Source of the DNA: Lachnospiraceae bacterium
GTDB lineage: Bacteria; Bacillota; Clostridia; Lachnospirales; Lachnospiraceae
DNA length: 55,680 nt
Assembly: GCA_017446045.1 (NCBI GenBank)
Contig: JAFSRP010000022.1
Coordinates: 1 to 55,680, forward strand
Reading direction: 5' to 3'
Position numbers and translations under genes: made by a program. Positions 1 to 55,680 of this stretch are shown piece after piece. The notes under the pieces were generated by a model. The model saw only the letters and a list, made by a program, of their open reading frames with translations, was not told where the DNA came from and did no database searches. Position 1 is the first letter of the stretch. Every line of letters starts with the position of its first letter.

Positions 1-239
1 ACGACCGGCTATCCCCTCGAAAAAAGATCGATGGTTCGATCCCGACATGGGGTGATGCGATCGTCTGGAATGAGTTCCATAAGTCTGCTCAATACCCTGA
101 ATTATGGAACTAGAAAACAACACTTTTTGTCCTATAACCCCGTATCGTGCTGGGTGTGGAAGTCACGAAAGTGGCCTGTAATGGTCATTTCCGTGATTTC
201 TTTTTTTACGGGATTTTGAAGATGTATGAAGATGTTATA

Positions 240-1439
240 TCAGAGTGCCGATTTTATCCTCTCATACGTCTCTTCTTCTGTGAGCGGATTGAAAAGATAG
301 TTTAAAGTCGTTGACAGACTTGAATGACCAAGTATCTCCCTGATCTCGTCGATCGGAACGCCGTTCGCGTTCAGGTTGCTTGCGAAGGTCTTCCTCATCT
401 TATGGCTGCTTTTAACACAAACCCCTTTTTTATAGGCATATTTTTGCAAAACATATGCCACCTGTCTGGAAGTGATGCGTGTTCCCTCACGCGTGAACAT
501 GAATTCGCTTAAATCTCTGTGTTCATTGATCCGATTGAGCAACCGTAAAGCTTTAGGAACAAGAGGGACAAATCTGTCTTGATTGGTTTTGGTATGCTCT
601 ACCACGATAAACTGACCATTATCCTGATTGTGGACTTCCTCCCTTTGAATATGAAGATGACGCATATCCACCCAGTCGGACCATCGGAGAGCAACTAATT
701 CCCCGACTCTTAAGCCGATAAGGAAGTTGAGCTCAATTGCCAGGAATATAGTATCGCTAGTTTCAGCAAATTGCTCTTCCAGGTATTCCCTGAGTTCATT
801 TAACTCTTCTGTATTGTATGTCTCAGTTTTACCTGTTTTCTTTTTCACCTGCTTAAAACGCACAGTGATTCTGACTCTCTCCATGGGATTTATAGTTATA
901 TAATGCTTATCATAAGCAAATTCAAACATACCCTTTAGAATTGTCTTGACATTTGTCCATTCCTTTGCTGTCATTCCATTTTTTTTCACGAGCTCATTAC
1001 AATAAGCTTGAAGTGAAAGATGGTCAACAGCAGAGACTGTGGTGCCAAACAATTCCGTGTTTTCAAAATACTTTCTATAATGCTGTCGGTGTCTCCTGAT
1101 TGTATTCGAGCTTTCGGTTATTGCCATTTTGTAATTCAACCACTCGTTATAGAGATCTGTCATAGTAAAGTTGTCATTGTGCTTAGCCTTCTCAAACTCC
1201 GTTACAAGCTGGTAGATCCTGTCCTCAACACGTTCTTTGCTGATTGCCCGGATTTCCTTCCTCTTCCCTGTCAACGGGTCAATAAGATATGTCTGAAACT
1301 GGCCGTTGGGGAGCTGAGATATAGCATAATGGTGCTGTTTAAGAACAGCTTTCTTCTTAGCCATTTGTACTTGGCTCTGAAGTGAATCCAAACTAATGAT
1401 ATCAAGCTCGGCAGCCTCTTTCAACAGGTTTTCATCCAT
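240..1439 (-). CDS. Tyrosine recombinase (phage/ICE-type integrase)
   Basis: A 399-residue integrase that would catalyse site-specific recombination through a covalent 3'-phosphotyrosine. An N-terminal arm-binding/SAM-like region (about 35-200) precedes the catalytic domain. The catalytic set is visible: R244 in GLRVGEL, K284 in HTKTNQ, H346 and R349 in SHKMRKT, H372 in LGHSS and nucleophile Y381 in LNYLF. The start is supported by AAAGGAGG upstream of the ATG. The gene is clearly AT-richer than the chromosome right of 3.5 kb, which suggests transfer. No excisionase, relaxase or structural phage gene lies beside it, so it is either a lone integrase or the edge of an island continuing left. 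Family assignment is secure; mobility is unknown. Confidence 0.93.
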   Translation of the reverse strand: MDENLLKEAAELDIISLDSLQSQVQMAKKKAVLKQHHYAISQLPNGQFQTYLIDPLTGKRKEIRAISKERVEDRIYQLVTEFEKAKHNDNFTMTDLYNEWLNYKMAITESSNTIRRHRQHYRKYFENTELFGTTVSAVDHLSLQAYCNELVKKNGMTAKEWTNVKTILKGMFEFAYDKHYITINPMERVRITVRFKQVKKKTGKTETYNTEELNELREYLEEQFAETSDTIFLAIELNFLIGLRVGELVALRWSDWVDMRHLHIQREEVHNQDNGQFIVVEHTKTNQDRFVPLVPKALRLLNRINEHRDLSEFMFTREGTRITSRQVAYVLQKYAYKKGVCVKSSHKMRKTFASNLNANGVPIDEIREILGHSSLSTTLNYLFNPLTEEETYERIKSAL

Positions 1440-1829
1440 ACCTCAGCCCACCTCCTTTCGCTATAGGTTTATAAAAGAGAAGCGATCAAACTGTCTTTTG
1501 GCGAAGAAAATGTCCGTCAATTATATAATCAGGAGCCGACAGTTTAGGTCTTCGCGACAGTTTTGCCAGCGTGTGATCACTTGTAAGACTGAACCAACTG
1601 TTGTCTGGCCTTGTTAAATATAGAGTACGTACTTCAAAGTCGTAAAAAGCAAGTTTCCCGTTAATGCAATAAAGGATTACACAGCAGTGAATCATTAATA
1701 ATCGAAAAGCAAAAGGGATCAGGATGTCTGATTTAAAAAGAAATTATAAATATGAAATAAATATTATCCTTGCTTGGTGTATAATGAAACTGCAAAATCA
1801 GATGTACAGCATTTTCAAAGGAGAGAGAT
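1440..1829. other. Intergenic region between integrase and secreted protein
   Basis: This 390-bp AT-rich divergent spacer carries no ORF with convincing start signals. It holds the leftward Shine-Dalgarno of the integrase at one end. At the other is a TATAAT -10 hexamer (1780-1785) preceded directly by TG, about 45 bases before the rightward gene. No good -35 element was found for it. Nothing else is evident. Confidence 0.5.
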
Positions 1830-3050
1830 ATGAAAAAGATCATTTCACTTTTGGCTGTTTTTACAGCAATACTGTTTTCATTAATTATAATTCCCGCAAA
1901 CACTGTCTTCGCGGAACAAAACTCTGAAGAAATGCTATGGTCAAACATGAATGCCGGGGCTGTGCAGAACAATCCGCCTAAAGAAAAAAATCTTACTCTC
2001 AGGGATAACGCAATTCTTTTGACCAGGATTTCAACTTACCACTGGAACAATGGCAAAGGTGCAGAACCAGGGAAGATCTATCTTTATGAAGGGGACAAAC
2101 AAATAGGTTCCTGGAAAGCAACAGGGAGATCCGGCAGCGGTGTTAATAACGTACACTGGGATGCGAAGACCGATGTCGTTCTTTATCCGGATCATACATA
2201 CACCGTGAAAGTCTCTGATAATGAAAGCTGGAGCTGGAATAAAGCTTCCGGGGACTGCGGAATGTTCGAACTGTACGGCCAGGACCCGGCGCCGGACAGT
2301 TCTTCCTCCGGCGGTGACGAATTCTCGTTTTCCGACCTCAGTGTGTATTTCAACGGAAAGAAGATTCGTCTGACGGATGACAAGGGTAATACTCTGAAGC
2401 CGATCATCAAAGACGGAACAATTTATCTCCCTGCCGAATCACTGATGAAAACGCTCGGGCAGGACACAAAATGGGATAAGAAGGAAAATGCATTCTATAT
2501 CGGCAACGTTCCGGATGAAGAGATTCCGGGGCATTGCTGGGTTCTGGTCAACACGACACACGATGTTAAAAAGAATGAGCAGGGGAACAACAGAACATGG
2601 AAATATGACTATAAGGATATCGAAAACGGCGGACGCTATACTATCGACTATACGTTCTCATTCGATAAAGATTATGTACATTATGTAGCGATCGGAGAAT
2701 GTACGGACATTCCCTCGTATCTGCTCCCCAATCAGTACGCAACTTTGAATCTCAGAACGTATGCGGCCGATTTTACCGACCGATCTAATGTATGGGGTCT
2801 CCTCGAAATGAGTTATATCGAGTACGATTTTGTTAAAGGTCACTATCCAAGCGATTACAACAAATCCTGGGAGAATGTCAAAGAGGGAGAACCGTCCAGC
2901 TACAACTGCAAATATGGCGATTTTGAGTGGAAGGTCAAAGCGAAGTTCCCGGAAGGAAAGCCAGGAGAAACCCTGGAGTTCTCCTGCAAGTATCACAGAG
3001 GAGATCTGTTTCCGGTCACCACGACTTTTACATATGAATGGCGTGACTGA
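1830..3050 (+). CDS. Secreted protein with copper-amine-oxidase-N-like stalk domain
   Basis: A 406-residue exported protein of unknown function. Residues 1-28 form a classical signal peptide (KK, hydrophobic stretch, then VFAEQ as a likely cleavage region). Residues 35-150 look like a beta-rich domain with many Trp/Gly residues. Residues about 165-225 resemble the repeat found in copper amine oxidase N-terminal 'stalk' domains (GKKIRL, TIYLPAESLMKTLG, DKKENAFYIG). The remaining 180 residues are aromatic-rich, beta-type and unrecognised. AAAGGAGAGAG lies just before the ATG and a strong terminator follows at 3083-3124, so it is probably monocistronic. Base composition is AT-rich like the integrase, which suggests common origin. 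The stalk assignment is moderate; overall function is unknown. Confidence 0.75.
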   Translation: MKKIISLLAVFTAILFSLIIIPANTVFAEQNSEEMLWSNMNAGAVQNNPPKEKNLTLRDNAILLTRISTYHWNNGKGAEPGKIYLYEGDKQIGSWKATGRSGSGVNNVHWDAKTDVVLYPDHTYTVKVSDNESWSWNKASGDCGMFELYGQDPAPDSSSSGGDEFSFSDLSVYFNGKKIRLTDDKGNTLKPIIKDGTIYLPAESLMKTLGQDTKWDKKENAFYIGNVPDEEIPGHCWVLVNTTHDVKKNEQGNNRTWKYDYKDIENGGRYTIDYTFSFDKDYVHYVAIGECTDIPSYLLPNQYATLNLRTYAADFTDRSNVWGLLEMSYIEYDFVKGHYPSDYNKSWENVKEGEPSSYNCKYGDFEWKVKAKFPEGKPGETLEFSCKYHRGDLFPVTTTFTYEWRD

Positions 3051-3082
3051 GATCCTGAAAAAAGTTTAAAAAAATGTGTACT

Positions 3083-3124
3083 AAAAGCCTTATGCACAGC
3101 CATTTTAGCTCCCATAAGGCTTTT
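3083..3124 (+). terminator. Rho-independent terminator after the secreted protein gene
   Basis: A perfect 12-bp stem, AAAAGCCTTATG (3083-3094) with CATAAGGCTTTT (3113-3124), encloses an 18-nt loop and ends in four T. It lies 33 bp after the stop codon. The A-run at the 5' arm makes it potentially bidirectional. Confidence 0.8.
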
Positions 3125-3275
3125 ACAATCCGGAAACATTTTAAGAAAGATATCAACAATTGGAGCAATAGATCTGGAAGCTGTTTGGGAGACAATCACT
3201 AATGATATACCGGTGTTGCAGAAAGCGTGCCTGGTAATACCGGGTCGAGAAGCATGGCATATTTGAAGAACGGGG

Positions 3276-3386
3276 AAAGCCTTGTTCTGAGCCACTGTTT
3301 TCAATAGGTACGGATGCCGAGAGGATGCCAGCATCCTCTCTTTTTGATTTAGCCAAAGGCCGGAATGCGAATGCGGCGGCTGTCCG
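3276..3386 (+). repeat. Repeat module, copy A (with terminator-like hairpin)
   Basis: Three segments recur in the same order at 9973-10183. Segment 1 is 26 nt (3276-3301) with one mismatch to 9973-9998. Segment 2 is a hairpin with a 10-bp perfect stem, GAGAGGATGC/GCATCCTCTC (3319-3340), followed by five T. Segment 3 is 29 nt (3358-3386) with two mismatches to 10155-10183. The hairpin arms differ from copy B at two positions, and both changes are compensated, so base pairing is conserved. The module occupies most of the 458-bp gap 3051-3509, where no gene is supported. It could be a non-coding RNA, a mobile-element end or a recombination relic. Confidence 0.6.
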
Positions 3387-3509
3387 TAAGATGCCATGAA
3401 GCTTGTCATTGACTCTTTTGACCGGCCGCTGTTATCCACAAAAAAACTATAGTATAATTATAAATATGGAAATATATGTCTATTAAAAACTAGAAAGGAT
3501 CTGAAAGAT

Positions 3510-4307
3510 ATGATCAGTTCTAAGCTTGTGCCGATACTGGCGGCAATAGATATTGCTCTTTTGGGAGTGATCCTTGTTTCTGCAGGATTTTCTGCGGGGA
3601 GAACACAGGAAACATATACAGCCGTAAACGAAACAGGGCAGGAAATGACTTCTGCTGTCCTTCCTTCTGAGGAATCCGAGAGTAACAGGCCGCAGGAAAC
3701 AGCAGAAGAGTCTCTTTCAATTCCTGCTACGTTGGAAACACAGAAAGAAACCGAAGCACCTCTTCAGACCGTGACGGAGACTGCTGCGCCCTATGAACCA
3801 CTGATGAGTCCGGCAGTACCGGTATCTACAGAAAAAGAAAGTGCCGGTGCTTCCGCTGCGCCGTTTTTTGACGTTACGCCTTTTGACACCAGGGAAAAGG
3901 CCAGACTGGAAGACTTTAACTGGGTGACCTCGGAGATCGTAGCCGGCAAATGCCCGCCTGAAGGGGAGGATATGGTGTTTATCGAAGCCCTGGGCGGCTG
4001 GAAATGCTATATCTGGGACGCCGCCGGTACAGAGCGGCTGGCCAATATGGACTTTTCCGGTACGGAGGAGGCACTCACGCTGAGATTTGACTGGAATTAT
4101 ATCCATCTGGGATCGGAGGACCAGGGCTATGATGACAGTACCCCGGACTCCGTTTACCACGGATCGCTCAAGGGCAATGTAGAGGCCACGGGCGCCGGAA
4201 AAGTGGTACTGACGGACTTTTACAGGATCGATGATCACCAGTACGCTTTCGGCACCATTATGTGGCCGGACGGTATTTCGGGCCATCTGATGCTGGTCAG
4301 GCCGTAA
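3510..4307 (+). CDS. Membrane-anchored or secreted protein of unknown function
   Basis: A 265-residue protein. Residues 5-30 form one hydrophobic segment (uncleaved anchor or signal peptide). Residues 35-120 are a Ser/Thr/Glu/Pro-rich low-complexity linker. Residues 125-265 form a compact domain with conserved-looking aromatics (FDWNYIHLG, YRIDDHQYAFGTIMWPDG) that I cannot assign. A TATAAT -10 hexamer lies at 3453-3458 and a GAAAGGA ribosome site precedes the ATG. The next gene starts 13 bp after the stop, so the two are likely co-transcribed. The extracellular domain plus linker suggests a surface-exposed ligand-binding role, but this is inference only. Confidence 0.65.
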   Translation: MISSKLVPILAAIDIALLGVILVSAGFSAGRTQETYTAVNETGQEMTSAVLPSEESESNRPQETAEESLSIPATLETQKETEAPLQTVTETAAPYEPLMSPAVPVSTEKESAGASAAPFFDVTPFDTREKARLEDFNWVTSEIVAGKCPPEGEDMVFIEALGGWKCYIWDAAGTERLANMDFSGTEEALTLRFDWNYIHLGSEDQGYDDSTPDSVYHGSLKGNVEATGAGKVVLTDFYRIDDHQYAFGTIMWPDGISGHLMLVRP

Positions 4308-4320
4308 GGAGGGCAGGGAT

Positions 4321-7300
4321 ATGGCAAACTTTTGCAGAAAATGCGGTGCAAAACTGAATCCCGGAGCGAAATTCTGCAGCTCCTGCGGCGAGAAGGTTTT
4401 TGAAATAACGGGACAAGACAAGCGATACGCTGAAAGACCGGCTCCCGCAAGGAAAGAGGACAGGCAGATCCGGGAGCAGATGCATGCGGAAAGCGCGACG
4501 GATCGATCCACGAAGGCGGCAAAACCGGGGCAGAGGGGGCTCTGCGTCTTTCTTTCTCTCCTGATGGTCGTCGAACTCTGCATAGCCGGATTCAAGTATC
4601 CGGGATTCTTTCGGAGGGACCAGAAGATCGTATCCGACGCAGCTGAAAACAGCGCGTCCTTCCCCGCGTCAGATAATTCGGGGAATTCAGGTAATTCCGG
4701 CAATTCCGGCTATTCGGGCGAACCCGCATTCACGGACAATTCGGATGAATTCGCGTTCACGGGCTATGTCAGGGAGTTTTGCGAAAGCCTCGGCATGACA
4801 GAAGAGGATCTTCGCGCCTATTATGAAGATCCCATCGAGGTCACACCGGAGAATTCTCCGGGTAATCCGGCTTTCATCGAGGTGAGCTATACCGACGCAG
4901 AGCGTGCAGCTGCTCCGTCGCAGAGCGCGGCGATCAGTCGGGAGAATCCGGAGGCGGATTTCTCCGATTTCGGGATCCACGTCGATTTGAAATGGTGGAA
5001 TCTGGACAGCGAATCGGATACTCTGACCGTCAAAAAGCTCCCCGTGAAGACCGACGAGGCGACCGGGTTGGAGCTGTACACCTACGACTGTTCCCTTGGG
5101 TCGGGACAGCACGAATTCTATACGCCGGTTCTGATCACGATCCCCATCGAGGGCGATCCCGATCTCTTTGAAGGCGCGCTGCATCACAGCGACGCGAGGG
5201 GCGAATGGGAGGAGCTGTATTACGAACTGTCCGACGACGGGAAGAACTGTATCGTCCATACGACCCATTTCTCCGATGTTACACTGGGAAAGCCGTCTTC
5301 CTCGAAGACCGAGCAGATGAAGGCGCAGGGCGAGCAGATCCGGGCGTTTTACAGGGAAAACGGCCAGACCCTGTTCCGCATCATGCCGTATGAGGATGTA
5401 GCAAAGTACCCGAATTCCCATACCTGGCTCTACGGCATCGGGCTTACGAAAATGCCGAATCTCGAACAGTTCATGCGGAAGGAGACTCTCGCGTCGATCA
5501 AAACCTATGAGCACCTGATGAAGAAGTCGGGCGGGATCCCGGCGGAAGCGGGCGAAGCAGAGGCTTACGGAGCACTCGGAACAAAGACGGACGCCGGCGG
5601 GACTGCGATGCTGGCAATCGGAGAAACGAAACTCGGCGCAGCCATCGACAAAATAAAAGTTGTGAGCAAGCTGTACGGCGGAGCGGGTCATGTGCTTTCC
5701 GCGCTGGGTCTGTACAGCCTGTACTGGAGGATCGTCGATCAGTGGGAGCGGGGGGTCGGCTTGGATACCATCTTCTCGTCGAACGGGGCGAATTTCCTCT
5801 CGGCGGGCGCGTCCGCGGCTCAGCTTTTCTGCGCAGGCATGGCCGCTCTCGGCGGAGGAACCGCGTTCGTGACGGTCGGCGGGATCGCGGCGGGTGTCGG
5901 AGCGTGCTTTTTCTGCGCGACGAAGATGCAGGAGGCGAAGGAGTCCTACGACCGGGAGCGCAAACCCCTCGGCAATCCCATCACGCTCGAAGAAGCGGCG
6001 TATCACTATTTCCTGACCGATTACGCGACGGATCCCGAAAAAGCGACGAAAGAGAACGAAAACTACAAATATTCCTCCGCGCGCATCTTCAACCGTCTGA
6101 TGCAGGAGGACTGGACGGCTTACGACGATGACCACCATCCCGGCAGGATCAGGCTCGATATCAGGGGCAACGGCTGGGCGGAAGCGCTCGATTACCTTTT
6201 CCAGAAATACAAGGACGATCCGAAAAAACTCGCTGAGCAGCTGGACAAGCTCTATAATAGTTTCATCGATCAGTTCTGGTCGGATGAGGTCAATTCGGGC
6301 ATTAAGTACGACTGCTGGAAACAGGGCCTTAAAAAAGTGCTGAGTGACGGAAACCTGCCTTCGTATTACCGTCCACGCCAGAACACCGGTGAAAACGTTA
6401 AATCGCGCTCTACAGTCCTTAAGGAACTCGGCATAACGGAGGAAGAACTCACAAGACGCGAGATCCTCCAGAACTATATCGACAACGGCAAGACTGTCGA
6501 AACTCTTTTCGACGACGGCTCGCTCAACTGGCAGGATTACGTCCGCTTTTCGGAATACGAGAAAGCGAAGGACGGCGATAAAACCGTACATCACTACCGC
6601 CCGTCGGATATCTTCTTGATGAAGAAAAAGGCACTCGGCGTACTGTATAAGAACACGAACCCGATCGTCTACGGCATTTACCGCAAATATTACGAAGAGG
6701 CCATGAGGAAACAGCACGAAATGCTCTACAAAGAGGCTCTCCCCTGGCTGAACACCCGCGTGACCTTCTACATGCAGGACGCAAGGAAGGGAAAGGTCAA
6801 CGGCGAGGATACGAAATACGACATGTTCGATTTCGAATGCGACGATACGCCTCTCTTTGATCCGGCCAACGCGGACGCGAAGCGCATCACCGGATTCGGG
6901 CTGAACCTCATTTGCAAGGACGAGACGCCGGTTTTGCTCGAAACGAACGTCTATCACTATCTGCGTTTCGGCTGCCCCACGAAGGTGAAATGCACAAGCT
7001 CCGGCGGGGAGGCCGAACCGACCGATGGCAAAGCAATCTGGGATTCTGTCGATCTTGTCGCCGACCCGGAATCGATGTGGAACGCCCTGCCGGAACATCT
7101 GCAGGGCAACGGCGCCGGACGGGAGTACATCATCAAGGATCTTTGCGTACCGATCCTGTTCACGCCCAGGGAGAATACAACGGCGTATCGGTTTGAAAAC
7201 CTCTACCTGACGGAGGACAGGACGATTTTGGATGACTTTTTCCGGTCCGCACACCACCCTGTGAACGATCTGAAAAAGTCGGCGCCGCTCGGCGGAAACT

Positions 7301-7764
7301 CGATCGTCATCGATGAGGACGGTACGGTCACGGTCAAAATAGCCGCGGTGAAGCGCTCCGATGAGAGGTGCTCCATCGAAAGGGATGCCCTGACCCTGAA
7401 GGGGAAGGTTTTCAGACGGGAAGACAACGGCGTCTTCATCGTGCTGGAGTCGTGGCCGGAGACTTTCCGATCATATTGTACGTATCAGGAGCATCTCAGA
7501 AAGGACATATATCCTTCGAAGACAGAACCCGGCGGGACGAGGGAAATCGTCTTCACCGAGCCGAATTTCAAAATGTCAGGCGCCGAGTTCATCGAGTTCG
7601 ACGGAAACGGAGGAGTCAAGAGAGCCCGGTTAAATCTGGAGTGCCTGATCGATATGACGAATCGCAGAGATGACGGAACCGAGGACAAGGAACATTATCC
7701 GAGATACGATGATGAAGATCTACAAATGTGGTCCGACTGCTTCGTTCTGTCCTCGACCCCGTAA
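4321..7764 (+). CDS. Giant zinc-ribbon membrane protein, unknown function
   Basis: A 1147-residue protein. An N-terminal zinc ribbon is visible (CRKCG...CSSCG, residues 5-22), then a basic cytosolic linker and a single membrane segment (about 75-97). A Gly/Ser/Asn repeat spacer (NSGNSGNSGN, about 119-132) follows. A beta-rich domain at about 210-320 ends in THFSDVTLG, a pattern reminiscent of ZU5/death-associated beta domains. A strongly hydrophobic Gly/Ala-rich stretch lies at about 450-530. The C-terminal 600 residues are unrecognised. The topology is a cytoplasmic zinc ribbon with a very large outside domain. Ribosome site GGAGGGCAGGG precedes the ATG, 13 bp after the previous gene. A long antisense ORF covers much of it but has no start signals. 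Confidence 0.7.
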   Translation: MANFCRKCGAKLNPGAKFCSSCGEKVFEITGQDKRYAERPAPARKEDRQIREQMHAESATDRSTKAAKPGQRGLCVFLSLLMVVELCIAGFKYPGFFRRDQKIVSDAAENSASFPASDNSGNSGNSGNSGYSGEPAFTDNSDEFAFTGYVREFCESLGMTEEDLRAYYEDPIEVTPENSPGNPAFIEVSYTDAERAAAPSQSAAISRENPEADFSDFGIHVDLKWWNLDSESDTLTVKKLPVKTDEATGLELYTYDCSLGSGQHEFYTPVLITIPIEGDPDLFEGALHHSDARGEWEELYYELSDDGKNCIVHTTHFSDVTLGKPSSSKTEQMKAQGEQIRAFYRENGQTLFRIMPYEDVAKYPNSHTWLYGIGLTKMPNLEQFMRKETLASIKTYEHLMKKSGGIPAEAGEAEAYGALGTKTDAGGTAMLAIGETKLGAAIDKIKVVSKLYGGAGHVLSALGLYSLYWRIVDQWERGVGLDTIFSSNGANFLSAGASAAQLFCAGMAALGGGTAFVTVGGIAAGVGACFFCATKMQEAKESYDRERKPLGNPITLEEAAYHYFLTDYATDPEKATKENENYKYSSARIFNRLMQEDWTAYDDDHHPGRIRLDIRGNGWAEALDYLFQKYKDDPKKLAEQLDKLYNSFIDQFWSDEVNSGIKYDCWKQGLKKVLSDGNLPSYYRPRQNTGENVKSRSTVLKELGITEEELTRREILQNYIDNGKTVETLFDDGSLNWQDYVRFSEYEKAKDGDKTVHHYRPSDIFLMKKKALGVLYKNTNPIVYGIYRKYYEEAMRKQHEMLYKEALPWLNTRVTFYMQDARKGKVNGEDTKYDMFDFECDDTPLFDPANADAKRITGFGLNLICKDETPVLLETNVYHYLRFGCPTKVKCTSSGGEAEPTDGKAIWDSVDLVADPESMWNALPEHLQGNGAGREYIIKDLCVPILFTPRENTTAYRFENLYLTEDRTILDDFFRSAHHPVNDLKKSAPLGGNSIVIDEDGTVTVKIAAVKRSDERCSIERDALTLKGKVFRREDNGVFIVLESWPETFRSYCTYQEHLRKDIYPSKTEPGGTREIVFTEPNFKMSGAEFIEFDGNGGVKRARLNLECLIDMTNRRDDGTEDKEHYPRYDDEDLQMWSDCFVLSSTP

Positions 7765-7873
7765 ATTCATAGTTCCTTCTGCATGGAGGACGACGGGATC
7801 GGACTGTGGAGCAGTGATCAATGGTAAATGCCAGCGGGCCCTGAGGAGGCGCAGAGAGAAGGAGAACGATAAG

Positions 7874-9010
7874 ATGGATAATGCTCTCGGGTATAAGTAT
7901 TCTTACATAGAAGTCGACCTCCGGCAGATAAGGGAAAACATTCGTCATATACAGGAAGCGACGGACTGCGGGATCATTCCAGTGGTCAAATCCAATGCCT
8001 GGGGGCAGGGGACTGTCCCGGTGGCGCGGATGCTTTTCGAAAAAGCCGGCTTTGACGTAGTGGCGGTGGCCCATGTCAGCGAAGCGGCGGAGATCCGGGA
8101 AGCGGGTTTCCGGGATCAGACCATCATGCTGCTCTCCGGCATGCCGTTTCACGCGATCCCCTACGCGGTGAAGTATGACCTGATGATGATGGTCTACAAC
8201 TGCGAGACCGTGGAACGGCTGAGTTCGGAAGTCCGCAAGGCCGGGCTGGAGCGCTTTCCGATCCAGATCAAGATCGATACCGGATTCCACCGCATCGGCG
8301 TGCCGCCGGAAAAGCTGGATGAACTGCTGGACGCGATCGAGGCGGCGGGCAATCTGGAGATCGCCGGCGTATGTTCTCATTACGCGGATTCCTATAATCC
8401 GGATTCAGAGAAAACGCCGGAGCAGTATGAACTGTTCAAAAAGATGGTGGCTCATGTGAAGGCGCGGGGGATCACGCCCCGATACATTTCCATCGGCTGC
8501 TCCCCGGACATCGACCGCCCGGATGAAATCTCCACCCATATGCGGGTGGGCTGGGGCTATATTGCCTATACGCCGGCGGGATATCTGGCGGATTATCACG
8601 GGAACAGACCATCCCTTACGCTGCGGGCTTTTATCACGGACATGCATGAATTGAAGGCCGGGGACTCGCTGGGGTATTCCAATGTGGTACTGGATAAGCC
8701 CGCCACAACAGCTACGATCTCCATCGGCTACGGGGACGGGCTTTACCGGCCGTCCACCATGCACGGCGGTCCCCTGCTGATCCGGGGGCAGTACGCCCAT
8801 TATCTGGATGAATGCATGGACCAGACGATCATTGATGTTACGGGGATCGACTGCAAAGTGGGGGATGAGGTGACGATCTACGGAAAAGACAAATACAGTG
8901 ACGCTTATCTGACCCCGACGGAGGTCTCAAAATACGCTGACGGCAATTCCACGATCCTGCAGCTGTACCTGACCGACCGCATCGCCAGGATCTATGTGGA
9001 TGAAAACTGA
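7874..9010 (+). CDS. alr: Alanine racemase-family PLP enzyme
   Basis: A 378-residue fold-type III PLP racemase that would interconvert L- and D-alanine for peptidoglycan, possibly with broad amino-acid specificity. The PLP lysine is K39 in VVKSNAWGQG, where the usual motif is VVKANAYGHG; the N and W/Q substitutions are unusual. Family motifs continue with the GTGFHR-equivalent DTGFHRIG, GYGDGLYRP and MDQTIIDVT near the C-terminus. I chose the ATG at 7874 because AGAAGGAGAACG sits before it; an in-frame extension upstream overlaps the preceding gene and shows no homology. The next gene begins 16 bp after the stop. It could be a secondary or non-alanine racemase; confidence in family is high, in substrate moderate. 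Confidence 0.88.
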   Translation: MDNALGYKYSYIEVDLRQIRENIRHIQEATDCGIIPVVKSNAWGQGTVPVARMLFEKAGFDVVAVAHVSEAAEIREAGFRDQTIMLLSGMPFHAIPYAVKYDLMMMVYNCETVERLSSEVRKAGLERFPIQIKIDTGFHRIGVPPEKLDELLDAIEAAGNLEIAGVCSHYADSYNPDSEKTPEQYELFKKMVAHVKARGITPRYISIGCSPDIDRPDEISTHMRVGWGYIAYTPAGYLADYHGNRPSLTLRAFITDMHELKAGDSLGYSNVVLDKPATTATISIGYGDGLYRPSTMHGGPLLIRGQYAHYLDECMDQTIIDVTGIDCKVGDEVTIYGKDKYSDAYLTPTEVSKYADGNSTILQLYLTDRIARIYVDEN

Positions 9011-9026
9011 GGATGGAGATGGTGTC

Positions 9027-9530
9027 ATGTTTCGAGAGATGCGCAGATCAAAGCAGTATCTGGACAAAGAAGAATGCGAGGACATTCTCAAAAGGGGAAG
9101 TCATTGTGTGCTGGCATTTGCGGGAGATGACGGGTATCCTTACGCGCTGCCCATAAGCTATGCCTATGAAGATGGAAGGATCTATATGCACGGAGCGGGA
9201 GCTGGTCATAAAATTGACTCGATACGGCGCAATGACAAGGTCTCCTTTACCGTGGTGGATCAGGATCTGAACGTACCTTCGGAGCTGACGATCTATTTCA
9301 GGAGCGTGGTGTGTTTCGGGAGGGCCCGGATACTGACGGATGAAGAGGAGAAGATACATTGCTGCCGGCTCGTGGCGGGAAAGTATTCTCCCGGATTCGA
9401 GGAAAAGGCAGAGGCATCGATCGCTCGTCAGCTGCATGCAATGGGATGCATTGAGATTGCTATAGAGCATATGACCGGCAAGCAGGCGATCGAACTTGTG
9501 AAGGATCGGAAGCAGGAAGATATGCACTGA
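9027..9530 (+). CDS. Pyridoxamine 5'-phosphate oxidase-like flavoprotein (NimA type)
   Basis: A 167-residue split-barrel flavin-binding protein. The N-terminal RRSKQYLDKEECEDILKRG and the core GYPYALPISYAYEDGRIYMHGA match the 5-nitroimidazole-resistance (Nim) and related FMN reductase subfamily, which use FMN in the cytoplasm. Nim-like proteins in anaerobes are often general flavoreductases, so resistance cannot be claimed. The ATG at 9027 has GGATGGAGA upstream; a longer in-frame start would overlap the racemase gene. It probably forms a two-gene unit with the racemase. Confidence 0.85.
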   Translation: MFREMRRSKQYLDKEECEDILKRGSHCVLAFAGDDGYPYALPISYAYEDGRIYMHGAGAGHKIDSIRRNDKVSFTVVDQDLNVPSELTIYFRSVVCFGRARILTDEEEKIHCCRLVAGKYSPGFEEKAEASIARQLHAMGCIEIAIEHMTGKQAIELVKDRKQEDMH

Positions 9531-9651
9531 CAGGACACCTTCCTTTGATGAAAGGGAAAACAGGTAAAGACGGGTGTCCGCTGACTGGTTTCATTAAATA
9601 TGCTCACACAGGAAATAAATACAAGTATTATATGTAGAGCCACAGAATAAT

Positions 9652-9855
9652 ATGCATATTCTGCTGCATTATGAAACAGGTGAGAAACGATTGTTCGATG
9701 TATCTCCGTATGCTGATGGAAGCTGGTACGGGATGCTGAAAAACCCTGAGTACTTCAAGACAGTTCATGTTATAGACGGCGGGAACGGAATAGAGTGGGT
9801 AGAAGGACAGGATATAGCGCCACATGAATTATATGAGAATAGTGTCATATATTAA
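9652..9855 (+). CDS. DUF2442 domain small protein
   Basis: A 67-residue protein with the DUF2442 signature: YFKTVHVIDGGNGIEW followed by GQDIAPHELYE near the C-terminus. Members of this family often sit next to DUF4160 proteins and are suspected toxin-antitoxin or accessory components; no partner lies here. The ribosome binding site is weak. The region before it (9531-9651) contains the inverted pair GGACACC/GGTGTCC (9533-9579) and a copy of the 14-nt repeat GTCCGCTGACTGGT (9576-9589). Family call is good; function unknown. Confidence 0.65.
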   Translation: MHILLHYETGEKRLFDVSPYADGSWYGMLKNPEYFKTVHVIDGGNGIEWVEGQDIAPHELYENSVIY

Positions 9856-9972
9856 GGTGAAGAATTGCTGTGGCTTTCTCCTTTCGTGTATGATGATTGA
9901 TGATAACCTCAGCAGGCAAATATGTAAATAATTTGACGACACCTTTGACGACAGTGGTTCTGAAGAATGCGC

Positions 9973-10183
9973 AAAGCCTTATTCTGAGCCACTGTTTTTA
10001 TTAGGGAAACGTTCGATTCCCGTATCGTGCTGAAGATGTAACCAGTCAGCGGACTGAGTAAAAAGCGGAACGAGAACATGCAAGCATGTTCTCGTTTTGG
10101 TTTGAACGCAGTCTGCGATTGGCAGACAGCTGGTGCATGAGCATGAAGGCTGCAGGCCGTAATGCGAATGCAGCGGCTGTCCG
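9973..10183 (+). repeat. Repeat module, copy B, next to an integrase-tail-like remnant
   Basis: The second copy of the module seen at 3276-3386: a 26-nt block (9973-9998), a 10-bp hairpin GAGAACATGC/GCATGTTCTC (10072-10093) followed by GTTTTGG, and a 29-nt block (10155-10183). An insertion between the first block and the hairpin contains GTTCGATTCCCGTATCG (10011-10027), which resembles the T-arm and acceptor end of a tRNA. In one frame 9930-10033 reads FDDTFDDSG...SEPLF...RSIPVSC, then stop, as do some phage integrase C-termini whose last codons lie in a tRNA-derived attachment site. This reading is suggestive only. Confidence 0.45.
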
Positions 10184-10341
10184 CTGACTGGTTTGAACGC
10201 AGTCTGCGATTGGCAGACAGCTGGTGCATGAGCATGAAGGCTGCAGGCCGTAATGCGAATGCAGCGGCTGTCCGCTGACTGGTTTGAAGTCACAGTCTGC
10301 ACTGGCAGACAGCTGGTACATGAGGAAGAAGGCCGCAGGCG
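10099..10341 (+). repeat. 91-bp tandem repeat, about 2.7 copies
   Basis: Units start at 10099, 10190 and 10281 (period 91). The first two are almost identical and the third is diverged and truncated. Each unit can form two small perfect hairpins, GTCTGC-gattg-GCAGAC and CAGCGG-ctgt-CCGCTG. The unit end GTCCGCTGACTGGT also occurs at 9576-9589, and its reverse complement at 10041-10054. The array overlaps copy B of the repeat module and fills the gap between the DUF2442 gene and the convergent MoeB-like gene. There are no unique spacers, so this is not a CRISPR array. Confidence 0.8.
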
Positions 10342-10359
10342 GATGATCATTTGCTCTAT

Positions 10360-11382
10360 TTACAGTCCGCCGATGTACTCCGAGTAGACCGATTTGGCTC
10401 TTCCCTCCGTGTCCGCATTGCTGATGATGGCGCGGCCGTCCTTAAAGAGACGGAAGGAAGCGGAAGGGGATTCAAATTCCAGATAATAGGACCGGAGGGT
10501 GACTTTTCCGAGGGCGGAGAGCTTTTCGGAAAGGGCCTGAAAGTCCGGGGATTTTCTGGCGGAAGGTACGATCTGGTAGGCATTTTTGCCGCAGACGCTG
10601 ACCGCCTGTGTGCCCGAGACGCTGCCAAGGTAGGTATAGCGGTGATGGACGCAGACCGGGCAGTCGGGGTTCTTTTCCATGGGGATGGGGTAGAAGTCGT
10701 TGTCCCAGAGCTCCACGTAGAGGGGGTCCTTCCGGACGGAATCAGAGCCTGTGAGGATCTTGAGAGCTTCCGTCACCTGTAAAGATGCGACCGTGGCGGT
10801 GAGGGTATTCAGGACGCCCACCGTGCTGCAGGTCCTGCCGGGTGTCTGCCCGGACACGCCTGCATGACCTGAGAAGCAGCAGAAGCATGGCCCTCCCGGC
10901 AGAAAAGCTGCGGTCATGCCCTCGGCGCCTACGGCGCCGCCGTAGACCCAGGGGATCTGATGCTCCACGCAGTATTCATTGATGAGGTACCTGGTCTCCA
11001 GGTTGTCGGTAGCGTCCACAATGAGGTCGGCACCGGAAAACAGGGCATCGATGGTGCCAGCGTTCAGGTCCCCGAAGACCGGTTCGATCTCTACCTCGGA
11101 GTTGACGGCCTTTAAGTACTCCGCGGCTGCGAAGACCTTGGGCACTGCTTCCGCCGCGTCAGTCTCCGTATAGAGGACCTGCCGCTGAAGGTTGCTGAGC
11201 TCTACCAGGTCGCGATCTACGAAGCGGACATGCCCGACGCCGGCGCGTACAAGCTCGTTGGCACTGACGCAGCCAAGGGCTCCCATGCCGACGATCACAA
11301 CGGTGGAGGACAGGAGTTTTTCCTGTCCTTTTTCCCCGATATGCGCATAGCGGATCTGTCTGGAATAGCGTTCCGGAATCAT
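10360..11382 (-). CDS. MoeB/ThiF/HesA-family E1-like adenylyltransferase
   Basis: A 340-residue enzyme that should adenylate the C-terminal GlyGly of a ubiquitin-like sulfur carrier, here most likely the MoaD at 21815-22096, during molybdopterin dithiolene formation. Visible features are the Rossmann motif VGMGALG (about 31-37), the D..LVELSNLQRQ nucleotide loop, and zinc-binding CFCC and CPVC pairs. About 85 C-terminal residues extend beyond a standard MoeB and lack a rhodanese motif. I chose the ATG at 11382 because GAGGAAGGGG lies upstream and it is 14 bp after the preceding stop; a longer frame would overlap the desulfurase gene. It is the last gene of the moaA operon, beside its probable sulfur donor. 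Confidence 0.88.
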   Translation of the reverse strand: MIPERYSRQIRYAHIGEKGQEKLLSSTVVIVGMGALGCVSANELVRAGVGHVRFVDRDLVELSNLQRQVLYTETDAAEAVPKVFAAAEYLKAVNSEVEIEPVFGDLNAGTIDALFSGADLIVDATDNLETRYLINEYCVEHQIPWVYGGAVGAEGMTAAFLPGGPCFCCFSGHAGVSGQTPGRTCSTVGVLNTLTATVASLQVTEALKILTGSDSVRKDPLYVELWDNDFYPIPMEKNPDCPVCVHHRYTYLGSVSGTQAVSVCGKNAYQIVPSARKSPDFQALSEKLSALGKVTLRSYYLEFESPSASFRLFKDGRAIISNADTEGRAKSVYSEYIGGL

Positions 11383-11395
11383 AAATACCCCTTCC

Positions 11396-12544
11396 TCAGG
11401 CGTTCTCCTGCTGTATGGTGCGGATCGCTTCGACAAAGCTTTCGGCGTCGGTCATTTCGTTGAAATATCCGGGGCTCACGCGGATGGTGCCGCCGGTATG
11501 GATGGTGCCGAGCATGCGGTGGGTATAGGGCGCGCAGTGAAGTCCGCTCCGCACGGCGATCCCGAAAGCGGAATCGAGGATCGCGGAGACCTCCGCGCTG
11601 TCGATCCCGTCCATGGTAAAGGACAGGACGTTTCCGGCATCATGCCCCGCGGAGGGCGTGTAAAGCGTGACACCGGGGATACCGGACAACCCTTCAAATA
11701 CACAGGCACGCAGGGCTCTTTCCTTCTTTTCGATCTCGTCCACGCCTGTCTCCAGGATGAAGCGGATTCCTTCCGCAAGGCCTGCCAGGCCCGGGACGTT
11801 GAGGGTGCCGCTTTCCAGGCGGTCCGGCATGCGCTCCGGCTGTTCGGGAAGCTCGGAAAAACTTCCGGTGCCGCCTCTGGTGAGAGGCTCGACGGAAAGG
11901 GAACTGCGGATGTAGAGACCGCCGGTCCCCTGAGGGCCAAGGAGGCTCTTATGCCCCGGGAAGGCCAGCATGTCGATCTGATCGCGCTGCACGTCGATGC
12001 TCCTGGTGCCGGCAGACTGGGCAGCGTCCACCAGGAAGGGGATCCCGGCCTCTCTGGCGACAGCTCCGAGGGCGGCGATGTCGTTGACGGTCCCTGTTAC
12101 GTTGGAGATATGGGTCATCACGATGAGCCCGGTCTCTTTCCGAAGGGCTTTTTTAAGCTCGTCGGGATCCACGCCGGAATCCAGGGAGGCGGGAAGGATG
12201 GTGACTTCCAGGCCGAGATTTCTTAAGTGCTCCAGGGGGCGGGCGACGGAATTATGCTCGAGGGTGCTCGTGATGATGTGCATCCCCGTGCGCGCGATCC
12301 CGTAGATCGCCGTATTGAGCGCCATGGTGGTATTGGAACCAAATGAGATCTCGGAGGGGTCGGCGGCGCCAAAGAGCCTGGCGCACTGCAGACGCGCGTC
12401 CGATACGATCTTTCCCGCGGCCAGGGAGACCGCGTGACCGGAACGCCCAGGGTTGCCGGAGCAGTTCCTGAGGGCGTGGTCGACGGCCCGGTAAACGGAT
12501 TCGGGCTTCTTTCCGGAAGTTGCTGCGTTGTCAAGGTAGATCAT
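11396..12544 (-). CDS. Cysteine desulfurase, SufS/CsdA-like (group II)
   Basis: A 382-residue PLP enzyme that removes sulfur from cysteine as an enzyme-bound persulfide. The PLP lysine is K199 in FPGHKSLLG. The persulfide cysteine is C337 in RSGLHCAPYTH, typical of the group II/selenocysteine-lyase-like class. HNSVARPL and VDAAQSAG are conserved PLP-pocket elements. It lies directly before the MoeB-like gene (14 bp) inside a molybdenum/tungsten cofactor operon, so the likely acceptor is the MoaD/MoeB relay or the mature cofactor. It is distinct from the iscS at 44433-45620, which belongs to Fe-S assembly. Confidence 0.9.
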   Translation of the reverse strand: MIYLDNAATSGKKPESVYRAVDHALRNCSGNPGRSGHAVSLAAGKIVSDARLQCARLFGAADPSEISFGSNTTMALNTAIYGIARTGMHIITSTLEHNSVARPLEHLRNLGLEVTILPASLDSGVDPDELKKALRKETGLIVMTHISNVTGTVNDIAALGAVAREAGIPFLVDAAQSAGTRSIDVQRDQIDMLAFPGHKSLLGPQGTGGLYIRSSLSVEPLTRGGTGSFSELPEQPERMPDRLESGTLNVPGLAGLAEGIRFILETGVDEIEKKERALRACVFEGLSGIPGVTLYTPSAGHDAGNVLSFTMDGIDSAEVSAILDSAFGIAVRSGLHCAPYTHRMLGTIHTGGTIRVSPGYFNEMTDAESFVEAIRTIQQENA

Positions 12545-12598
12545 ATGACATCCTCCCGTCTGATTAAGGATCTGTTGAAGAAGTCCCCGCCTTCGTTT

Positions 12599-13135
12599 TC
12601 AGACGTGAAAGCGGTCGTAGCTTTGGTAGCAGTCAATGCAGAGCTTTTTTCCCTCCCGGATGCGGATCCAGTTGGATGCGGTGAGTTCACCGCAGCTCTC
12701 GCAGATATAGGACTCGAAGAGCCTCGCTTCCTCCGGCATGGGGATGCGGGTCTCTTTTATTTCAAAGAGCTGTTCGTCCGGGGTCTCCCGATAATAGGCA
12801 AAAGACTGCTCTTTGGTCATACCCTGCGGCTTTAAACGCGTGATGAGGCGCACGGACTTTCCGGTGACGCGGTTATAAAAGGAAAAGGCCTGCTTTCCGG
12901 TCATGTGGAAGAGGAGATTGCCCTTTCCCACGCTGCAGCCCAGGACCACCTGGACGGCGTCCACGCTGCAGGAGTCGTTTTCCGCAACGCACACGGTCTG
13001 TTCGTCATCGGAAAAGTCCAGGTCCAGGAGACTTTTCGCATACAGTGCGGCACGGAAGCCGATGGCAAGCCCGCCGCAGGAGTGCCCGTGAAATTCGATG
13101 CATCTGTTCCAGAGTTCCTGATTATTCATGGTCAT
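12599..13135 (-). CDS. FmdE-family protein with C-terminal zinc ribbon
   Basis: A 178-residue protein. The N-terminal FmdE domain contains FHGHSCGGLAIGFRA and conserved Cys positions (ENDSCSVDAVQVVLGCSVG). The C-terminus has a zinc ribbon of two CxxC pairs, CESCGE and CIDCY. FmdE-like proteins are associated with tungsten and molybdenum enzymes in archaea and anaerobic bacteria, and are thought to act in cofactor or metal handling rather than catalysis. The start overlaps the end of the MOSC-MogA gene by 14 bp; two ATGs lie six bases apart and the choice is unclear. The His-rich tail of the upstream product and the metal-ligand-rich FmdE suggest joint metal handling, which is inference. Confidence 0.85.
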   Translation of the reverse strand: MTMNNQELWNRCIEFHGHSCGGLAIGFRAALYAKSLLDLDFSDDEQTVCVAENDSCSVDAVQVVLGCSVGKGNLLFHMTGKQAFSFYNRVTGKSVRLITRLKPQGMTKEQSFAYYRETPDEQLFEIKETRIPMPEEARLFESYICESCGELTASNWIRIREGKKLCIDCYQSYDRFHV

Positions 13136-14132
13136 GATGGTGGTGTTCGTGGTGATGATGATTTCCGAAAGCTTCGTTTCCGCATTCCCCCTCGGTGCCT
13201 CTTAAGATCCCCAGGCCGTGGGCAAGGGAGGGAAGGATGAAATCCAGATCCTCCCGGCAGGCTTTGGGGCTTCCCGGCATGTTGATGATCAGGGTCTTTT
13301 TGCGGATGCCGGAGGCCTGACGGCTCAGCATGGCGCGGGGCGTGATCTGCAGGGAATACCAGCGCATGGCCTCGGCGATGCCGGGGGCTGTGCGGTCGCA
13401 TACAGCCAGCGTGGCTTCGGGGGTCACATCCCTCTCCGAGAAACCGGTGCCGCCGGTGGTGAAGATCACGTTCACCTGCCGCTGGTCGGTAAGGCGCTTC
13501 AGTTCATATTCGAGCTTGAAGCGCTCGTCCGGAAGGAGCAGGGTCTCGACCACATCGTAGCCCTCCTTTTCCAGTCTTTCCACGATGAGGGGACCGCTCT
13601 TATCCTCCCGTTCCCCCCGGGATCCTTTATCGCTTAAGGTTATGACCGCGGCGCTGAAAGGCCTGGCGGGATCCAGGGCCAGCTGTTCGACTTTGTCCCC
13701 GGCTTTGACCGTGCCGCCCTTTAAGACCTTTGTAAAGACGCCTTCCCTGGGCATGATGCAGTCGCCCATCACCTTATAGATGGCACAGTGGCTGTGGCAC
13801 TCCTTGCCGATCTGGGTGAGTTCCAGCAATGCATCCCCGATCTTAAAGCGGGTCCCCACAGGGATCGTCCGAAGGTCGAAGCCTTCCACGATCAGGTTCT
13901 CTCCGAAGGCGCCAAAATCCACCTCAGCTCCCTTCGCGCGGAATTCCTCGATCTTTTCAAAGGAGAGGAGGCTTACCTGACGATGCCATTTGCCGGCATG
14001 GGCATCGCCTTCGATGCCCCAGTCTTCGACGAGATTTCCTTCCGGGATCTCGGTTTTCTGGATCCCTTTGATATCGCTGATGCAGACGGCAAGCACCTTA
14101 CCGATGCCGATGATTGTTTCCTGTTCGTTCAT
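13122..14132 (-). CDS. MOSC-MogA/MoaB fusion protein with histidine-rich tail
   Basis: A 336-residue two-domain protein. Residues 1-155 form a MOSC domain (GIEGDAHAGKWHRQVSLL, FGENLIVEG), with the family's conserved cysteine in GKECHSHC, a possible sulfur carrier. Residues 160-310 form a MogA/MoaB domain (TLSDKGSRGE, TTGGTGFSERDVTPEAT, NMPGSPKA) that would adenylate molybdopterin before metal insertion. Residues 323-336 are GNHHHHEHHHHDHE, a metal-binding-type tail outside both domains. The MOSC-MogA fusion is known in anaerobes; the tail is unusual and could deliver or sense metal. It is second in the moaA operon, 28 bp after moaA. Confidence 0.9.
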   Translation of the reverse strand: MNEQETIIGIGKVLAVCISDIKGIQKTEIPEGNLVEDWGIEGDAHAGKWHRQVSLLSFEKIEEFRAKGAEVDFGAFGENLIVEGFDLRTIPVGTRFKIGDALLELTQIGKECHSHCAIYKVMGDCIMPREGVFTKVLKGGTVKAGDKVEQLALDPARPFSAAVITLSDKGSRGEREDKSGPLIVERLEKEGYDVVETLLLPDERFKLEYELKRLTDQRQVNVIFTTGGTGFSERDVTPEATLAVCDRTAPGIAEAMRWYSLQITPRAMLSRQASGIRKKTLIINMPGSPKACREDLDFILPSLAHGLGILRGTEGECGNEAFGNHHHHEHHHHDHE

Positions 14133-14160
14133 GGGTGGTTCCTCTCGATAAAAACTTATG

Positions 14161-15141
14161 TCAACCTCCGATACTGGCCATGACAGCCTGCTCGGTGATG
14201 CTTGCCGGGTCTTCGAAACTGTGCTGCCGGGGCTTATGGAAAATGCCTTCCCGCAAGGCGGCAGTTAGAGCTTCCTTCCTTGCCGCTTTGTCTGCGCCGC
14301 TTCTTAAGATGGGCAGAAGATCGGTGGTCTCTCCGAAACAGAGACAGGGCTTCAGCCTTCCCTGCGAGGTGAGGCGGACGCGGTTGCAGTGATCGCAGAA
14401 CTTTCCGTGGATCGCGCTGATAAAGCCGATGCTGCCTCTCCAGCCCGGGATACGTACATAGACGGCCGGGCCGTTCCCATGGACGGATGGGTCTTCGGAA
14501 AGTTCCGGGAACTTTTCCTCCAGCTTAATTTTCAGCATACCGTTGGAGATCCCCGTGATCCCCTTACCATAGCCGATGGGCATCATCTCGATAAAGCGCA
14601 CGTCCAGGGGCTTATCCTGTGCCAGCTCTGCAAGGGGGAGCCATTCGTCATCGTTCATGCCCTGCTGCAGGACCGTGTTGATCTTGACCCTGAGTCTTGT
14701 GGAAAGTGCCGCATCGAGGCTTTCCAGGACGTTTTCCAGTTCGTCCCTGCCGGTGATCTCCAGAAAGCGATCACTGTCCAGGGTATCCAGGCTGATGTTG
14801 ACGGCATCAAGCCCGGCTGCCAGAAGCTCCGGAAGATACTTTCCAAGGAGCACGCCGTTGGTAGTCATGGTCACCTGCTCGATACCCGGGACCTGCTTCA
14901 GGGAAGCGATGAGGTCAGCGCAGCCAAGGCGAGCCAGAGGCTCGCCGCCGGTGATCTTGATCCTGCTGATCCCGAGCCCGGCCGCAGCCCCGCAGATCTC
15001 CAGGATCTCCTCATAGGTCAGGATATCCTTCATGGCCACGAGCTTCACGCCGTCAGGCATGCAATAGCGGCATCTGAGGTTGCAGCGGTCCGTCACGGAG
15101 ACGCGCATATAATTGATGGTTCTGCCAAACTGGTCTAACAT
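14161..15141 (-). CDS. moaA: GTP 3',8-cyclase MoaA
   Basis: A 326-residue radical SAM enzyme that converts GTP to 3',8-cyclo-GTP, the first step of molybdopterin synthesis. The N-terminal SAM [4Fe-4S] cluster is C20, C24, C27 (DRCNLRCRYC). The C-terminal substrate cluster is C249, C252, C266 (CDHCNRVR, KPCLC). The protein ends in GlyGly, as catalytically required in the family. It heads a five-gene leftward operon driven by the promoter at 15186-15213 and is divergent from moaC. Confidence 0.96.
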   Translation of the reverse strand: MLDQFGRTINYMRVSVTDRCNLRCRYCMPDGVKLVAMKDILTYEEILEICGAAAGLGISRIKITGGEPLARLGCADLIASLKQVPGIEQVTMTTNGVLLGKYLPELLAAGLDAVNISLDTLDSDRFLEITGRDELENVLESLDAALSTRLRVKINTVLQQGMNDDEWLPLAELAQDKPLDVRFIEMMPIGYGKGITGISNGMLKIKLEEKFPELSEDPSVHGNGPAVYVRIPGWRGSIGFISAIHGKFCDHCNRVRLTSQGRLKPCLCFGETTDLLPILRSGADKAARKEALTAALREGIFHKPRQHSFEDPASITEQAVMASIGG

Positions 15142-15185
15142 GTACTTACACTCGATTCCTCACAGCTTCATGTTATAACAAATCC

Positions 15186-15213
15186 AGTATAGCATACGGG
15201 GGAGATGAGTCAA
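15186..15213 (-). promoter_or_regulatory. moaA operon promoter
   Basis: On the minus strand, -35 TTGACT (15213-15208), a 16-bp spacer and -10 TATACT (15191-15186). It gives a leader of roughly 40 nt before moaA, too short for a molybdenum-cofactor riboswitch. It is back-to-back with the moaC promoter. Confidence 0.75.
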
Positions 15214-15227
15214 TCGATTTCGCCCGC

Positions 15228-15256
15228 TTGCATTTGGCAGGTACGAAAGCTATACT
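15228..15256 (+). promoter_or_regulatory. moaC promoter
   Basis: -35 TTGCAT (15228-15233), a 17-bp spacer and -10 TATACT (15251-15256). The leader is about 35 nt, with an AAAAAAGGAG ribosome site before the moaC ATG. The two divergent promoters are only 14 bp apart and could be coregulated by one bound protein. Confidence 0.75.
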
Positions 15257-15295
15257 CTAGGGTAGAAGCGCTGTATCTAAAAAAGGAGCCTGGAG

Positions 15296-15766
15296 ATGGA
15301 TCTTACGCATTTTGACGCACAGGGAAATGCCCGGATGGTGGATGTATCTGAAAAAGAGATCACGCACCGGGCGGCGACGGCCGAGGGACGCATAGCGGTA
15401 AGCGATGAAGTCTTTGCAGCGGTCGCCGGCAAGACAGTAAAAAAGGGAGACGTGCTCACTGTGGCCCAGGTGGCGGGCATCATGGGAACAAAACGCACTT
15501 CGGAGCTGATCCCCATGTGCCATCTGCTGAACCTGACCAACGCTTCCCTCACCTTTGAGCTCCTGCCGGAGACGAAGGAGATCAAAGCTATATGCACCGT
15601 AAAGACAGACGGGAAGACCGGTGTGGAGATGGAAGCCCTGACCGGTGTCAGCGTGGCGCTGCTCACGGTCTACGACATGGTCAAGGCCATTGACAAGCGT
15701 ATGGTGATCCGGGACGTACATCTCGTGGAAAAGCATGGCGGAAAGAGCGGGGATTTCTTCTTCTGA
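15296..15766 (+). CDS. moaC: Cyclic pyranopterin monophosphate synthase MoaC
   Basis: A 156-residue enzyme that converts 3',8-cyclo-GTP to cyclic pyranopterin monophosphate together with MoaA. Diagnostic segments are MVDVSEKEITHRAATAEGRI, the IPMCHLL histidine motif, GVEMEALTGVSVALLTVYDM and AIDKRMVI. Length matches the family. It is transcribed alone, divergently from moaA, and ends at a strong bidirectional terminator. Confidence 0.97.
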   Translation: MDLTHFDAQGNARMVDVSEKEITHRAATAEGRIAVSDEVFAAVAGKTVKKGDVLTVAQVAGIMGTKRTSELIPMCHLLNLTNASLTFELLPETKEIKAICTVKTDGKTGVEMEALTGVSVALLTVYDMVKAIDKRMVIRDVHLVEKHGGKSGDFFF

Positions 15767-15796
15767 AGGATCCCCTGAGAACAGATTCGATCAGAA

Positions 15797-15839
15797 AAAA
15801 CGGCTGTATTCCGGTCAGTGACCTGGATACAGCCGTTTT
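15797..15839. terminator. Bidirectional terminator between moaC and tupC
   Basis: AAAACGGCTGTAT (15797-15809) pairs perfectly with ATACAGCCGTTTT (15827-15839), with further pairing near the loop. A-runs and T-runs on both sides let it serve moaC (+) and the convergent tupABC operon (-). Confidence 0.85.
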
Positions 15840-15853
15840 CTGTCTGTTTTTTC

Positions 15854-16531
15854 TTATCTTCGTCCGGCCGGGCCGAGCCCGCCGTAGTACTCCAGGAAGC
15901 GCCGGGTCTCCGGCTGTTCCGGGTCATAAAGGAGCTTTTCGGCCGGCCCTGCTTCTAAAAGATCACCGCGGTAGAAGAAGAGGGCGTCCGTGGCCATGCG
16001 CTTGGCCTGGGAAAGGTCGTGGGTCACGAAGAGGACCGCGCAGCCCGTCTCTTCAGAGTATTCTCCGATCAGCTTTTCCGCCGCGATGGCGGATTCCATG
16101 TCCATGGCGGAAGTGGGTTCGTCCAGGATCAGAAGATCGCAGGGCTTCATAAGGACCCTGGCTAAGGACATCTTGGCAGTCTCGCCCCCGGAAAGGCTCC
16201 GGGCCCGCTGGCGGGAGACGTTCGAGAGATGGAGCTTTTCCATCAGCTCTGCGGCTCTTCCGGCGTCCCCTCCCGCAAGGAGAATGTTTTTCTCCACACT
16301 CATGCGGAACGGAAAGCTCTTCTGGGGCATGTATCTGACTGTACCGGCGTCCGTGAAGACCGTTCCGCCGCCATCCTTTTTAAGCACGCCTGCCACGAGC
16401 TTCGCGTAGGTGGACTTGCCGCTTCCGTTGGGTCCGATGACCGCGTAAATGCGTCCGGGCTTAAGCTCAAGCTCCGGGCAGTTCAGAACGGTGCGTTTGC
16501 CGTAGGTCTTGCTGCAGGGAGAGATCTTCAT
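15854..16531 (-). CDS. tupC: Tungstate/molybdate ABC transporter ATPase (TupC)
   Basis: A 225-residue ABC ATPase. Walker A GPNGSGKST, signature LSGGE, Walker B LLILDEPTS and the switch His in VTHD are present. It lacks the C-terminal MOP/TOBE domain of ModC-type ATPases, consistent with the smaller TupC. The ATG at 16531 overlaps the tupB stop codon (ATGA), which implies translational coupling. A long in-frame extension upstream lies inside tupB and is not real. Last gene of tupABC. Confidence 0.9.
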   Translation of the reverse strand: MKISPCSKTYGKRTVLNCPELELKPGRIYAVIGPNGSGKSTYAKLVAGVLKKDGGGTVFTDAGTVRYMPQKSFPFRMSVEKNILLAGGDAGRAAELMEKLHLSNVSRQRARSLSGGETAKMSLARVLMKPCDLLILDEPTSAMDMESAIAAEKLIGEYSEETGCAVLFVTHDLSQAKRMATDALFFYRGDLLEAGPAEKLLYDPEQPETRRFLEYYGGLGPAGRR

Positions 16532-17214
16532 CGGGAGAGCCTCCTTTGCATCATGGTCACGGCGATATTCACAAGGAGCGAGATCGCGATCAGGATCATG
16601 CCTAGAGCGATACCCAGGGTGAAGCTTCCGCGGTTGGTATAGAGCATGATGGCTGTGGTCATCACGTTGGTCTTCCAGGCGATGGCGCCGCCCACCATGG
16701 AGACCGCGCCGACCTCGGCGATGGAACGCGCGAAAGCCAGGAGATAAGTCGAAAAGATGGGGTAGATGCACTCGTTCGCCAGAAGCATGATGGTCTTCCA
16801 GGGACCGAGAGAGAGCCCGCGGGCGGTCTCCTTCACCTGAGGCGCCACCTGGGCTACATAGGTCTCCAGGTTGGAGATGACCAGCGGCGTGATCAGGACC
16901 ACCTGGGCGATGATCATGATCGTAACGGTGAAGAGCAGCTTATACTTCCCGAACGGGCCCACCCCCGAAAAGAGGATGTACATGATAAGACCGCAGACCA
17001 CCGGCGGCATGCCCATGAGCGTCCGGCTGATGACCACCAGCGCCTGCCGGCCTCTGAAGTTCCCGGCGCCCAGAAGGATGCCTAAGGGCACGCCGATCAG
17101 GAGCGCGATCACGGAGCTCGTGACGCAGGTCTTCGCTGTCACCAGGAGGATGTTGGCCAGTTCTCTGTCGCCCGACAGGATCAGTTCGATTGCTTTCAGT
17201 AGAGCGGAATGCAC
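16528..17214 (-). CDS. tupB: Tungstate ABC transporter permease (TupB)
   Basis: A 228-residue inner-membrane permease with about five to six hydrophobic segments. The cytoplasmic loop ETARGLSLGPWKTIMLLANE corresponds to the EAA motif contacting the ATPase. The length and the LLIGVPLGILLGAG...GMPPVVCGL pattern fit TupB/WtpB-like permeases. AAAAGGAG precedes the ATG. Between tupA and tupB lie 168 bp with a terminator-like hairpin that may reduce permease expression relative to binding protein. Confidence 0.92.
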   Translation of the reverse strand: MHSALLKAIELILSGDRELANILLVTAKTCVTSSVIALLIGVPLGILLGAGNFRGRQALVVISRTLMGMPPVVCGLIMYILFSGVGPFGKYKLLFTVTIMIIAQVVLITPLVISNLETYVAQVAPQVKETARGLSLGPWKTIMLLANECIYPIFSTYLLAFARSIAEVGAVSMVGGAIAWKTNVMTTAIMLYTNRGSFTLGIALGMILIAISLLVNIAVTMMQRRLSR

Positions 17215-17235
17215 GGAGTACTCCTTTTAAAAGAA

Positions 17236-17260
17236 GGGGCAGGGCAAATCGCCCTGTCCC
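17236..17260 (-). promoter_or_regulatory. tupA-tupB intercistronic hairpin (partial terminator)
   Basis: On the minus strand, GGGACAGGGC and GCCCTGCCCC form a 10-bp stem with one G-U pair and a 5-nt loop, followed by TTCTTTT. It lies between tupA and tupB and looks like a leaky terminator or 3'-stabilising hairpin that would raise the TupA:TupB ratio. Confidence 0.55.
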
Positions 17261-17382
17261 GTTCAGTATAGCATATGTGTGCGGATGGTTAAAGTGCAGG
17301 CAGCATTTGATCAGATCCTTGTGCTGCTCTGTGCTGCGCACTCACGCGGCACGGCACATGTATTCGCATAGGCTTTAAACAC

Positions 17383-18474
17383 TTACATCTTTCCGCCGTT
17401 TGCCTGGAAGGTCAGGAAGGTCGCCTTATCGGTAAGGATATAGGCATTCATCTCTTCCGCCATGACAAGGCAGGAGCCCATGCCGGCATTGGCAGAGGTG
17501 TACCAGTCAGTATAGTCCGCGAAGCTCTCCGCTTCCGCGGTGATGCCCAGCTCTTCCGGCCAGAGGGACAGCTCCTTGGTGTGGGTACCGGAACCGTCAC
17601 CGCGGGAGATGAAGGGGTACTTTCCGTCTGCGATGGCCGCAAATGCGTCAAGGACGCTCTCGCAGTCTTTTACGCCGGCGGGATCGTCAGCCGGACCGCA
17701 GAGTACGAAATAGTTGTAGAGGAAGGAAAGACGCTCACTGTCGAAGCCGTCCAGGGCGTAGGAGAAGCCGTCCTCGATGAACTTTTCTTCCTGAGCCTTC
17801 GCATGGACCAGGATCAGGTCGGCGTTGCCGTACTTGGCAGCAGCGATGGCCTTGCCGGTACCGGCGGACTGGACCTCCACGGTATAGCCGTACTCTTCCT
17901 CGAATACCGGAAGCAGTGCGCCAAGGAGACCGGAGTCGTTGACGGAAGTGGTGGTGGAGAGGCGGATGGTCTTGGTCTCATCGGTGGCGGGAGCGATCTC
18001 ACCTTCAAATACCGGAGCGCCGTCCAACAGGTAGAACAGGCTGTCGCCGTACTCTGCCTGGCCGTAATCCGCGGCCATCTGCATGCCTTCATCGGAAAGG
18101 AACCACTGGATCAGAGCCTTTGCGCCTTCAGTGTTGATCTCAACGCCTTCGACTGCCTTGCCGTCAGCATCCTCGAACGGGGAGTCCGGGTTCACGGCAA
18201 GCAGGGAGTAGGTGTTGATCATCTTGTCATCTGCTTCTTTTAAGATGATGGTGTTGACTTTGGCTGTGGGAGCTTCAGTCTCAGCCTCGGTCGGAGCTTC
18301 GGTCTCGGCTTCTGTCTCGGGGGCTGCAGTCGTTTCCGGAGCAGCCGTGGTCTCGGGAGCCGCCGTGGTCTCCGGTGCTGCAGTCGTAGCCGCGGGGGCA
18401 GCGGGTTTGCTGCAGCCTGCCAGAATACCGGCGGAAAGCAGCAGTACAGAAATCAATGCTAATGATTTTTTCAT
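17383..18474 (-). CDS. tupA: Tungstate-binding lipoprotein TupA, apparently circularly permuted
   Basis: A 363-residue binding lipoprotein. The signal peptide ends at lipobox LAGC (C21), followed by a repetitive Ala/Pro/Glu/Thr linker (23-70, APETTA repeats). Residues about 168-363 match the standard N-terminal and central parts of TupA: the oxyanion motif STTTSVNDSGLL, SAGTGKAI, NADLILVHA and SRGDGSGTHTKELSLW, ending at AYILTDKATFLTF. The part that normally follows that point is found instead at the front, residues 72-150: KMINTYSLLAVNPD, GAKALIQWFLSDEG, YGDSLFYL. The order is therefore permuted within one intact reading frame. The start is ATG 18474 with AGGAGGAAAAG upstream. The gene lies behind a structured leader. 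Confidence 0.9.
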   Translation of the reverse strand: MKKSLALISVLLLSAGILAGCSKPAAPAATTAAPETTAAPETTAAPETTAAPETEAETEAPTEAETEAPTAKVNTIILKEADDKMINTYSLLAVNPDSPFEDADGKAVEGVEINTEGAKALIQWFLSDEGMQMAADYGQAEYGDSLFYLLDGAPVFEGEIAPATDETKTIRLSTTTSVNDSGLLGALLPVFEEEYGYTVEVQSAGTGKAIAAAKYGNADLILVHAKAQEEKFIEDGFSYALDGFDSERLSFLYNYFVLCGPADDPAGVKDCESVLDAFAAIADGKYPFISRGDGSGTHTKELSLWPEELGITAEAESFADYTDWYTSANAGMGSCLVMAEEMNAYILTDKATFLTFQANGGKM

Positions 18475-18483
18475 TTCTTTTCC

Positions 18484-18599
18484 TCCTGAAAAAACAAAAA
18501 AGGAGCCCCATACGTCGGTCCGGCATGTCCGGAAAACGTATGAATCGGGGCTCGTCCACCACAGTTCATAAGTGCGGCCTGGGGGTATATCACCTATAC
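18484..18599 (-). promoter_or_regulatory. Structured tupA leader: candidate riboswitch with terminator
   Basis: On the minus strand a first hairpin GUAUA-gguga-UAUAC (18599-18585) is followed by a second, CCGCAC with GUGGUGG (18577-18556). Its loop contains UAUGAA (18570-18565). An intrinsic terminator follows: GAGCCC and CAUACGU pair with ACGUAUG and GGGCUC (arms 18553-18536 and 18515-18503), then a run CUUUUUUGUUUUUU. The loop UAUGAA is exactly complementary to UUCAUA (18544-18539), which overlaps the terminator 5' arm. Pseudoknot and terminator cannot coexist. I do not recognise it as a Moco, fluoride or other known class. Ligand (tungstate, molybdate or cofactor) is inference from the downstream gene. 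Confidence 0.6.
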
Positions 18600-18698
18600 A
18601 AAGAAAAGTCATATACCACGCCGCTTGATAGCAAGTTATCACATCCTGCGGAAGATTGCAATATCTTTGCAAAAATGCTGAAGGAGATCGTGCAGGAT

Positions 18699-18741
18699 AA
18701 AGCGGACACCTTATGCGCTTTTTTCATAAGGTGTCCGCTTT
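18699..18741. terminator. Terminator-like hairpin after the oxidoreductase operon
   Basis: A perfect 17-bp stem, AAAGCGGACACCTTATG (18699-18715) with its complement (18725-18741), and a 9-nt loop containing a T/A run. It is 33 bp past the stop of the last operon gene and separates it from the tupA leader. The T-tract is short on both strands. Confidence 0.65.
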
Positions 18742-18774
18742 TAAAACGGTGCTTATTGAGGTGACAGAAACAGA

Positions 18775-19515
18775 TCAGACGCCGGCGTTGTGCGCAAATA
18801 CATCCGCGATGCGCTTCTGGCGGCAGGTGGCGCAGAGACCGTCAAACTCCTCGCCCGCGCGGTCGGCGGCATACCAGATCTCCTGCTCGGTCCCGATGAC
18901 GGCGCCGCAGGAAGAGCAGTGGACCAGTTTAAAGGTCTTGTCCCAGATGGTGCGGGTATCATTGGTCTCGCTGATCTCGATGGCGCCGGTGGGACAGACA
19001 TGGGCACAGCTTCCGCAGCCCACGCAGACGGAACTTGGCTCATGGTAGGGCGTGGCGATCTCCTTGGTGACACCGCGGTTGACGGTGGAGATGGCGCCGA
19101 CGGAAAGTTCCGCGCAGGCTTTTACGCACAGGCCGCACATGACGCACTTGCTGCCGTCGATCTTAATAAAGCGGTCGAACTTCGGCGCATTGTATTTCTC
19201 GCAGAGCGCCTGGATCTCTTTGCTCTCCGGAGCACGGGTCTCCAGAAGCCTTAAGATCATGCCGCGCTGGCGGCGTACGCGTTCATTATCGGTATAGACT
19301 TCGCATTCCCCGTCCACTGGATAGACGCAGGAGACCACGATCCTTCCGCGCCCTTTCGTCACCACTTCCACGATGCAGAGACGGCAACATCCCTGTCCGG
19401 CAAAGGCGTCGTGATGGCAGAGCGTCGGGATCTCGATCCCGTTGCGGCGCGCGATCTGGAGGATGTATTCTCCCTTTTCACATTCGCAGGGAATTCCGTT
19501 GATGGTAATGATCAT
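18775..19515 (-). CDS. NuoG/HndD-like Fe-S subunit (WorA-like)
   Basis: A 246-residue electron-transfer subunit. The N-terminus is a plant-type [2Fe-2S] ferredoxin domain with cysteines in PTLCHHDAFAGQGCCRLC. A bacterial-type 2x[4Fe-4S] domain follows (CVMCGLCVKAC, CVGCGSCAHVCP). The C-terminus has an extra pair of CxxC motifs (CSSCG, CATCRQK). It lacks the catalytic H-cluster of hydrogenases and the large domain of NuoG. The ATG at 19515 overlaps the upstream stop (ATGA), so it is translationally coupled to the NuoF-like gene. It fits the small NuoG-type subunit of bifurcating tungsten oxidoreductase (WorABC/BfuABC-like) complexes. Confidence 0.85.
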   Translation of the reverse strand: MIITINGIPCECEKGEYILQIARRNGIEIPTLCHHDAFAGQGCCRLCIVEVVTKGRGRIVVSCVYPVDGECEVYTDNERVRRQRGMILRLLETRAPESKEIQALCEKYNAPKFDRFIKIDGSKCVMCGLCVKACAELSVGAISTVNRGVTKEIATPYHEPSSVCVGCGSCAHVCPTGAIEISETNDTRTIWDKTFKLVHCSSCGAVIGTEQEIWYAADRAGEEFDGLCATCRQKRIADVFAHNAGV

Positions 19516-21302
19516 TTCTCGTCCCTCCCCTTCGTAAGTATCGCGTTGAAGCGGCAGGCCTCGCGGCAGCTGCCGCAGCTGATGCACTTATCGGGATCGA
19601 TCTTATGCGGTTTGCGGATCTCGCCGGAAGCGGCGCCGGTGGGACATGCCCTTACGCAGGCGGAGCAGCCCTTGCACTTGTCCGGATCCACCGCGAAGCT
19701 CGTCAGGTCCTTACAGACACCGGCAGGGCAGCGGTGCTCCAGGATGTGCGCCTCGTATTCCTCGCGGAAATACTTGAGTGTGGTGAGCACCGGGTTGGGC
19801 GCGGACTGTCCGAGGGCGCACAGTGAGCTGTCCTTCATGGTCTCTCCCAGGGTCTCCAGAAGGTCCAGGTCCTCCATGGTGCCTTTGCCGTGGCATATAT
19901 CCTCCAGGATGGCGAGCATCTGCTTCAGGCCTTCCCGGCAGGGGGTGCACTTGCCGCAGCTTTCGCCGCAGAGGAAGTTGACATAATATCTGGCGACTTC
20001 CACCATGCAGCTCCGGTCGTCCATGACGATCATGCCGCCGGAACCCATCATGGCACCGTACTGCTTCAGAGTGTCAAAATCCACAGGCAGGTCCAGCATG
20101 CTCTCCGGGATACAGCCGCCGGAGGGCCCGCCGGTCTGCACGGATTTGAAGGGACGGTCGTTCTGAACGCCGCCGCCTACGTCGTAGATGAGGTGGCGGA
20201 GAGTGGCGCCCATGGGAACCTCTACGAGGCCCGTGCGCTTGACCTTGCCGACCAGAGCGAAGACCTTGGTGCCCTTGCTGCCTTCGGTGCCGACGGAAGC
20301 GTAGCCCGCCGCGCCGTGGGAGATGATGTAGGGAACGTTGGCCAGGGTCTCCACGTTATTGAGCACCGTCGGATGGTCCCAGAGGCCTCTCTGCACCGAG
20401 CGGATATACTTGGCTCTCGGTTCGCCCACTTTTCCTTCGATGGATTGCATCAGGGCGGTGGACTCGCCGCAGACGAAGGCGCCGCCGCCGCGCACCACGG
20501 AAAGATGAAGCTTCTTGCCGCTTCCCATGATGGAATCGCCGATGAAACCGCGCTCCTCAGCGGCCTTGATGGCCGCCCGGACATTCTTCACTGCCAGGGC
20601 GTACTCGTCACGGATGTAGAGGAAACCTTCCTCTGAGCCGATGGCCAGCGCGCAGATGGCCATGCCCTCGATCACGGAGTGGGGATCGCCTTCCAGAATG
20701 GAACGATCCATGAACGCGCCGGGGTCACCTTCGTCGCCGTTGCAGGCCACGTACTTGGGGAAGACGTCATAGCCGGCTGCCGTGCGCCACTTGCGTCCGG
20801 TGGGGAAGCCGGCGCCGCCTCTGCCGCGCAGGCCGGAGATGTCCATCTCGTCCAGGATCTCTTCGGGCTTCATGGTGAGGGCTTTCTTCAGTGCCTCGTA
20901 GCCGCCGGTGGCGATATAGTCGTCGACGTCGAGCGGATCGATCTTGCCGATATTGCGAAGGGCGATCTTCATCTGTGGGGCATAGAAAGGATTGTCCTGC
21001 TGGCTTCTGACCCGTTCTCCCTGATCGTTCTTATAGAGCAGGCGGTCCACGGTCTCACCGTGCCCGATGGTCTTTTCCAGGATCTCGGGAACGTCAGCGG
21101 GTTTCACATGATAGTAGGAGATGTTGTCGGGAAGGACGGTCACCAGGGGTCCGTTCTCACAGAAACCGTTGCAGCCGGTGCGCTTCACATGGCACTCCAC
21201 CTGCACGTTCTCTCCTGTGATCAGGCGTTCGAATTCCTCGGCCACCTTCATGCTGCCGTTGGCAAGGCAGCCGGTGCCGCAGCACACTCGGATGGTCTTC
21301 AT
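19512..21302 (-). CDS. NuoF/HndC-like NADH-binding flavoprotein subunit (WorB-like)
   Basis: A 596-residue subunit. Residues 1-95 are a thioredoxin-like [2Fe-2S] domain (CCGTGC, CNGFC). The NuoF core follows with the FMN/NAD-binding glycine-rich loop GRGGAGFPTGRKW and CNGDEGDPGAFMDR, then an SLBB-type region and the [4Fe-4S] motif CGESCGKCTPCREG. The C-terminal 60 residues add a 2x[4Fe-4S] ferredoxin domain (CKGCSACVRACP, CISCGSCREAC). This is the HndC/HydB/BfuB layout, which exchanges electrons between NAD(H) and ferredoxin; flavin-based bifurcation is known for relatives and inferred here. It overlaps both neighbours by 4 bp (ATGA). Confidence 0.93.
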   Translation of the reverse strand: MKTIRVCCGTGCLANGSMKVAEEFERLITGENVQVECHVKRTGCNGFCENGPLVTVLPDNISYYHVKPADVPEILEKTIGHGETVDRLLYKNDQGERVRSQQDNPFYAPQMKIALRNIGKIDPLDVDDYIATGGYEALKKALTMKPEEILDEMDISGLRGRGGAGFPTGRKWRTAAGYDVFPKYVACNGDEGDPGAFMDRSILEGDPHSVIEGMAICALAIGSEEGFLYIRDEYALAVKNVRAAIKAAEERGFIGDSIMGSGKKLHLSVVRGGGAFVCGESTALMQSIEGKVGEPRAKYIRSVQRGLWDHPTVLNNVETLANVPYIISHGAAGYASVGTEGSKGTKVFALVGKVKRTGLVEVPMGATLRHLIYDVGGGVQNDRPFKSVQTGGPSGGCIPESMLDLPVDFDTLKQYGAMMGSGGMIVMDDRSCMVEVARYYVNFLCGESCGKCTPCREGLKQMLAILEDICHGKGTMEDLDLLETLGETMKDSSLCALGQSAPNPVLTTLKYFREEYEAHILEHRCPAGVCKDLTSFAVDPDKCKGCSACVRACPTGAASGEIRKPHKIDPDKCISCGSCREACRFNAILTKGRDEK

Positions 21303-21775
21303 GATCCGCTCGCCTCCTTCCGATATTCCTCCAGGATGCCGGGAAGTTTTTCCAGGGTCATCTTGCCGTAATAGGTCTCATCCACGACCATGACGGGAGC
21401 CAGGGCGCACGAGCCCAGACAGTTGACAAGCTCCAGGGAAAACAGTCCGTCCCCGGTGGTCTCGTCAGCGTCGATCCCGAGGATCCGGTTGATGCCGTCC
21501 CGCAGGGGCGACGCGCCACGGATATGGCAGGCCGTGCCGTCGCAGAGCTTGATGATGTGGCGTCCCTTCGGTTTAAGGCTTAAGGCCTTGTAGAAGGTCG
21601 CCATGGAATAGAGCGAGGAGAGGGGACATCCGAGGTAATCGGACAGCGCCTCCATGCCTTCCCGCGGAATGTAGTTATACTTGCGCTGCATGTCCTGCAT
21701 GATTGCGAGACTGAAGCGCTGCTCCTTCGGGTACTGGTTCAGGATCCCGGAGATCTCTTCTCTGGAGACCGGCAT
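21299..21775 (-). CDS. NuoE-like [2Fe-2S] subunit (WorC-like)
   Basis: A 158-residue thioredoxin-fold ferredoxin subunit. The four cluster ligands are in LCDGTAC and NCLGSC. N-terminal ILNQYPKEQRFSLAIMQDMQ and YNYIP...LSDYLG...SLYSMATFY are typical NuoE/HndA helices. I used ATG 21775, which has AAAGGCGG upstream; a TTG start 21 bases further upstream is possible. It is coupled to the NuoF-like gene by a 4-bp overlap and passes electrons between it and the rest of the complex. Confidence 0.93.
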   Translation of the reverse strand: MPVSREEISGILNQYPKEQRFSLAIMQDMQRKYNYIPREGMEALSDYLGCPLSSLYSMATFYKALSLKPKGRHIIKLCDGTACHIRGASPLRDGINRILGIDADETTGDGLFSLELVNCLGSCALAPVMVVDETYYGKMTLEKLPGILEEYRKEASGS

Positions 21776-21814
21776 AAAAGTTTCACCGCCTTTCAAGGGT
21801 ATCTGGAGTGGGTG

Positions 21815-22096
21815 TCAGCCGCCTGCCACGATGGGGAAGATGAGCACGCGGTCGGAGTCTTTTAAGGGCGTGTCGAGGCCGTTTAAAAACTCTGCGCGGC
21901 GTCCGTTGACGAGCACGATGATCTGCTCCCCCAGGGCATCGCCGTCCGGGGAGAAGTATTCGGCGCGGAACTTTCCGCCGTAGCGGGCGCCCAGTTCCTC
22001 TCCGAGGCCCCGCAGATCCCTCGGGGCAGGGAACTCGGTCTCCCGGCAGCCGGCATAATCCGCATCGCGGTAGTAGGCAAAAAAGGAGATCTTCAT
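21815..22096 (-). CDS. moaD: MoaD/ThiS-family sulfur carrier protein
   Basis: A 93-residue ubiquitin-like protein ending in VAGG. The GlyGly tail would be adenylated by a MoeB-type enzyme and converted to thiocarboxylate to supply the dithiolene sulfurs of molybdopterin. The motif LVNGRRAEFLNGLDTPLKDSDRV..FPIVAGG is diagnostic. It is placed inside the oxidoreductase operon, between the catalytic subunit and NuoE, so carrier and enzyme are made together; similar MoaD-like genes accompany other AOR operons. No MoaE partner is in the window. Confidence 0.9.
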   Translation of the reverse strand: MKISFFAYYRDADYAGCRETEFPAPRDLRGLGEELGARYGGKFRAEYFSPDGDALGEQIIVLVNGRRAEFLNGLDTPLKDSDRVLIFPIVAGG

Positions 22097-22127
22097 TATT
22101 GATGACCTTGTTTTTTAAACTACACCA

Positions 22128-22153
22128 ACCGGAAGCGGTCTCCCGCTCCCGGT
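22128..22153 (-). promoter_or_regulatory. Hairpin between AOR gene and moaD
   Basis: The minus-strand RNA forms an 11-bp stem, ACCGGGAGCGG with CCGCUUCCGGU (one G-U pair), and a 4-nt GAGA loop. Flanking GUUUAA and UUAAAC can extend it. No U-run follows directly, so it may be an mRNA-processing or stability element in the 111-bp gap, setting the ratio of catalytic subunit to later subunits. Confidence 0.5.
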
Positions 22154-22207
22154 ACAGTGCTGGTTGTTTAAGCTTTCAGGGATGCCGGGGCCGTTCAGGC
22201 CGCCGGA

Positions 22208-24010
22208 TCATTTCATGCACAGCTCCTCGAGCTTGGCATCGGTCGGAACGCCTTCGCTGTCCCATCCGCGTGCGGCATAGTACTCTTTGAGCATGGTGTA
22301 GAGGTCGTTGACCTTGCCGGCCGCGGGACCTTCGGGAAGTTTGTCGCGCAGGAGACGCGGCGGAAGGGTATCCTTCTCGACGCCGGCAGCGATATTGAAC
22401 ATCTTCTCCAGGTTCCAGATCCTCTCTCCCTTGAGCAGGATATCTTCATCGCTCTCGTCGCTGCCCACGGCTTCGCGGTACATGCCCGCGATCTCGGCAA
22501 GGCCGATACCGAAGGTGGTGAAGAGGCAGATGCCGGTGGAGTCGCACAGGGCTGTCAGGTCCTGGAAGACTTTCAGCATGCCCGGCTTACCTTCCGTAGT
22601 GAGCGGATCCATAGCCTGCGGTATACCCAGGACCTCCGGGGAGATCATGTATCCGCGGACGTGGCAGCCGCCGCGGTTGGAAGTGGCGTACTCCAGGCCG
22701 ATACCCTGGATGGCGCGGCCGTCATATGCGGGCATCTCCTGCTTCTTGACGGACATGGAGAGCTCCGGATGGCCGTATTTCTCCGCCATGCGGTAGGAGC
22801 CCAGGCCCATGATCTTGCCGAAGCCTTCGCCCTTGCAGGTCATCTCGGTAGCCTTCACCATAGCGGCAGCGTCGCCGAAGAGAAGCGGGAACCCCACGTC
22901 TGCTTCCGTGATGGCGCCGATCTTGTAGAGCTCCATCGCGCAGGCGATGGTGGTGCCCATGGTGATCGGGTCGATGCCGTACTGGTTGCAGAGGAAGTTT
23001 GCGTTACAGACAGCGCCCAGATCGTCGACGCCGCAGTCTGCGCCGAAGGACCAGCCGGCTTCATACTCGGGGCCTTCGCCCTTGGATTTGAAGGCGCCTG
23101 CCTTGATCTCGGTCAGACGTCCGCAGCCGATGGGACAGCCGAAGCAGCCCTTGTTGCGGATCAGGTGGCGTGCGGTCAGAGATTCACCGGAGATCTCGTC
23201 CGCCTGCGGGAAGAGGGAACCTTCGGAACCGTTGTTGACGGGAAGGCCGCCCACGCCGTTGACGATGTTGACGAGGATCATGGTGCCATAAGCGGAAAGT
23301 CCTGCGCCGGTGACCGGATGAGCACGCAGAGTGTCGCGTGCTGCCATTGCCTCCTTATAGAAGCCATCCGGACGCGCGACGAATACGGAACCGGTGCCCT
23401 TGACCACGACGGCCTTCAGTTTCTTGCTGCCCATGACGGCACCCATGCCGCCGCGGCCTGCTGCGCGGTGCTTGTCGTTCATGATACCGGCAAACAGTAC
23501 GCCGTTCTCACCGGCAGCGGAGATGGTGGCGACGCGGAAGTTGGATCCGCATTCCTCATAGAGCATCTCGGTGGTCTCGAATACGTCCTTGCCCCACAGA
23601 TGAGAGGCATCACGCAGCTCGATCACGTCGTCGTTAATGTAAAGATATACCGGCTTCTCGGAGATATCCTCGAAAATGATGCCGTCATAACCGGCATATT
23701 TTAGTTCCGGACCGAAGTGTCCGCCGGAGTTGGCGGCGCCGATGGTGCCGGTGAGCGGAGATTTTGCGACCGCATTATAACGTCCGGAGGACGGTGCGGC
23801 AGTGCCGGTGAGCGGGCCTGTCATCAGGATCAGGTTGTTGCCGGGACCGAAGGGATCGCACTGGGGATCGCATTCATCGCAAAAATACTTGGTGCCGAGT
23901 CCGCGGGCGCCAACATACATAGTGGCGCTGGCCTCATTGAGCGGTTCGGTGCGGATGGTGCCTGCCTTCAGGTTGACACGAATGATCTTTCCTATATATC
24001 CGTTCTTCAT
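22208..24010 (-). CDS. Aldehyde:ferredoxin oxidoreductase family, tungsten catalytic subunit (WorL-like)
   Basis: A 600-residue member of the AOR family. It should bind a tungsten-bispyranopterin and one [4Fe-4S] cluster and oxidise aldehydes to acids in the cytoplasm. The N-terminus GYIGKIIRVNL and ARGLGTKYF match AOR domain 1. Cluster ligands are C289, C292, C296 (CFGCPIGC) and C495 (DSTGIC). GPLTGT and GRGGMGAVMGSKKLKAVVVKG are pterin-binding-region signatures. The start overlaps the ferredoxin stop by 4 bp. Its neighbours (four-cluster ferredoxin, NuoEFG-like subunits, MoaD, tupABC) resemble tungsten WOR systems described from gut bacteria. Substrate range cannot be read from sequence; benzoyl-CoA reductase-type BamB is a less likely relative. 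Confidence 0.93.
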   Translation of the reverse strand: MKNGYIGKIIRVNLKAGTIRTEPLNEASATMYVGARGLGTKYFCDECDPQCDPFGPGNNLILMTGPLTGTAAPSSGRYNAVAKSPLTGTIGAANSGGHFGPELKYAGYDGIIFEDISEKPVYLYINDDVIELRDASHLWGKDVFETTEMLYEECGSNFRVATISAAGENGVLFAGIMNDKHRAAGRGGMGAVMGSKKLKAVVVKGTGSVFVARPDGFYKEAMAARDTLRAHPVTGAGLSAYGTMILVNIVNGVGGLPVNNGSEGSLFPQADEISGESLTARHLIRNKGCFGCPIGCGRLTEIKAGAFKSKGEGPEYEAGWSFGADCGVDDLGAVCNANFLCNQYGIDPITMGTTIACAMELYKIGAITEADVGFPLLFGDAAAMVKATEMTCKGEGFGKIMGLGSYRMAEKYGHPELSMSVKKQEMPAYDGRAIQGIGLEYATSNRGGCHVRGYMISPEVLGIPQAMDPLTTEGKPGMLKVFQDLTALCDSTGICLFTTFGIGLAEIAGMYREAVGSDESDEDILLKGERIWNLEKMFNIAAGVEKDTLPPRLLRDKLPEGPAAGKVNDLYTMLKEYYAARGWDSEGVPTDAKLEELCMK

Positions 24011-24483
24011 TTCGTCTCCCCCTCTCCGATCAGGTCTCTGAGCCGGTCACCGGCGAGCTTGCGGCGCTCATCGGTGGTGTCGGCCTCTACAAAGGTGATT
24101 GCGCCGCTCGGGCAGTGGCGCGCGCACTTCGGGTCGCCTTCGCAGAAATCACACTTGAATACACGGCCTGCCAAAGGATGGAAGGAGATGTTGCCCAGAG
24201 GACATGCGTTCAGGCACATCTTGCAGCCGATGCATTTGTTGTAGTTGATCCGGACGGCGCCGTTCTCATCGCGGCTGATGGCGCGGACGGGACATACCTT
24301 GAGACAGGACGGTTCCTCGCACTGCAGGCACATCACCGGTACGGCAGCAGCTTCCTGCTCGTACTCGAACACCTTGACATTCGCCATCTTGGGATTGAAC
24401 TGGCTGTAATGACCGAACGAGCATACCAGCTCGCAGGTACGGCAGCCAATACATTTCTCGGGTTTGATCAGTAACTGTTTCAT
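24007..24483 (-). CDS. Four-cluster ferredoxin subunit of the AOR complex (WorS-like)
   Basis: A 158-residue polyferredoxin with four [4Fe-4S] motifs: CIGCRTCELVC, CLQCEEPSCLKVCP, CIGCKMCLNACP and CDFCEGDPKCARHCP. It would wire the tungsten subunit to the NuoEFG-like module. The gene is first in the operon and overlaps the AOR gene (ATGA). The start is uncertain: the strong site AAGGAGG lies about 30 nt upstream of ATG 24483, but GGGC-tttt-GCCC between them could fold and shorten the distance; a TTG at 24498 is an in-frame alternative. Confidence 0.9.
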   Translation of the reverse strand: MKQLLIKPEKCIGCRTCELVCSFGHYSQFNPKMANVKVFEYEQEAAAVPVMCLQCEEPSCLKVCPVRAISRDENGAVRINYNKCIGCKMCLNACPLGNISFHPLAGRVFKCDFCEGDPKCARHCPSGAITFVEADTTDERRKLAGDRLRDLIGEGETK

Positions 24484-24574
24484 AAAGCTTTCGGGCAAAA
24501 GCCCTGGCCCACCTCCTTCTTGGAAGAATTGCTGAAAAGAGTACAGCATAAGTACCTTATTATTGTTTAATAAT

Positions 24575-24603
24575 ATTGTATTTTATGATGTACAGGACGG
24601 CAA
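24575..24603 (-). promoter_or_regulatory. Promoter of the tungsten oxidoreductase operon
   Basis: On the minus strand, -35 TTGCCG (24603-24598), a 17-bp spacer and -10 TACAAT (24580-24575). Just downstream, over the expected start of transcription, lies the palindrome ATTATT-gttt-AATAAT (24559-24574) with the T-N11-A form of LysR boxes. Inverted GTAC repeats lie at 24541-24555. The divergent LysR gene is the obvious candidate regulator. Confidence 0.6.
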
Positions 24604-24624
24604 GATGAGGAGGAGAAGTTCTTA

Positions 24625-24653
24625 TTGCTTTTTGGAATAAGACAACGTATACT
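24625..24653 (+). promoter_or_regulatory. Promoter of the LysR regulator gene
   Basis: -35 TTGCTT (24625-24630), a 17-bp spacer and -10 TATACT (24648-24653). A leader of about 90 nt precedes the ATG. It is divergent from the oxidoreductase promoter, with 22 bp between the -35 elements. Confidence 0.65.
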
Positions 24654-24748
24654 GAATGAGATCCCGGCATTGTTTTTACAGGAAACGTGCGGGTTTTTAT
24701 AGAAAAAAACGATCGGTCACATATACACAAGGAAGGAGGCCGTCTGAA

Positions 24749-25681
24749 ATGAGGATCGCACAGTTACGCTGTTTTTCGACGATCGCCCAGCTGGAAAATG
24801 TTTCCCAGGCGGCGGAACATCTGCACCTGTCCCAGTCATCCCTGTCCAAGAATCTGGCGACTCTTGAGGAAGAACTGGGAGCTCCGCTGTTTGAGCGGAA
24901 AGGCAGGAAGCTCATCCTGAATCCGGCAGGCGCACGCATGCTGGAATTCAGCAACATGGTCCTCCGGGAACTGGGATATGCGATGGACGATATCCGTATG
25001 CTCTCCACCGGCGCCGAATCGCGGCTGAAGATCGGTACGGCCGGTTACTGTGACCGTCTCACGGAGTGCCTGGCATCGTTCCGGGAGGAGCGCCCCGAGA
25101 CGGAATTCGTTCTGACGGGTGAGATCGAGGACATGGAGCGTCTCGACATCAACGAGTACGATATGCTCATCTATCCCGACAGCTGGGAGTACCAGAAATT
25201 CAAAGGCTATCCGTTATACGAGGAGCATTACGCCCTGGCGGTACCGGCAGGGCACCCCCTGGCGAGGTCGCCGTTCGTCCGTCCCAAATCCCTGGAAGAT
25301 CTGGATATGGTATTCTTAAGGGACGGCAGGAAATATGTGGAGTTCCCCTTCCAGATCTGCGGCGCGCTGGCTCTTTCCTTTCATACCCAGTGCTTTGCCG
25401 ATTCCCGGGAGATCCACCTCCAGATGATTTCGAAGGGACTGTGCGCGGGTTTCGTGCCTATGAGCTGTGCCTCCTTCTATCAGGGCGATCCTTCCATTCG
25501 CCTCATTCCCATCCGCGACCAGCGTTTCACCCGGCAGATGATGGTCTGCTTCCGACGTGAAAAATACCTTTCAGAGAGGGCAAAGGCCTTCCGGGACCAT
25601 GTGCTGGCCTTTTTCAGGGTGAAGACGGACGCGGAGCCGTCGGAGACGGAAGTTCCGTTCTCTTTGAAGGCAGTCCGATGA
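24749..25681 (+). CDS. LysR-family transcriptional regulator
   Basis: A 310-residue LTTR. The N-terminal winged helix-turn-helix is clear (LRCFSTIAQLENVSQAAEHLHLSQSSLSKNLATLEEELGAPLFER, here cited as residues 6-50). Residues 90-295 form the effector-binding domain. The start at 24749 follows GGAAGGAGG. It is divergent from the tungsten oxidoreductase operon and is followed by two moeA genes within 33 bp, so it probably responds to an aldehyde-pathway or metal/cofactor signal and controls both sides. Effector is unknown. Confidence 0.92.
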   Translation: MRIAQLRCFSTIAQLENVSQAAEHLHLSQSSLSKNLATLEEELGAPLFERKGRKLILNPAGARMLEFSNMVLRELGYAMDDIRMLSTGAESRLKIGTAGYCDRLTECLASFREERPETEFVLTGEIEDMERLDINEYDMLIYPDSWEYQKFKGYPLYEEHYALAVPAGHPLARSPFVRPKSLEDLDMVFLRDGRKYVEFPFQICGALALSFHTQCFADSREIHLQMISKGLCAGFVPMSCASFYQGDPSIRLIPIRDQRFTRQMMVCFRREKYLSERAKAFRDHVLAFFRVKTDAEPSETEVPFSLKAVR

Positions 25682-25714
25682 TGAACAAGATAGATCTATG
25701 ATCGGAGAAAAAAC

Positions 25715-26935
25715 ATGCTGACTGTTAAAACGCCGGAGGAAGCTGCAGGACTGCTCCGGGAATCTTTTCCGCCTTCTCCTTTACCCGAGGAGGTGCCCCT
25801 TTCCGAAGCCCTCGGAAGAGTGCTGTACTGCCCGGCAAAGGCTTCCGAATACGTGCCGGGCTTTGACCGCTCCACTGTGGACGGCTATGCCGTCCGTTCC
25901 GACGATACCTTAGGTTGTTCCGACGCTATGCCCGCATTGCTCATCAGAAAAGGTGAAGTGTTGATGGGGGAGGGGACGGAGCTTTCCGTCGGACCCGGGG
26001 AGTGCGTCGCGGTCCCCACGGGCGGAGCCATTCCCTCCGGCGCGGACGCCATGGTGATGGTGGAATACACCGAGGACTACGGGGACGGCACCATCGGGAT
26101 CTTGAAAAGCGCGGCACCGGGAGCGGGACTGATCTTCCGGGGAGATGACGTACATCCCGGAAAGGAAGTCCTCCCCGCCGGAAGAAAGCTCACCGTCCAG
26201 GATATCGGGGCACTCGCGGCCCTGGGTTTTTCCTGTGTCACCGTGAGCAGAAAACCCGTGGTGGGCATCATCTCTACGGGAGACGAGCTGGTGCCGGTAG
26301 AAGAAACACCAAAGGACGGGCAGATCCGGGATGTGAATTCGGCTCTCCTTTCCGCCCTTTCGGAGGACGCAGGGGCGAAGTGCATCTGCTACGGCATTCT
26401 GAAGGACGAGGAGGATCAGCTTGCGGAGACCGTGGAGCGTGCCCTCTCGGAATGTGATCTGGTCCTCATCTCCGGGGGGAGTTCCGTGGGTATGAAGGAC
26501 AGTACCTGCAGAGTGCTGGAGAAAAAGGGCGAAGTGCTCTTCCACGGGATCGCCATGAAGCCCGGAAAGCCTACCATCCTGGGAAAGGCCGGCGGAAAGC
26601 CTGTGTTCGGACTCCCGGGTCATCCGGTGGCGGCCTTCTTCGTATCGGAGCTTTTCGTGCGGCCGCTCATCGCGCAGATGACAGGGAGGAAGACAGCGGT
26701 GCGGGAGGTCCCGGCCGTACTTACCGAAGCCATCAGTGCCAACGACGGCAGGGCGCAGTACCTGGGCGTGATCCTGGAGGAAAGGGACGGGATGCTTTAC
26801 GCTTCTCCGATCCATTCCAAATCCGGACTGATCACGAGCCTGGCGGGATCTGACGGCTTCTTCTGCATCCCCCGCGACTGCGAGGGGATCTCCGCGGGCA
26901 AGACTGTCCCTGTCCGGCTATATGCCATAGATTGA
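25715..26935 (+). CDS. moeA: Molybdopterin molybdenumtransferase MoeA
   Basis: A 406-residue enzyme that inserts molybdate or tungstate into adenylylated molybdopterin. Visible family elements are DRSTVDGYAVRS, VPTGGAIPSGADAMVMVEYTE, VGIISTGDEL, ISGGSSVGMKD, GKPTILG and GLPGHPVAAFF. The start ATG has GGAGAAAAAAC upstream. Placed before a second MoeA paralogue, it may be specialised for one metal, as MoeA pairs are thought to be in organisms using both Mo and W. Metal preference cannot be told here. Confidence 0.95.
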   Translation: MLTVKTPEEAAGLLRESFPPSPLPEEVPLSEALGRVLYCPAKASEYVPGFDRSTVDGYAVRSDDTLGCSDAMPALLIRKGEVLMGEGTELSVGPGECVAVPTGGAIPSGADAMVMVEYTEDYGDGTIGILKSAAPGAGLIFRGDDVHPGKEVLPAGRKLTVQDIGALAALGFSCVTVSRKPVVGIISTGDELVPVEETPKDGQIRDVNSALLSALSEDAGAKCICYGILKDEEDQLAETVERALSECDLVLISGGSSVGMKDSTCRVLEKKGEVLFHGIAMKPGKPTILGKAGGKPVFGLPGHPVAAFFVSELFVRPLIAQMTGRKTAVREVPAVLTEAISANDGRAQYLGVILEERDGMLYASPIHSKSGLITSLAGSDGFFCIPRDCEGISAGKTVPVRLYAID

Positions 26936-26956
26936 AGTTTTGAAGGAGAATGAGAA

Positions 26957-28867
26957 ATGGCATTTGAGTATCTCACCAATCTGCCGCTGGAAGATGCCAG
27001 GAAACAGTTCCTGGACACTTTGCAAAAGGAGGGGTTTGGTCCGAAGAAGGAAACAGTTCCGGTCTTTGAAGCTCACGGAAGAGTGACAGCGTCCGCCGTG
27101 TATGCCCACATCAGCGCGCCCCATTACCTTGCGAGCGCCATGGACGGCATCGCTCTCAGAGCGTCGGTCACCTTCGGCGCTACCGAGACCACTCCTGTCG
27201 TGCTGCGCTCGGAAGACTATACCGTGGTGGATACAGGCGATCCTGTGCCGGATGGCTGCGACGCTGTGGTCATGGTGGAAGAGGTGATCCACCAGTCCGA
27301 CGGTACGGTAAAGCTTTATTCTCCTGCTTCTCCCTGGCAGCATATCCGCCAGATCGGCGAGGATATCTGCGCGGGTGAAATGATCCTGGGTTCCCATATG
27401 ACCATCACCCCGGCGGCTATCGGTTCCATGCTGGCAGCCGGCGTTCTGCAGGTGGAGGTCTTAAGCCTTCCGATGGTGGGCATCATCCCCACGGGAGATG
27501 AGATCGTGCCGCCCACTGCGGATCCGAAGAGCGGCGATATCGTGGAATTCAACTCCTCCATCTTTTCCGCCATGGTGGGAGAGTGGGGAGCGAAAGCGAA
27601 AACCTATCCCATCGTTCCCGATCGGAAGGAACTGATCCGGGCGGCGTTGGAAAAGGCGCTTTCAGAGTGCGACGTGGTGCTCCTGAACGCGGGTTCCTCA
27701 GCCGGGAGAGAGGATTATTCCGCCCAGGTGATCGGGGAGCTCGGCACCATGCTGTGCCACGGCATCGCCATCAAACCGGGAAAACCGGCGATCCTCGCCC
27801 ATCAGAAAGACAAGGCTATTTTGGGCGTCCCGGGTTACCCGGTGTCCGGTATCCTTGTGCTTAACGAGCTGCTGAAGCCCCTGCTCGAGAGCTGGTGCGG
27901 ATCGGAAAAGAAGGTGCCGGCAAAGTGCCGCGCCATCCTTGCCCGCGCAGTGGTCTCGGGGCTGAAATACCAGGAATACGTCCGCGTCCGTCTCGGAAAG
28001 GTAGACGGAAAGATGATCGCCTCGCCCTTGAGCCGCGGTGCCGGCGTCGTCTCTTCCTTCATGAAGGCGGACGGCATCCTCATCGTGCCCCAGGGGCTGG
28101 AAGGATACGCCGCGGGAGAGGAAGTGGAGGTGGAACTCCTGAAGAATCCTTCCGTGCTGGATCATACTCTCGTCGCCATCGGCAGCCATGACCCTCTGCT
28201 GGACGAGTGCGCCGACCTGCTTCACAGTGCTGATCCATCCCAGTACATGAGCTCTACCCACGTGGGCTCCATGGGCGGGATCATGGCTGTCCGCCGCGGA
28301 GAAGCACATGTGGCGGGCGTGCATCTTCTCGACGAGGCTGACGGCAGCTATAATACCGCCTTCATCCGCAGATATTTCCCCATGGGCGGCGTGAACCTCG
28401 TGGAATGCGTGGGCCGCACCCAGGGCCTGATGCTTGCTGCAGGCAATCCATTGAATATCCGTTCCCTGGAAGATCTCACCAGGGAAGGACTTCGTTATGT
28501 AAACCGGCAGAAGGGTTCCGGTACCCGGATCCTGATCGATTATCTCTGCAAGACCCGGGGTCTGGATCCGGAGAAGATCTCCGGCTACGAGCGGGAAGAA
28601 TTCACGCATACCTCGGTGGCCGCGCAGATCGCGGCAGGGACTGCCGATGCGGGGATGGGCATATACTCGGCTGCAAAGCTCTATGGCCTGGATTTCCTTC
28701 CCGTCTGTATGGAGCAGTACGATCTGCTGATCCCGGACAGCGCCATGGATACGCCTATGGTAAAAAAGCTCCTGGAGGTGCTCCGGAGCGATATCTTTAA
28801 GACCCGTCTCGAAGCGCTGGGAGGCTACCGCCTGGAAAACCCGGGCACGGTGCGGGAGCATTTCTGA
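26957..28867 (+). CDS. MoeA fused to a periplasmic-binding-protein-like domain
   Basis: A 636-residue protein. Residues 1-405 are MoeA-like (APHYLASAMDGIALR, DAVVMVEEV, VGIIPTGDE, LNAGSSAGREDY, GKPAILA, GVPGYPVSGI). In the active region GVPGYP replaces GLPGHP. Residues 415-636 form a PBP/LysR-substrate-type domain (YMSSTHVGSMGG, YVNRQKGSGTRILIDYLC, HTSVAAQIAAGTADAGMGIYSAAK) without signal peptide, so cytoplasmic. This fusion is known in anaerobes and may bind the oxyanion or cofactor intermediate. AAGGAGAATG precedes the ATG, 21 bp after moeA. Confidence 0.93.
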   Translation: MAFEYLTNLPLEDARKQFLDTLQKEGFGPKKETVPVFEAHGRVTASAVYAHISAPHYLASAMDGIALRASVTFGATETTPVVLRSEDYTVVDTGDPVPDGCDAVVMVEEVIHQSDGTVKLYSPASPWQHIRQIGEDICAGEMILGSHMTITPAAIGSMLAAGVLQVEVLSLPMVGIIPTGDEIVPPTADPKSGDIVEFNSSIFSAMVGEWGAKAKTYPIVPDRKELIRAALEKALSECDVVLLNAGSSAGREDYSAQVIGELGTMLCHGIAIKPGKPAILAHQKDKAILGVPGYPVSGILVLNELLKPLLESWCGSEKKVPAKCRAILARAVVSGLKYQEYVRVRLGKVDGKMIASPLSRGAGVVSSFMKADGILIVPQGLEGYAAGEEVEVELLKNPSVLDHTLVAIGSHDPLLDECADLLHSADPSQYMSSTHVGSMGGIMAVRRGEAHVAGVHLLDEADGSYNTAFIRRYFPMGGVNLVECVGRTQGLMLAAGNPLNIRSLEDLTREGLRYVNRQKGSGTRILIDYLCKTRGLDPEKISGYEREEFTHTSVAAQIAAGTADAGMGIYSAAKLYGLDFLPVCMEQYDLLIPDSAMDTPMVKKLLEVLRSDIFKTRLEALGGYRLENPGTVREHF

Positions 28868-28887
28868 TATTCGGGAGCAGGATTAAG

Positions 28888-30369
28888 GTGAACCGGTCTT
28901 CCACAATCCAATACACCGATGCGGCAGTGATCGGCGCGGGCGTCCTGGGCTGTTTTGCAGCAAGGGCACTGACGGCGCTGGATATACGTGTGGCCGTGAT
29001 CGAGCAGCGTGAGGACGTCAGCACCGGCATCACCCGCGCCAACACGGGCATCATCTATACCGGATGCGACAACCGGCCCGGTTCCCTGAAGGCGAAGATG
29101 TGCGCGGAGGCGAACAGGGGATTTGAGGACCTCTGCCGGGACCTGGGCGTGCGCTTTTCACGCTGCGGTTCCCTGATGGCGGCTTTCGGTCCCCGGGCGG
29201 AAAAGGTGCTCTATAAAAAGCTCGGTTTCGGAGAGGAAAACGGCGTGGAAGGCCTGAAGATCCTTTCCCGTAAGGAAGTCCTGGAACTGGAGCCCGGAAT
29301 ATCCGCCGACGTTACGGCGGCACTCTACGCCCCCGGCACCGGGACCGTCGATCCCTGGGAACTTGGCATCGCTGCTTTTGAAAACGCGAAGGCAAACGGG
29401 GCGGAGTTTTATTTCGGGCGGGAAGTAAAGCATATGGAACGGGAGGAGGGCGGTTTTCTGCTGGAAACGGAGCGGGAGACCTTCCATGCCCGTACCGTGA
29501 TCAACTGCGCCGGGCTTTCTTCCGACGCGGTGCGGGAGATGCTTATGGTTCCCTCGGTGCGGATCTTCCCCACGGCGGCGGATTACCTCGTACTGGATGA
29601 TACGGTAAACGGTTATGTAAACCATGTGATCTTTCATGAGCCGGAGGAAAAAGGAAAAGGCCTGACCCTGGTCCCCACCGTGGACGGGAACCTCCTGGTC
29701 GGTCCCACGGACCGGGATCTCCTTTCCGCGTCTCCGGGTGCCACGGACCGGGAGGGCTTAAAGGAACTGGAAGAGCTTTGTGGAAAAATCGTTCCAGACC
29801 TTCCGATTTCCGAACAGATCAGAAACTTTTCCGCTATACGACCAAATTCTTATAACGTAACCAAAAAAGACGGTGTTTGGATACCCACAGACCGGTCCAT
29901 CAATGATTTTACGATCCTGTCGGAAGAGGGCCTTATCAGCCTCATCGGCATCAAGACCCCGGGCTTAAGCTGTGCTGCGGAACTGGGAAAACACGCCGCA
30001 GGCCTTGCAGAAGAATATCTCGGCCATCCGGGGCCGAATCCCTGCTTCGATCCCGTCCGGAAAGCGCCGCCGAGGCTTCACGGCATGCAGGAAGAAGATC
30101 GGGCTGCCCTCATTAAAAAGGATCCTGACTACGGCAGGATCGTATGCCTCTGCGGGGATATCAGTTACGGGGAGGTCCGGGACGCCATCCGGCGCGGCGC
30201 CGTCACCCTGGACGGCGTCAAACGGCGGGCAGGCACCGGAATGGGCCGCTGCCAGGGAGCCCGCTGTATAAAAGAGATCATCGGGATGCTGGCGAAGGCG
30301 CAGTCTGTGCTCCCGGAGGATGTGACCAAGGACGGCGCGGGATCTGAGATCCTCGAAGTACAGCCCTGA
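28888..30369 (+). CDS. FAD-dependent oxidoreductase with BFD-type [2Fe-2S] domain (GlpA/LhgO-like)
   Basis: A 493-residue flavoenzyme. The N-terminal dinucleotide motif is VIGAGVLGCFAARAL. A DAO-type fold continues to about residue 400 (VINCAGLSSDAV, NLLVGPTDRD, SLIGIKTPGLSCAAELG). The C-terminus is a BFD-like [2Fe-2S] domain (CLCGDISYGE, GTGMGRCQGARC). This matches the large subunit of GlpABC/2-hydroxy-acid-type dehydrogenases. Start is GTG with GGGAGCAGG upstream, 20 bp after the MoeA fusion. With the next gene it probably forms a two-FAD complex; substrate is unknown. Confidence 0.87.
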   Translation: MNRSSTIQYTDAAVIGAGVLGCFAARALTALDIRVAVIEQREDVSTGITRANTGIIYTGCDNRPGSLKAKMCAEANRGFEDLCRDLGVRFSRCGSLMAAFGPRAEKVLYKKLGFGEENGVEGLKILSRKEVLELEPGISADVTAALYAPGTGTVDPWELGIAAFENAKANGAEFYFGREVKHMEREEGGFLLETERETFHARTVINCAGLSSDAVREMLMVPSVRIFPTAADYLVLDDTVNGYVNHVIFHEPEEKGKGLTLVPTVDGNLLVGPTDRDLLSASPGATDREGLKELEELCGKIVPDLPISEQIRNFSAIRPNSYNVTKKDGVWIPTDRSINDFTILSEEGLISLIGIKTPGLSCAAELGKHAAGLAEEYLGHPGPNPCFDPVRKAPPRLHGMQEEDRAALIKKDPDYGRIVCLCGDISYGEVRDAIRRGAVTLDGVKRRAGTGMGRCQGARCIKEIIGMLAKAQSVLPEDVTKDGAGSEILEVQP

Positions 30370-30389
30370 GACATCCGGGGTTTGAAATA

Positions 30390-31316
30390 GTGGAGAACAT
30401 CTTACCTGATATGAGCATCCCGGCAACGATAAAAACGGATATCCTGGTGATCGGCGGAGGCGCGGCCGGTATGGCCGTTTCTCTTGCCGCGCGTCGGAAA
30501 GGAAAGCGGGTACTGCTCGCGGAGCATGACATAGTGCTTGGAGGGATCCTGAACCAGTGTGTGCATCAGGGTTTCGGCCATGCGGTCTTTCAGGAGGACC
30601 TGACCGGAAGGGAATATGCCGCCAGGTTCATCCACGAAATAGAAAACGCCGGGATCATGGTATGTACCGGTACAGCGGTGCTCTCGGTCGGCGTGGACAG
30701 GACCGCGCTTTTATCTGGTCCGGAGGGTCTTTACAGGGTCGGTTTTGAACAGTGCGTCCTTGCTGCGGGCTGCCTGGAGCGGACCTTGGAATCCTTAAAT
30801 ATTTCCGGGACCAGGCCTGCCGGGGTCTTTACCGCCGGGACCGCCCAGCAGCTCATGAACCGCGGGGGATACGGCATCGGAAAACAGATCGTGATCCTCG
30901 GCAGCGGCGACATTGGGCAGATCATGGCGCGTCAGTTCAGACAGGCAGGCCTCGACGTCATAGCCATGATCGAACAGATGGATCATGCGGGGGGCCTCGC
31001 CAGGAACCGGAAAGAATGCCTGGAAGCCTTTCAGATCCCGCTGATCCTGAAAACGACCGTGGATGAGATCCTGGGGTGCGGCAGGATCACCGGCGTCATG
31101 GCAAGGGACCTTGAAAGCGGAAGGCGTTACAGGATCTCCTGCGACACACTCGTCACCGCCGTGGGACTCATCCCCGACCGGACTCTTTGCCGGGAACTCG
31201 CGACGCCGGAAGGAGCGCTTCCGAAATGGCTGCACCTTAGCGGAAACTGCGAGAGCGTCCACGATATCGTGGACAGTGTGACCCGTGAAGCCTTTGCCCT
31301 CGGGGACAGATTGTAA
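30390..31316 (+). CDS. FAD/NAD(P)-binding pyridine nucleotide-disulfide-type oxidoreductase
   Basis: A 308-residue flavoprotein. FAD site: ILVIGGGAAGMAVSLAARRKG. NAD(P) site: QIVILGSGDIGQIMARQF. TAVGLIPDRTLC and a C-terminal HDIVDSVTREAF end the protein. There is no CxxC redox pair in the middle, so it is an electron-transfer partner rather than a thiol reductase. Such proteins follow the GlpA-like subunit in GlpABC-like trios. Start is GTG 30390 or ATG 30411; the choice is uncertain because neither has a strong ribosome site. Confidence 0.87.
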   Translation: MENILPDMSIPATIKTDILVIGGGAAGMAVSLAARRKGKRVLLAEHDIVLGGILNQCVHQGFGHAVFQEDLTGREYAARFIHEIENAGIMVCTGTAVLSVGVDRTALLSGPEGLYRVGFEQCVLAAGCLERTLESLNISGTRPAGVFTAGTAQQLMNRGGYGIGKQIVILGSGDIGQIMARQFRQAGLDVIAMIEQMDHAGGLARNRKECLEAFQIPLILKTTVDEILGCGRITGVMARDLESGRRYRISCDTLVTAVGLIPDRTLCRELATPEGALPKWLHLSGNCESVHDIVDSVTREAFALGDRL

Positions 31317-31332
31317 CGGGGGAGGAGCATCT

Positions 31333-31587
31333 ATGGAATATAATGAGGCCTGGGCGGTGGATATATCCCGCATAGAACGCTTCTTTCTTTCCCTGGAGAA
31401 TGCGGAAGCGCTCGGGGAGGGGATGATCCGCTGCGGGAACTGCAGCGTGAAGCTCACGCCCCTTTCCGGACACCCGGTGGGGCCGGTGGAGGTGCCCCGT
31501 ACGAAGGTAGAGATCTCCGGGGCAGATGAAGACGCGAAAAAGCTGTACCGCCGTTTTTTTCTCCGCTTCATTTCTGCCGGAGGGTAA
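31333..31587 (+). CDS. Small protein in the position of a DUF1667 subunit
   Basis: An 84-residue protein following the two FAD subunits. In comparable trios the third gene encodes a DUF1667 protein with about four cysteines; here only one CxxC-like pair is visible (MIRCGNC) and the length is short. GGAGGAGC lies before the ATG. I do not recognise the family with certainty; either it is a reduced electron-transfer subunit or an unrelated small protein. Confidence 0.6.
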   Translation: MEYNEAWAVDISRIERFFLSLENAEALGEGMIRCGNCSVKLTPLSGHPVGPVEVPRTKVEISGADEDAKKLYRRFFLRFISAGG

Positions 31588-31600
31588 GGAGATTGGAATC

Positions 31601-32269
31601 ATGAAGGATAATCTGTCGGCGTTTGATTCAAGTGAATATGACCGTAAGATCCTGCAGACGCTGCCGTTTTACGAGGAGTTCTATCGGCAGACCGCAGATC
31701 TTGTGAGGACCGTCTGCGGCTTCCCTTCAAGCTGGCTGGACGTCGGATGCGGGACCGGGAAGATGGGGAGCGAAGCCTATGAGCATTTCGATCCGAAGCG
31801 GTTCGTCTTCTGCGATCTTTCCGAAGGCATGGTCGGTGTGGCCAGAAAGCACTTTCAAAAGGAGAGCGCGGAGTTTTTGGTCTGCGACGCCAGGGAGCTT
31901 CCTTTTGAAAACGAATTTGACGTGGTGACGGCCATACAGGTCTTCCATTTCTTTCATGAGGACGGGAGAAAGAAGGCGGTGGACGCGTGCTACAAGGCCC
32001 TCAGAGAGAGCGGGATCTTCGTCACTTTTGAAAACGTCGCCCCCTTTACGGAAACCGGGAGGGACGTACATCTTGCCAGATGGAAGAACTTCCAGATAAA
32101 ACAGGGAAAGAGCCCGGAGGAAAGCGAAAAGCACATCGCGCGTTATGAAAAGGACTATTTCCCCATTACCGTCGAAGCGCACCTGAACCTTCTGCGGGAG
32201 AGCGGCTTTCAGACCGCCGAAGTCTTCTGGCTTTCCTACATGCAGGCAGGCTTCTGGGGAAGAAAATGA
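31601..32269 (+). CDS. Class I SAM-dependent methyltransferase
   Basis: A 222-residue methyltransferase. Motif I is WLDVGCGTGKMG (about residues 46-57). CDLSEGMVGVARKHF and CDARELPFENEFDVVTAIQVFH follow as later SAM-fold motifs. TAAGGAG precedes the ATG 13 bp after the previous gene. It is the last gene of the rightward run starting at the LysR gene. Substrate is unknown; a link to tungsten metabolism is not evident. Confidence 0.88.
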   Translation: MKDNLSAFDSSEYDRKILQTLPFYEEFYRQTADLVRTVCGFPSSWLDVGCGTGKMGSEAYEHFDPKRFVFCDLSEGMVGVARKHFQKESAEFLVCDARELPFENEFDVVTAIQVFHFFHEDGRKKAVDACYKALRESGIFVTFENVAPFTETGRDVHLARWKNFQIKQGKSPEESEKHIARYEKDYFPITVEAHLNLLRESGFQTAEVFWLSYMQAGFWGRK

Positions 32270-32443
32270 CAGCGGAAGGATCTCCCGGAGGGAACTGCTT
32301 TCCGTCGTATGAGAAAAACAGAAAGAGCTATATATGGAAAACGCGCCGGGCTTTATTAAGCACTGGCGCGTATTGTACCTGCCTTGCAGATCAGAAAACC
32401 GATCGTGATCCCCGGCAACGCTCGGATATGGATCAGATCACCC

Positions 32444-32869
32444 CTATTCAATGACTAATGAGGGAACATCGGGCAGCTTATCTATCTCTCCCGGCATTGC
32501 GCCGCTGAAAGACTGCATCACGATCTGTTTATTCTTGCTCACCTTTAAGGTATAACGCAAAACACTGTCGGGATCACCCTCCTCCCATGGTCTGAGATAG
32601 GAAAAGCAGACTTCCGTCTGACCTTCTTTTATCGGTGTCAGGACAAATACCTCGCTCCCTCCGACACCAACAGCGTCGTTTTCCTGTTTGTTCTCAGTAT
32701 ATTCGGAGGAGATCTCAAAGAGCTCCGGTTCCTGAGTGACAGTCCACTGATACCCTGTCGTAGGGTTGGAAGGAAGTGTCAGGATCGCTCTTTGCGGCGC
32801 TTTTTTCGCACAGCCCGCAGCAAGCCAGATCAGACAAAGGATCAAAATGCCAACGATCGTTTTTTTCAT
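32444..32869 (-). CDS. Chagasin-like (I42) protease inhibitor lipoprotein
   Basis: A 141-residue lipoprotein. The signal peptide ends at AAGC (C20). The mature part carries the chagasin motifs NPTTGYQW, GVGGSEVFVLTPIKEGQ and YLRPWEEG, which form the loops that block papain-type (C1) cysteine proteases. It is transcribed away from the peptide-export genes and is separated from the methyltransferase by 174 bp that hold only a GC-rich inverted pair, ACGCGCC/GGCGCGT (about 32341-32371). It could protect the cell surface from host or competitor proteases. Confidence 0.88.
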   Translation of the reverse strand: MKKTIVGILILCLIWLAAGCAKKAPQRAILTLPSNPTTGYQWTVTQEPELFEISSEYTENKQENDAVGVGGSEVFVLTPIKEGQTEVCFSYLRPWEEGDPDSVLRYTLKVSKNKQIVMQSFSGAMPGEIDKLPDVPSLVIE

Positions 32870-33131
32870 AATTATTCTCCCTTTTTAAGAGCTTTCATTC
32901 AGATGTCCGTGTTTGGGTCACTTATATAGTATTGCAGGACAATAAACCCGTCAATGTATATATACAGCTTGTTTGAGGATAGAATTACCTGGTATTTATC
33001 GTTATAATAAAATAATACGAACGGGCACACCCGTCATGGAAAGATGATATAATATCTGTCAGACTGCGGATCGTCATAATGAACCATACGACGTGACGCT
33101 CAGGCTTTCATGATCATGATAGGAAACTGAT
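32870..33131. other. Divergent spacer before the NHLP export genes
   Basis: An AT-rich spacer. TATAAT (33048-33053) is a likely -10 for the rightward export genes; no clear -35 was found at the right distance. An inverted repeat ACGGG-caca-CCCGT (33020-33033) sits immediately before it and could bind a regulator in place of a -35. No small ORF with a ribosome site was seen. Confidence 0.4.
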
Positions 33132-33548
33132 ATGGGAGAAACATTATTCAGAAAAAAGAGCCTGGAGAGGATCTCATCTCCGGAAGCACTCAATGATTAT
33201 CTTCATGTGACCAGTCCCTCTGTCTGGCTGATCCTTCTGGCTGTCATCCTGCTGCTTGCCGGTATGTTGGTGTGGAGCTCCGCTGCCAGCATAGACAGCT
33301 TTGCGACCGGGACGGCGCAGGTCACGGACGGGACCATGTACATCCATTTCGATAATGAGCAGATCGCTGAAAATGTACAGAGCGGCATGACAGTGACCGC
33401 CGGAGAGACAGCCAGCCGCATCAGCAGCATCGGAAAGGATGCCGAAGGAGAATTGTTTGCTTTAGCGCCTACTTCACTGGCAGATGGGACTTATCCCGTG
33501 CGGATCGTTTTTAAACAGACGCAGGTATTGAGCCTGCTCTTCAACTGA
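33132..33548 (+). CDS. Short HlyD-like secretion protein of a NHLP-type exporter
   Basis: A 138-residue single-pass protein. The N-terminal LFRKKSLERISSPEALNDYL and the membrane segment (about 33-52) match the start of NHLM bacteriocin secretion (HlyD/membrane-fusion) proteins. The C-terminal part keeps a beta-barrel-like TSLADGTYPVRIVFKQTQ but lacks the long coiled coil and lipoyl regions of full-length HlyD proteins. The reduced size is either a natural short class or an old deletion. It is followed after 4 bp by the peptidase-containing ABC transporter. Confidence 0.72.
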   Translation: MGETLFRKKSLERISSPEALNDYLHVTSPSVWLILLAVILLLAGMLVWSSAASIDSFATGTAQVTDGTMYIHFDNEQIAENVQSGMTVTAGETASRISSIGKDAEGELFALAPTSLADGTYPVRIVFKQTQVLSLLFN

Positions 33549-33552
33549 GGAA

Positions 33553-35739
33553 ATGCCGATGTCCGGGAATCAGTCTGACATCCTGCGGACAGGACACCGT
33601 GCGCGCGTCCCTGTCATCATGCAGCTGGAGGCTCTTGAGTGCGGAGCAGCAGCCCTGGCTATGGTGATGGCTTATTATAATAAATGGGTCCCCTTGGAAC
33701 AGGTCCGTCTGGACTGCGGGGTCTCGCGCAACGGATCCAATGCCAAAAACATGCTCGTGGCAGCCAGGAGCTATGGTTTTGATGCCCAGGGATTCCGCTG
33801 TGAGACGGAAAACTTAAAGGACGGCATCGTGCTTCCGTGTATCCTGCACTGGAATTTCAATCATTTTGTAGTGCTGAAGGGATTCCGCGGCAATTACGCT
33901 CTCCTGAATGATCCGGCAAAAGGAGAGATCCGGGTCACGATGGAAGAGCTGGACAGTTCTTTTACAGGCGTCTGCCTGCAGATCACGCCCGGGCCGGGGC
34001 TGCAGCCGTCCGGTAAGCCGGCGAGTATCCTTGCGTTCACCCGGAAACGTCTGAAGGGAACAGGCAGTGCCCTTGCTTTTGTTATGCTTTCCACTCTGAC
34101 CGGATGCCTTTTCGGCATTATTAATCCGGTCTTCGCGCGTTTTTTTACCGACCATTTGCTGACGGGCGAGAATCGCGAACTGCTGTATCCATTCCTCGGA
34201 CTGATGGCCCTGACAGCGTCGGCACAGGTCGTCGCCGGCTGGATCCAGTCTGTTTATTCCCTGCGCATCAACGGTAAAATGGCTGCTGCAGGCAACAGCG
34301 AGTATATGTGGAAGATCCTGCGGCTTCCGATGCAGTTTTTCTCCCAGCGTCTCGCAGGTGATATCCTGCTGCGGCAGGGCACGAACGCGACCATTGCGGC
34401 CACACTGGTAAATACACTGGCGCCGCTGGTCCTGCATGCGCTGATGATGGTCGTCTATCTCATCCTTATGCTGCGCTGGAGCGTGATCCTGACGATGACG
34501 GGCATTGCGGCGATCATTCTGAACCTGCTTGTCTCGCAGATCATTACCGCAAAACGGATCAACATTACCCGGGTACAGATGCGTGATACCGGCAAACTTG
34601 CCGCAGCGACGGTATCCGGTATACAGATGATCGAGACCATCAAGGCCAGCGGTTCGGAAAACGGCTGGTTCCGGAAATGGGCCGGATACCAGGCTTCGGT
34701 GAATGCGCAGAACGTCCGCTATGCCCGCCTGAACCGTTATCTCGGCATCATTCCTTCCGCGCTTTCCGCCACGGCGAATGCCCTGGTATTGATACTGGGC
34801 GTCCTGCTGACCATGCAGGGCAGGTTTACACTGGGTACGATCCTGCTTTTCCAGGGGTTCCTGAATTCCTTTATGGCGCCGGCTGAAGAGATCATTGCCG
34901 CCGGGCAGAACCTGCAGGAAATGCGTACGGATATGGAACGTGTCGAAGACGTCATGCGGTATCCGGATGATCCTGCATTTTCCGGCATATCCCTTCCTGA
35001 CGAGGCTGACTTCTCCAAGCTCTCCGGTGAGTTGGAGCTGAAGCATGTGACCTTCGGTTACTCCAGGCTGGAAGAACCGCTGATCCGTGATTTCTCGATG
35101 CATGTGAGACCGGGCAGCAGCGTTGCCCTCGTGGGTGCTTCCGGCTGCGGCAAGTCTACGATCTCCAGGCTGATCTCGGGTCTATACATGCCATGGAGCG
35201 GGGAAATCCTGTTTGACGGGAAACCGGCTTCAGAGATCGACAGAAGTGTATTTACAGGTTCTGTTGCTGTTGTGGACCAGGAGATCGTACTCTTTGATGA
35301 CAGTATTGCTGATAACATCAAGATGTGGGACAGCTCTGTGGAAGACTTTGAGATGATCCTTGCAGCCCGGGATGCGCAGATCTATGATGATATCATGGCG
35401 AGGAAGGGCGGCTTCCGGCACAGACTGGCGGAAAACGGCCGTGACCTCTCGGGTGGACAGCGGCAGCGATTGGAGATCGCCCGTGTGCTGGCCCAGGACC
35501 CGTCTATCATCATCATGGATGAGGCGACCTCGGCACTCGATGCCAGAACGGAGTTTGAACTTGTTAAAGCGGTCAGAGACCGCGGGATCACCTGCATCGT
35601 TATCGCGCATCGCCTGTCCACGATCCGGGACTGCGACGAGATCATCGTGCTGGAACATGGAAATGTGGTCGAGCGCGGGACCCATGAGGAACTCATGGCG
35701 GCTGGCGATGTTTATACACGGTTGATCGCGAACGGCTGA
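33553..35739 (+). CDS. Peptidase C39-containing NHLP-type ABC exporter
   Basis: A 728-residue exporter that should cleave double-glycine leaders and export the cargo. The N-terminal C39 peptidase has C30 (ALECGAAAL), H104 (NFNHFVVL) and D120 (LLNDPAKG). A six-helix membrane domain spans about 165-450. The ATPase has Walker A GASGCGKST, LSGGQRQR and IIMDEATSALD. A second ATG six bases downstream has a better-spaced GAGGAA and may be the real start. It is adjacent to another ABC protein and the small leader-bearing PepSY gene, its likely substrate. Confidence 0.92.
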   Translation: MPMSGNQSDILRTGHRARVPVIMQLEALECGAAALAMVMAYYNKWVPLEQVRLDCGVSRNGSNAKNMLVAARSYGFDAQGFRCETENLKDGIVLPCILHWNFNHFVVLKGFRGNYALLNDPAKGEIRVTMEELDSSFTGVCLQITPGPGLQPSGKPASILAFTRKRLKGTGSALAFVMLSTLTGCLFGIINPVFARFFTDHLLTGENRELLYPFLGLMALTASAQVVAGWIQSVYSLRINGKMAAAGNSEYMWKILRLPMQFFSQRLAGDILLRQGTNATIAATLVNTLAPLVLHALMMVVYLILMLRWSVILTMTGIAAIILNLLVSQIITAKRINITRVQMRDTGKLAAATVSGIQMIETIKASGSENGWFRKWAGYQASVNAQNVRYARLNRYLGIIPSALSATANALVLILGVLLTMQGRFTLGTILLFQGFLNSFMAPAEEIIAAGQNLQEMRTDMERVEDVMRYPDDPAFSGISLPDEADFSKLSGELELKHVTFGYSRLEEPLIRDFSMHVRPGSSVALVGASGCGKSTISRLISGLYMPWSGEILFDGKPASEIDRSVFTGSVAVVDQEIVLFDDSIADNIKMWDSSVEDFEMILAARDAQIYDDIMARKGGFRHRLAENGRDLSGGQRQRLEIARVLAQDPSIIIMDEATSALDARTEFELVKAVRDRGITCIVIAHRLSTIRDCDEIIVLEHGNVVERGTHEELMAAGDVYTRLIANG

Positions 35740-35752
35740 AAGGAGGGAGACG

Positions 35753-37936
35753 ATGGGTTGGTTCGATGAACAGATCTCTCAGCGCAGGCAGTCGGATCAG
35801 GCTGCCATGGACGACTCCCTGTTCCATATTGCCTCCGCGGTACTGGGCAAGCGGCAGGCAGGCCGCCTTGATGAAGAACATATATCGGCAAAGGCAGCAA
35901 TAGACGAGATCCTGAAGTATTATCATTTCAAGCCTTCCGAGGTCCCGGAAGAGATCACCGATCCGGACGAGCAGATAGAGTTCTGCCTTCGTCCGCACGG
36001 CCTGATGCGGCGCAGCATCAGGCTTGAGCCGGGGTGGTACCGGGATGCCATGGGACCGATGCTGGCGTTCCGGCGGGAGGACGGTGCTGCTGTGGCTTTG
36101 CTTCCGAAGCCTTTATACGGATACAGCTGTTACGATCCCAATAACGGGAAGACGGTAAAGATCGACAGTGCGTCCGCCGGACAGTTCCGTGAGGATGCCT
36201 GGTGTTTTTATGTCCCCCTGCCGCTCAGGAAGATCGGTACATCTGATCTTCTTCTCTATCTTAAAGACTGCCTGCATCCTGGAGATTATCTGCTGCTTTT
36301 TGTGCTGTCCCTGGCAGTGACAGCGATCGGGCTGCTGATGACTGATCTCACCCGTGCCCTGACGGGTTTTGTCCTTGAGAGCGGAAATCTGCCGCTGCTG
36401 GCAGGTACCGCCGCTTTCATGATCTCTGCCGTCGTTTCATCCCGGCTCATCAGTGCGGGCCGTCAGCTGATGATGGACCGGATCGGGATCAAGACTTCTT
36501 TTGCTTTGGATGCTGCCATGATGATGCGTGTGATGAATCTGCCCGCCAGTTTCTTCCGCGAGTATTCCTCCGGAGAGCTCGCGAGCCGCTACAGCGCAGT
36601 CGGCCGCTTCTGCGGTATGGTGCTGGGAAATGTGTTCTCTCTCGGGTTAAGTGCATGTCTGTCTCTGCTCTACATCGTGCAGATCTTTCACTTCACGCCC
36701 GTGCTGGTCGTACCGGCCCTTCTGATCATTCTGACAGGCACCGTCGTCGGAGCAGTGAGCGGTCTGGCACAGCTGCGGCACAGCCGCCGGATCATGGAAA
36801 ATGCAGCAAAGGAGAACGGCCTGAGCTTCTCGCTGATCAACGGTGTACAGAAGATCCGTCTCGCCGGCGCGGAGAAGCGTGCCTTTGCCAAATGGGGACA
36901 TGTCTATGCGGATACAGCAGCGCTGAATTATAATCCGCCTATGCTGATCCGCGGCGGACAGGCGATCGCTGCTGCCATTTCCCTGGCAGGGACGATTTTT
37001 CTGTTTTATTCCGCCGCGTCAGGCGGAGTTACGCCTTCGCAATATATTGCATTCAATACGGCTTATGGTGCTGTGACGGCAGCATTTACCTCTCTGACCG
37101 GTGTCGGGCTATCCGTTGCCGGGATCCGTCCCGTTCTGGAAATGGCTGCACCGATCCTCGAGACAGAACCGGAGTTTTCCGAAAACCGCAGCCCGGTACT
37201 GACCCTGCACGGGGATATCGAACTGTCCAATGTATCTTTCCGCTATAGCCGGGAAATGCCCTATGTCATCCGTGACATGGACCTGAAGATCAGGCCAGGT
37301 GAGTATATCGGTATTGTCGGGACCACCGGATGCGGGAAGAGCACACTGATCCGTTTGCTCCTCGGCTTCGAGACGCCGGAAAGAGGTGCCATCTATTATG
37401 ACGGAAGAGACATGACAGGCCTTGACCTTCGTTCACTGCGGGAGCATATCGGTTCGGTCACCCAGGATGGAAGCCTTTTCCAGGGCGATATTTTTTCCAA
37501 CATTTCCATTTCAGCTCCGCAGATGAGCCTGGAAGATGCCTGGGAGGCAGCAGAGATCGCCGGGATCGCGGATGATATCCGCCGCATGCCAATGGGGATG
37601 CAGACGCAGATCTCCGAAGGACAGGGCGGTATTTCCGGCGGACAGAAGCAGCGGCTGATGATTGCACGTGCCGTGGCACCAAAGCCACAGATCCTGATCT
37701 TTGATGAAGCAACGTCCGCGCTGGACAATGTCACCCAGCGGCAGGTCTCCGAAGCTTTGGATAAACTGGAATGCACCCGCATCGTCATCGCCCACCGTCT
37801 GTCCACGATCCGCAGCTGCAGCCGCATCCTGGTCATGGATCAGGGAAGATTCATCGAGGAAGGGACCTATGAGGAGCTGGTGGAGCAAAACGGTCTCTTC
37901 GCCGAACTGATCGCCCGACAGAGACTGGATCAGTGA
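35753..37936 (+). CDS. Second NHLP-type ABC transporter subunit (no peptidase)
   Basis: A 727-residue membrane ATPase. The N-terminal 150 residues replace the C39 domain with a soluble region typical of the partner transporters in NHLP/NHLM export systems; a six-helix region follows at about 180-470. ATPase motifs are GTTGCGKST, ISGGQKQR and ILIFDEATSALD. GGAGGGAGACG precedes the ATG, 13 bp after the previous stop. It probably forms a heterodimer with the C39 protein. Confidence 0.9.
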   Translation: MGWFDEQISQRRQSDQAAMDDSLFHIASAVLGKRQAGRLDEEHISAKAAIDEILKYYHFKPSEVPEEITDPDEQIEFCLRPHGLMRRSIRLEPGWYRDAMGPMLAFRREDGAAVALLPKPLYGYSCYDPNNGKTVKIDSASAGQFREDAWCFYVPLPLRKIGTSDLLLYLKDCLHPGDYLLLFVLSLAVTAIGLLMTDLTRALTGFVLESGNLPLLAGTAAFMISAVVSSRLISAGRQLMMDRIGIKTSFALDAAMMMRVMNLPASFFREYSSGELASRYSAVGRFCGMVLGNVFSLGLSACLSLLYIVQIFHFTPVLVVPALLIILTGTVVGAVSGLAQLRHSRRIMENAAKENGLSFSLINGVQKIRLAGAEKRAFAKWGHVYADTAALNYNPPMLIRGGQAIAAAISLAGTIFLFYSAASGGVTPSQYIAFNTAYGAVTAAFTSLTGVGLSVAGIRPVLEMAAPILETEPEFSENRSPVLTLHGDIELSNVSFRYSREMPYVIRDMDLKIRPGEYIGIVGTTGCGKSTLIRLLLGFETPERGAIYYDGRDMTGLDLRSLREHIGSVTQDGSLFQGDIFSNISISAPQMSLEDAWEAAEIAGIADDIRRMPMGMQTQISEGQGGISGGQKQRLMIARAVAPKPQILIFDEATSALDNVTQRQVSEALDKLECTRIVIAHRLSTIRSCSRILVMDQGRFIEEGTYEELVEQNGLFAELIARQRLDQ

Positions 37937-37991
37937 CCTGTTCGCACTTGTTATATTTGATAAAAATTTAACACACTTTTTATTATTTTTA

Positions 37992-38000
37992 TGCTATTAT
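37992..38000 (+). promoter_or_regulatory. Extended -10 promoter of the leader-PepSY gene
   Basis: TGCTATTAT is a perfect extended -10 form (TG-n-TATTAT) in a very AT-rich 130-bp spacer after the exporters. It suggests the substrate gene is transcribed separately and perhaps more strongly than its exporters. The leader is about 60 nt with a strong AAGGAGG before the ATG. Confidence 0.55.
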
Positions 38001-38069
38001 ATAGGTGGATGGCAGAAAGGCCATATTATTGTAAAATTCAACTCGAAAGATAGCCAAGGAGGATCAAAG

Positions 38070-38333
38070 ATGGCAAACCCCGAGAAGATCAGCGATGAGA
38101 TGCTGGAAAACGTAGCAGGCGGTACACTTACACAGGATGAAGCTCTGGCAAGAGCACTGGCGCACGCCAATCTGAGAAGAGATCAGCTGGATTTCGTAAA
38201 GCATGTCGAACTGGATTATGAGCATGGCCGGAAGGTCTATGAGATCAAATTCTATCAGGGCGGCATGGAGTACGAGTATGATGTCGACGCAGAGAACGGC
38301 GCGATCCTGAAATTTGAAAGAGATTACGACTGA
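38070..38333 (+). CDS. PepSY-domain protein with double-glycine export leader
   Basis: An 87-residue protein. Residues 1-18, MANPEKISDEMLENVAGG, have the form of a double-glycine leader (acidic/hydrophobic helix, then GG), the signal cut by C39 peptidases. The remaining 69 residues form a PepSY domain: TQDEALARALAHANL, a beta hairpin (KVYEIKFYQGGMEYEYDVDAENG) and AILKFERD. PepSY domains occur in protease propeptides and are proposed protease inhibitors or modulators. The gene follows two NHLP-type exporters with its own promoter and terminator. The predicted product is thus a secreted free PepSY domain; cleavage and export are inferred. Confidence 0.88.
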   Translation: MANPEKISDEMLENVAGGTLTQDEALARALAHANLRRDQLDFVKHVELDYEHGRKVYEIKFYQGGMEYEYDVDAENGAILKFERDYD

Positions 38334-38371
38334 TACGCGCACCTGAGATATAAGCACGATCAATGACACTT

Positions 38372-38401
38372 ACGACCACTGGCTGTGCCGGTGGTCGTTT
38401 T
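38372..38401 (+). terminator. Terminator after the leader-PepSY gene
   Basis: ACGACCAC (38372-38379) pairs with GTGGTCGT (38391-38398), with additional GG/CC pairing toward the loop, followed by TTTTA. It isolates the small gene from the phosphatase gene downstream. Confidence 0.75.
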
Positions 38402-38456
38402 ACTGCGCGGCAGTCGGAACAGATAAGGCACTGCCTGCCGACAAAGGAGATGTAAC

Positions 38457-39485
38457 GTGAACGATCCGACCATGAAAAAGACCCGTCTGATCACTGCCGT
38501 CCTGATCACCGCTGTCCTGTCACTCGCGGCGGCTGTGCCGTTTGCCGGGGCTCTGACGGTACACGCGGCGGAGTATGAGCCGTTTTACCGCCTGGATTCG
38601 AGTCACCCGACAGCCGGGCTGGAGAAGCTGAAACGTGTCCGACTCCTGACCGAGGGACAATATACGCTGCAGGCACTGAGTGAGAAGGACTTAAAGGATC
38701 CTTCTTTCAGCCCGTCCCTGGAAGGACTCGACGATCTGCGGATCTCGGGAAGCCCGCAGTATACGGAAAAGCAGTTCAGGGAGCTGGCAGAAAGGATCAG
38801 GGCATGCGCAGCCGGAGATCCGGTCTATGTGATCGACCTGCGGCAGGAAAGCCACTTTTTTGTAAACGGTATGCCGGTGTCCGTTTACGGGCCTGACAAC
38901 ACGATAAACCGCGGTCTGGGACTGGCTGAGGTCGAGGCAGACGAGCAGGCGCATATGGATGAGATCCGGAGAAACGGCCTGACAGTGTACTCTTACGGCA
39001 GCGGTTCAAAAAAGCACAATGGGACAGAGATACGGGAAGTCAGCTGCATGACCGAACGGGAACTCGTGGAAAGCGAAGGCTTCAGATATCTGCGGCTTCC
39101 CGCGACGGATCATGAATGGCCGGCGCCGGAACTGATCGACCGGTTTATAGAATTTGTCAGCCAGGCGGATATGGATCACATCTGGCTGCACTTTCATTGT
39201 CTTGCGGGACAGGGCCGGACAGGCGTCTATATGGCGATCTACGATATGATGAAAAATCCCGGGGTGGCGGTCGAGGACATTTCTTTGCGGCAGGCCATGG
39301 CAGGCAGTACGTATATACTGAAATACAGGAAGCCCGGGAGCGATGAACGGAAGATCGACAGAGCGCGGAAACTCCTGCTTATGGATACTTATCTGCGGGA
39401 AAACCGGGCAGACGGATATCAGACAAAGTGGAGCGAGTGGCTTGCAGAGCGGGAAGGGATGATCTCTGGACTTCCCGCTGCATAA
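38457..39485 (+). CDS. Secreted protein-tyrosine-phosphatase-like phytase
   Basis: A 342-residue exported enzyme. Signal peptide to about residue 38 (VHAAEY). The P-loop is HFHCLAGQGRTG with nucleophile C248 and R254. The general-acid loop is PATDHEWPAPELIDRF (D218). This pair of motifs is characteristic of cysteine phytases such as those of Selenomonas and related gut Firmicutes, which remove phosphates from inositol hexakisphosphate; a dual-specificity phosphatase role is the alternative. Start is GTG with AAAGGAGATG upstream; an ATG 15 bases downstream is also possible. The location suggests phosphate scavenging from plant phytate. Confidence 0.88.
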   Translation: MNDPTMKKTRLITAVLITAVLSLAAAVPFAGALTVHAAEYEPFYRLDSSHPTAGLEKLKRVRLLTEGQYTLQALSEKDLKDPSFSPSLEGLDDLRISGSPQYTEKQFRELAERIRACAAGDPVYVIDLRQESHFFVNGMPVSVYGPDNTINRGLGLAEVEADEQAHMDEIRRNGLTVYSYGSGSKKHNGTEIREVSCMTERELVESEGFRYLRLPATDHEWPAPELIDRFIEFVSQADMDHIWLHFHCLAGQGRTGVYMAIYDMMKNPGVAVEDISLRQAMAGSTYILKYRKPGSDERKIDRARKLLLMDTYLRENRADGYQTKWSEWLAEREGMISGLPAA

Positions 39486-39554
39486 GTTCTTGCTTTTGAA
39501 ATGAAATTCTGACCGGGTCCGGAAGAGGTCCCGGACAAAGGAGAGTGACAGACT

Positions 39555-40442
39555 TTGAGTGTGGTCGTGATCGGACCGGCAGTGACAGATGTGGTAGGGA
39601 TACCCATCCCGCCGCCGGAAAAATGGCAGGAAAAGCAACGAATCGAAAGTGTCCGGATGCGTGTAGGCGGCGACGCGGCCAACCAGAGTGCCCGGCTGTC
39701 CGCGATGGGGCATGCCGTATCGCTCGTTACAGCAGTCGGTGATGATGCTGCGGGAAGGATGATCCTGGAAGAAATGAAAGCGCGCGGTGTGGATACCGGA
39801 CACACAGCGGTCCATCCGGAATGTCCGACAGCCATATCACTGATCCTTGTCGGAGAGGATGGGGAACGGAATATTTTTTCCAGTAAGGGCGCGCATGTTC
39901 TGGTCGGACGGGAAGACTGCGGATGGATCCCGGATGCGCATCCGGCAGCGATCTCCCTGGCCAGTCTGTTTTCCATACCCCGTCTGGAAGAGGATGGCCT
40001 GATGGAGCTGCTGCAGTCGGCAAAGGAAAGGGGGATCCTGACGTTTGCCGATCTGGGAGCAGATAAACGCAGACAAGGCCTCGATGGTATTCGGCGTTTT
40101 CTTCCGCTTTTGGACTATTTTCTGCCGAGTGAGGCAGATGCGCTGCAGATGACCGGCGCCGATTCTCCGGAAGCGGCGGCAGAGATCTATCTGTCTGAGG
40201 GTGCTGCGAATGTTGTGATCAAATGCGGACACCGCGGCGCTTTCTGGCACACACGGGATGCGTCGGGCTGGGTGCCGGCAGGCGTAGTCCATCCGATCGA
40301 TACTACCGGGGCGGGAGACTGCATGGTCGCCCACTTCATTGACGGTGTCCTGAGAGGGCAGAGCATTCCGGCAGCCTGCGGGGCAGCCTGTATTGCCGCT
40401 TCGGAGAGTACTCTCCATATTGGCTCCATGCCGACAATATAA
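39555..40442 (+). CDS. PfkB-family carbohydrate or nucleoside kinase
   Basis: A 295-residue ribokinase-fold kinase. The N-terminal VRMRVGGDAANQSARLSAMG is the substrate-binding signature; the catalytic base is D255 in DTTGAGDCMVAHF. Start TTG has AAAGGAGAG upstream. 69 bp separate it from the phytase-like gene; given that neighbour, inositol or a sugar is a plausible substrate, but this is only a guess. It converges with the next gene. Confidence 0.9.
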   Translation: MSVVVIGPAVTDVVGIPIPPPEKWQEKQRIESVRMRVGGDAANQSARLSAMGHAVSLVTAVGDDAAGRMILEEMKARGVDTGHTAVHPECPTAISLILVGEDGERNIFSSKGAHVLVGREDCGWIPDAHPAAISLASLFSIPRLEEDGLMELLQSAKERGILTFADLGADKRRQGLDGIRRFLPLLDYFLPSEADALQMTGADSPEAAAEIYLSEGAANVVIKCGHRGAFWHTRDASGWVPAGVVHPIDTTGAGDCMVAHFIDGVLRGQSIPAACGAACIAASESTLHIGSMPTI

Positions 40443-40455
40443 AAAGAAGAACGGA

Positions 40456-41277
40456 TCAGATCCGTTCCACTCTGTAGATATCTTTCCTCCTTTGTTTGAG
40501 GAGAGGAAGCTGATCCCTGACCTGATCGACGCGTGTGAGATCGATATCGGTGATCATCATTCCTTCTTTTTCATCCATTCTGGCGATGACATCGCCCCAG
40601 GGAGAGGTGACCAGGGAATTGCCATAGGAAATGTAGCCGGCCTCCTGTCTGGCCTGTGAGCAGCCTGCCATGAATACCTGATTGTCAAGGGCGCGTGCAC
40701 GGAAACTGAGTTCCCAGTGCGCGGGCCCTGTTGTCATATTAAAGGCGGCCGGGATCACGATCAGCTTTGCCCCGGCATCAGCAGTGAGCCGTGCGAGCTC
40801 GGGGAATCGGATGTCATAGCAGATCTCGATGCCGCAGCGGCAGAATTCCGTGTCGAAGACAGTCACTTCATTGCCTGCGGAAAGGGTCTCTGACTCCATA
40901 AAATGCTGGCCGCCTTTGATATCGATGTCAAACAGATGCATTTTCCGGTGTTTTGCCAGAAGGTCCCCATCTCGTCCGAAGACATAGCAGGTGTTATAGA
41001 TCCTGGCTGCAGCGTCCCGTTCAGGCATCGTACCTGATACCAGAATGATCCTGTTCCCGGAGGCGGCTTCTGACATGCGCAGGAAACTCTCCCCGCCTTC
41101 CGGTTCCGCATAGAGAGGGAAGCTTTCATTGGCGTAGGGGCAGTTGAACATCTCAGGCAGCACGGCTATATCAGCGCCTTCGGCAGCTGCCTTTTGGATG
41201 AAGTGTTCCGCAGTTTCCAGGCTCTCCTCTTTGCGCTGTCTGGCAGCCATCTGGATCAAAGCAAGTCTCATTTTCAT
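40456..41277 (-). CDS. Nitrilase-superfamily carbon-nitrogen hydrolase (Nit2/omega-amidase-like)
   Basis: A 273-residue amidase. The catalytic triad is Glu in VLPEMFNCPY, Lys in HRKMHLFD and Cys in GIEICYDIRFPEL. These contexts match Nit2-type omega-amidases, which hydrolyse alpha-ketoglutaramate or ketosuccinamate, but also N-carbamoyl amidases. Two start ATGs six bases apart follow GGAGATC; I chose the upstream one. It is convergent with the kinase gene (13 bp apart). Confidence 0.9.
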   Translation of the reverse strand: MKMRLALIQMAARQRKEESLETAEHFIQKAAAEGADIAVLPEMFNCPYANESFPLYAEPEGGESFLRMSEAASGNRIILVSGTMPERDAAARIYNTCYVFGRDGDLLAKHRKMHLFDIDIKGGQHFMESETLSAGNEVTVFDTEFCRCGIEICYDIRFPELARLTADAGAKLIVIPAAFNMTTGPAHWELSFRARALDNQVFMAGCSQARQEAGYISYGNSLVTSPWGDVIARMDEKEGMMITDIDLTRVDQVRDQLPLLKQRRKDIYRVERI

Positions 41278-41408
41278 GATGATCTCCGTGTTTGTATTAT
41301 TCACTGACGATGACCCGTCTGTCTTATTGTGTTGCTTAATTCCATAGTGTAAAGCAGAGGAATAAAAAAGACAATATGGGACTGTGATAGATGCTGAAAT
41401 AAAAACTA

Positions 41409-41437
41409 TTGACATAGTAGGTAAATAGTTGTATTAT
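41409..41437 (+). promoter_or_regulatory. cysK promoter with probable IscR/Rrf2 operator
   Basis: -35 TTGACA (41409-41414), a 17-bp spacer and -10 TATTAT (41432-41437). The spacer TAGTAGGTAAATAGTTG is nearly the same as in the iscS promoter: the 29-bp block from -35 to -10 differs at only four positions from 45727-45699 (minus strand). Conservation across the whole spacer points to an operator bound by a common regulator, most likely the Rrf2 protein encoded nearby. Confidence 0.75.
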
Positions 41438-41517
41438 CTTCACTAAGTACAACTCGGGTAAAGACCAGTATCCATTATTACGTTGGTCGGAAATTTGGAA
41501 AGAAAGGAAGGCGAAGC

Positions 41518-41646
41518 ATGTTCGGTAACATCGACGGCAGAAAGAACACAGCAATGTGTTGCTGTTGTATGAGATCCCGGGCATGCAGTATGGCCGGGGC
41601 GCTGCCATATCGATGTATGCGCCTCGCGGGTATGGAACTGATCTGA
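41518..41646 (+). CDS. Cysteine leader peptide of the cysK-cysE operon
   Basis: A 42-codon ORF with a good ribosome site (AAAGGAAGGCG) 75 bp after the predicted start of transcription. It contains four consecutive Cys codons (residues 14-17, 41557-41568; MCCCCMRSR) and further Cys at 23 and 33. It ends 33 bp before an intrinsic terminator. The composition and position are those of a ribosome-mediated attenuation leader: shortage of charged Cys-tRNA would stall the ribosome at 41557 and expose 41571-41580. The peptide itself is probably not functional. Confidence 0.78.
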   Translation: MFGNIDGRKNTAMCCCCMRSRACSMAGALPYRCMRLAGMELI

Positions 41647-41720
41647 GATCGGGACCAAAAGCCTGACCATCGTACACATGACCGGGATCTCCTTTTAGGA
41701 AGTCCCGGTCTGTTTTTGTT
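41571..41720 (+). promoter_or_regulatory. Transcription attenuator upstream of cysK
   Basis: GACCGGGA (41680-41687) pairs with TCCCGGTC (41703-41710) and is followed by TGTTTTTGTT, an intrinsic terminator. The antiterminator arm is GAGATCCCGG (41571-41580), which is exactly complementary over 10 bp to CCGGGATCTC (41682-41691) in the terminator 5' arm. It begins 3 bases after the four Cys codons. Stalling on the first Cys codons would leave the arm free. No T-box signature was seen in the 380-nt leader. Confidence 0.72.
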
Positions 41721-41821
41721 GCGGAGCCCGCAATGATCCGGGACTGACATTTAATCCGGAATTCTCATTTAAAAAAAAACAACTGCTGAAAGCTTACGAA
41801 TCGAAGAAAGAAGGTATCAAC

Positions 41822-42754
41822 ATGGCAAACATTTATAAGGGAACGCTGGGACTGATCGGCAACACACCGCTCGTAGAAGTGACGAATATTGAGAAAGAAC
41901 TCGGATTGGAAGCCATCGTGCTTGTTAAGCTTGAGTATTTTAATCCTGCCGGCAGCGTGAAGGACAGGATCGCGAAGGCAATGATCGAAGACGCGGAAGA
42001 GAAGGGATTGCTGAAGAAAGGCTCTGTCATCATTGAGCCTACCTCCGGAAATACCGGCATCGGTCTTGCATCCATTGCGGCAGCGAAAGGATACCGTATT
42101 ATCCTGACAATGCCGGAGACCATGAGCGTTGAGCGCCGGAATATCCTGAAAGCCTACGGTGCGGAGATCGTACTGACAGAGGGAGCAAAAGGGATGAAAG
42201 GAGCCATTGCAAAAGCAGAGGAACTTGCGAAGGAGATCCCCGGCGGCTTTATCCCCGGACAGTTTGTCAATCCGGCCAATCCGGCCGTCCACAAGGCGAC
42301 GACCGGTCCCGAGATCTGGAAGGATACGGACGGAAAGGTGGATATCTTTATCGCGGGCGTCGGCACCGGCGGAACATTGACCGGCACGGGCGAGTACCTG
42401 AAAGAACAGGATCCTTCCGTGAAGATCGTTGCCCTGGAACCGGCAGACTCGCCGGTACTTTCCGAAGGCAGGGCCGGTGCGCACAAGATCCAGGGCATTG
42501 GAGCAGGATTCGTACCTGCCGTGCTGAATACGAAGGTCTATGACGAAGTCTACAAGGCTTCCGGAGAAGAAGCTTTTGCCGCTGCGAAGCTTCTCGCGAA
42601 AAAGGAAGGGATCTCGGTAGGCATCAGCTCCGGCGCTTCACTTTCTGCAGCGCTGGAATATGCAAAGAAACCGGAAAATAAAGGCAAGGTGATCGTTGCC
42701 CTGCTGCCGGACAGCGGCGACCGCTACTATTCCACCCCGCTGTTTGGAGATTGA
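41822..42754 (+). CDS. cysK: Cysteine synthase (O-acetylserine sulfhydrylase)
   Basis: A 310-residue PLP enzyme that makes cysteine from O-acetylserine and sulfide. The PLP lysine lies in [21 protein letters not shown] binds the substrate carboxylate and [10 protein letters not shown] holds the cofactor phosphate. Length and motifs match CysK of Firmicutes. AAGAAGG precedes the ATG. It is controlled by the upstream promoter/operator and cysteine attenuator. Confidence 0.97.
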
Positions 42755-42795
42755 TAGCATACCTCCTAAATTTGGATATATTCTGCCGCTGACAA

Positions 42796-42828
42796 AGTGC
42801 GGCCGGTGACAATGGCCCCGGCCGCACT
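42796..42828 (+). promoter_or_regulatory. cysK-cysE intercistronic hairpin
   Basis: A perfect 11-bp GC-rich stem, AGTGCGGCCGG (42796-42806) with CCGGCCGCACT (42818-42828). No T-run follows, so it is more likely an RNA-stability or partial attenuation element than a terminator; cysE has no obvious promoter of its own. Confidence 0.55.
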
Positions 42829-42916
42829 GGATGCTGCAAAGAAGGAAGCATCTTTCACGAAAAGAAATCTGAACTGGTTTCATAATGAAACAGGGATCAA
42901 AACGGGAAAAGAGAAC

Positions 42917-43849
42917 ATGAGTACATATATTCAGGAGCACATGGCGGAGATCATTGCGGATATCACAGCGGACTATGACAAAGGCCGCGCGATCGATAAA
43001 CAGGACATATTCAGCCGGCCGGACCGCTATCAGGTCCGCGCGATCATCGACAAACTCAACCGCATCGTTTACGCAGGGTATTATGCTGACAGAACGTACC
43101 GCATCTACAACCTTGCCACCGCCATCGCGGCACTGACAGAAGATGTTGCCTACAACCTTCAGAAACAGATCGCGCTGGCCCTGCATTTCGATCCGGAGAT
43201 CCGCGGAAGCTCCTGCGCGGCGCTGCAGGCGAAGGCGGAAGAATACACGGTGCATTTTCTGAAAAAGCTTCCGGAGATCCGCGCCTATCTGGACAAAGAC
43301 GTCGAGGCGCTTTACCTGGGGGATCCCGCGGCGGAATCGAAGGATGCCGTTGTGATTGCTTATCCGGGCCTCTTTGCGATCTCGGTCCAGCGCTATGCCC
43401 ATGTGCTTTATCAGCTTGGTGTGCCGATCCTGCCGCGTGTCATGACGGAACATGCCCATAGCAGGACCGGTATCGATATCAATCCGGGCGCTAATATCGG
43501 TGAATATTTCTTTATCGATCACGGTACCGGCGTAGTGGTGGGTGAGACAACAGATATCGGCAATCATGTAAAGCTCTATCAGGGTGTTACGCTGGGCGCG
43601 CTCTCGACCCGTGAAGAACGGGGCCTGGTCGGGAAGAAACGCCATCCTACTATTGAAGATAATGTTACGATCTATTCCGGCGCTTCGATACTCGGAGGAG
43701 ATACTGTGATCGGGGAAGGCTCTATCATCGGAGGCAATGTGTTCCTGACACGGTCTATCCCGGCAGGAACGAGAGTATACGCCGTCGATCAGGAACTCCG
43801 TTTCAATGGGGTGTCCGGTGAGCTGTATTGCAGCGGCGCCGGCATATAA
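42917..43849 (+). CDS. cysE: Serine O-acetyltransferase
   Basis: A 310-residue enzyme giving O-acetylserine for CysK. The N-terminal 170 residues form the helical domain of the long bacterial SAT class. The C-terminal left-handed beta-helix is visible (IDINPGANIGEYFFIDHGTG, ETTDIGNHVKLYQGVTLGA, KRHPTIEDNVTIYSGASILG). The start ATG 42917 follows GGGAAAAGAG; a longer in-frame start would cover the intercistronic hairpin and shows no domain. The protein ends without an obvious CysK-binding Ile tail beyond GAGI. Confidence 0.94.
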   Translation: MSTYIQEHMAEIIADITADYDKGRAIDKQDIFSRPDRYQVRAIIDKLNRIVYAGYYADRTYRIYNLATAIAALTEDVAYNLQKQIALALHFDPEIRGSSCAALQAKAEEYTVHFLKKLPEIRAYLDKDVEALYLGDPAAESKDAVVIAYPGLFAISVQRYAHVLYQLGVPILPRVMTEHAHSRTGIDINPGANIGEYFFIDHGTGVVVGETTDIGNHVKLYQGVTLGALSTREERGLVGKKRHPTIEDNVTIYSGASILGGDTVIGEGSIIGGNVFLTRSIPAGTRVYAVDQELRFNGVSGELYCSGAGI

Positions 43850-43895
43850 AGAGTACCCGGGTACGGCGGATAAGCCACCGGACATATGAGCGAAA

Positions 43896-43936
43896 AAACG
43901 GCTGACGTTTCGCATTACGCGATCCGTCAGCCGTTT
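43896..43936. terminator. Bidirectional terminator between cysE and iscU
   Basis: AAACGGCTGACG (43896-43907) and CGTCAGCCGTTT (43925-43936) form a 12-bp perfect stem preceded by an A-run. It serves convergent transcription of cysE (+) and iscSU (-). Confidence 0.85.
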
Positions 43937-43958
43937 GGTCTATCCATATGTGTTTGAC

Positions 43959-44348
43959 TCAGTTCGAGGCTTTTTCCGGGTGTTTACTGTAGTAGTCTTC
44001 GAGAGCTGCCTGTATCGCTTCTTCCGCAAGGACAGAACAGTGCATCTTATAAGCGGGAAGACCGTCCAGTGCTTCCGCCACTGCCTTATTGGTGAGCTGC
44101 ATTGCCTCTGCGATCGGCTTGCCCTTGATCAGCTCGGTCGCCATGGAACTGGATGCGATCGCGCTGCCGCAGCCGAAGGTCTCGAATTTCACATCGCTGA
44201 TCACATCGTCATCCACCTTCAGGTACATTTTCATAATGTCGCCGCATTTGGCGTTGCCTGCCTCTCCGATGCCGTCCGCGTCTTCGATCACGCCGACATT
44301 TCTGGGATTGCGGAAATGATCCATTACTTTTTCACTGTATAATGCCAT
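43959..44348 (-). CDS. iscU: Fe-S cluster scaffold IscU (NifU N-terminal family)
   Basis: A 129-residue scaffold on which [2Fe-2S]/[4Fe-4S] clusters are built. The three ligand cysteines are in AKCGDIM, FGCGSAIA and MHCSVLAE, with the conserved Asp of CGD. The C-terminal region is typical of the stand-alone form. It follows iscS by 84 bp, where a small hairpin CGGATCA/TGATCCG (44388-44404) lies. Confidence 0.96.
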   Translation of the reverse strand: MALYSEKVMDHFRNPRNVGVIEDADGIGEAGNAKCGDIMKMYLKVDDDVISDVKFETFGCGSAIASSSMATELIKGKPIAEAMQLTNKAVAEALDGLPAYKMHCSVLAEEAIQAALEDYYSKHPEKASN

Positions 44349-44432
44349 CGTTATATCTCCTTATGCACTTTGCCTCAATATCTGCACCGGATCAGGGTGA
44401 TCCGTACCGGTTTTTAAATCAAGCCATATTTC

Positions 44433-45620
44433 TTACAGGATATGCGGTCTCTTTCCATCTTCAAGATCTCTCCAGAACGGCGAAAAACTGCGAAGATAGT
44501 CTACAACTTCCTGTACATTGCGGATCAGGTAATCCACTTCTTCCTCCGTGATGTCTTCGCCCAGCGTAAGCCGCAGGGACCCATGCGCCACATCATGCAC
44601 GCGCCCGATCGAGAGCAGCACATGGCTGGGATCCAGCGATCCGGAAGTGCAGGCGCTTCCTGACGAGGCGCTGATGCCCCGGTCATCCAGCAGGAGCAGA
44701 AGGGATTCACCTTCAATGCCTTCAAAGCAGAAGTTGACATTGCCCGGAAGCCGGTGCACGGCATCTCCGTTGAGAGCGGAATGCGGGATCTCCGAAAGCC
44801 CTTTGATCAGGCGGTCACGGAGAGCACTCTGATGCCTGGCATTCTCTGTCATATGACCGGCAGCTTCTTTCAGGGCGGCTGCCATTGCTGCGATACCGGG
44901 AACATTTTCTGTTCCTGCCCGTTTTCCCTTTTCCTGCGCTCCGCCTTCGATCAGGTTCGTCAGCGCAATTCCCTTACGCGCATACAGGAAGCCGACGCCT
45001 TTGGGGCCGTGATACTTATGCGCCGAGGATGACAGCATATCGATATGCATCGCCTTTACGTCAATGGGAAGATGCCCTGCTGCCTGCACTGCGTCTGTAT
45101 GGAACAGCACACCGTGCTTATGGCAGACCTCGCCGATCTCAGCGATGGGCTGGACAGTACCGATCTCGTTGTTTGCGAACATGATGGTTACCAGGCAGGT
45201 GTCCTCACGGATCGCTGCCTCCAATTCCTCAATGCGCACGATACCCTCTTCATGGACCGGCAGCAGAGTGACCTCATAGCCTTCCTGCTCCAGTTTATTC
45301 AATGTATGAAGGATCGCATGATGTTCGAAAGGAGTGGAGATGATGTGTTTCTTCCCTTTCTTCCGGCCTATCTCTGCCGCACTCCTTAAGGCCTGGTTGT
45401 CAGCCTCGCTGCCGCCGGAGGTGAAAAGGATCTCCTGAGGGTCGGCATTGATCACAGCCGCTATATCGGACCTCGCCTGTTCCAGCACTTCCTTTGCGCT
45501 CTGTCCGATGCTGTAAAGGCTGGACGGGTTTCCAAAGTCATTTTCCATAACAGCGACCATAGCGCTGATCGCCGTCGGGCTCATCTTTGTCGTTGCTGCA
45601 TTATCTGCATATACTTTCAT
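44433..45620 (-). CDS. iscS: Cysteine desulfurase IscS/NifS (group I)
   Basis: A 395-residue PLP enzyme supplying sulfur for Fe-S assembly. The PLP lysine is in SSSAHKYHGPKG. The catalytic cysteine is in SSGSACTSGSLDPSHVL, the long flexible loop of group I. AGGAGGAGC precedes the ATG. Transcribed with iscU from the promoter at 45699-45727, divergent from the Rrf2 regulator. Confidence 0.96.
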   Translation of the reverse strand: MKVYADNAATTKMSPTAISAMVAVMENDFGNPSSLYSIGQSAKEVLEQARSDIAAVINADPQEILFTSGGSEADNQALRSAAEIGRKKGKKHIISTPFEHHAILHTLNKLEQEGYEVTLLPVHEEGIVRIEELEAAIREDTCLVTIMFANNEIGTVQPIAEIGEVCHKHGVLFHTDAVQAAGHLPIDVKAMHIDMLSSSAHKYHGPKGVGFLYARKGIALTNLIEGGAQEKGKRAGTENVPGIAAMAAALKEAAGHMTENARHQSALRDRLIKGLSEIPHSALNGDAVHRLPGNVNFCFEGIEGESLLLLLDDRGISASSGSACTSGSLDPSHVLLSIGRVHDVAHGSLRLTLGEDITEEEVDYLIRNVQEVVDYLRSFSPFWRDLEDGKRPHIL

Positions 45621-45698
45621 TCGCTGCTGCTCCTCCTTATTCTGTCCGGGAGTCGGTGATGATGTGTGTCATGAACTTATTTGTCCTGACCCAGGGAG

Positions 45699-45727
45699 AT
45701 TATATAACTATTCACCCACTATGTCAA
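45699..45727 (-). promoter_or_regulatory. iscSU promoter with probable IscR/Rrf2 operator
   Basis: On the minus strand, consensus -35 TTGACA (45727-45722), a 17-bp spacer TAGTGGGTGAATAGTTA and -10 TATAAT (45704-45699). The spacer is shared with the cysK promoter, with most differences being G/A. The block would be bound and repressed by the adjacent Rrf2 protein when Fe-S supply is sufficient (inference). Confidence 0.78.
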
Positions 45728-45751
45728 TAGGTATTAAATCAATAAGAATAC

Positions 45752-45793
45752 TTGCTTCATGGAATTGCCCTGTGGTATAATAGGTGAATCGAA
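45752..45793 (+). promoter_or_regulatory. iscR promoter with partial operator
   Basis: -35 TTGCTT (45752-45757), 18 bp, -10 TATAAT (45776-45781). ATAATAGGTGAATCG, overlapping the -10 and start of transcription, resembles part of the cysK/iscS operator (ATAGTGGGTGAATAG), consistent with autoregulation. Confidence 0.6.
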
Positions 45794-45840
45794 TCCGGAT
45801 AGAACACGAAGGAAGTTCTGTGTTTTGGAAAGGGGAGAAT

Positions 45841-46320
45841 ATGATCTCTACAAAAGGAAGATATGCGCTTCGGGTCATGATCGACCTGGCGGAGCAGGAG
45901 ATGCAGAATACGAGTAATGGGCACAGCGATACGATCGGTGGCGTTGATGATGCTGGCAGTTCGCCTTTGAATGAAAGAGAATATATCCCTCTGAAGGATG
46001 TGGCAAAACGTCAGGGGATTTCCAAAAAATATCTGGAGATCATTGTTAAGGATCTGGTATCGGGAGGCCTAGTCCGCGGTGTCAGTGGCAAAGGCGGCGG
46101 ATATCAGCTCTGCCGGAGACCGGAGGAGTATCCGGTCGGCGAGATCATTGAGTGCATGGAGGGTCCGCTCGCTCCGGTGTCCTGCCTGCTGGGAGATACT
46201 GTAAACTGCCCGAGGGCGGCCACCTGCCAGACGCTCCCTTTATGGGAGGAATATGACCGGCTCGTGCATGATTTCTTTTACAGCAAAAAGCTCAGTGACC
46301 TGGTCGGACAGAAGCCCTGA
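45841..46320 (+). CDS. iscR: Rrf2/IscR-family transcriptional regulator
   Basis: A 159-residue winged-helix repressor. MISTKGRYALRVMIDLA is the canonical Rrf2 N-terminus; ISKKYLEIIVKDLVSGGLVRG and GKGGGYQL give the recognition helix and wing. Three cysteines in SCLLGDTVNC...ATC could bind a [2Fe-2S] cluster as in IscR, with spacing C-x7-C-x5-C. A CymR-like cysteine regulator is the alternative. The start follows GGGAG; an upstream in-frame stretch has no homology. An insertion of Gly/Asn/Ser residues after position 20 is unusual. Confidence 0.93.
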   Translation: MISTKGRYALRVMIDLAEQEMQNTSNGHSDTIGGVDDAGSSPLNEREYIPLKDVAKRQGISKKYLEIIVKDLVSGGLVRGVSGKGGGYQLCRRPEEYPVGEIIECMEGPLAPVSCLLGDTVNCPRAATCQTLPLWEEYDRLVHDFFYSKKLSDLVGQKP

Positions 46321-46340
46321 TTCTGATAGTAGGAGAATAT

Positions 46341-46367
46341 AAAGCCATGGGAGGTTCCCATGGCTTT
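46341..46367. terminator. Bidirectional terminator after iscR
   Basis: AAAGCCATGGGA (46341-46352) and TCCCATGGCTTT (46356-46367) form a perfect 12-bp stem with a 3-nt loop, followed by TTTG. It separates iscR from the convergent surface-protein gene. Confidence 0.85.
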
Positions 46368-46409
46368 TTGTGTGCGCTTTTATGTGAATGTCAGGTTATA
46401 CGATATCGA

Positions 46410-47411
46410 TCAATAATAGCATTCGCCGGCTGCGTTGATCGGCCAGCCGTTGACAACGGTGTTGGTGACCATCCTGCCGTCGCCGCCCACATAGTACCAG
46501 ATGTGGGTATTGCTCCGGCTCTGGATCCACTGATTGACGAGCATGTCACCGTCGCTGCCGACATAGTACCAGGCATCGGTCTGGACCCACTGGTTGGCAG
46601 CCATGTTGCCGGCACCGTCGAAGTAGTACCATTTTCCGTTGATCATCTCCCAGCAGTTGACAGCATAGGTGCCGTTTGGACGCATATACTTCCAGATACC
46701 GCCGTGATTCTGCCAGCCGACATTCGCGCCCGGCCCCGGAACAGTCGCAGGGGAACCGCCCGGTCCCGACGCGCCGCCGATGGATGAACCGCTGCCCGAA
46801 CTGCTGTTTGAACGGATCCGGCTCAGGGTATTGGAGTCAACGTAAACGTAGTTGGAATCGCAGACATCTGTATAGCCGCCGCTCCACTTTCCCTTTACGG
46901 TAAAGTAATAATCGCCGGTCTTATTGGCATTGGCGATCGATTCCGTGAAGTCCACGCTCTTGCCGCCGTTAGAGGTTTTGGAGGTCACTTTGTGGCCGTC
47001 GCGGTAGAGGTTGACGGTATACTTGCCGCTGGACTGGTAGTCTGCGTCCCAGTGCGCGATGAAGTGAGTATTGCTGTTGCCCCAGTAAGCATCATTGACC
47101 GTCGACCCGGCATATTTGTTGGTGGAAGAGGACTTCTTGCCGGAGGAACTCTTTGAAGAGCTGTAATAAAGGGCCTTGAACTCCGTTTCCGTAAGCTGTG
47201 CGTATTCCTCGTCGATGACATTGCCCCTGGAATCATACCAGGTGATGGAACTGCCGCGCGCGTTATACTCGACTTTGCTTCCGTCATTATAACGGACCAC
47301 AGCGCCGTTGCCGGTGGAACTGTAAGTGTCGGCAAAGGTGAGCTGCGCCATGGACAGGGCCAACATGACGCCTGTGACAGCAAGTACAGCCAGTTTTTTG
47401 GTGATCTTCAT
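46410..47411 (-). CDS. Secreted protein with C-terminal cell-wall-binding repeats
   Basis: A 333-residue surface protein. Signal peptide 1-27 (LTFADTY). A middle beta-domain of about 70-195 (TVNDAYWGNSNTHFIAHW, GKYTVNLYRDGHKV, GDYYFTVKGKWSGGYTD) is followed by a Ser/Gly/Pro linker. The C-terminus contains aromatic cell-wall-binding repeats (GTYAVNCWEMINGKWYYFDG, AWYYVGSDGDMLVNQWIQ, IWYYVGGDGRM), as in choline/teichoic-acid-binding proteins of Firmicutes. AAGGAGATAC precedes the ATG. Function of the middle domain is unknown. Confidence 0.85.
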   Translation of the reverse strand: MKITKKLAVLAVTGVMLALSMAQLTFADTYSSTGNGAVVRYNDGSKVEYNARGSSITWYDSRGNVIDEEYAQLTETEFKALYYSSSKSSSGKKSSSTNKYAGSTVNDAYWGNSNTHFIAHWDADYQSSGKYTVNLYRDGHKVTSKTSNGGKSVDFTESIANANKTGDYYFTVKGKWSGGYTDVCDSNYVYVDSNTLSRIRSNSSSGSGSSIGGASGPGGSPATVPGPGANVGWQNHGGIWKYMRPNGTYAVNCWEMINGKWYYFDGAGNMAANQWVQTDAWYYVGSDGDMLVNQWIQSRSNTHIWYYVGGDGRMVTNTVVNGWPINAAGECYY

Positions 47412-47559
47412 ATGCCTTGTATCTCCTTTCTATGAAAAGGCGGGATCCTCCCGGACTCTGCAATGCGGTCCGGACTCCGCATATGTTTTAATCGAAGACG
47501 ATCATTTCCTGTTTACCAGTATAGAGCAAATCCGGTTTCTTGAAAACCACGCTTCACGG

Positions 47560-47588
47560 ATCGTAATAGTTATTAAAGAATTTGTAAA
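47560..47588 (-). promoter_or_regulatory. Promoter of the cell-wall-binding protein gene
   Basis: On the minus strand, TTTACA (47588-47583), a 17-bp spacer and TACGAT (47565-47560), giving a leader of about 140 nt. The rest of the 296-bp spacer 47412-47707 holds no supported gene. Confidence 0.5.
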
Positions 47589-47707
47589 AGTTCGCCCGGG
47601 GCAGGATGCATGGGGCTATTTTCTCCGCACAAAGATGCACGGATGGACATGTTTATGATATGATACGATCAGAAGGTTTTACGGTTAAAACAGCGGAGGA
47701 CTGCGCA

Positions 47708-47932
47708 ATGAAAAAAGCCATTTTTATCATTGGGATCATTCTGGTCATCACGGCAGTGACCTGCTTTGGCCTGAGTCTGTTTTTTGACTGGGTAGGCGGG
47801 TCCGTGATGGATGCCTCGAATGATTTCTATCATAACGCTTATGTACGATATACGATCTGCAGGAACCTGGCGATCGGCCTGGGCATCCCCGGCGCGATAC
47901 TGCTTGCAGTCCGCTTTTTCGTGCTGAAGTGA
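47708..47932 (+). CDS. Small two-helix membrane protein
   Basis: A 74-residue protein with two hydrophobic helices (about 4-26 and 52-71) joined by a short polar loop. CGGAGG before the ATG supports the start. No family recognised. It lies 52 bp before the ACT-domain gene and may be co-transcribed with it. Confidence 0.7.
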   Translation: MKKAIFIIGIILVITAVTCFGLSLFFDWVGGSVMDASNDFYHNAYVRYTICRNLAIGLGIPGAILLAVRFFVLK

Positions 47933-47984
47933 AGGGACGTACAGCGCATGTCTGGTCAGCGCAGTATCTTCGAGTGAGGGCAGA

Positions 47985-48353
47985 ATGATGGAATTGAAAA
48001 AACTGTCATATGATCTGACGGTATGCAAACTATCCGGCCTGGACGGTATCGGGCTGGAGGACGAGTTTTATTTTATCGGAAAGACCGATGAAGAGATCTC
48101 ACTGGTGTGCAGGACGGAACACACACCGGATAATACCATAGAGCGGGAAGACGGATGGAAGGCGTTCCGCATTGAGGGTGTCCTGGATTTTTCTCTCATC
48201 GGGATCCTTTCGGGGATCACGGCAGTCCTTGCTGACCATAAGATCGGGATATTTGCTGTTTCTACCTACAACACAGACTATATCCTTGTAAAAGCAGACT
48301 GCTTTGACAGAGCAATGCAGGTGCTCGCCGGGGCGGGATATACGGTGGTTTAA
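47985..48353 (+). CDS. ACT-domain (CASTOR/ACT_7-type) protein
   Basis: A 122-residue protein related to the paired ACT domains of CASTOR-like amino-acid sensors (LTVCKLSGLDGI; FSLIGILSGITAVLADHKIGIFAVSTYNTDYILVKAD). Such stand-alone ACT proteins bind small ligands, often amino acids, in the cytoplasm. Ligand unknown. An alternate start at the second Met is possible. 30 bp separate it from the CotH-like gene. Confidence 0.87.
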   Translation: MMELKKLSYDLTVCKLSGLDGIGLEDEFYFIGKTDEEISLVCRTEHTPDNTIEREDGWKAFRIEGVLDFSLIGILSGITAVLADHKIGIFAVSTYNTDYILVKADCFDRAMQVLAGAGYTVV

Positions 48354-48383
48354 CGAAAAGTACAGAAGACAGACGATAAACGG

Positions 48384-49955
48384 ATGAGGCATGTTATGAG
48401 ACCAAAGAGCAGGATAGTTATGGCAGTGATCACTGCAGCGATATTCGGGATGCTGGTCACAGGCGGGTGCAGCGCTGCAGGAGCGGCACAGACAGAAGCA
48501 GCGCAGCCTGCAGAGATCAGGACGGAAGCTGCGGAAGAAACGGCAGCGGTGACGGAAGCTGAGGAAGCAGAAACAGAAGCCCCGGAACCGGCTGCGGAGA
48601 CGGACGGGACGGCTGCAGAAACTGCGGCAGCTGACACGGAAACGGATGTGTACGGCGGTGGAATTTTTGACACATCTGTCGTTCACCGGATCGATATCAG
48701 GATCGCGCCCGATGACTGGGCCGATCTGCTGGAAAATCCCGCGGAGAAGACCAAGTACAAATCTGATATTACGATCGACGGGGAGGAGATAGAGAATGTT
48801 TCCTGCTCCACAAAGGGCAATTCCAGCCTGATCTTTGCCCGGGACAGATTCGGGAATGGCCGCTACAGCCTGAAGATCAATTTCGGAAAGTTTGAGAAGG
48901 GCAGGAGTTTTCACGGGCTGAGGAAGATCAATCTGAATAATATCTTCGATGATTCCACCTATATGAAGGATTACCTGTGCTACACGATGTTCCGCCGGGC
49001 CGGTGTCGACGCGCCGTACTGCAGCTATGCCTGGCTGACTATCAACGGTGCGGATCACGGTCTGTTCATGATCGTGGAAGAGATCGATGAGAGCTACCTC
49101 AGCCGGACAGGGCAGGACGATGCTGTCCTTTATAAACCTGACAGCGACAAACTTGCAGCCGGCGGGGAAGAAATGGCCAGGGTCATCCAAAACGGTGTTC
49201 AGGCGGAGGACTACGGAGAAGGGGCTGAGCTGGGATACCGGGGCGACAGCATTGAGGATTATCCGGCGATTTTCAAAAATGCGGAAACGGATGCTGATGA
49301 TGACGACAAGCTGCGGGTCATTGAGGCGCTGAAAGGTCTTTCTGAAGGCAAAGATCCCGAAAAATATCTGTATACGGACGAGATCATTCGCTACTTCGCT
49401 GTCCAGAGTTTCGTCATGAACTTCGACTGCTACACCGGTCCGATGCTGCATAATTATTATCTTCTGGAAAATGGCGGCAGGCTGGCGATGCTGCCCTGGG
49501 ACTACAACGGGGCCTTCGGTGTCTTCTGGCAGCATATCGGGGGAGAACCGATGGATGCGACGGCATTTGCCAATATGGGGATCGATACACCGCTTCTCGG
49601 GTCTGTGGAAGAGCAGCGGCCCATGTGGAAATGGATCGCGGATAATGATTCGTTCCTGGAGAAGTACCACCGTGCAATGGACGGATTCCTGGCAGATTAT
49701 ATGGAGAGCGGGGCGTTTGAAGACGAAACCGATGCTTTGTTTGAGCTTCTGCTTCCTTACGTGGAGAAAGATCCGACCGCGTTCGTCAGCGCTGACCGGT
49801 ACACCTCTTCCTGTAAAGCGCTGCGTTCTTTCTGTCTGCTGAGGGCGGAAAGCGTCCGACGTCAGCTGGACGGTGATCTGGCTGCAAAGACCAAAGACCA
49901 GTCGCCCGATGACAGGGTCGACGCTTCCATGATAACGATCGACGATATCTCTTAA
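48384..49955 (+). CDS. CotH-kinase family lipoprotein
   Basis: A 523-residue exported protein. The signal peptide ends in lipobox VTGGC (about C29), followed by an Ala/Glu/Thr-rich linker (32-90). The CotH kinase domain covers about 95-480: VHRIDIRIAPDDWADLLENP, CSTKGNSS, YSLKINFGKF, FHGLRKINLNNIFDDSTYMKDYL, INGADHGLFMIVEEIDESYL, DYNGAFG. CotH proteins are atypical kinases, some phosphorylating spore-coat proteins; extracellular CotH proteins in gut bacteria are often linked to surface assemblies. A second ATG 12 bases in is a possible start. Confidence 0.9.
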   Translation: MRHVMRPKSRIVMAVITAAIFGMLVTGGCSAAGAAQTEAAQPAEIRTEAAEETAAVTEAEEAETEAPEPAAETDGTAAETAAADTETDVYGGGIFDTSVVHRIDIRIAPDDWADLLENPAEKTKYKSDITIDGEEIENVSCSTKGNSSLIFARDRFGNGRYSLKINFGKFEKGRSFHGLRKINLNNIFDDSTYMKDYLCYTMFRRAGVDAPYCSYAWLTINGADHGLFMIVEEIDESYLSRTGQDDAVLYKPDSDKLAAGGEEMARVIQNGVQAEDYGEGAELGYRGDSIEDYPAIFKNAETDADDDDKLRVIEALKGLSEGKDPEKYLYTDEIIRYFAVQSFVMNFDCYTGPMLHNYYLLENGGRLAMLPWDYNGAFGVFWQHIGGEPMDATAFANMGIDTPLLGSVEEQRPMWKWIADNDSFLEKYHRAMDGFLADYMESGAFEDETDALFELLLPYVEKDPTAFVSADRYTSSCKALRSFCLLRAESVRRQLDGDLAAKTKDQSPDDRVDASMITIDDIS

Positions 49956-50073
49956 AAGCTGCCCGTCATCCGGCTATAGACATTTTGAAAAATAGCCGTA
50001 ATGCGTGGGAATTCCAAAGAATTGGTTATATATGGCAGCTTGTGTCGGACGCGGCGATACAGGAGTAAGGACG

Positions 50074-53000
50074 ATGGGAAGATACCTTGCGTTTATCAGC
50101 TACAGGCATAAAGAGCCGGACCAGAAGGTGAGCATGGCGCTCCTCAAAGGTTTGGAGGGGTTTCATTTGCCTGCAGGCAGTGGGCTTCCTTCCAGAAGGC
50201 GCGTGTTCCGGGACACTGATGAGCTCCCCACGGGGACGGACCTCGGCGCGGATATCGAAGGGGCGCTGGAGGAAAGCAGCTGGCTCATCGCACTCTGCTC
50301 AAAGGATTATCTGAGATCCAAGTGGTGCCTCAGGGAAGTGGAGTACTTCATTGAACTGGGCCGGAAGGACCGCATCCTGCCGGTGCTTCTTTCAGACGCG
50401 GCCGAAGAGGCGCTGCCGGAAATGATCCGGGACGTTCCCGTGGTTGCTGACCTTCGAGGGACGGACCTTTGTTTTGATGCAGGAAAGATCCCGGAAATGG
50501 TGCCTGCGGTCCTTGCCAGGATGGCGGAGGGCGTGTCCGCGGAGGATTTTGCCGCGGCCGAGCGGCGTTTCCGCTGGAAGACGGCCGGCGGCATCGCGGC
50601 CTGTATCCTCGCCGGGATCCTTGGATTTGCCGCGTACGCGCTCCATACCGCAGACCTCATCGGGGAAGGAAACGTAAAGATCGCGCAGGCAACGGAAGAA
50701 ACGGAAAAAGCCCGTGCTGCCGCGGAGGCGCGCCGGAAGAGCGCGGTCCGGAAAAATGCGCAGTATACGGCGGAGAAGTCCCTGGCAGAGTACAGGGCAG
50801 GGCATGAAAAAGAGGCAATCGAGCTGGCGCTCTCCGCATTGCCGGAGGATCTTAACAGCGGGGAAGAGCTTTCCGCGGAGGTCCTCGGGGCGCTCCGCAT
50901 TGCCGTGAGCCAGCCGCGTTTGAATTACCGGAAACAATATTCCGCTGACACGGAGTCTGACATTACGGGATTCACCTATTTCGATGCGGACAGACTGCTT
51001 CTGGAAGGAGAGGAATATTCGGAAACCGGGACTTTCCTGAATTATCACAGCGGGGAACTGGAGCAGTACGACAGTGATACAAGGGCCGAAGCATTTTCCG
51101 AAGGCTACAGCCGCGGCTATGTGATCAGTGAATATGACAGGCCCAGATATAAGCTGTATTACGGACCGGAAAAGCAGGCGAGGATCCTCCCCTGGGAGGA
51201 GGATGGCGGCAGGGACCTTACGCTGCACGGGGAACCGTTTTATGCCGACCATATCCTGTATGATAACTGGAGAGATCATTTTCTTGCCTGGCTTGAGGAG
51301 CCTCTGGAGGGGCAGGATCAGCGTACGGCGATCTTTTCCGTGTATCAGGCGGAGGCCGTTACGGAGCTGCCTGCAGCCGGTATGCCGGTCGTGGCGGAGT
51401 TTTACGAGATGCAGGGATATCCGGAAATACTGCTCATCGACAGCGAAGGCACGCTTGGCGTATATGATACGAAGGACGGTAGCGAGATCCGGGTATTTGA
51501 AGGAAACTGGAATGCCGCCTGCTTTCTGAGCCAGGATTACCAGCCTGCCGTATTGGCGGCTGACGACAGCGGATGGAGCCTGCTGCAGATGAGTACCGGA
51601 CAGGCGGTCATGAAGGTGGAAACGCCTTCGCCGATACGGGGAGTCACCTGTTGTCCCAATCATTCCGCGCTTCTTGTGTGCTGCGATGACGGAGCACGGA
51701 TCTACAGCCTTGAGACCGGAAATCTCATCTGGTCGAGGATCCCGGAGGAACCGATCCGCTTTGCCCTCTGGTCACGTATGGTGCCCGGAAGACAGTTCCA
51801 TGTAGACGGCAACGCGATCGTGCTTCTGTATGACAGGCGTGCCGAGATCTGGTCCCTGGAAGCAGAAGGGGATCCGGACGGAGCGGAAGCCATCCCGCTC
51901 TACCACGAGGGGGTATATAACAGAAGCGAACAGGTGTTTTTTACAGATGACGGAAGCAAGGTATTCATACAGATGGCAGACGGAACGCTGGCGGCGTTTG
52001 ACGGGCGGGACGGCAGCTTTCTCTGGGCAAATGAAGGCAGCCTGAATACGACCGCCTCCCATTTTCCGAGCCTTGTTTCATCGGACCAGAGCGCCATATG
52101 GCGCGACGGGGAGAACGGAAGGGAACGGATCGATATCGAAACGGGAGAGATCCTTTACGCGATTGAGGACTCCGGAGGCAGGGACCCGATCGAGCTGCCC
52201 GAAAAGGGGCTGGGAATCCTTCCCGGTTCAAGCTGGGACGGGATAAAGTGCTTTGACCTCGCGACCGGGGAGATCCTCTGGAAGTCGGGAAAGTTCGAAA
52301 ACGCGGTGCGTTCGGAATATCCGGGATATCCGATGTTTTCCGAAGATCTGGAGACGGTCAGGTACATCTCCATGGAATACGGCACAGAAGAGCATGTACG
52401 GGAAATACATTGGCAGAAGATCGAATCCAGGACCGGAAAAGTCCTGGAAGAGAGGACCCTCATCCGGGCGCCTCAGCTGGAATCCGCAGATCTGGATGAA
52501 CGCTGGAGGCTTGCTGCCAGGGAGACAGAGGGACTTGCTGCATTTTCCGTGGAAGCGGATGAAGCACCTGCCGGCCTTCCGCTCTATCTTATTGACTGGG
52601 AAAAAGGGGAGGTCATCGCGGAGATCAGGACGCCGGGACCGAACACACAGGTGGTATTTCCCGCAGCCGGGGGAGTGGCCCTCCGCTGGATGGAAGAGGC
52701 ATGCGAGAGCGTATACGGCTTTGAGAATGAAGGACTCTATGAGGACAAATACATTTCCTGCTGCAGGCTGAACTCGGACGGCAGGATGGGGGAGACCATT
52801 CCGGCCAATTCGGAAGAGGGAAGAAGGCTGCTTGCCCGGGATACCCAGCTTCTGACGTTTGCGGATGAGGAGGCAATGCTGAACGTCATTCAGATCGACC
52901 GCAAGGAAAGATACAATTCCTACGCGCCGCACAGGATCCGCCGCATCAGCGACAACGCGCTGCTCCTCGATGCAGGGGAAGACACCATAGCTGCATCTCC

Positions 53001-53127
53001 TGCAGGAGGAACGGTCTGTATATATCGGGATAATATCACCACTACCATCACCCCGTACCTGCTGCCGGATGTGGATGCGGAGACTCTGGTCAGGAAGGCG
53101 AAAAAGAGACTGGAGGAACTGCAATGA
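50074..53127 (+). CDS. TIR-transmembrane-beta-propeller protein
   Basis: A 1017-residue protein. Residues 1-155 are a TIR domain: YLAFISYRHKEPD, RVFRDTDELPTG and SSWLIALCSKDYLRSKWCLREVEYF, where E88 is at the NADase catalytic position. A single membrane helix (169-191) is followed by a coiled coil and a LALSALPEDLNSGEELSAEVLGALRIAV-type helical spacer (about residues 250-277) that often precedes WD40 repeats. Residues about 285-1000 form repeats compatible with one or two beta-propellers. The start at 50074 follows AGGAGTAAGG. It overlaps the next gene by 4 bp. The TIR should be cytosolic and the propeller on the other side; role in defence or signalling is inference. Confidence 0.85.
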   Translation: MGRYLAFISYRHKEPDQKVSMALLKGLEGFHLPAGSGLPSRRRVFRDTDELPTGTDLGADIEGALEESSWLIALCSKDYLRSKWCLREVEYFIELGRKDRILPVLLSDAAEEALPEMIRDVPVVADLRGTDLCFDAGKIPEMVPAVLARMAEGVSAEDFAAAERRFRWKTAGGIAACILAGILGFAAYALHTADLIGEGNVKIAQATEETEKARAAAEARRKSAVRKNAQYTAEKSLAEYRAGHEKEAIELALSALPEDLNSGEELSAEVLGALRIAVSQPRLNYRKQYSADTESDITGFTYFDADRLLLEGEEYSETGTFLNYHSGELEQYDSDTRAEAFSEGYSRGYVISEYDRPRYKLYYGPEKQARILPWEEDGGRDLTLHGEPFYADHILYDNWRDHFLAWLEEPLEGQDQRTAIFSVYQAEAVTELPAAGMPVVAEFYEMQGYPEILLIDSEGTLGVYDTKDGSEIRVFEGNWNAACFLSQDYQPAVLAADDSGWSLLQMSTGQAVMKVETPSPIRGVTCCPNHSALLVCCDDGARIYSLETGNLIWSRIPEEPIRFALWSRMVPGRQFHVDGNAIVLLYDRRAEIWSLEAEGDPDGAEAIPLYHEGVYNRSEQVFFTDDGSKVFIQMADGTLAAFDGRDGSFLWANEGSLNTTASHFPSLVSSDQSAIWRDGENGRERIDIETGEILYAIEDSGGRDPIELPEKGLGILPGSSWDGIKCFDLATGEILWKSGKFENAVRSEYPGYPMFSEDLETVRYISMEYGTEEHVREIHWQKIESRTGKVLEERTLIRAPQLESADLDERWRLAARETEGLAAFSVEADEAPAGLPLYLIDWEKGEVIAEIRTPGPNTQVVFPAAGGVALRWMEEACESVYGFENEGLYEDKYISCCRLNSDGRMGETIPANSEEGRRLLARDTQLLTFADEEAMLNVIQIDRKERYNSYAPHRIRRISDNALLLDAGEDTIAASPAGGTVCIYRDNITTTITPYLLPDVDAETLVRKAKKRLEELQ

Positions 53128-55178
53128 TCACGTTGAACAGGATCGAAATGGTATATCCTCCGTCTCCCGAAAACGAGCGGATGGCAGAGCGGCTGAAGAA
53201 GGAACTTTCCGCCTACCGGATCCCCTCCGCAGTGAAGAAAAGGACAGGGATCAATAAGCTGGAAGAAGTCTCAGAACCGGCACTGATCGTTTTCTGCATG
53301 CCGGAAAGCATCGGGGACCCGGAAGTGGAGGAAGCCATTGAGCGCTTTGCAGAAGCAGGCCTTTCGAACCGGATCATTGCCCTCGTCCTTCGCGGGGCGC
53401 CGGGCGAGCGCTTTCCGGAGGGTCTGCTTCATGAGACGCTGCCGGACGGCACGGTCGTGGACCGCGAGCCGCTGGCGGCGAATATCGCCGCGCCTTCGAG
53501 ACGCCTGATGCTGAAAAAGCTCGAAACGGAAAAGCTCCGCATCATCGCGTCGATCCTCGGTGTGGCCTTTGATGATCTCAGGAACCGCCGGCGCAGACAG
53601 CGGGTGCGTATCGCCATGGCAGCCGGGGCGGTCCTCCTCTGCGCGGCATCCGCGTTTCTTTTCTATGCCCTGTCAAGGGTACGGATAATGAAAGGGCAGC
53701 AGGCGGAACTGAGCCTGCAGCTCGAACAGGCGCAGACGGCGCGGGAAGAGGAAGAGCAAAGGAAGGATGAGGAGGAAGAGGCCTTTGCCGGACAGATCGC
53801 GGTGGAGGCCCGGGAGGCATTGGAAAAGGGAGACAGTGAGCTTTCACTCCTGCTCTGCCTGGAACTGCTGCCGGAGATGCAGCGGGTGGATGTACTGACG
53901 AAAGTGCTGCGGGATACCCTGTCCGGACTCTGCAGGGAGGGCTATGTTCCCGTGACAGACGGGTTCACCTATATCAGTGAGCGTTACGGGGTCGGAGCCT
54001 ACGGCTTTTTCCGACCGAAAAGGAATACGGCGCCGGCGCAGTTTCCGGACAAACTCTATCCGCACCCGCCAAAGGATGAGGGTTACGCGGACGGATACAG
54101 CACCGCACTTTTGGAGGCGTACTCGGAGGAACAGGGCTGCGCGGTCTACAGCGTATCCTTTAAAAAGCCTGACGGCGAAAGCGTACCCCTGATATGGGTG
54201 CATTTTCCGGAGGAACCTGAGCGGGATTATTATCCGAAAAACCGCCTGGGGGAGGATCTCCGTCTTCAGAATATAGCGTTTCTCCCGGACGGGAGCTTCA
54301 TCGGGGTGGGAGAAGCCAGAGATACGACGGCTTACCGGGTCAGGACCGCGGACGGCGAACTCCTTCCTTTCTTTGACGAGAAAGTGGCGGGCGTGGAGGA
54401 AACGGAAGCCGGCGGAACCGTCCTGCTGCATACGGTAGGAAGTTTCGAAAGGTTTACAGGATCGGATGTGGTCTTCGGGTATCAGAACCTATATTACACC
54501 GGCGAAGGGTATAATACGGAGGTGTACTCGGCGCAGCCGTTTACGTATCTGGAGACTCTGGAAAATGTGAATAAGATCGTAGAGCAGAAAGGGACAGACT
54601 ATCTCTTCGGCTCAAAGCTCGGGAATATTCAGCTCTTTGTCTATACGAGAGCTCCGTTTTCACACGGGGTCATTTTTAACGAAGGGAGCACGGAAAAGGT
54701 CAGCCAGTATCCTATATCAGAAGCGGTAAAGCTCCCGGACGGCCGGACGGTCATGCTGTATCATGATGACTGCGTGTATACGCTGCCGGAGGGAGAACTG
54801 CTGGTCGATTTTCACGGGGTGAAGTTTCCCGGACTGAGAAGGGTCCTGCAAAACCTTTCCTCCGAAGGCTGGATCCCGCTGGTCATCCGGGACGAGACCA
54901 TTTTCTGGGATATTGCGGAAGGCCGCGAAAGAGGGCGCATTCCCTATAAGGCGCCGGAGTATCCGGCTGATCTCTCGAACGTTTTCTGCGGCCCGACGGA
55001 TGAGGCAAGCGGCCGGCGCAGCGCCTCCGCCTACATCATGGGCGGCATGGTCTGGGAGTATCGCGAGAGCGCAACCGAAGTGCCGGAGGACATGGAAGCG
55101 CAGATCGCGCTGGCAAAGGAACTGCTCCGGGACAGGCAGCTTACGGTCAGCGAGCGGAACCGGTATCACCTCGACTGA
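53124..55178 (+). CDS. Degenerate TIR-like-transmembrane-beta-propeller protein
   Basis: A 684-residue partner of the preceding protein with the same layout. Residues 1-125 resemble a TIR domain (PALIVFCMPESIGDPEVEEA...NRIIALVLRGA) but lack FISYR and the RDxDELPxG loop; by alignment on NRIIALVL the catalytic glutamate position is A71. A membrane helix (161-184), a Glu-rich coiled coil (190-225), the LEKGDSELSLLLCLELLPE spacer and a C-terminal propeller-like region follow. ATG overlaps the upstream stop (ATGA), so the two are made in fixed ratio and may form a complex. Confidence 0.75.
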   Translation: MITLNRIEMVYPPSPENERMAERLKKELSAYRIPSAVKKRTGINKLEEVSEPALIVFCMPESIGDPEVEEAIERFAEAGLSNRIIALVLRGAPGERFPEGLLHETLPDGTVVDREPLAANIAAPSRRLMLKKLETEKLRIIASILGVAFDDLRNRRRRQRVRIAMAAGAVLLCAASAFLFYALSRVRIMKGQQAELSLQLEQAQTAREEEEQRKDEEEEAFAGQIAVEAREALEKGDSELSLLLCLELLPEMQRVDVLTKVLRDTLSGLCREGYVPVTDGFTYISERYGVGAYGFFRPKRNTAPAQFPDKLYPHPPKDEGYADGYSTALLEAYSEEQGCAVYSVSFKKPDGESVPLIWVHFPEEPERDYYPKNRLGEDLRLQNIAFLPDGSFIGVGEARDTTAYRVRTADGELLPFFDEKVAGVEETEAGGTVLLHTVGSFERFTGSDVVFGYQNLYYTGEGYNTEVYSAQPFTYLETLENVNKIVEQKGTDYLFGSKLGNIQLFVYTRAPFSHGVIFNEGSTEKVSQYPISEAVKLPDGRTVMLYHDDCVYTLPEGELLVDFHGVKFPGLRRVLQNLSSEGWIPLVIRDETIFWDIAEGRERGRIPYKAPEYPADLSNVFCGPTDEASGRRSASAYIMGGMVWEYRESATEVPEDMEAQIALAKELLRDRQLTVSERNRYHLD

Positions 55179-55191
55179 ACACAGTCTGGCG

Positions 55192-55300
55192 GAGAATTGA
55201 CAGGGGTATAAAAGAAAGCGGGAGAAGTGACAGGGATAGAAGGAACCAGGAACATTTGCAGGAACATAAAAGGAAGTGGGAGCCATTTACAGGGGTACAT
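55192..55300 (+). repeat. Four degenerate ~30-bp direct repeats, possible insertion-sequence end
   Basis: Repeats start at 55192, 55222, 55250 and 55280 (spacing 30, 28, 30) with a core GAGAATTGACAGG that varies between copies, followed by purine-rich AAAGAAAGCGGGAG-type tails. Short repeated terminal sequences of this kind are typical of IS21-family ends. They begin 14 bp after the stop of the last gene. No transposase is within the window. The gap 55179-55680 (502 bp) contains no supported gene. Confidence 0.4.
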
Positions 55301-55465
55301 CCCCGGATTTTTCAATATTTTCATTTTGAGTGACAGCACTTCCCTGGAATTTTAATATCTACAAATCCAGTATACATTTGACCGGCTCTGGACATTGAGA
55401 TTTCTCTTAAAAACCGACTTCTGAAAAATCCAGGATATTCAGGTATCCGGGATTTTCATTCAAGC

Positions 55466-55495
55466 AAAAATGAGTGACAATGATCACTCATTTTT
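55466..55495. terminator. Bidirectional terminator-like palindrome
   Basis: AAAAATGAGTGA (55466-55477) pairs with TCACTCATTTTT (55484-55495) over 12 bp with a 6-nt loop; one further T follows. It lies in the non-coding end of the window and could terminate transcription from either side. Confidence 0.6.
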
Positions 55496-55680
55496 TCACG
55501 TAAAAAACGATTTCTTTATAATTGCGTGAAAGGACTTCCCTAAACTACTCCCTATAGAACGGACACACGAAATGCCCTAAAATGTGAAAAGTTGCTGGCA
55601 AGACCCTTTGGCGGACACGGCAAATGCCACGACAGGATGGCCGGACCCCTCTACGGACACACAGGTTTTGCAAATGGACC

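Follow-up and report, generated by a model that had tools for sequence, protein, structure and literature searches.

The window, meaning the whole 55,680-nucleotide stretch of DNA analysed here, very probably encodes a natural circular permutant of the tungstate-binding lipoprotein of the TupABC importer. We refer to it as cpTupA. The gene is a single uninterrupted frame on the minus strand, while the plus-strand reading contains stops. Such a permutation had been proposed in a preliminary description made from the sequence. Profile tiling with its controls, a structure prediction, same-order orthologues and trees all support it. The gene coordinates and open frame given there were correct, and its front boundary (residues 72-150) was identical to the one set by our profiles.

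Table 1 Features of the permuted tupA gene and its transporter partners in the window
Feature	Coordinates	Strand	Basis and remarks
tupC, ABC ATPase	15854..16531	(-)	PF00005; start likely at 16531, open frame extends to 16771
tupB, ABC permease	16528..17214	(-)	PF00528; adjacent in relatives
cpTupA, circularly permuted tungstate-binding protein	17383..18474	(-)	363 aa plus stop; translation, phmmer, profile matching
Back piece (residues 167-363; profile match 168-359), N-terminal part of ordinary TupA	17386..17976	(-)	phmmer, profiles
Joint, old C-terminus to old N-terminus (residues 151-166)	17977..18024	(-)	Profile ends
Front piece (residues 72-150), C-terminal part of ordinary TupA	18025..18261	(-)	phmmer, profiles, pairwise alignment; predicted, by homology to DaTupA, to hold the last strand of lobe B, the hinge strand and the lobe A helices
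Tether linker, Ala/Pro/Thr/Glu-rich (residues 22-71)	18262..18411	(-)	Translation; composition compared across relatives
Signal peptide and lipobox LAGC (residues 1-21, Cys21)	18412..18474	(-)	Read from translation, without a trained predictor

The back piece identifies the protein family. The best Pfam stretch was PBP_like_2 at residues 166-358, and the NCBIfam TupA model had its best match to residues 168-359 (profile 15-192 of 266); the output table counted one more stretch but gave no location for it. This piece carries TTTS (174-177), H224, R291, T297 and D349, and these eight oxyanion-site positions, which were taken from PMC5517513, are conserved in the permuted clan. In 88 permuted loci, some of which are the same genome in two collections, the three Thr, the Ser and the His were present in 88/88 and the Arg, Thr and Asp in 87/88, the exception being a gap in one row (presumably L164, truncated where its contig ends). 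The gene is encoded beside tupB and tupC. Among relatives, tupB was next to the permuted tupA on the same strand in 79/79 loci with more than 1 kb of room and in 4/9 others. Around cpTupA in the window were genes for MoaA, MoaC, MOSC-MoCF, FmdE, a ThiS-type protein, Complex-I-like iron-sulfur subunits and an AFOR-family oxidoreductase. The genome contained one AFOR_C gene and one gene matching the TupA model; there was no match to ModA, but at 78.88% completeness the absence of ModA or of a second TupA is weak. Searching the window protein against its own genome gave 25 further rows, none of which extended beyond query residues 1-120, and these chiefly covered the signal and linker. Rfam gave 0 matches in the window at gathering thresholds and thus revealed no known Moco-type RNA element.

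The conserved site, the tupB neighbourhood and the Moco/AFOR context make tungstate import the most likely role of cpTupA, which would act as the binding lipoprotein of a TupABC importer. Binding of tungstate by TupA is very tight, at about 0.5 nM according to PMC11980592. With a fold and oxyanion site as in ordinary TupA, the lobe A residues (TTTS and His) and the lobe B residues (Arg, Thr and Asp) would hold tungstate between them before its transfer to TupB/TupC. A permuted TupA-like protein that has changed its ligand, to molybdate or another oxyanion, is quite unlikely. It would fit the long internal branch between the permuted clan and ordinary TupA (0.7) and the inserts that both pieces carry relative to ordinary TupA, and the ligand assignment comes from sequence; however, all eight site positions are kept, and the gene lies beside tupBC, Moco genes and the AFOR-family oxidoreductase.

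The swapped order was evident against solved structures. With phmmer, query residues 168-357 aligned to chain residues 5-179 of the TupA structure 3muq (138.7 bits), and query residues 72-133 aligned to chain residues 181-231, a stretch whose score is weak by itself (7.8 bits). For 3lr1, 5my5 and 3kn3 there were likewise two stretches in swapped order, the second weak in each (4.2, -0.7 and 7.7 bits, respectively). With profiles the second match became strong. In a profile-profile comparison with 43 ordinary TupAs, the back piece matched positions 2-178 (E 6.9e-70) and the front piece positions 178-245 (E 4.9e-21), so that the pieces abut. Column-shuffled and reversed versions of the front piece gave E 0.19 and 0.15. 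When the order was restored by joining the pieces, 244/250 columns aligned to ordinary TupA (E 1.3e-85), which extends the homology over the whole length. The separate profile searches suggested in the preliminary description thus gave matches that tile ordinary TupA in swapped order, with negative controls. At the level of single sequences, the front piece scored 143 against the ordinary TupA L132, compared to a maximum of 51 in 500 shuffles, and the back piece scored 459 compared to a shuffle maximum of 54. Profiles of the two pieces were also built from 81 permuted proteins, comprising that of the window plus those of 80 loci. Wherever this front profile was found in the ordinary TupAs fetched (domain E <0.01, down to 2e-16), it lay after the back profile. 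In 170 ORF rows, duplicates included, 90 were front-back, 62 back-front and 18 back only, and none had a mixed or doubled order (front-back-front or back-front-back). Two homologous pieces in swapped order therefore cover the ordinary protein, and since cpTupA has the front-back rather than the ordinary order, it was filed as a permuted variant of TupA. The joint was 16 residues between profile ends in 90/90 permuted rows, a count that includes duplicates and uses ends extrapolated from the profiles.

An unrelated small domain fused in front of a truncated TupA, without true permutation, would explain why the front matches are weak in single-sequence phmmer (at most 7.8 bits). This is very unlikely, as the front profile matches TupA where the back piece stops, and trees of the front piece only and the back piece only agreed on the four ordinary TupAs that lie nearest by path; we rejected it on these two grounds. 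A front piece that is a duplicated half-lobe, resembling the C-terminus because the two lobes are pseudo-symmetric, is extremely unlikely. TupA lobes do superpose at 3.0 A according to PMC5517513, and one structural match of the cpTupA model was shifted (4h1x, model 4-219 to chain 104-289), but the next register of the front profile had E 0.22 as opposed to 4.9e-21, and in the alignment to the C-terminus of ordinary TupA the motifs NTYSxxAVNP, SDE and EYGxxLF correspond position by position. Profile register and motif alignment led us to reject it.

Structure prediction was consistent with circular permutation. The AlphaFold2 model of cpTupA had a pLDDT of 91.8, and its element order was that of an ordinary TupA model, rotated. 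Sequential structural alignment to four solved TupAs covered 177-181 residues of the cpTupA model compared to 229-245 for an ordinary control. The preliminary description had set against permutation a front piece folding as a separate domain ahead of an already complete back part. This was not seen, as the back part reached only residue 180 of 3lr1 in the sequential alignment and the remainder is supplied, by sequence, by the front piece. The structure matches listed for cpTupA were TupA and other type II-like folds.

The same order recurred in other genomes, which bears out the expectation of orthologues sharing it. A scan of genome contigs found 138 related loci, of which 80 were kept; in 80/80, all on separate contigs, a single ORF carried the permuted order. 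One was titled Flavonifractor sp. An92, without a MAG or uncultured label, and the others were MAG or uncultured. The other titles were mostly Oscillospiraceae, Lachnospiraceae and other clostridia, plus one Solobacterium and one Coriobacteriales. The window genome is itself fragmented (63 contigs, 78.88% complete), but a chimeric assembly, or a gene broken in a single metagenome bin, has a negligible chance of being the explanation and was rejected, given the same order in these independent assemblies, An92 included, and the 46 permuted rows left after those of >=88% identity were dropped.

Sampled genomes point to a patchy distribution, with transfer between lineages possible. In the class sample, permuted TupA was present in at least 4/391 genomes, with 47 having a TupA match; this is a lower bound because calling a genome permuted required reading its order and part of the 47 were fetched. 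In the family sample, 6/299 genomes had the permuted form (one gene cut by a contig end) and 7 of the 13 with a match had the ordinary form; the one same-genus genome listed there had no TupA match. In the phylum sample, where the call was made by score (584 bits, next best 221), only the window's own genome was permuted, out of 398 genomes and 187 with a match. Permuted sequences were more alike than ordinary ones, with a mean column identity of 81% over 50 sequences compared to 59% over 43.

Trees placed the permuted proteins together. The 46 permuted rows lay on one side of a branch, with SH-aLRT support of 100 (whole protein), 100 (back piece) and 97 (front piece). The trees were computed in quick mode with SH-aLRT only and rooted for drawing only. 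For the main tree, four duplicate loci were dropped (170 to 166 rows), followed by near-identical rows (166 to 120), and the single-piece trees used 110 rows after removal of 10 long-branch rows. The nearest ordinary TupAs by path from L120 were identical in both single-piece trees (L131, L132, L165 and L118), and the whole-protein tree joined the permuted clan to L131, L132 and L165 with a support of 92, below the starred level. The TupB partners also formed one clan (41 rows, support 100), nearest to L131, L132 and L118, in a tree of 96 rows that left out rows without a found TupB and four named loci. One permuted clan, common nearest TupAs and one TupB clan indicate that both pieces most likely come from one TupA lineage. 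Counting against this, the phmmer rankings from the window differed between the front piece (L138, L132, L109, L135, L165) and the back piece (L131, L133, L132, L165, L118).

The permutation was probably a single event inside a clostridial tup operon, inherited together with tupB. The permuted order would be the derived one, because solved TupA, ModA and WtpA structures have the ordinary order. The old C-terminus would have been joined to the old N-terminus through the joint, and the new ends opened between the helix that comes after AYTLTD in ordinary TupA and the lobe B strand following it. The route was probably tandem duplication, fusion and loss of ends, although the doubled intermediate expected from it was missing from all 170 ORF rows. 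The L131 genome has the order tupA-tupB-tupC-tupA2; tupBC lies between its two tupA copies and the motifs of the second are altered, which makes this arrangement only suggestive of duplication. At L173:9781-10653, a second TupA-like gene follows tupABC; the lineage has ordinary TupA and lies close to the permuted clan, and the altered TTTS and SGTH motifs of this gene perhaps reflect a different ligand or decay.

In DaTupA, lobe A comprises residues 2-76 and 201-251 and lobe B residues 91-200 (PMC5517513). By our reading of the phmmer alignment, Tyr201 of DaTupA corresponds to the Tyr of INTYSLLAVNP in cpTupA, so the permuted chain would start in the last lobe B strand, cross to lobe A, run on by way of the joint to the old N-terminus and end in lobe B. 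The lipid tether would then enter lobe B instead of lobe A, with lobe A contiguous in sequence and lobe B split. The relocation of the tether claimed in the preliminary description thus holds as geometry by these lobe borders, but not for every member. A lipobox was found by pattern in 75/88 permuted loci. Nine of the other 13 had an AxA-type secretion signal (L026, L027, L042, L049, L057, L067, L073, L080 and L087), L015 was AxA-like by eye, L054 was masked, and for L048 and L082 the start coincides with the end of a contig. These counts come from patterns over stop-to-stop frames and not from a trained predictor, and the equivalent count for ordinary TupAs (52/78) was crude and set aside. 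With about 10/88 members lacking a lipobox, a benefit of tethering cannot be the whole story. The nine AxA-type proteins, and perhaps L015, are possibly untethered binding proteins. One doubtful but conceivable idea is that the permutation is adaptive in a clade of tungsten-using clostridia, where a lipid anchor into lobe B, co-evolved with the distinct TupB clade, would alter docking, opening or membrane hold.

WtpA and ModA, which serve oxyanion transport, have the same overall fold as cpTupA, but identity to 3cfx, 3cfz, 3cg1 and 3cij was low (10-14%) and the order there is ordinary. Compared to TupA itself (DaG20 TupA 5my5, GsTupA 3lr1; NCBIfam NF041772), cpTupA is alike in the sequence of both pieces, the oxyanion-site positions and the tupB and tupC neighbours, and differs in piece order, ends opened in lobe B, the joint and the inserts. 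Permuted binding proteins of type I have been published, as have remote type II-like cases. TpMglB-2 (Tp0684), which its authors call Type Ic, is likewise a naturally permuted ABC binding lipoprotein and has Gram-positive relatives, and anchoring was raised as a possible reason for its permutation (PMC4990184). It has, however, a type I sugar-binding fold, probably unlike that of cpTupA, and another cut site, and was solved and assayed, whereas cpTupA is known from sequence and a model. CPSARST related glycine-betaine-binding proteins, molybdate-binding proteins and CysB by structural permutation (PMC2395249); these include molybdate-binding proteins of the same general fold, but are remote families with <24% identity, while the permutation in cpTupA lies inside a single family, where sequence identity is clear and the operon is shared. 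We found no report of a permuted TupA among the open-access papers searched, which were covered mostly as listings.

Tungsten use by gut bacteria is treated in PMC11980592 and PMC13328260, and according to the latter Eubacterium limosum is genetically tractable. The NCBIfam TupA cut-off is 400 bits and cpTupA scored 140.9, but 0/391 class genomes passed it, ordinary TupAs included. In that sample, the four permuted genes scored 114-137 bits and ordinary ones up to 290, so strict cut-offs or coverage rules could miss such receptors in tungsten-use surveys.

A natural circular permutation is here provable from sequence within one transporter family, with ordinary relatives, the same operon and apparently a single origin, which offers a ready test of whether the tether point or a contiguous lobe matters for import. 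Some clostridia would carry a likely tungsten-capturing surface protein with its tail end at the front, kept by dozens of relatives. For any tungstate sensor derived from TupA, the cut site offers an opening point in the chain that nature already uses.

Three further arrangements were observed in the window. At 18775-24010, the AFOR-family oxidoreductase gene lies with ThiS-type, NuoF-like and ferredoxin-type genes beside the tup operon, and these likely encode an NADH-linked tungstoenzyme. One protein (13125-14132) consists of a MOSC domain fused to a MoCF-type molybdopterin-binding domain, and at 12602-13135, beside Moco genes, an FmdE domain is followed by a dksA/traR-type zinc finger.
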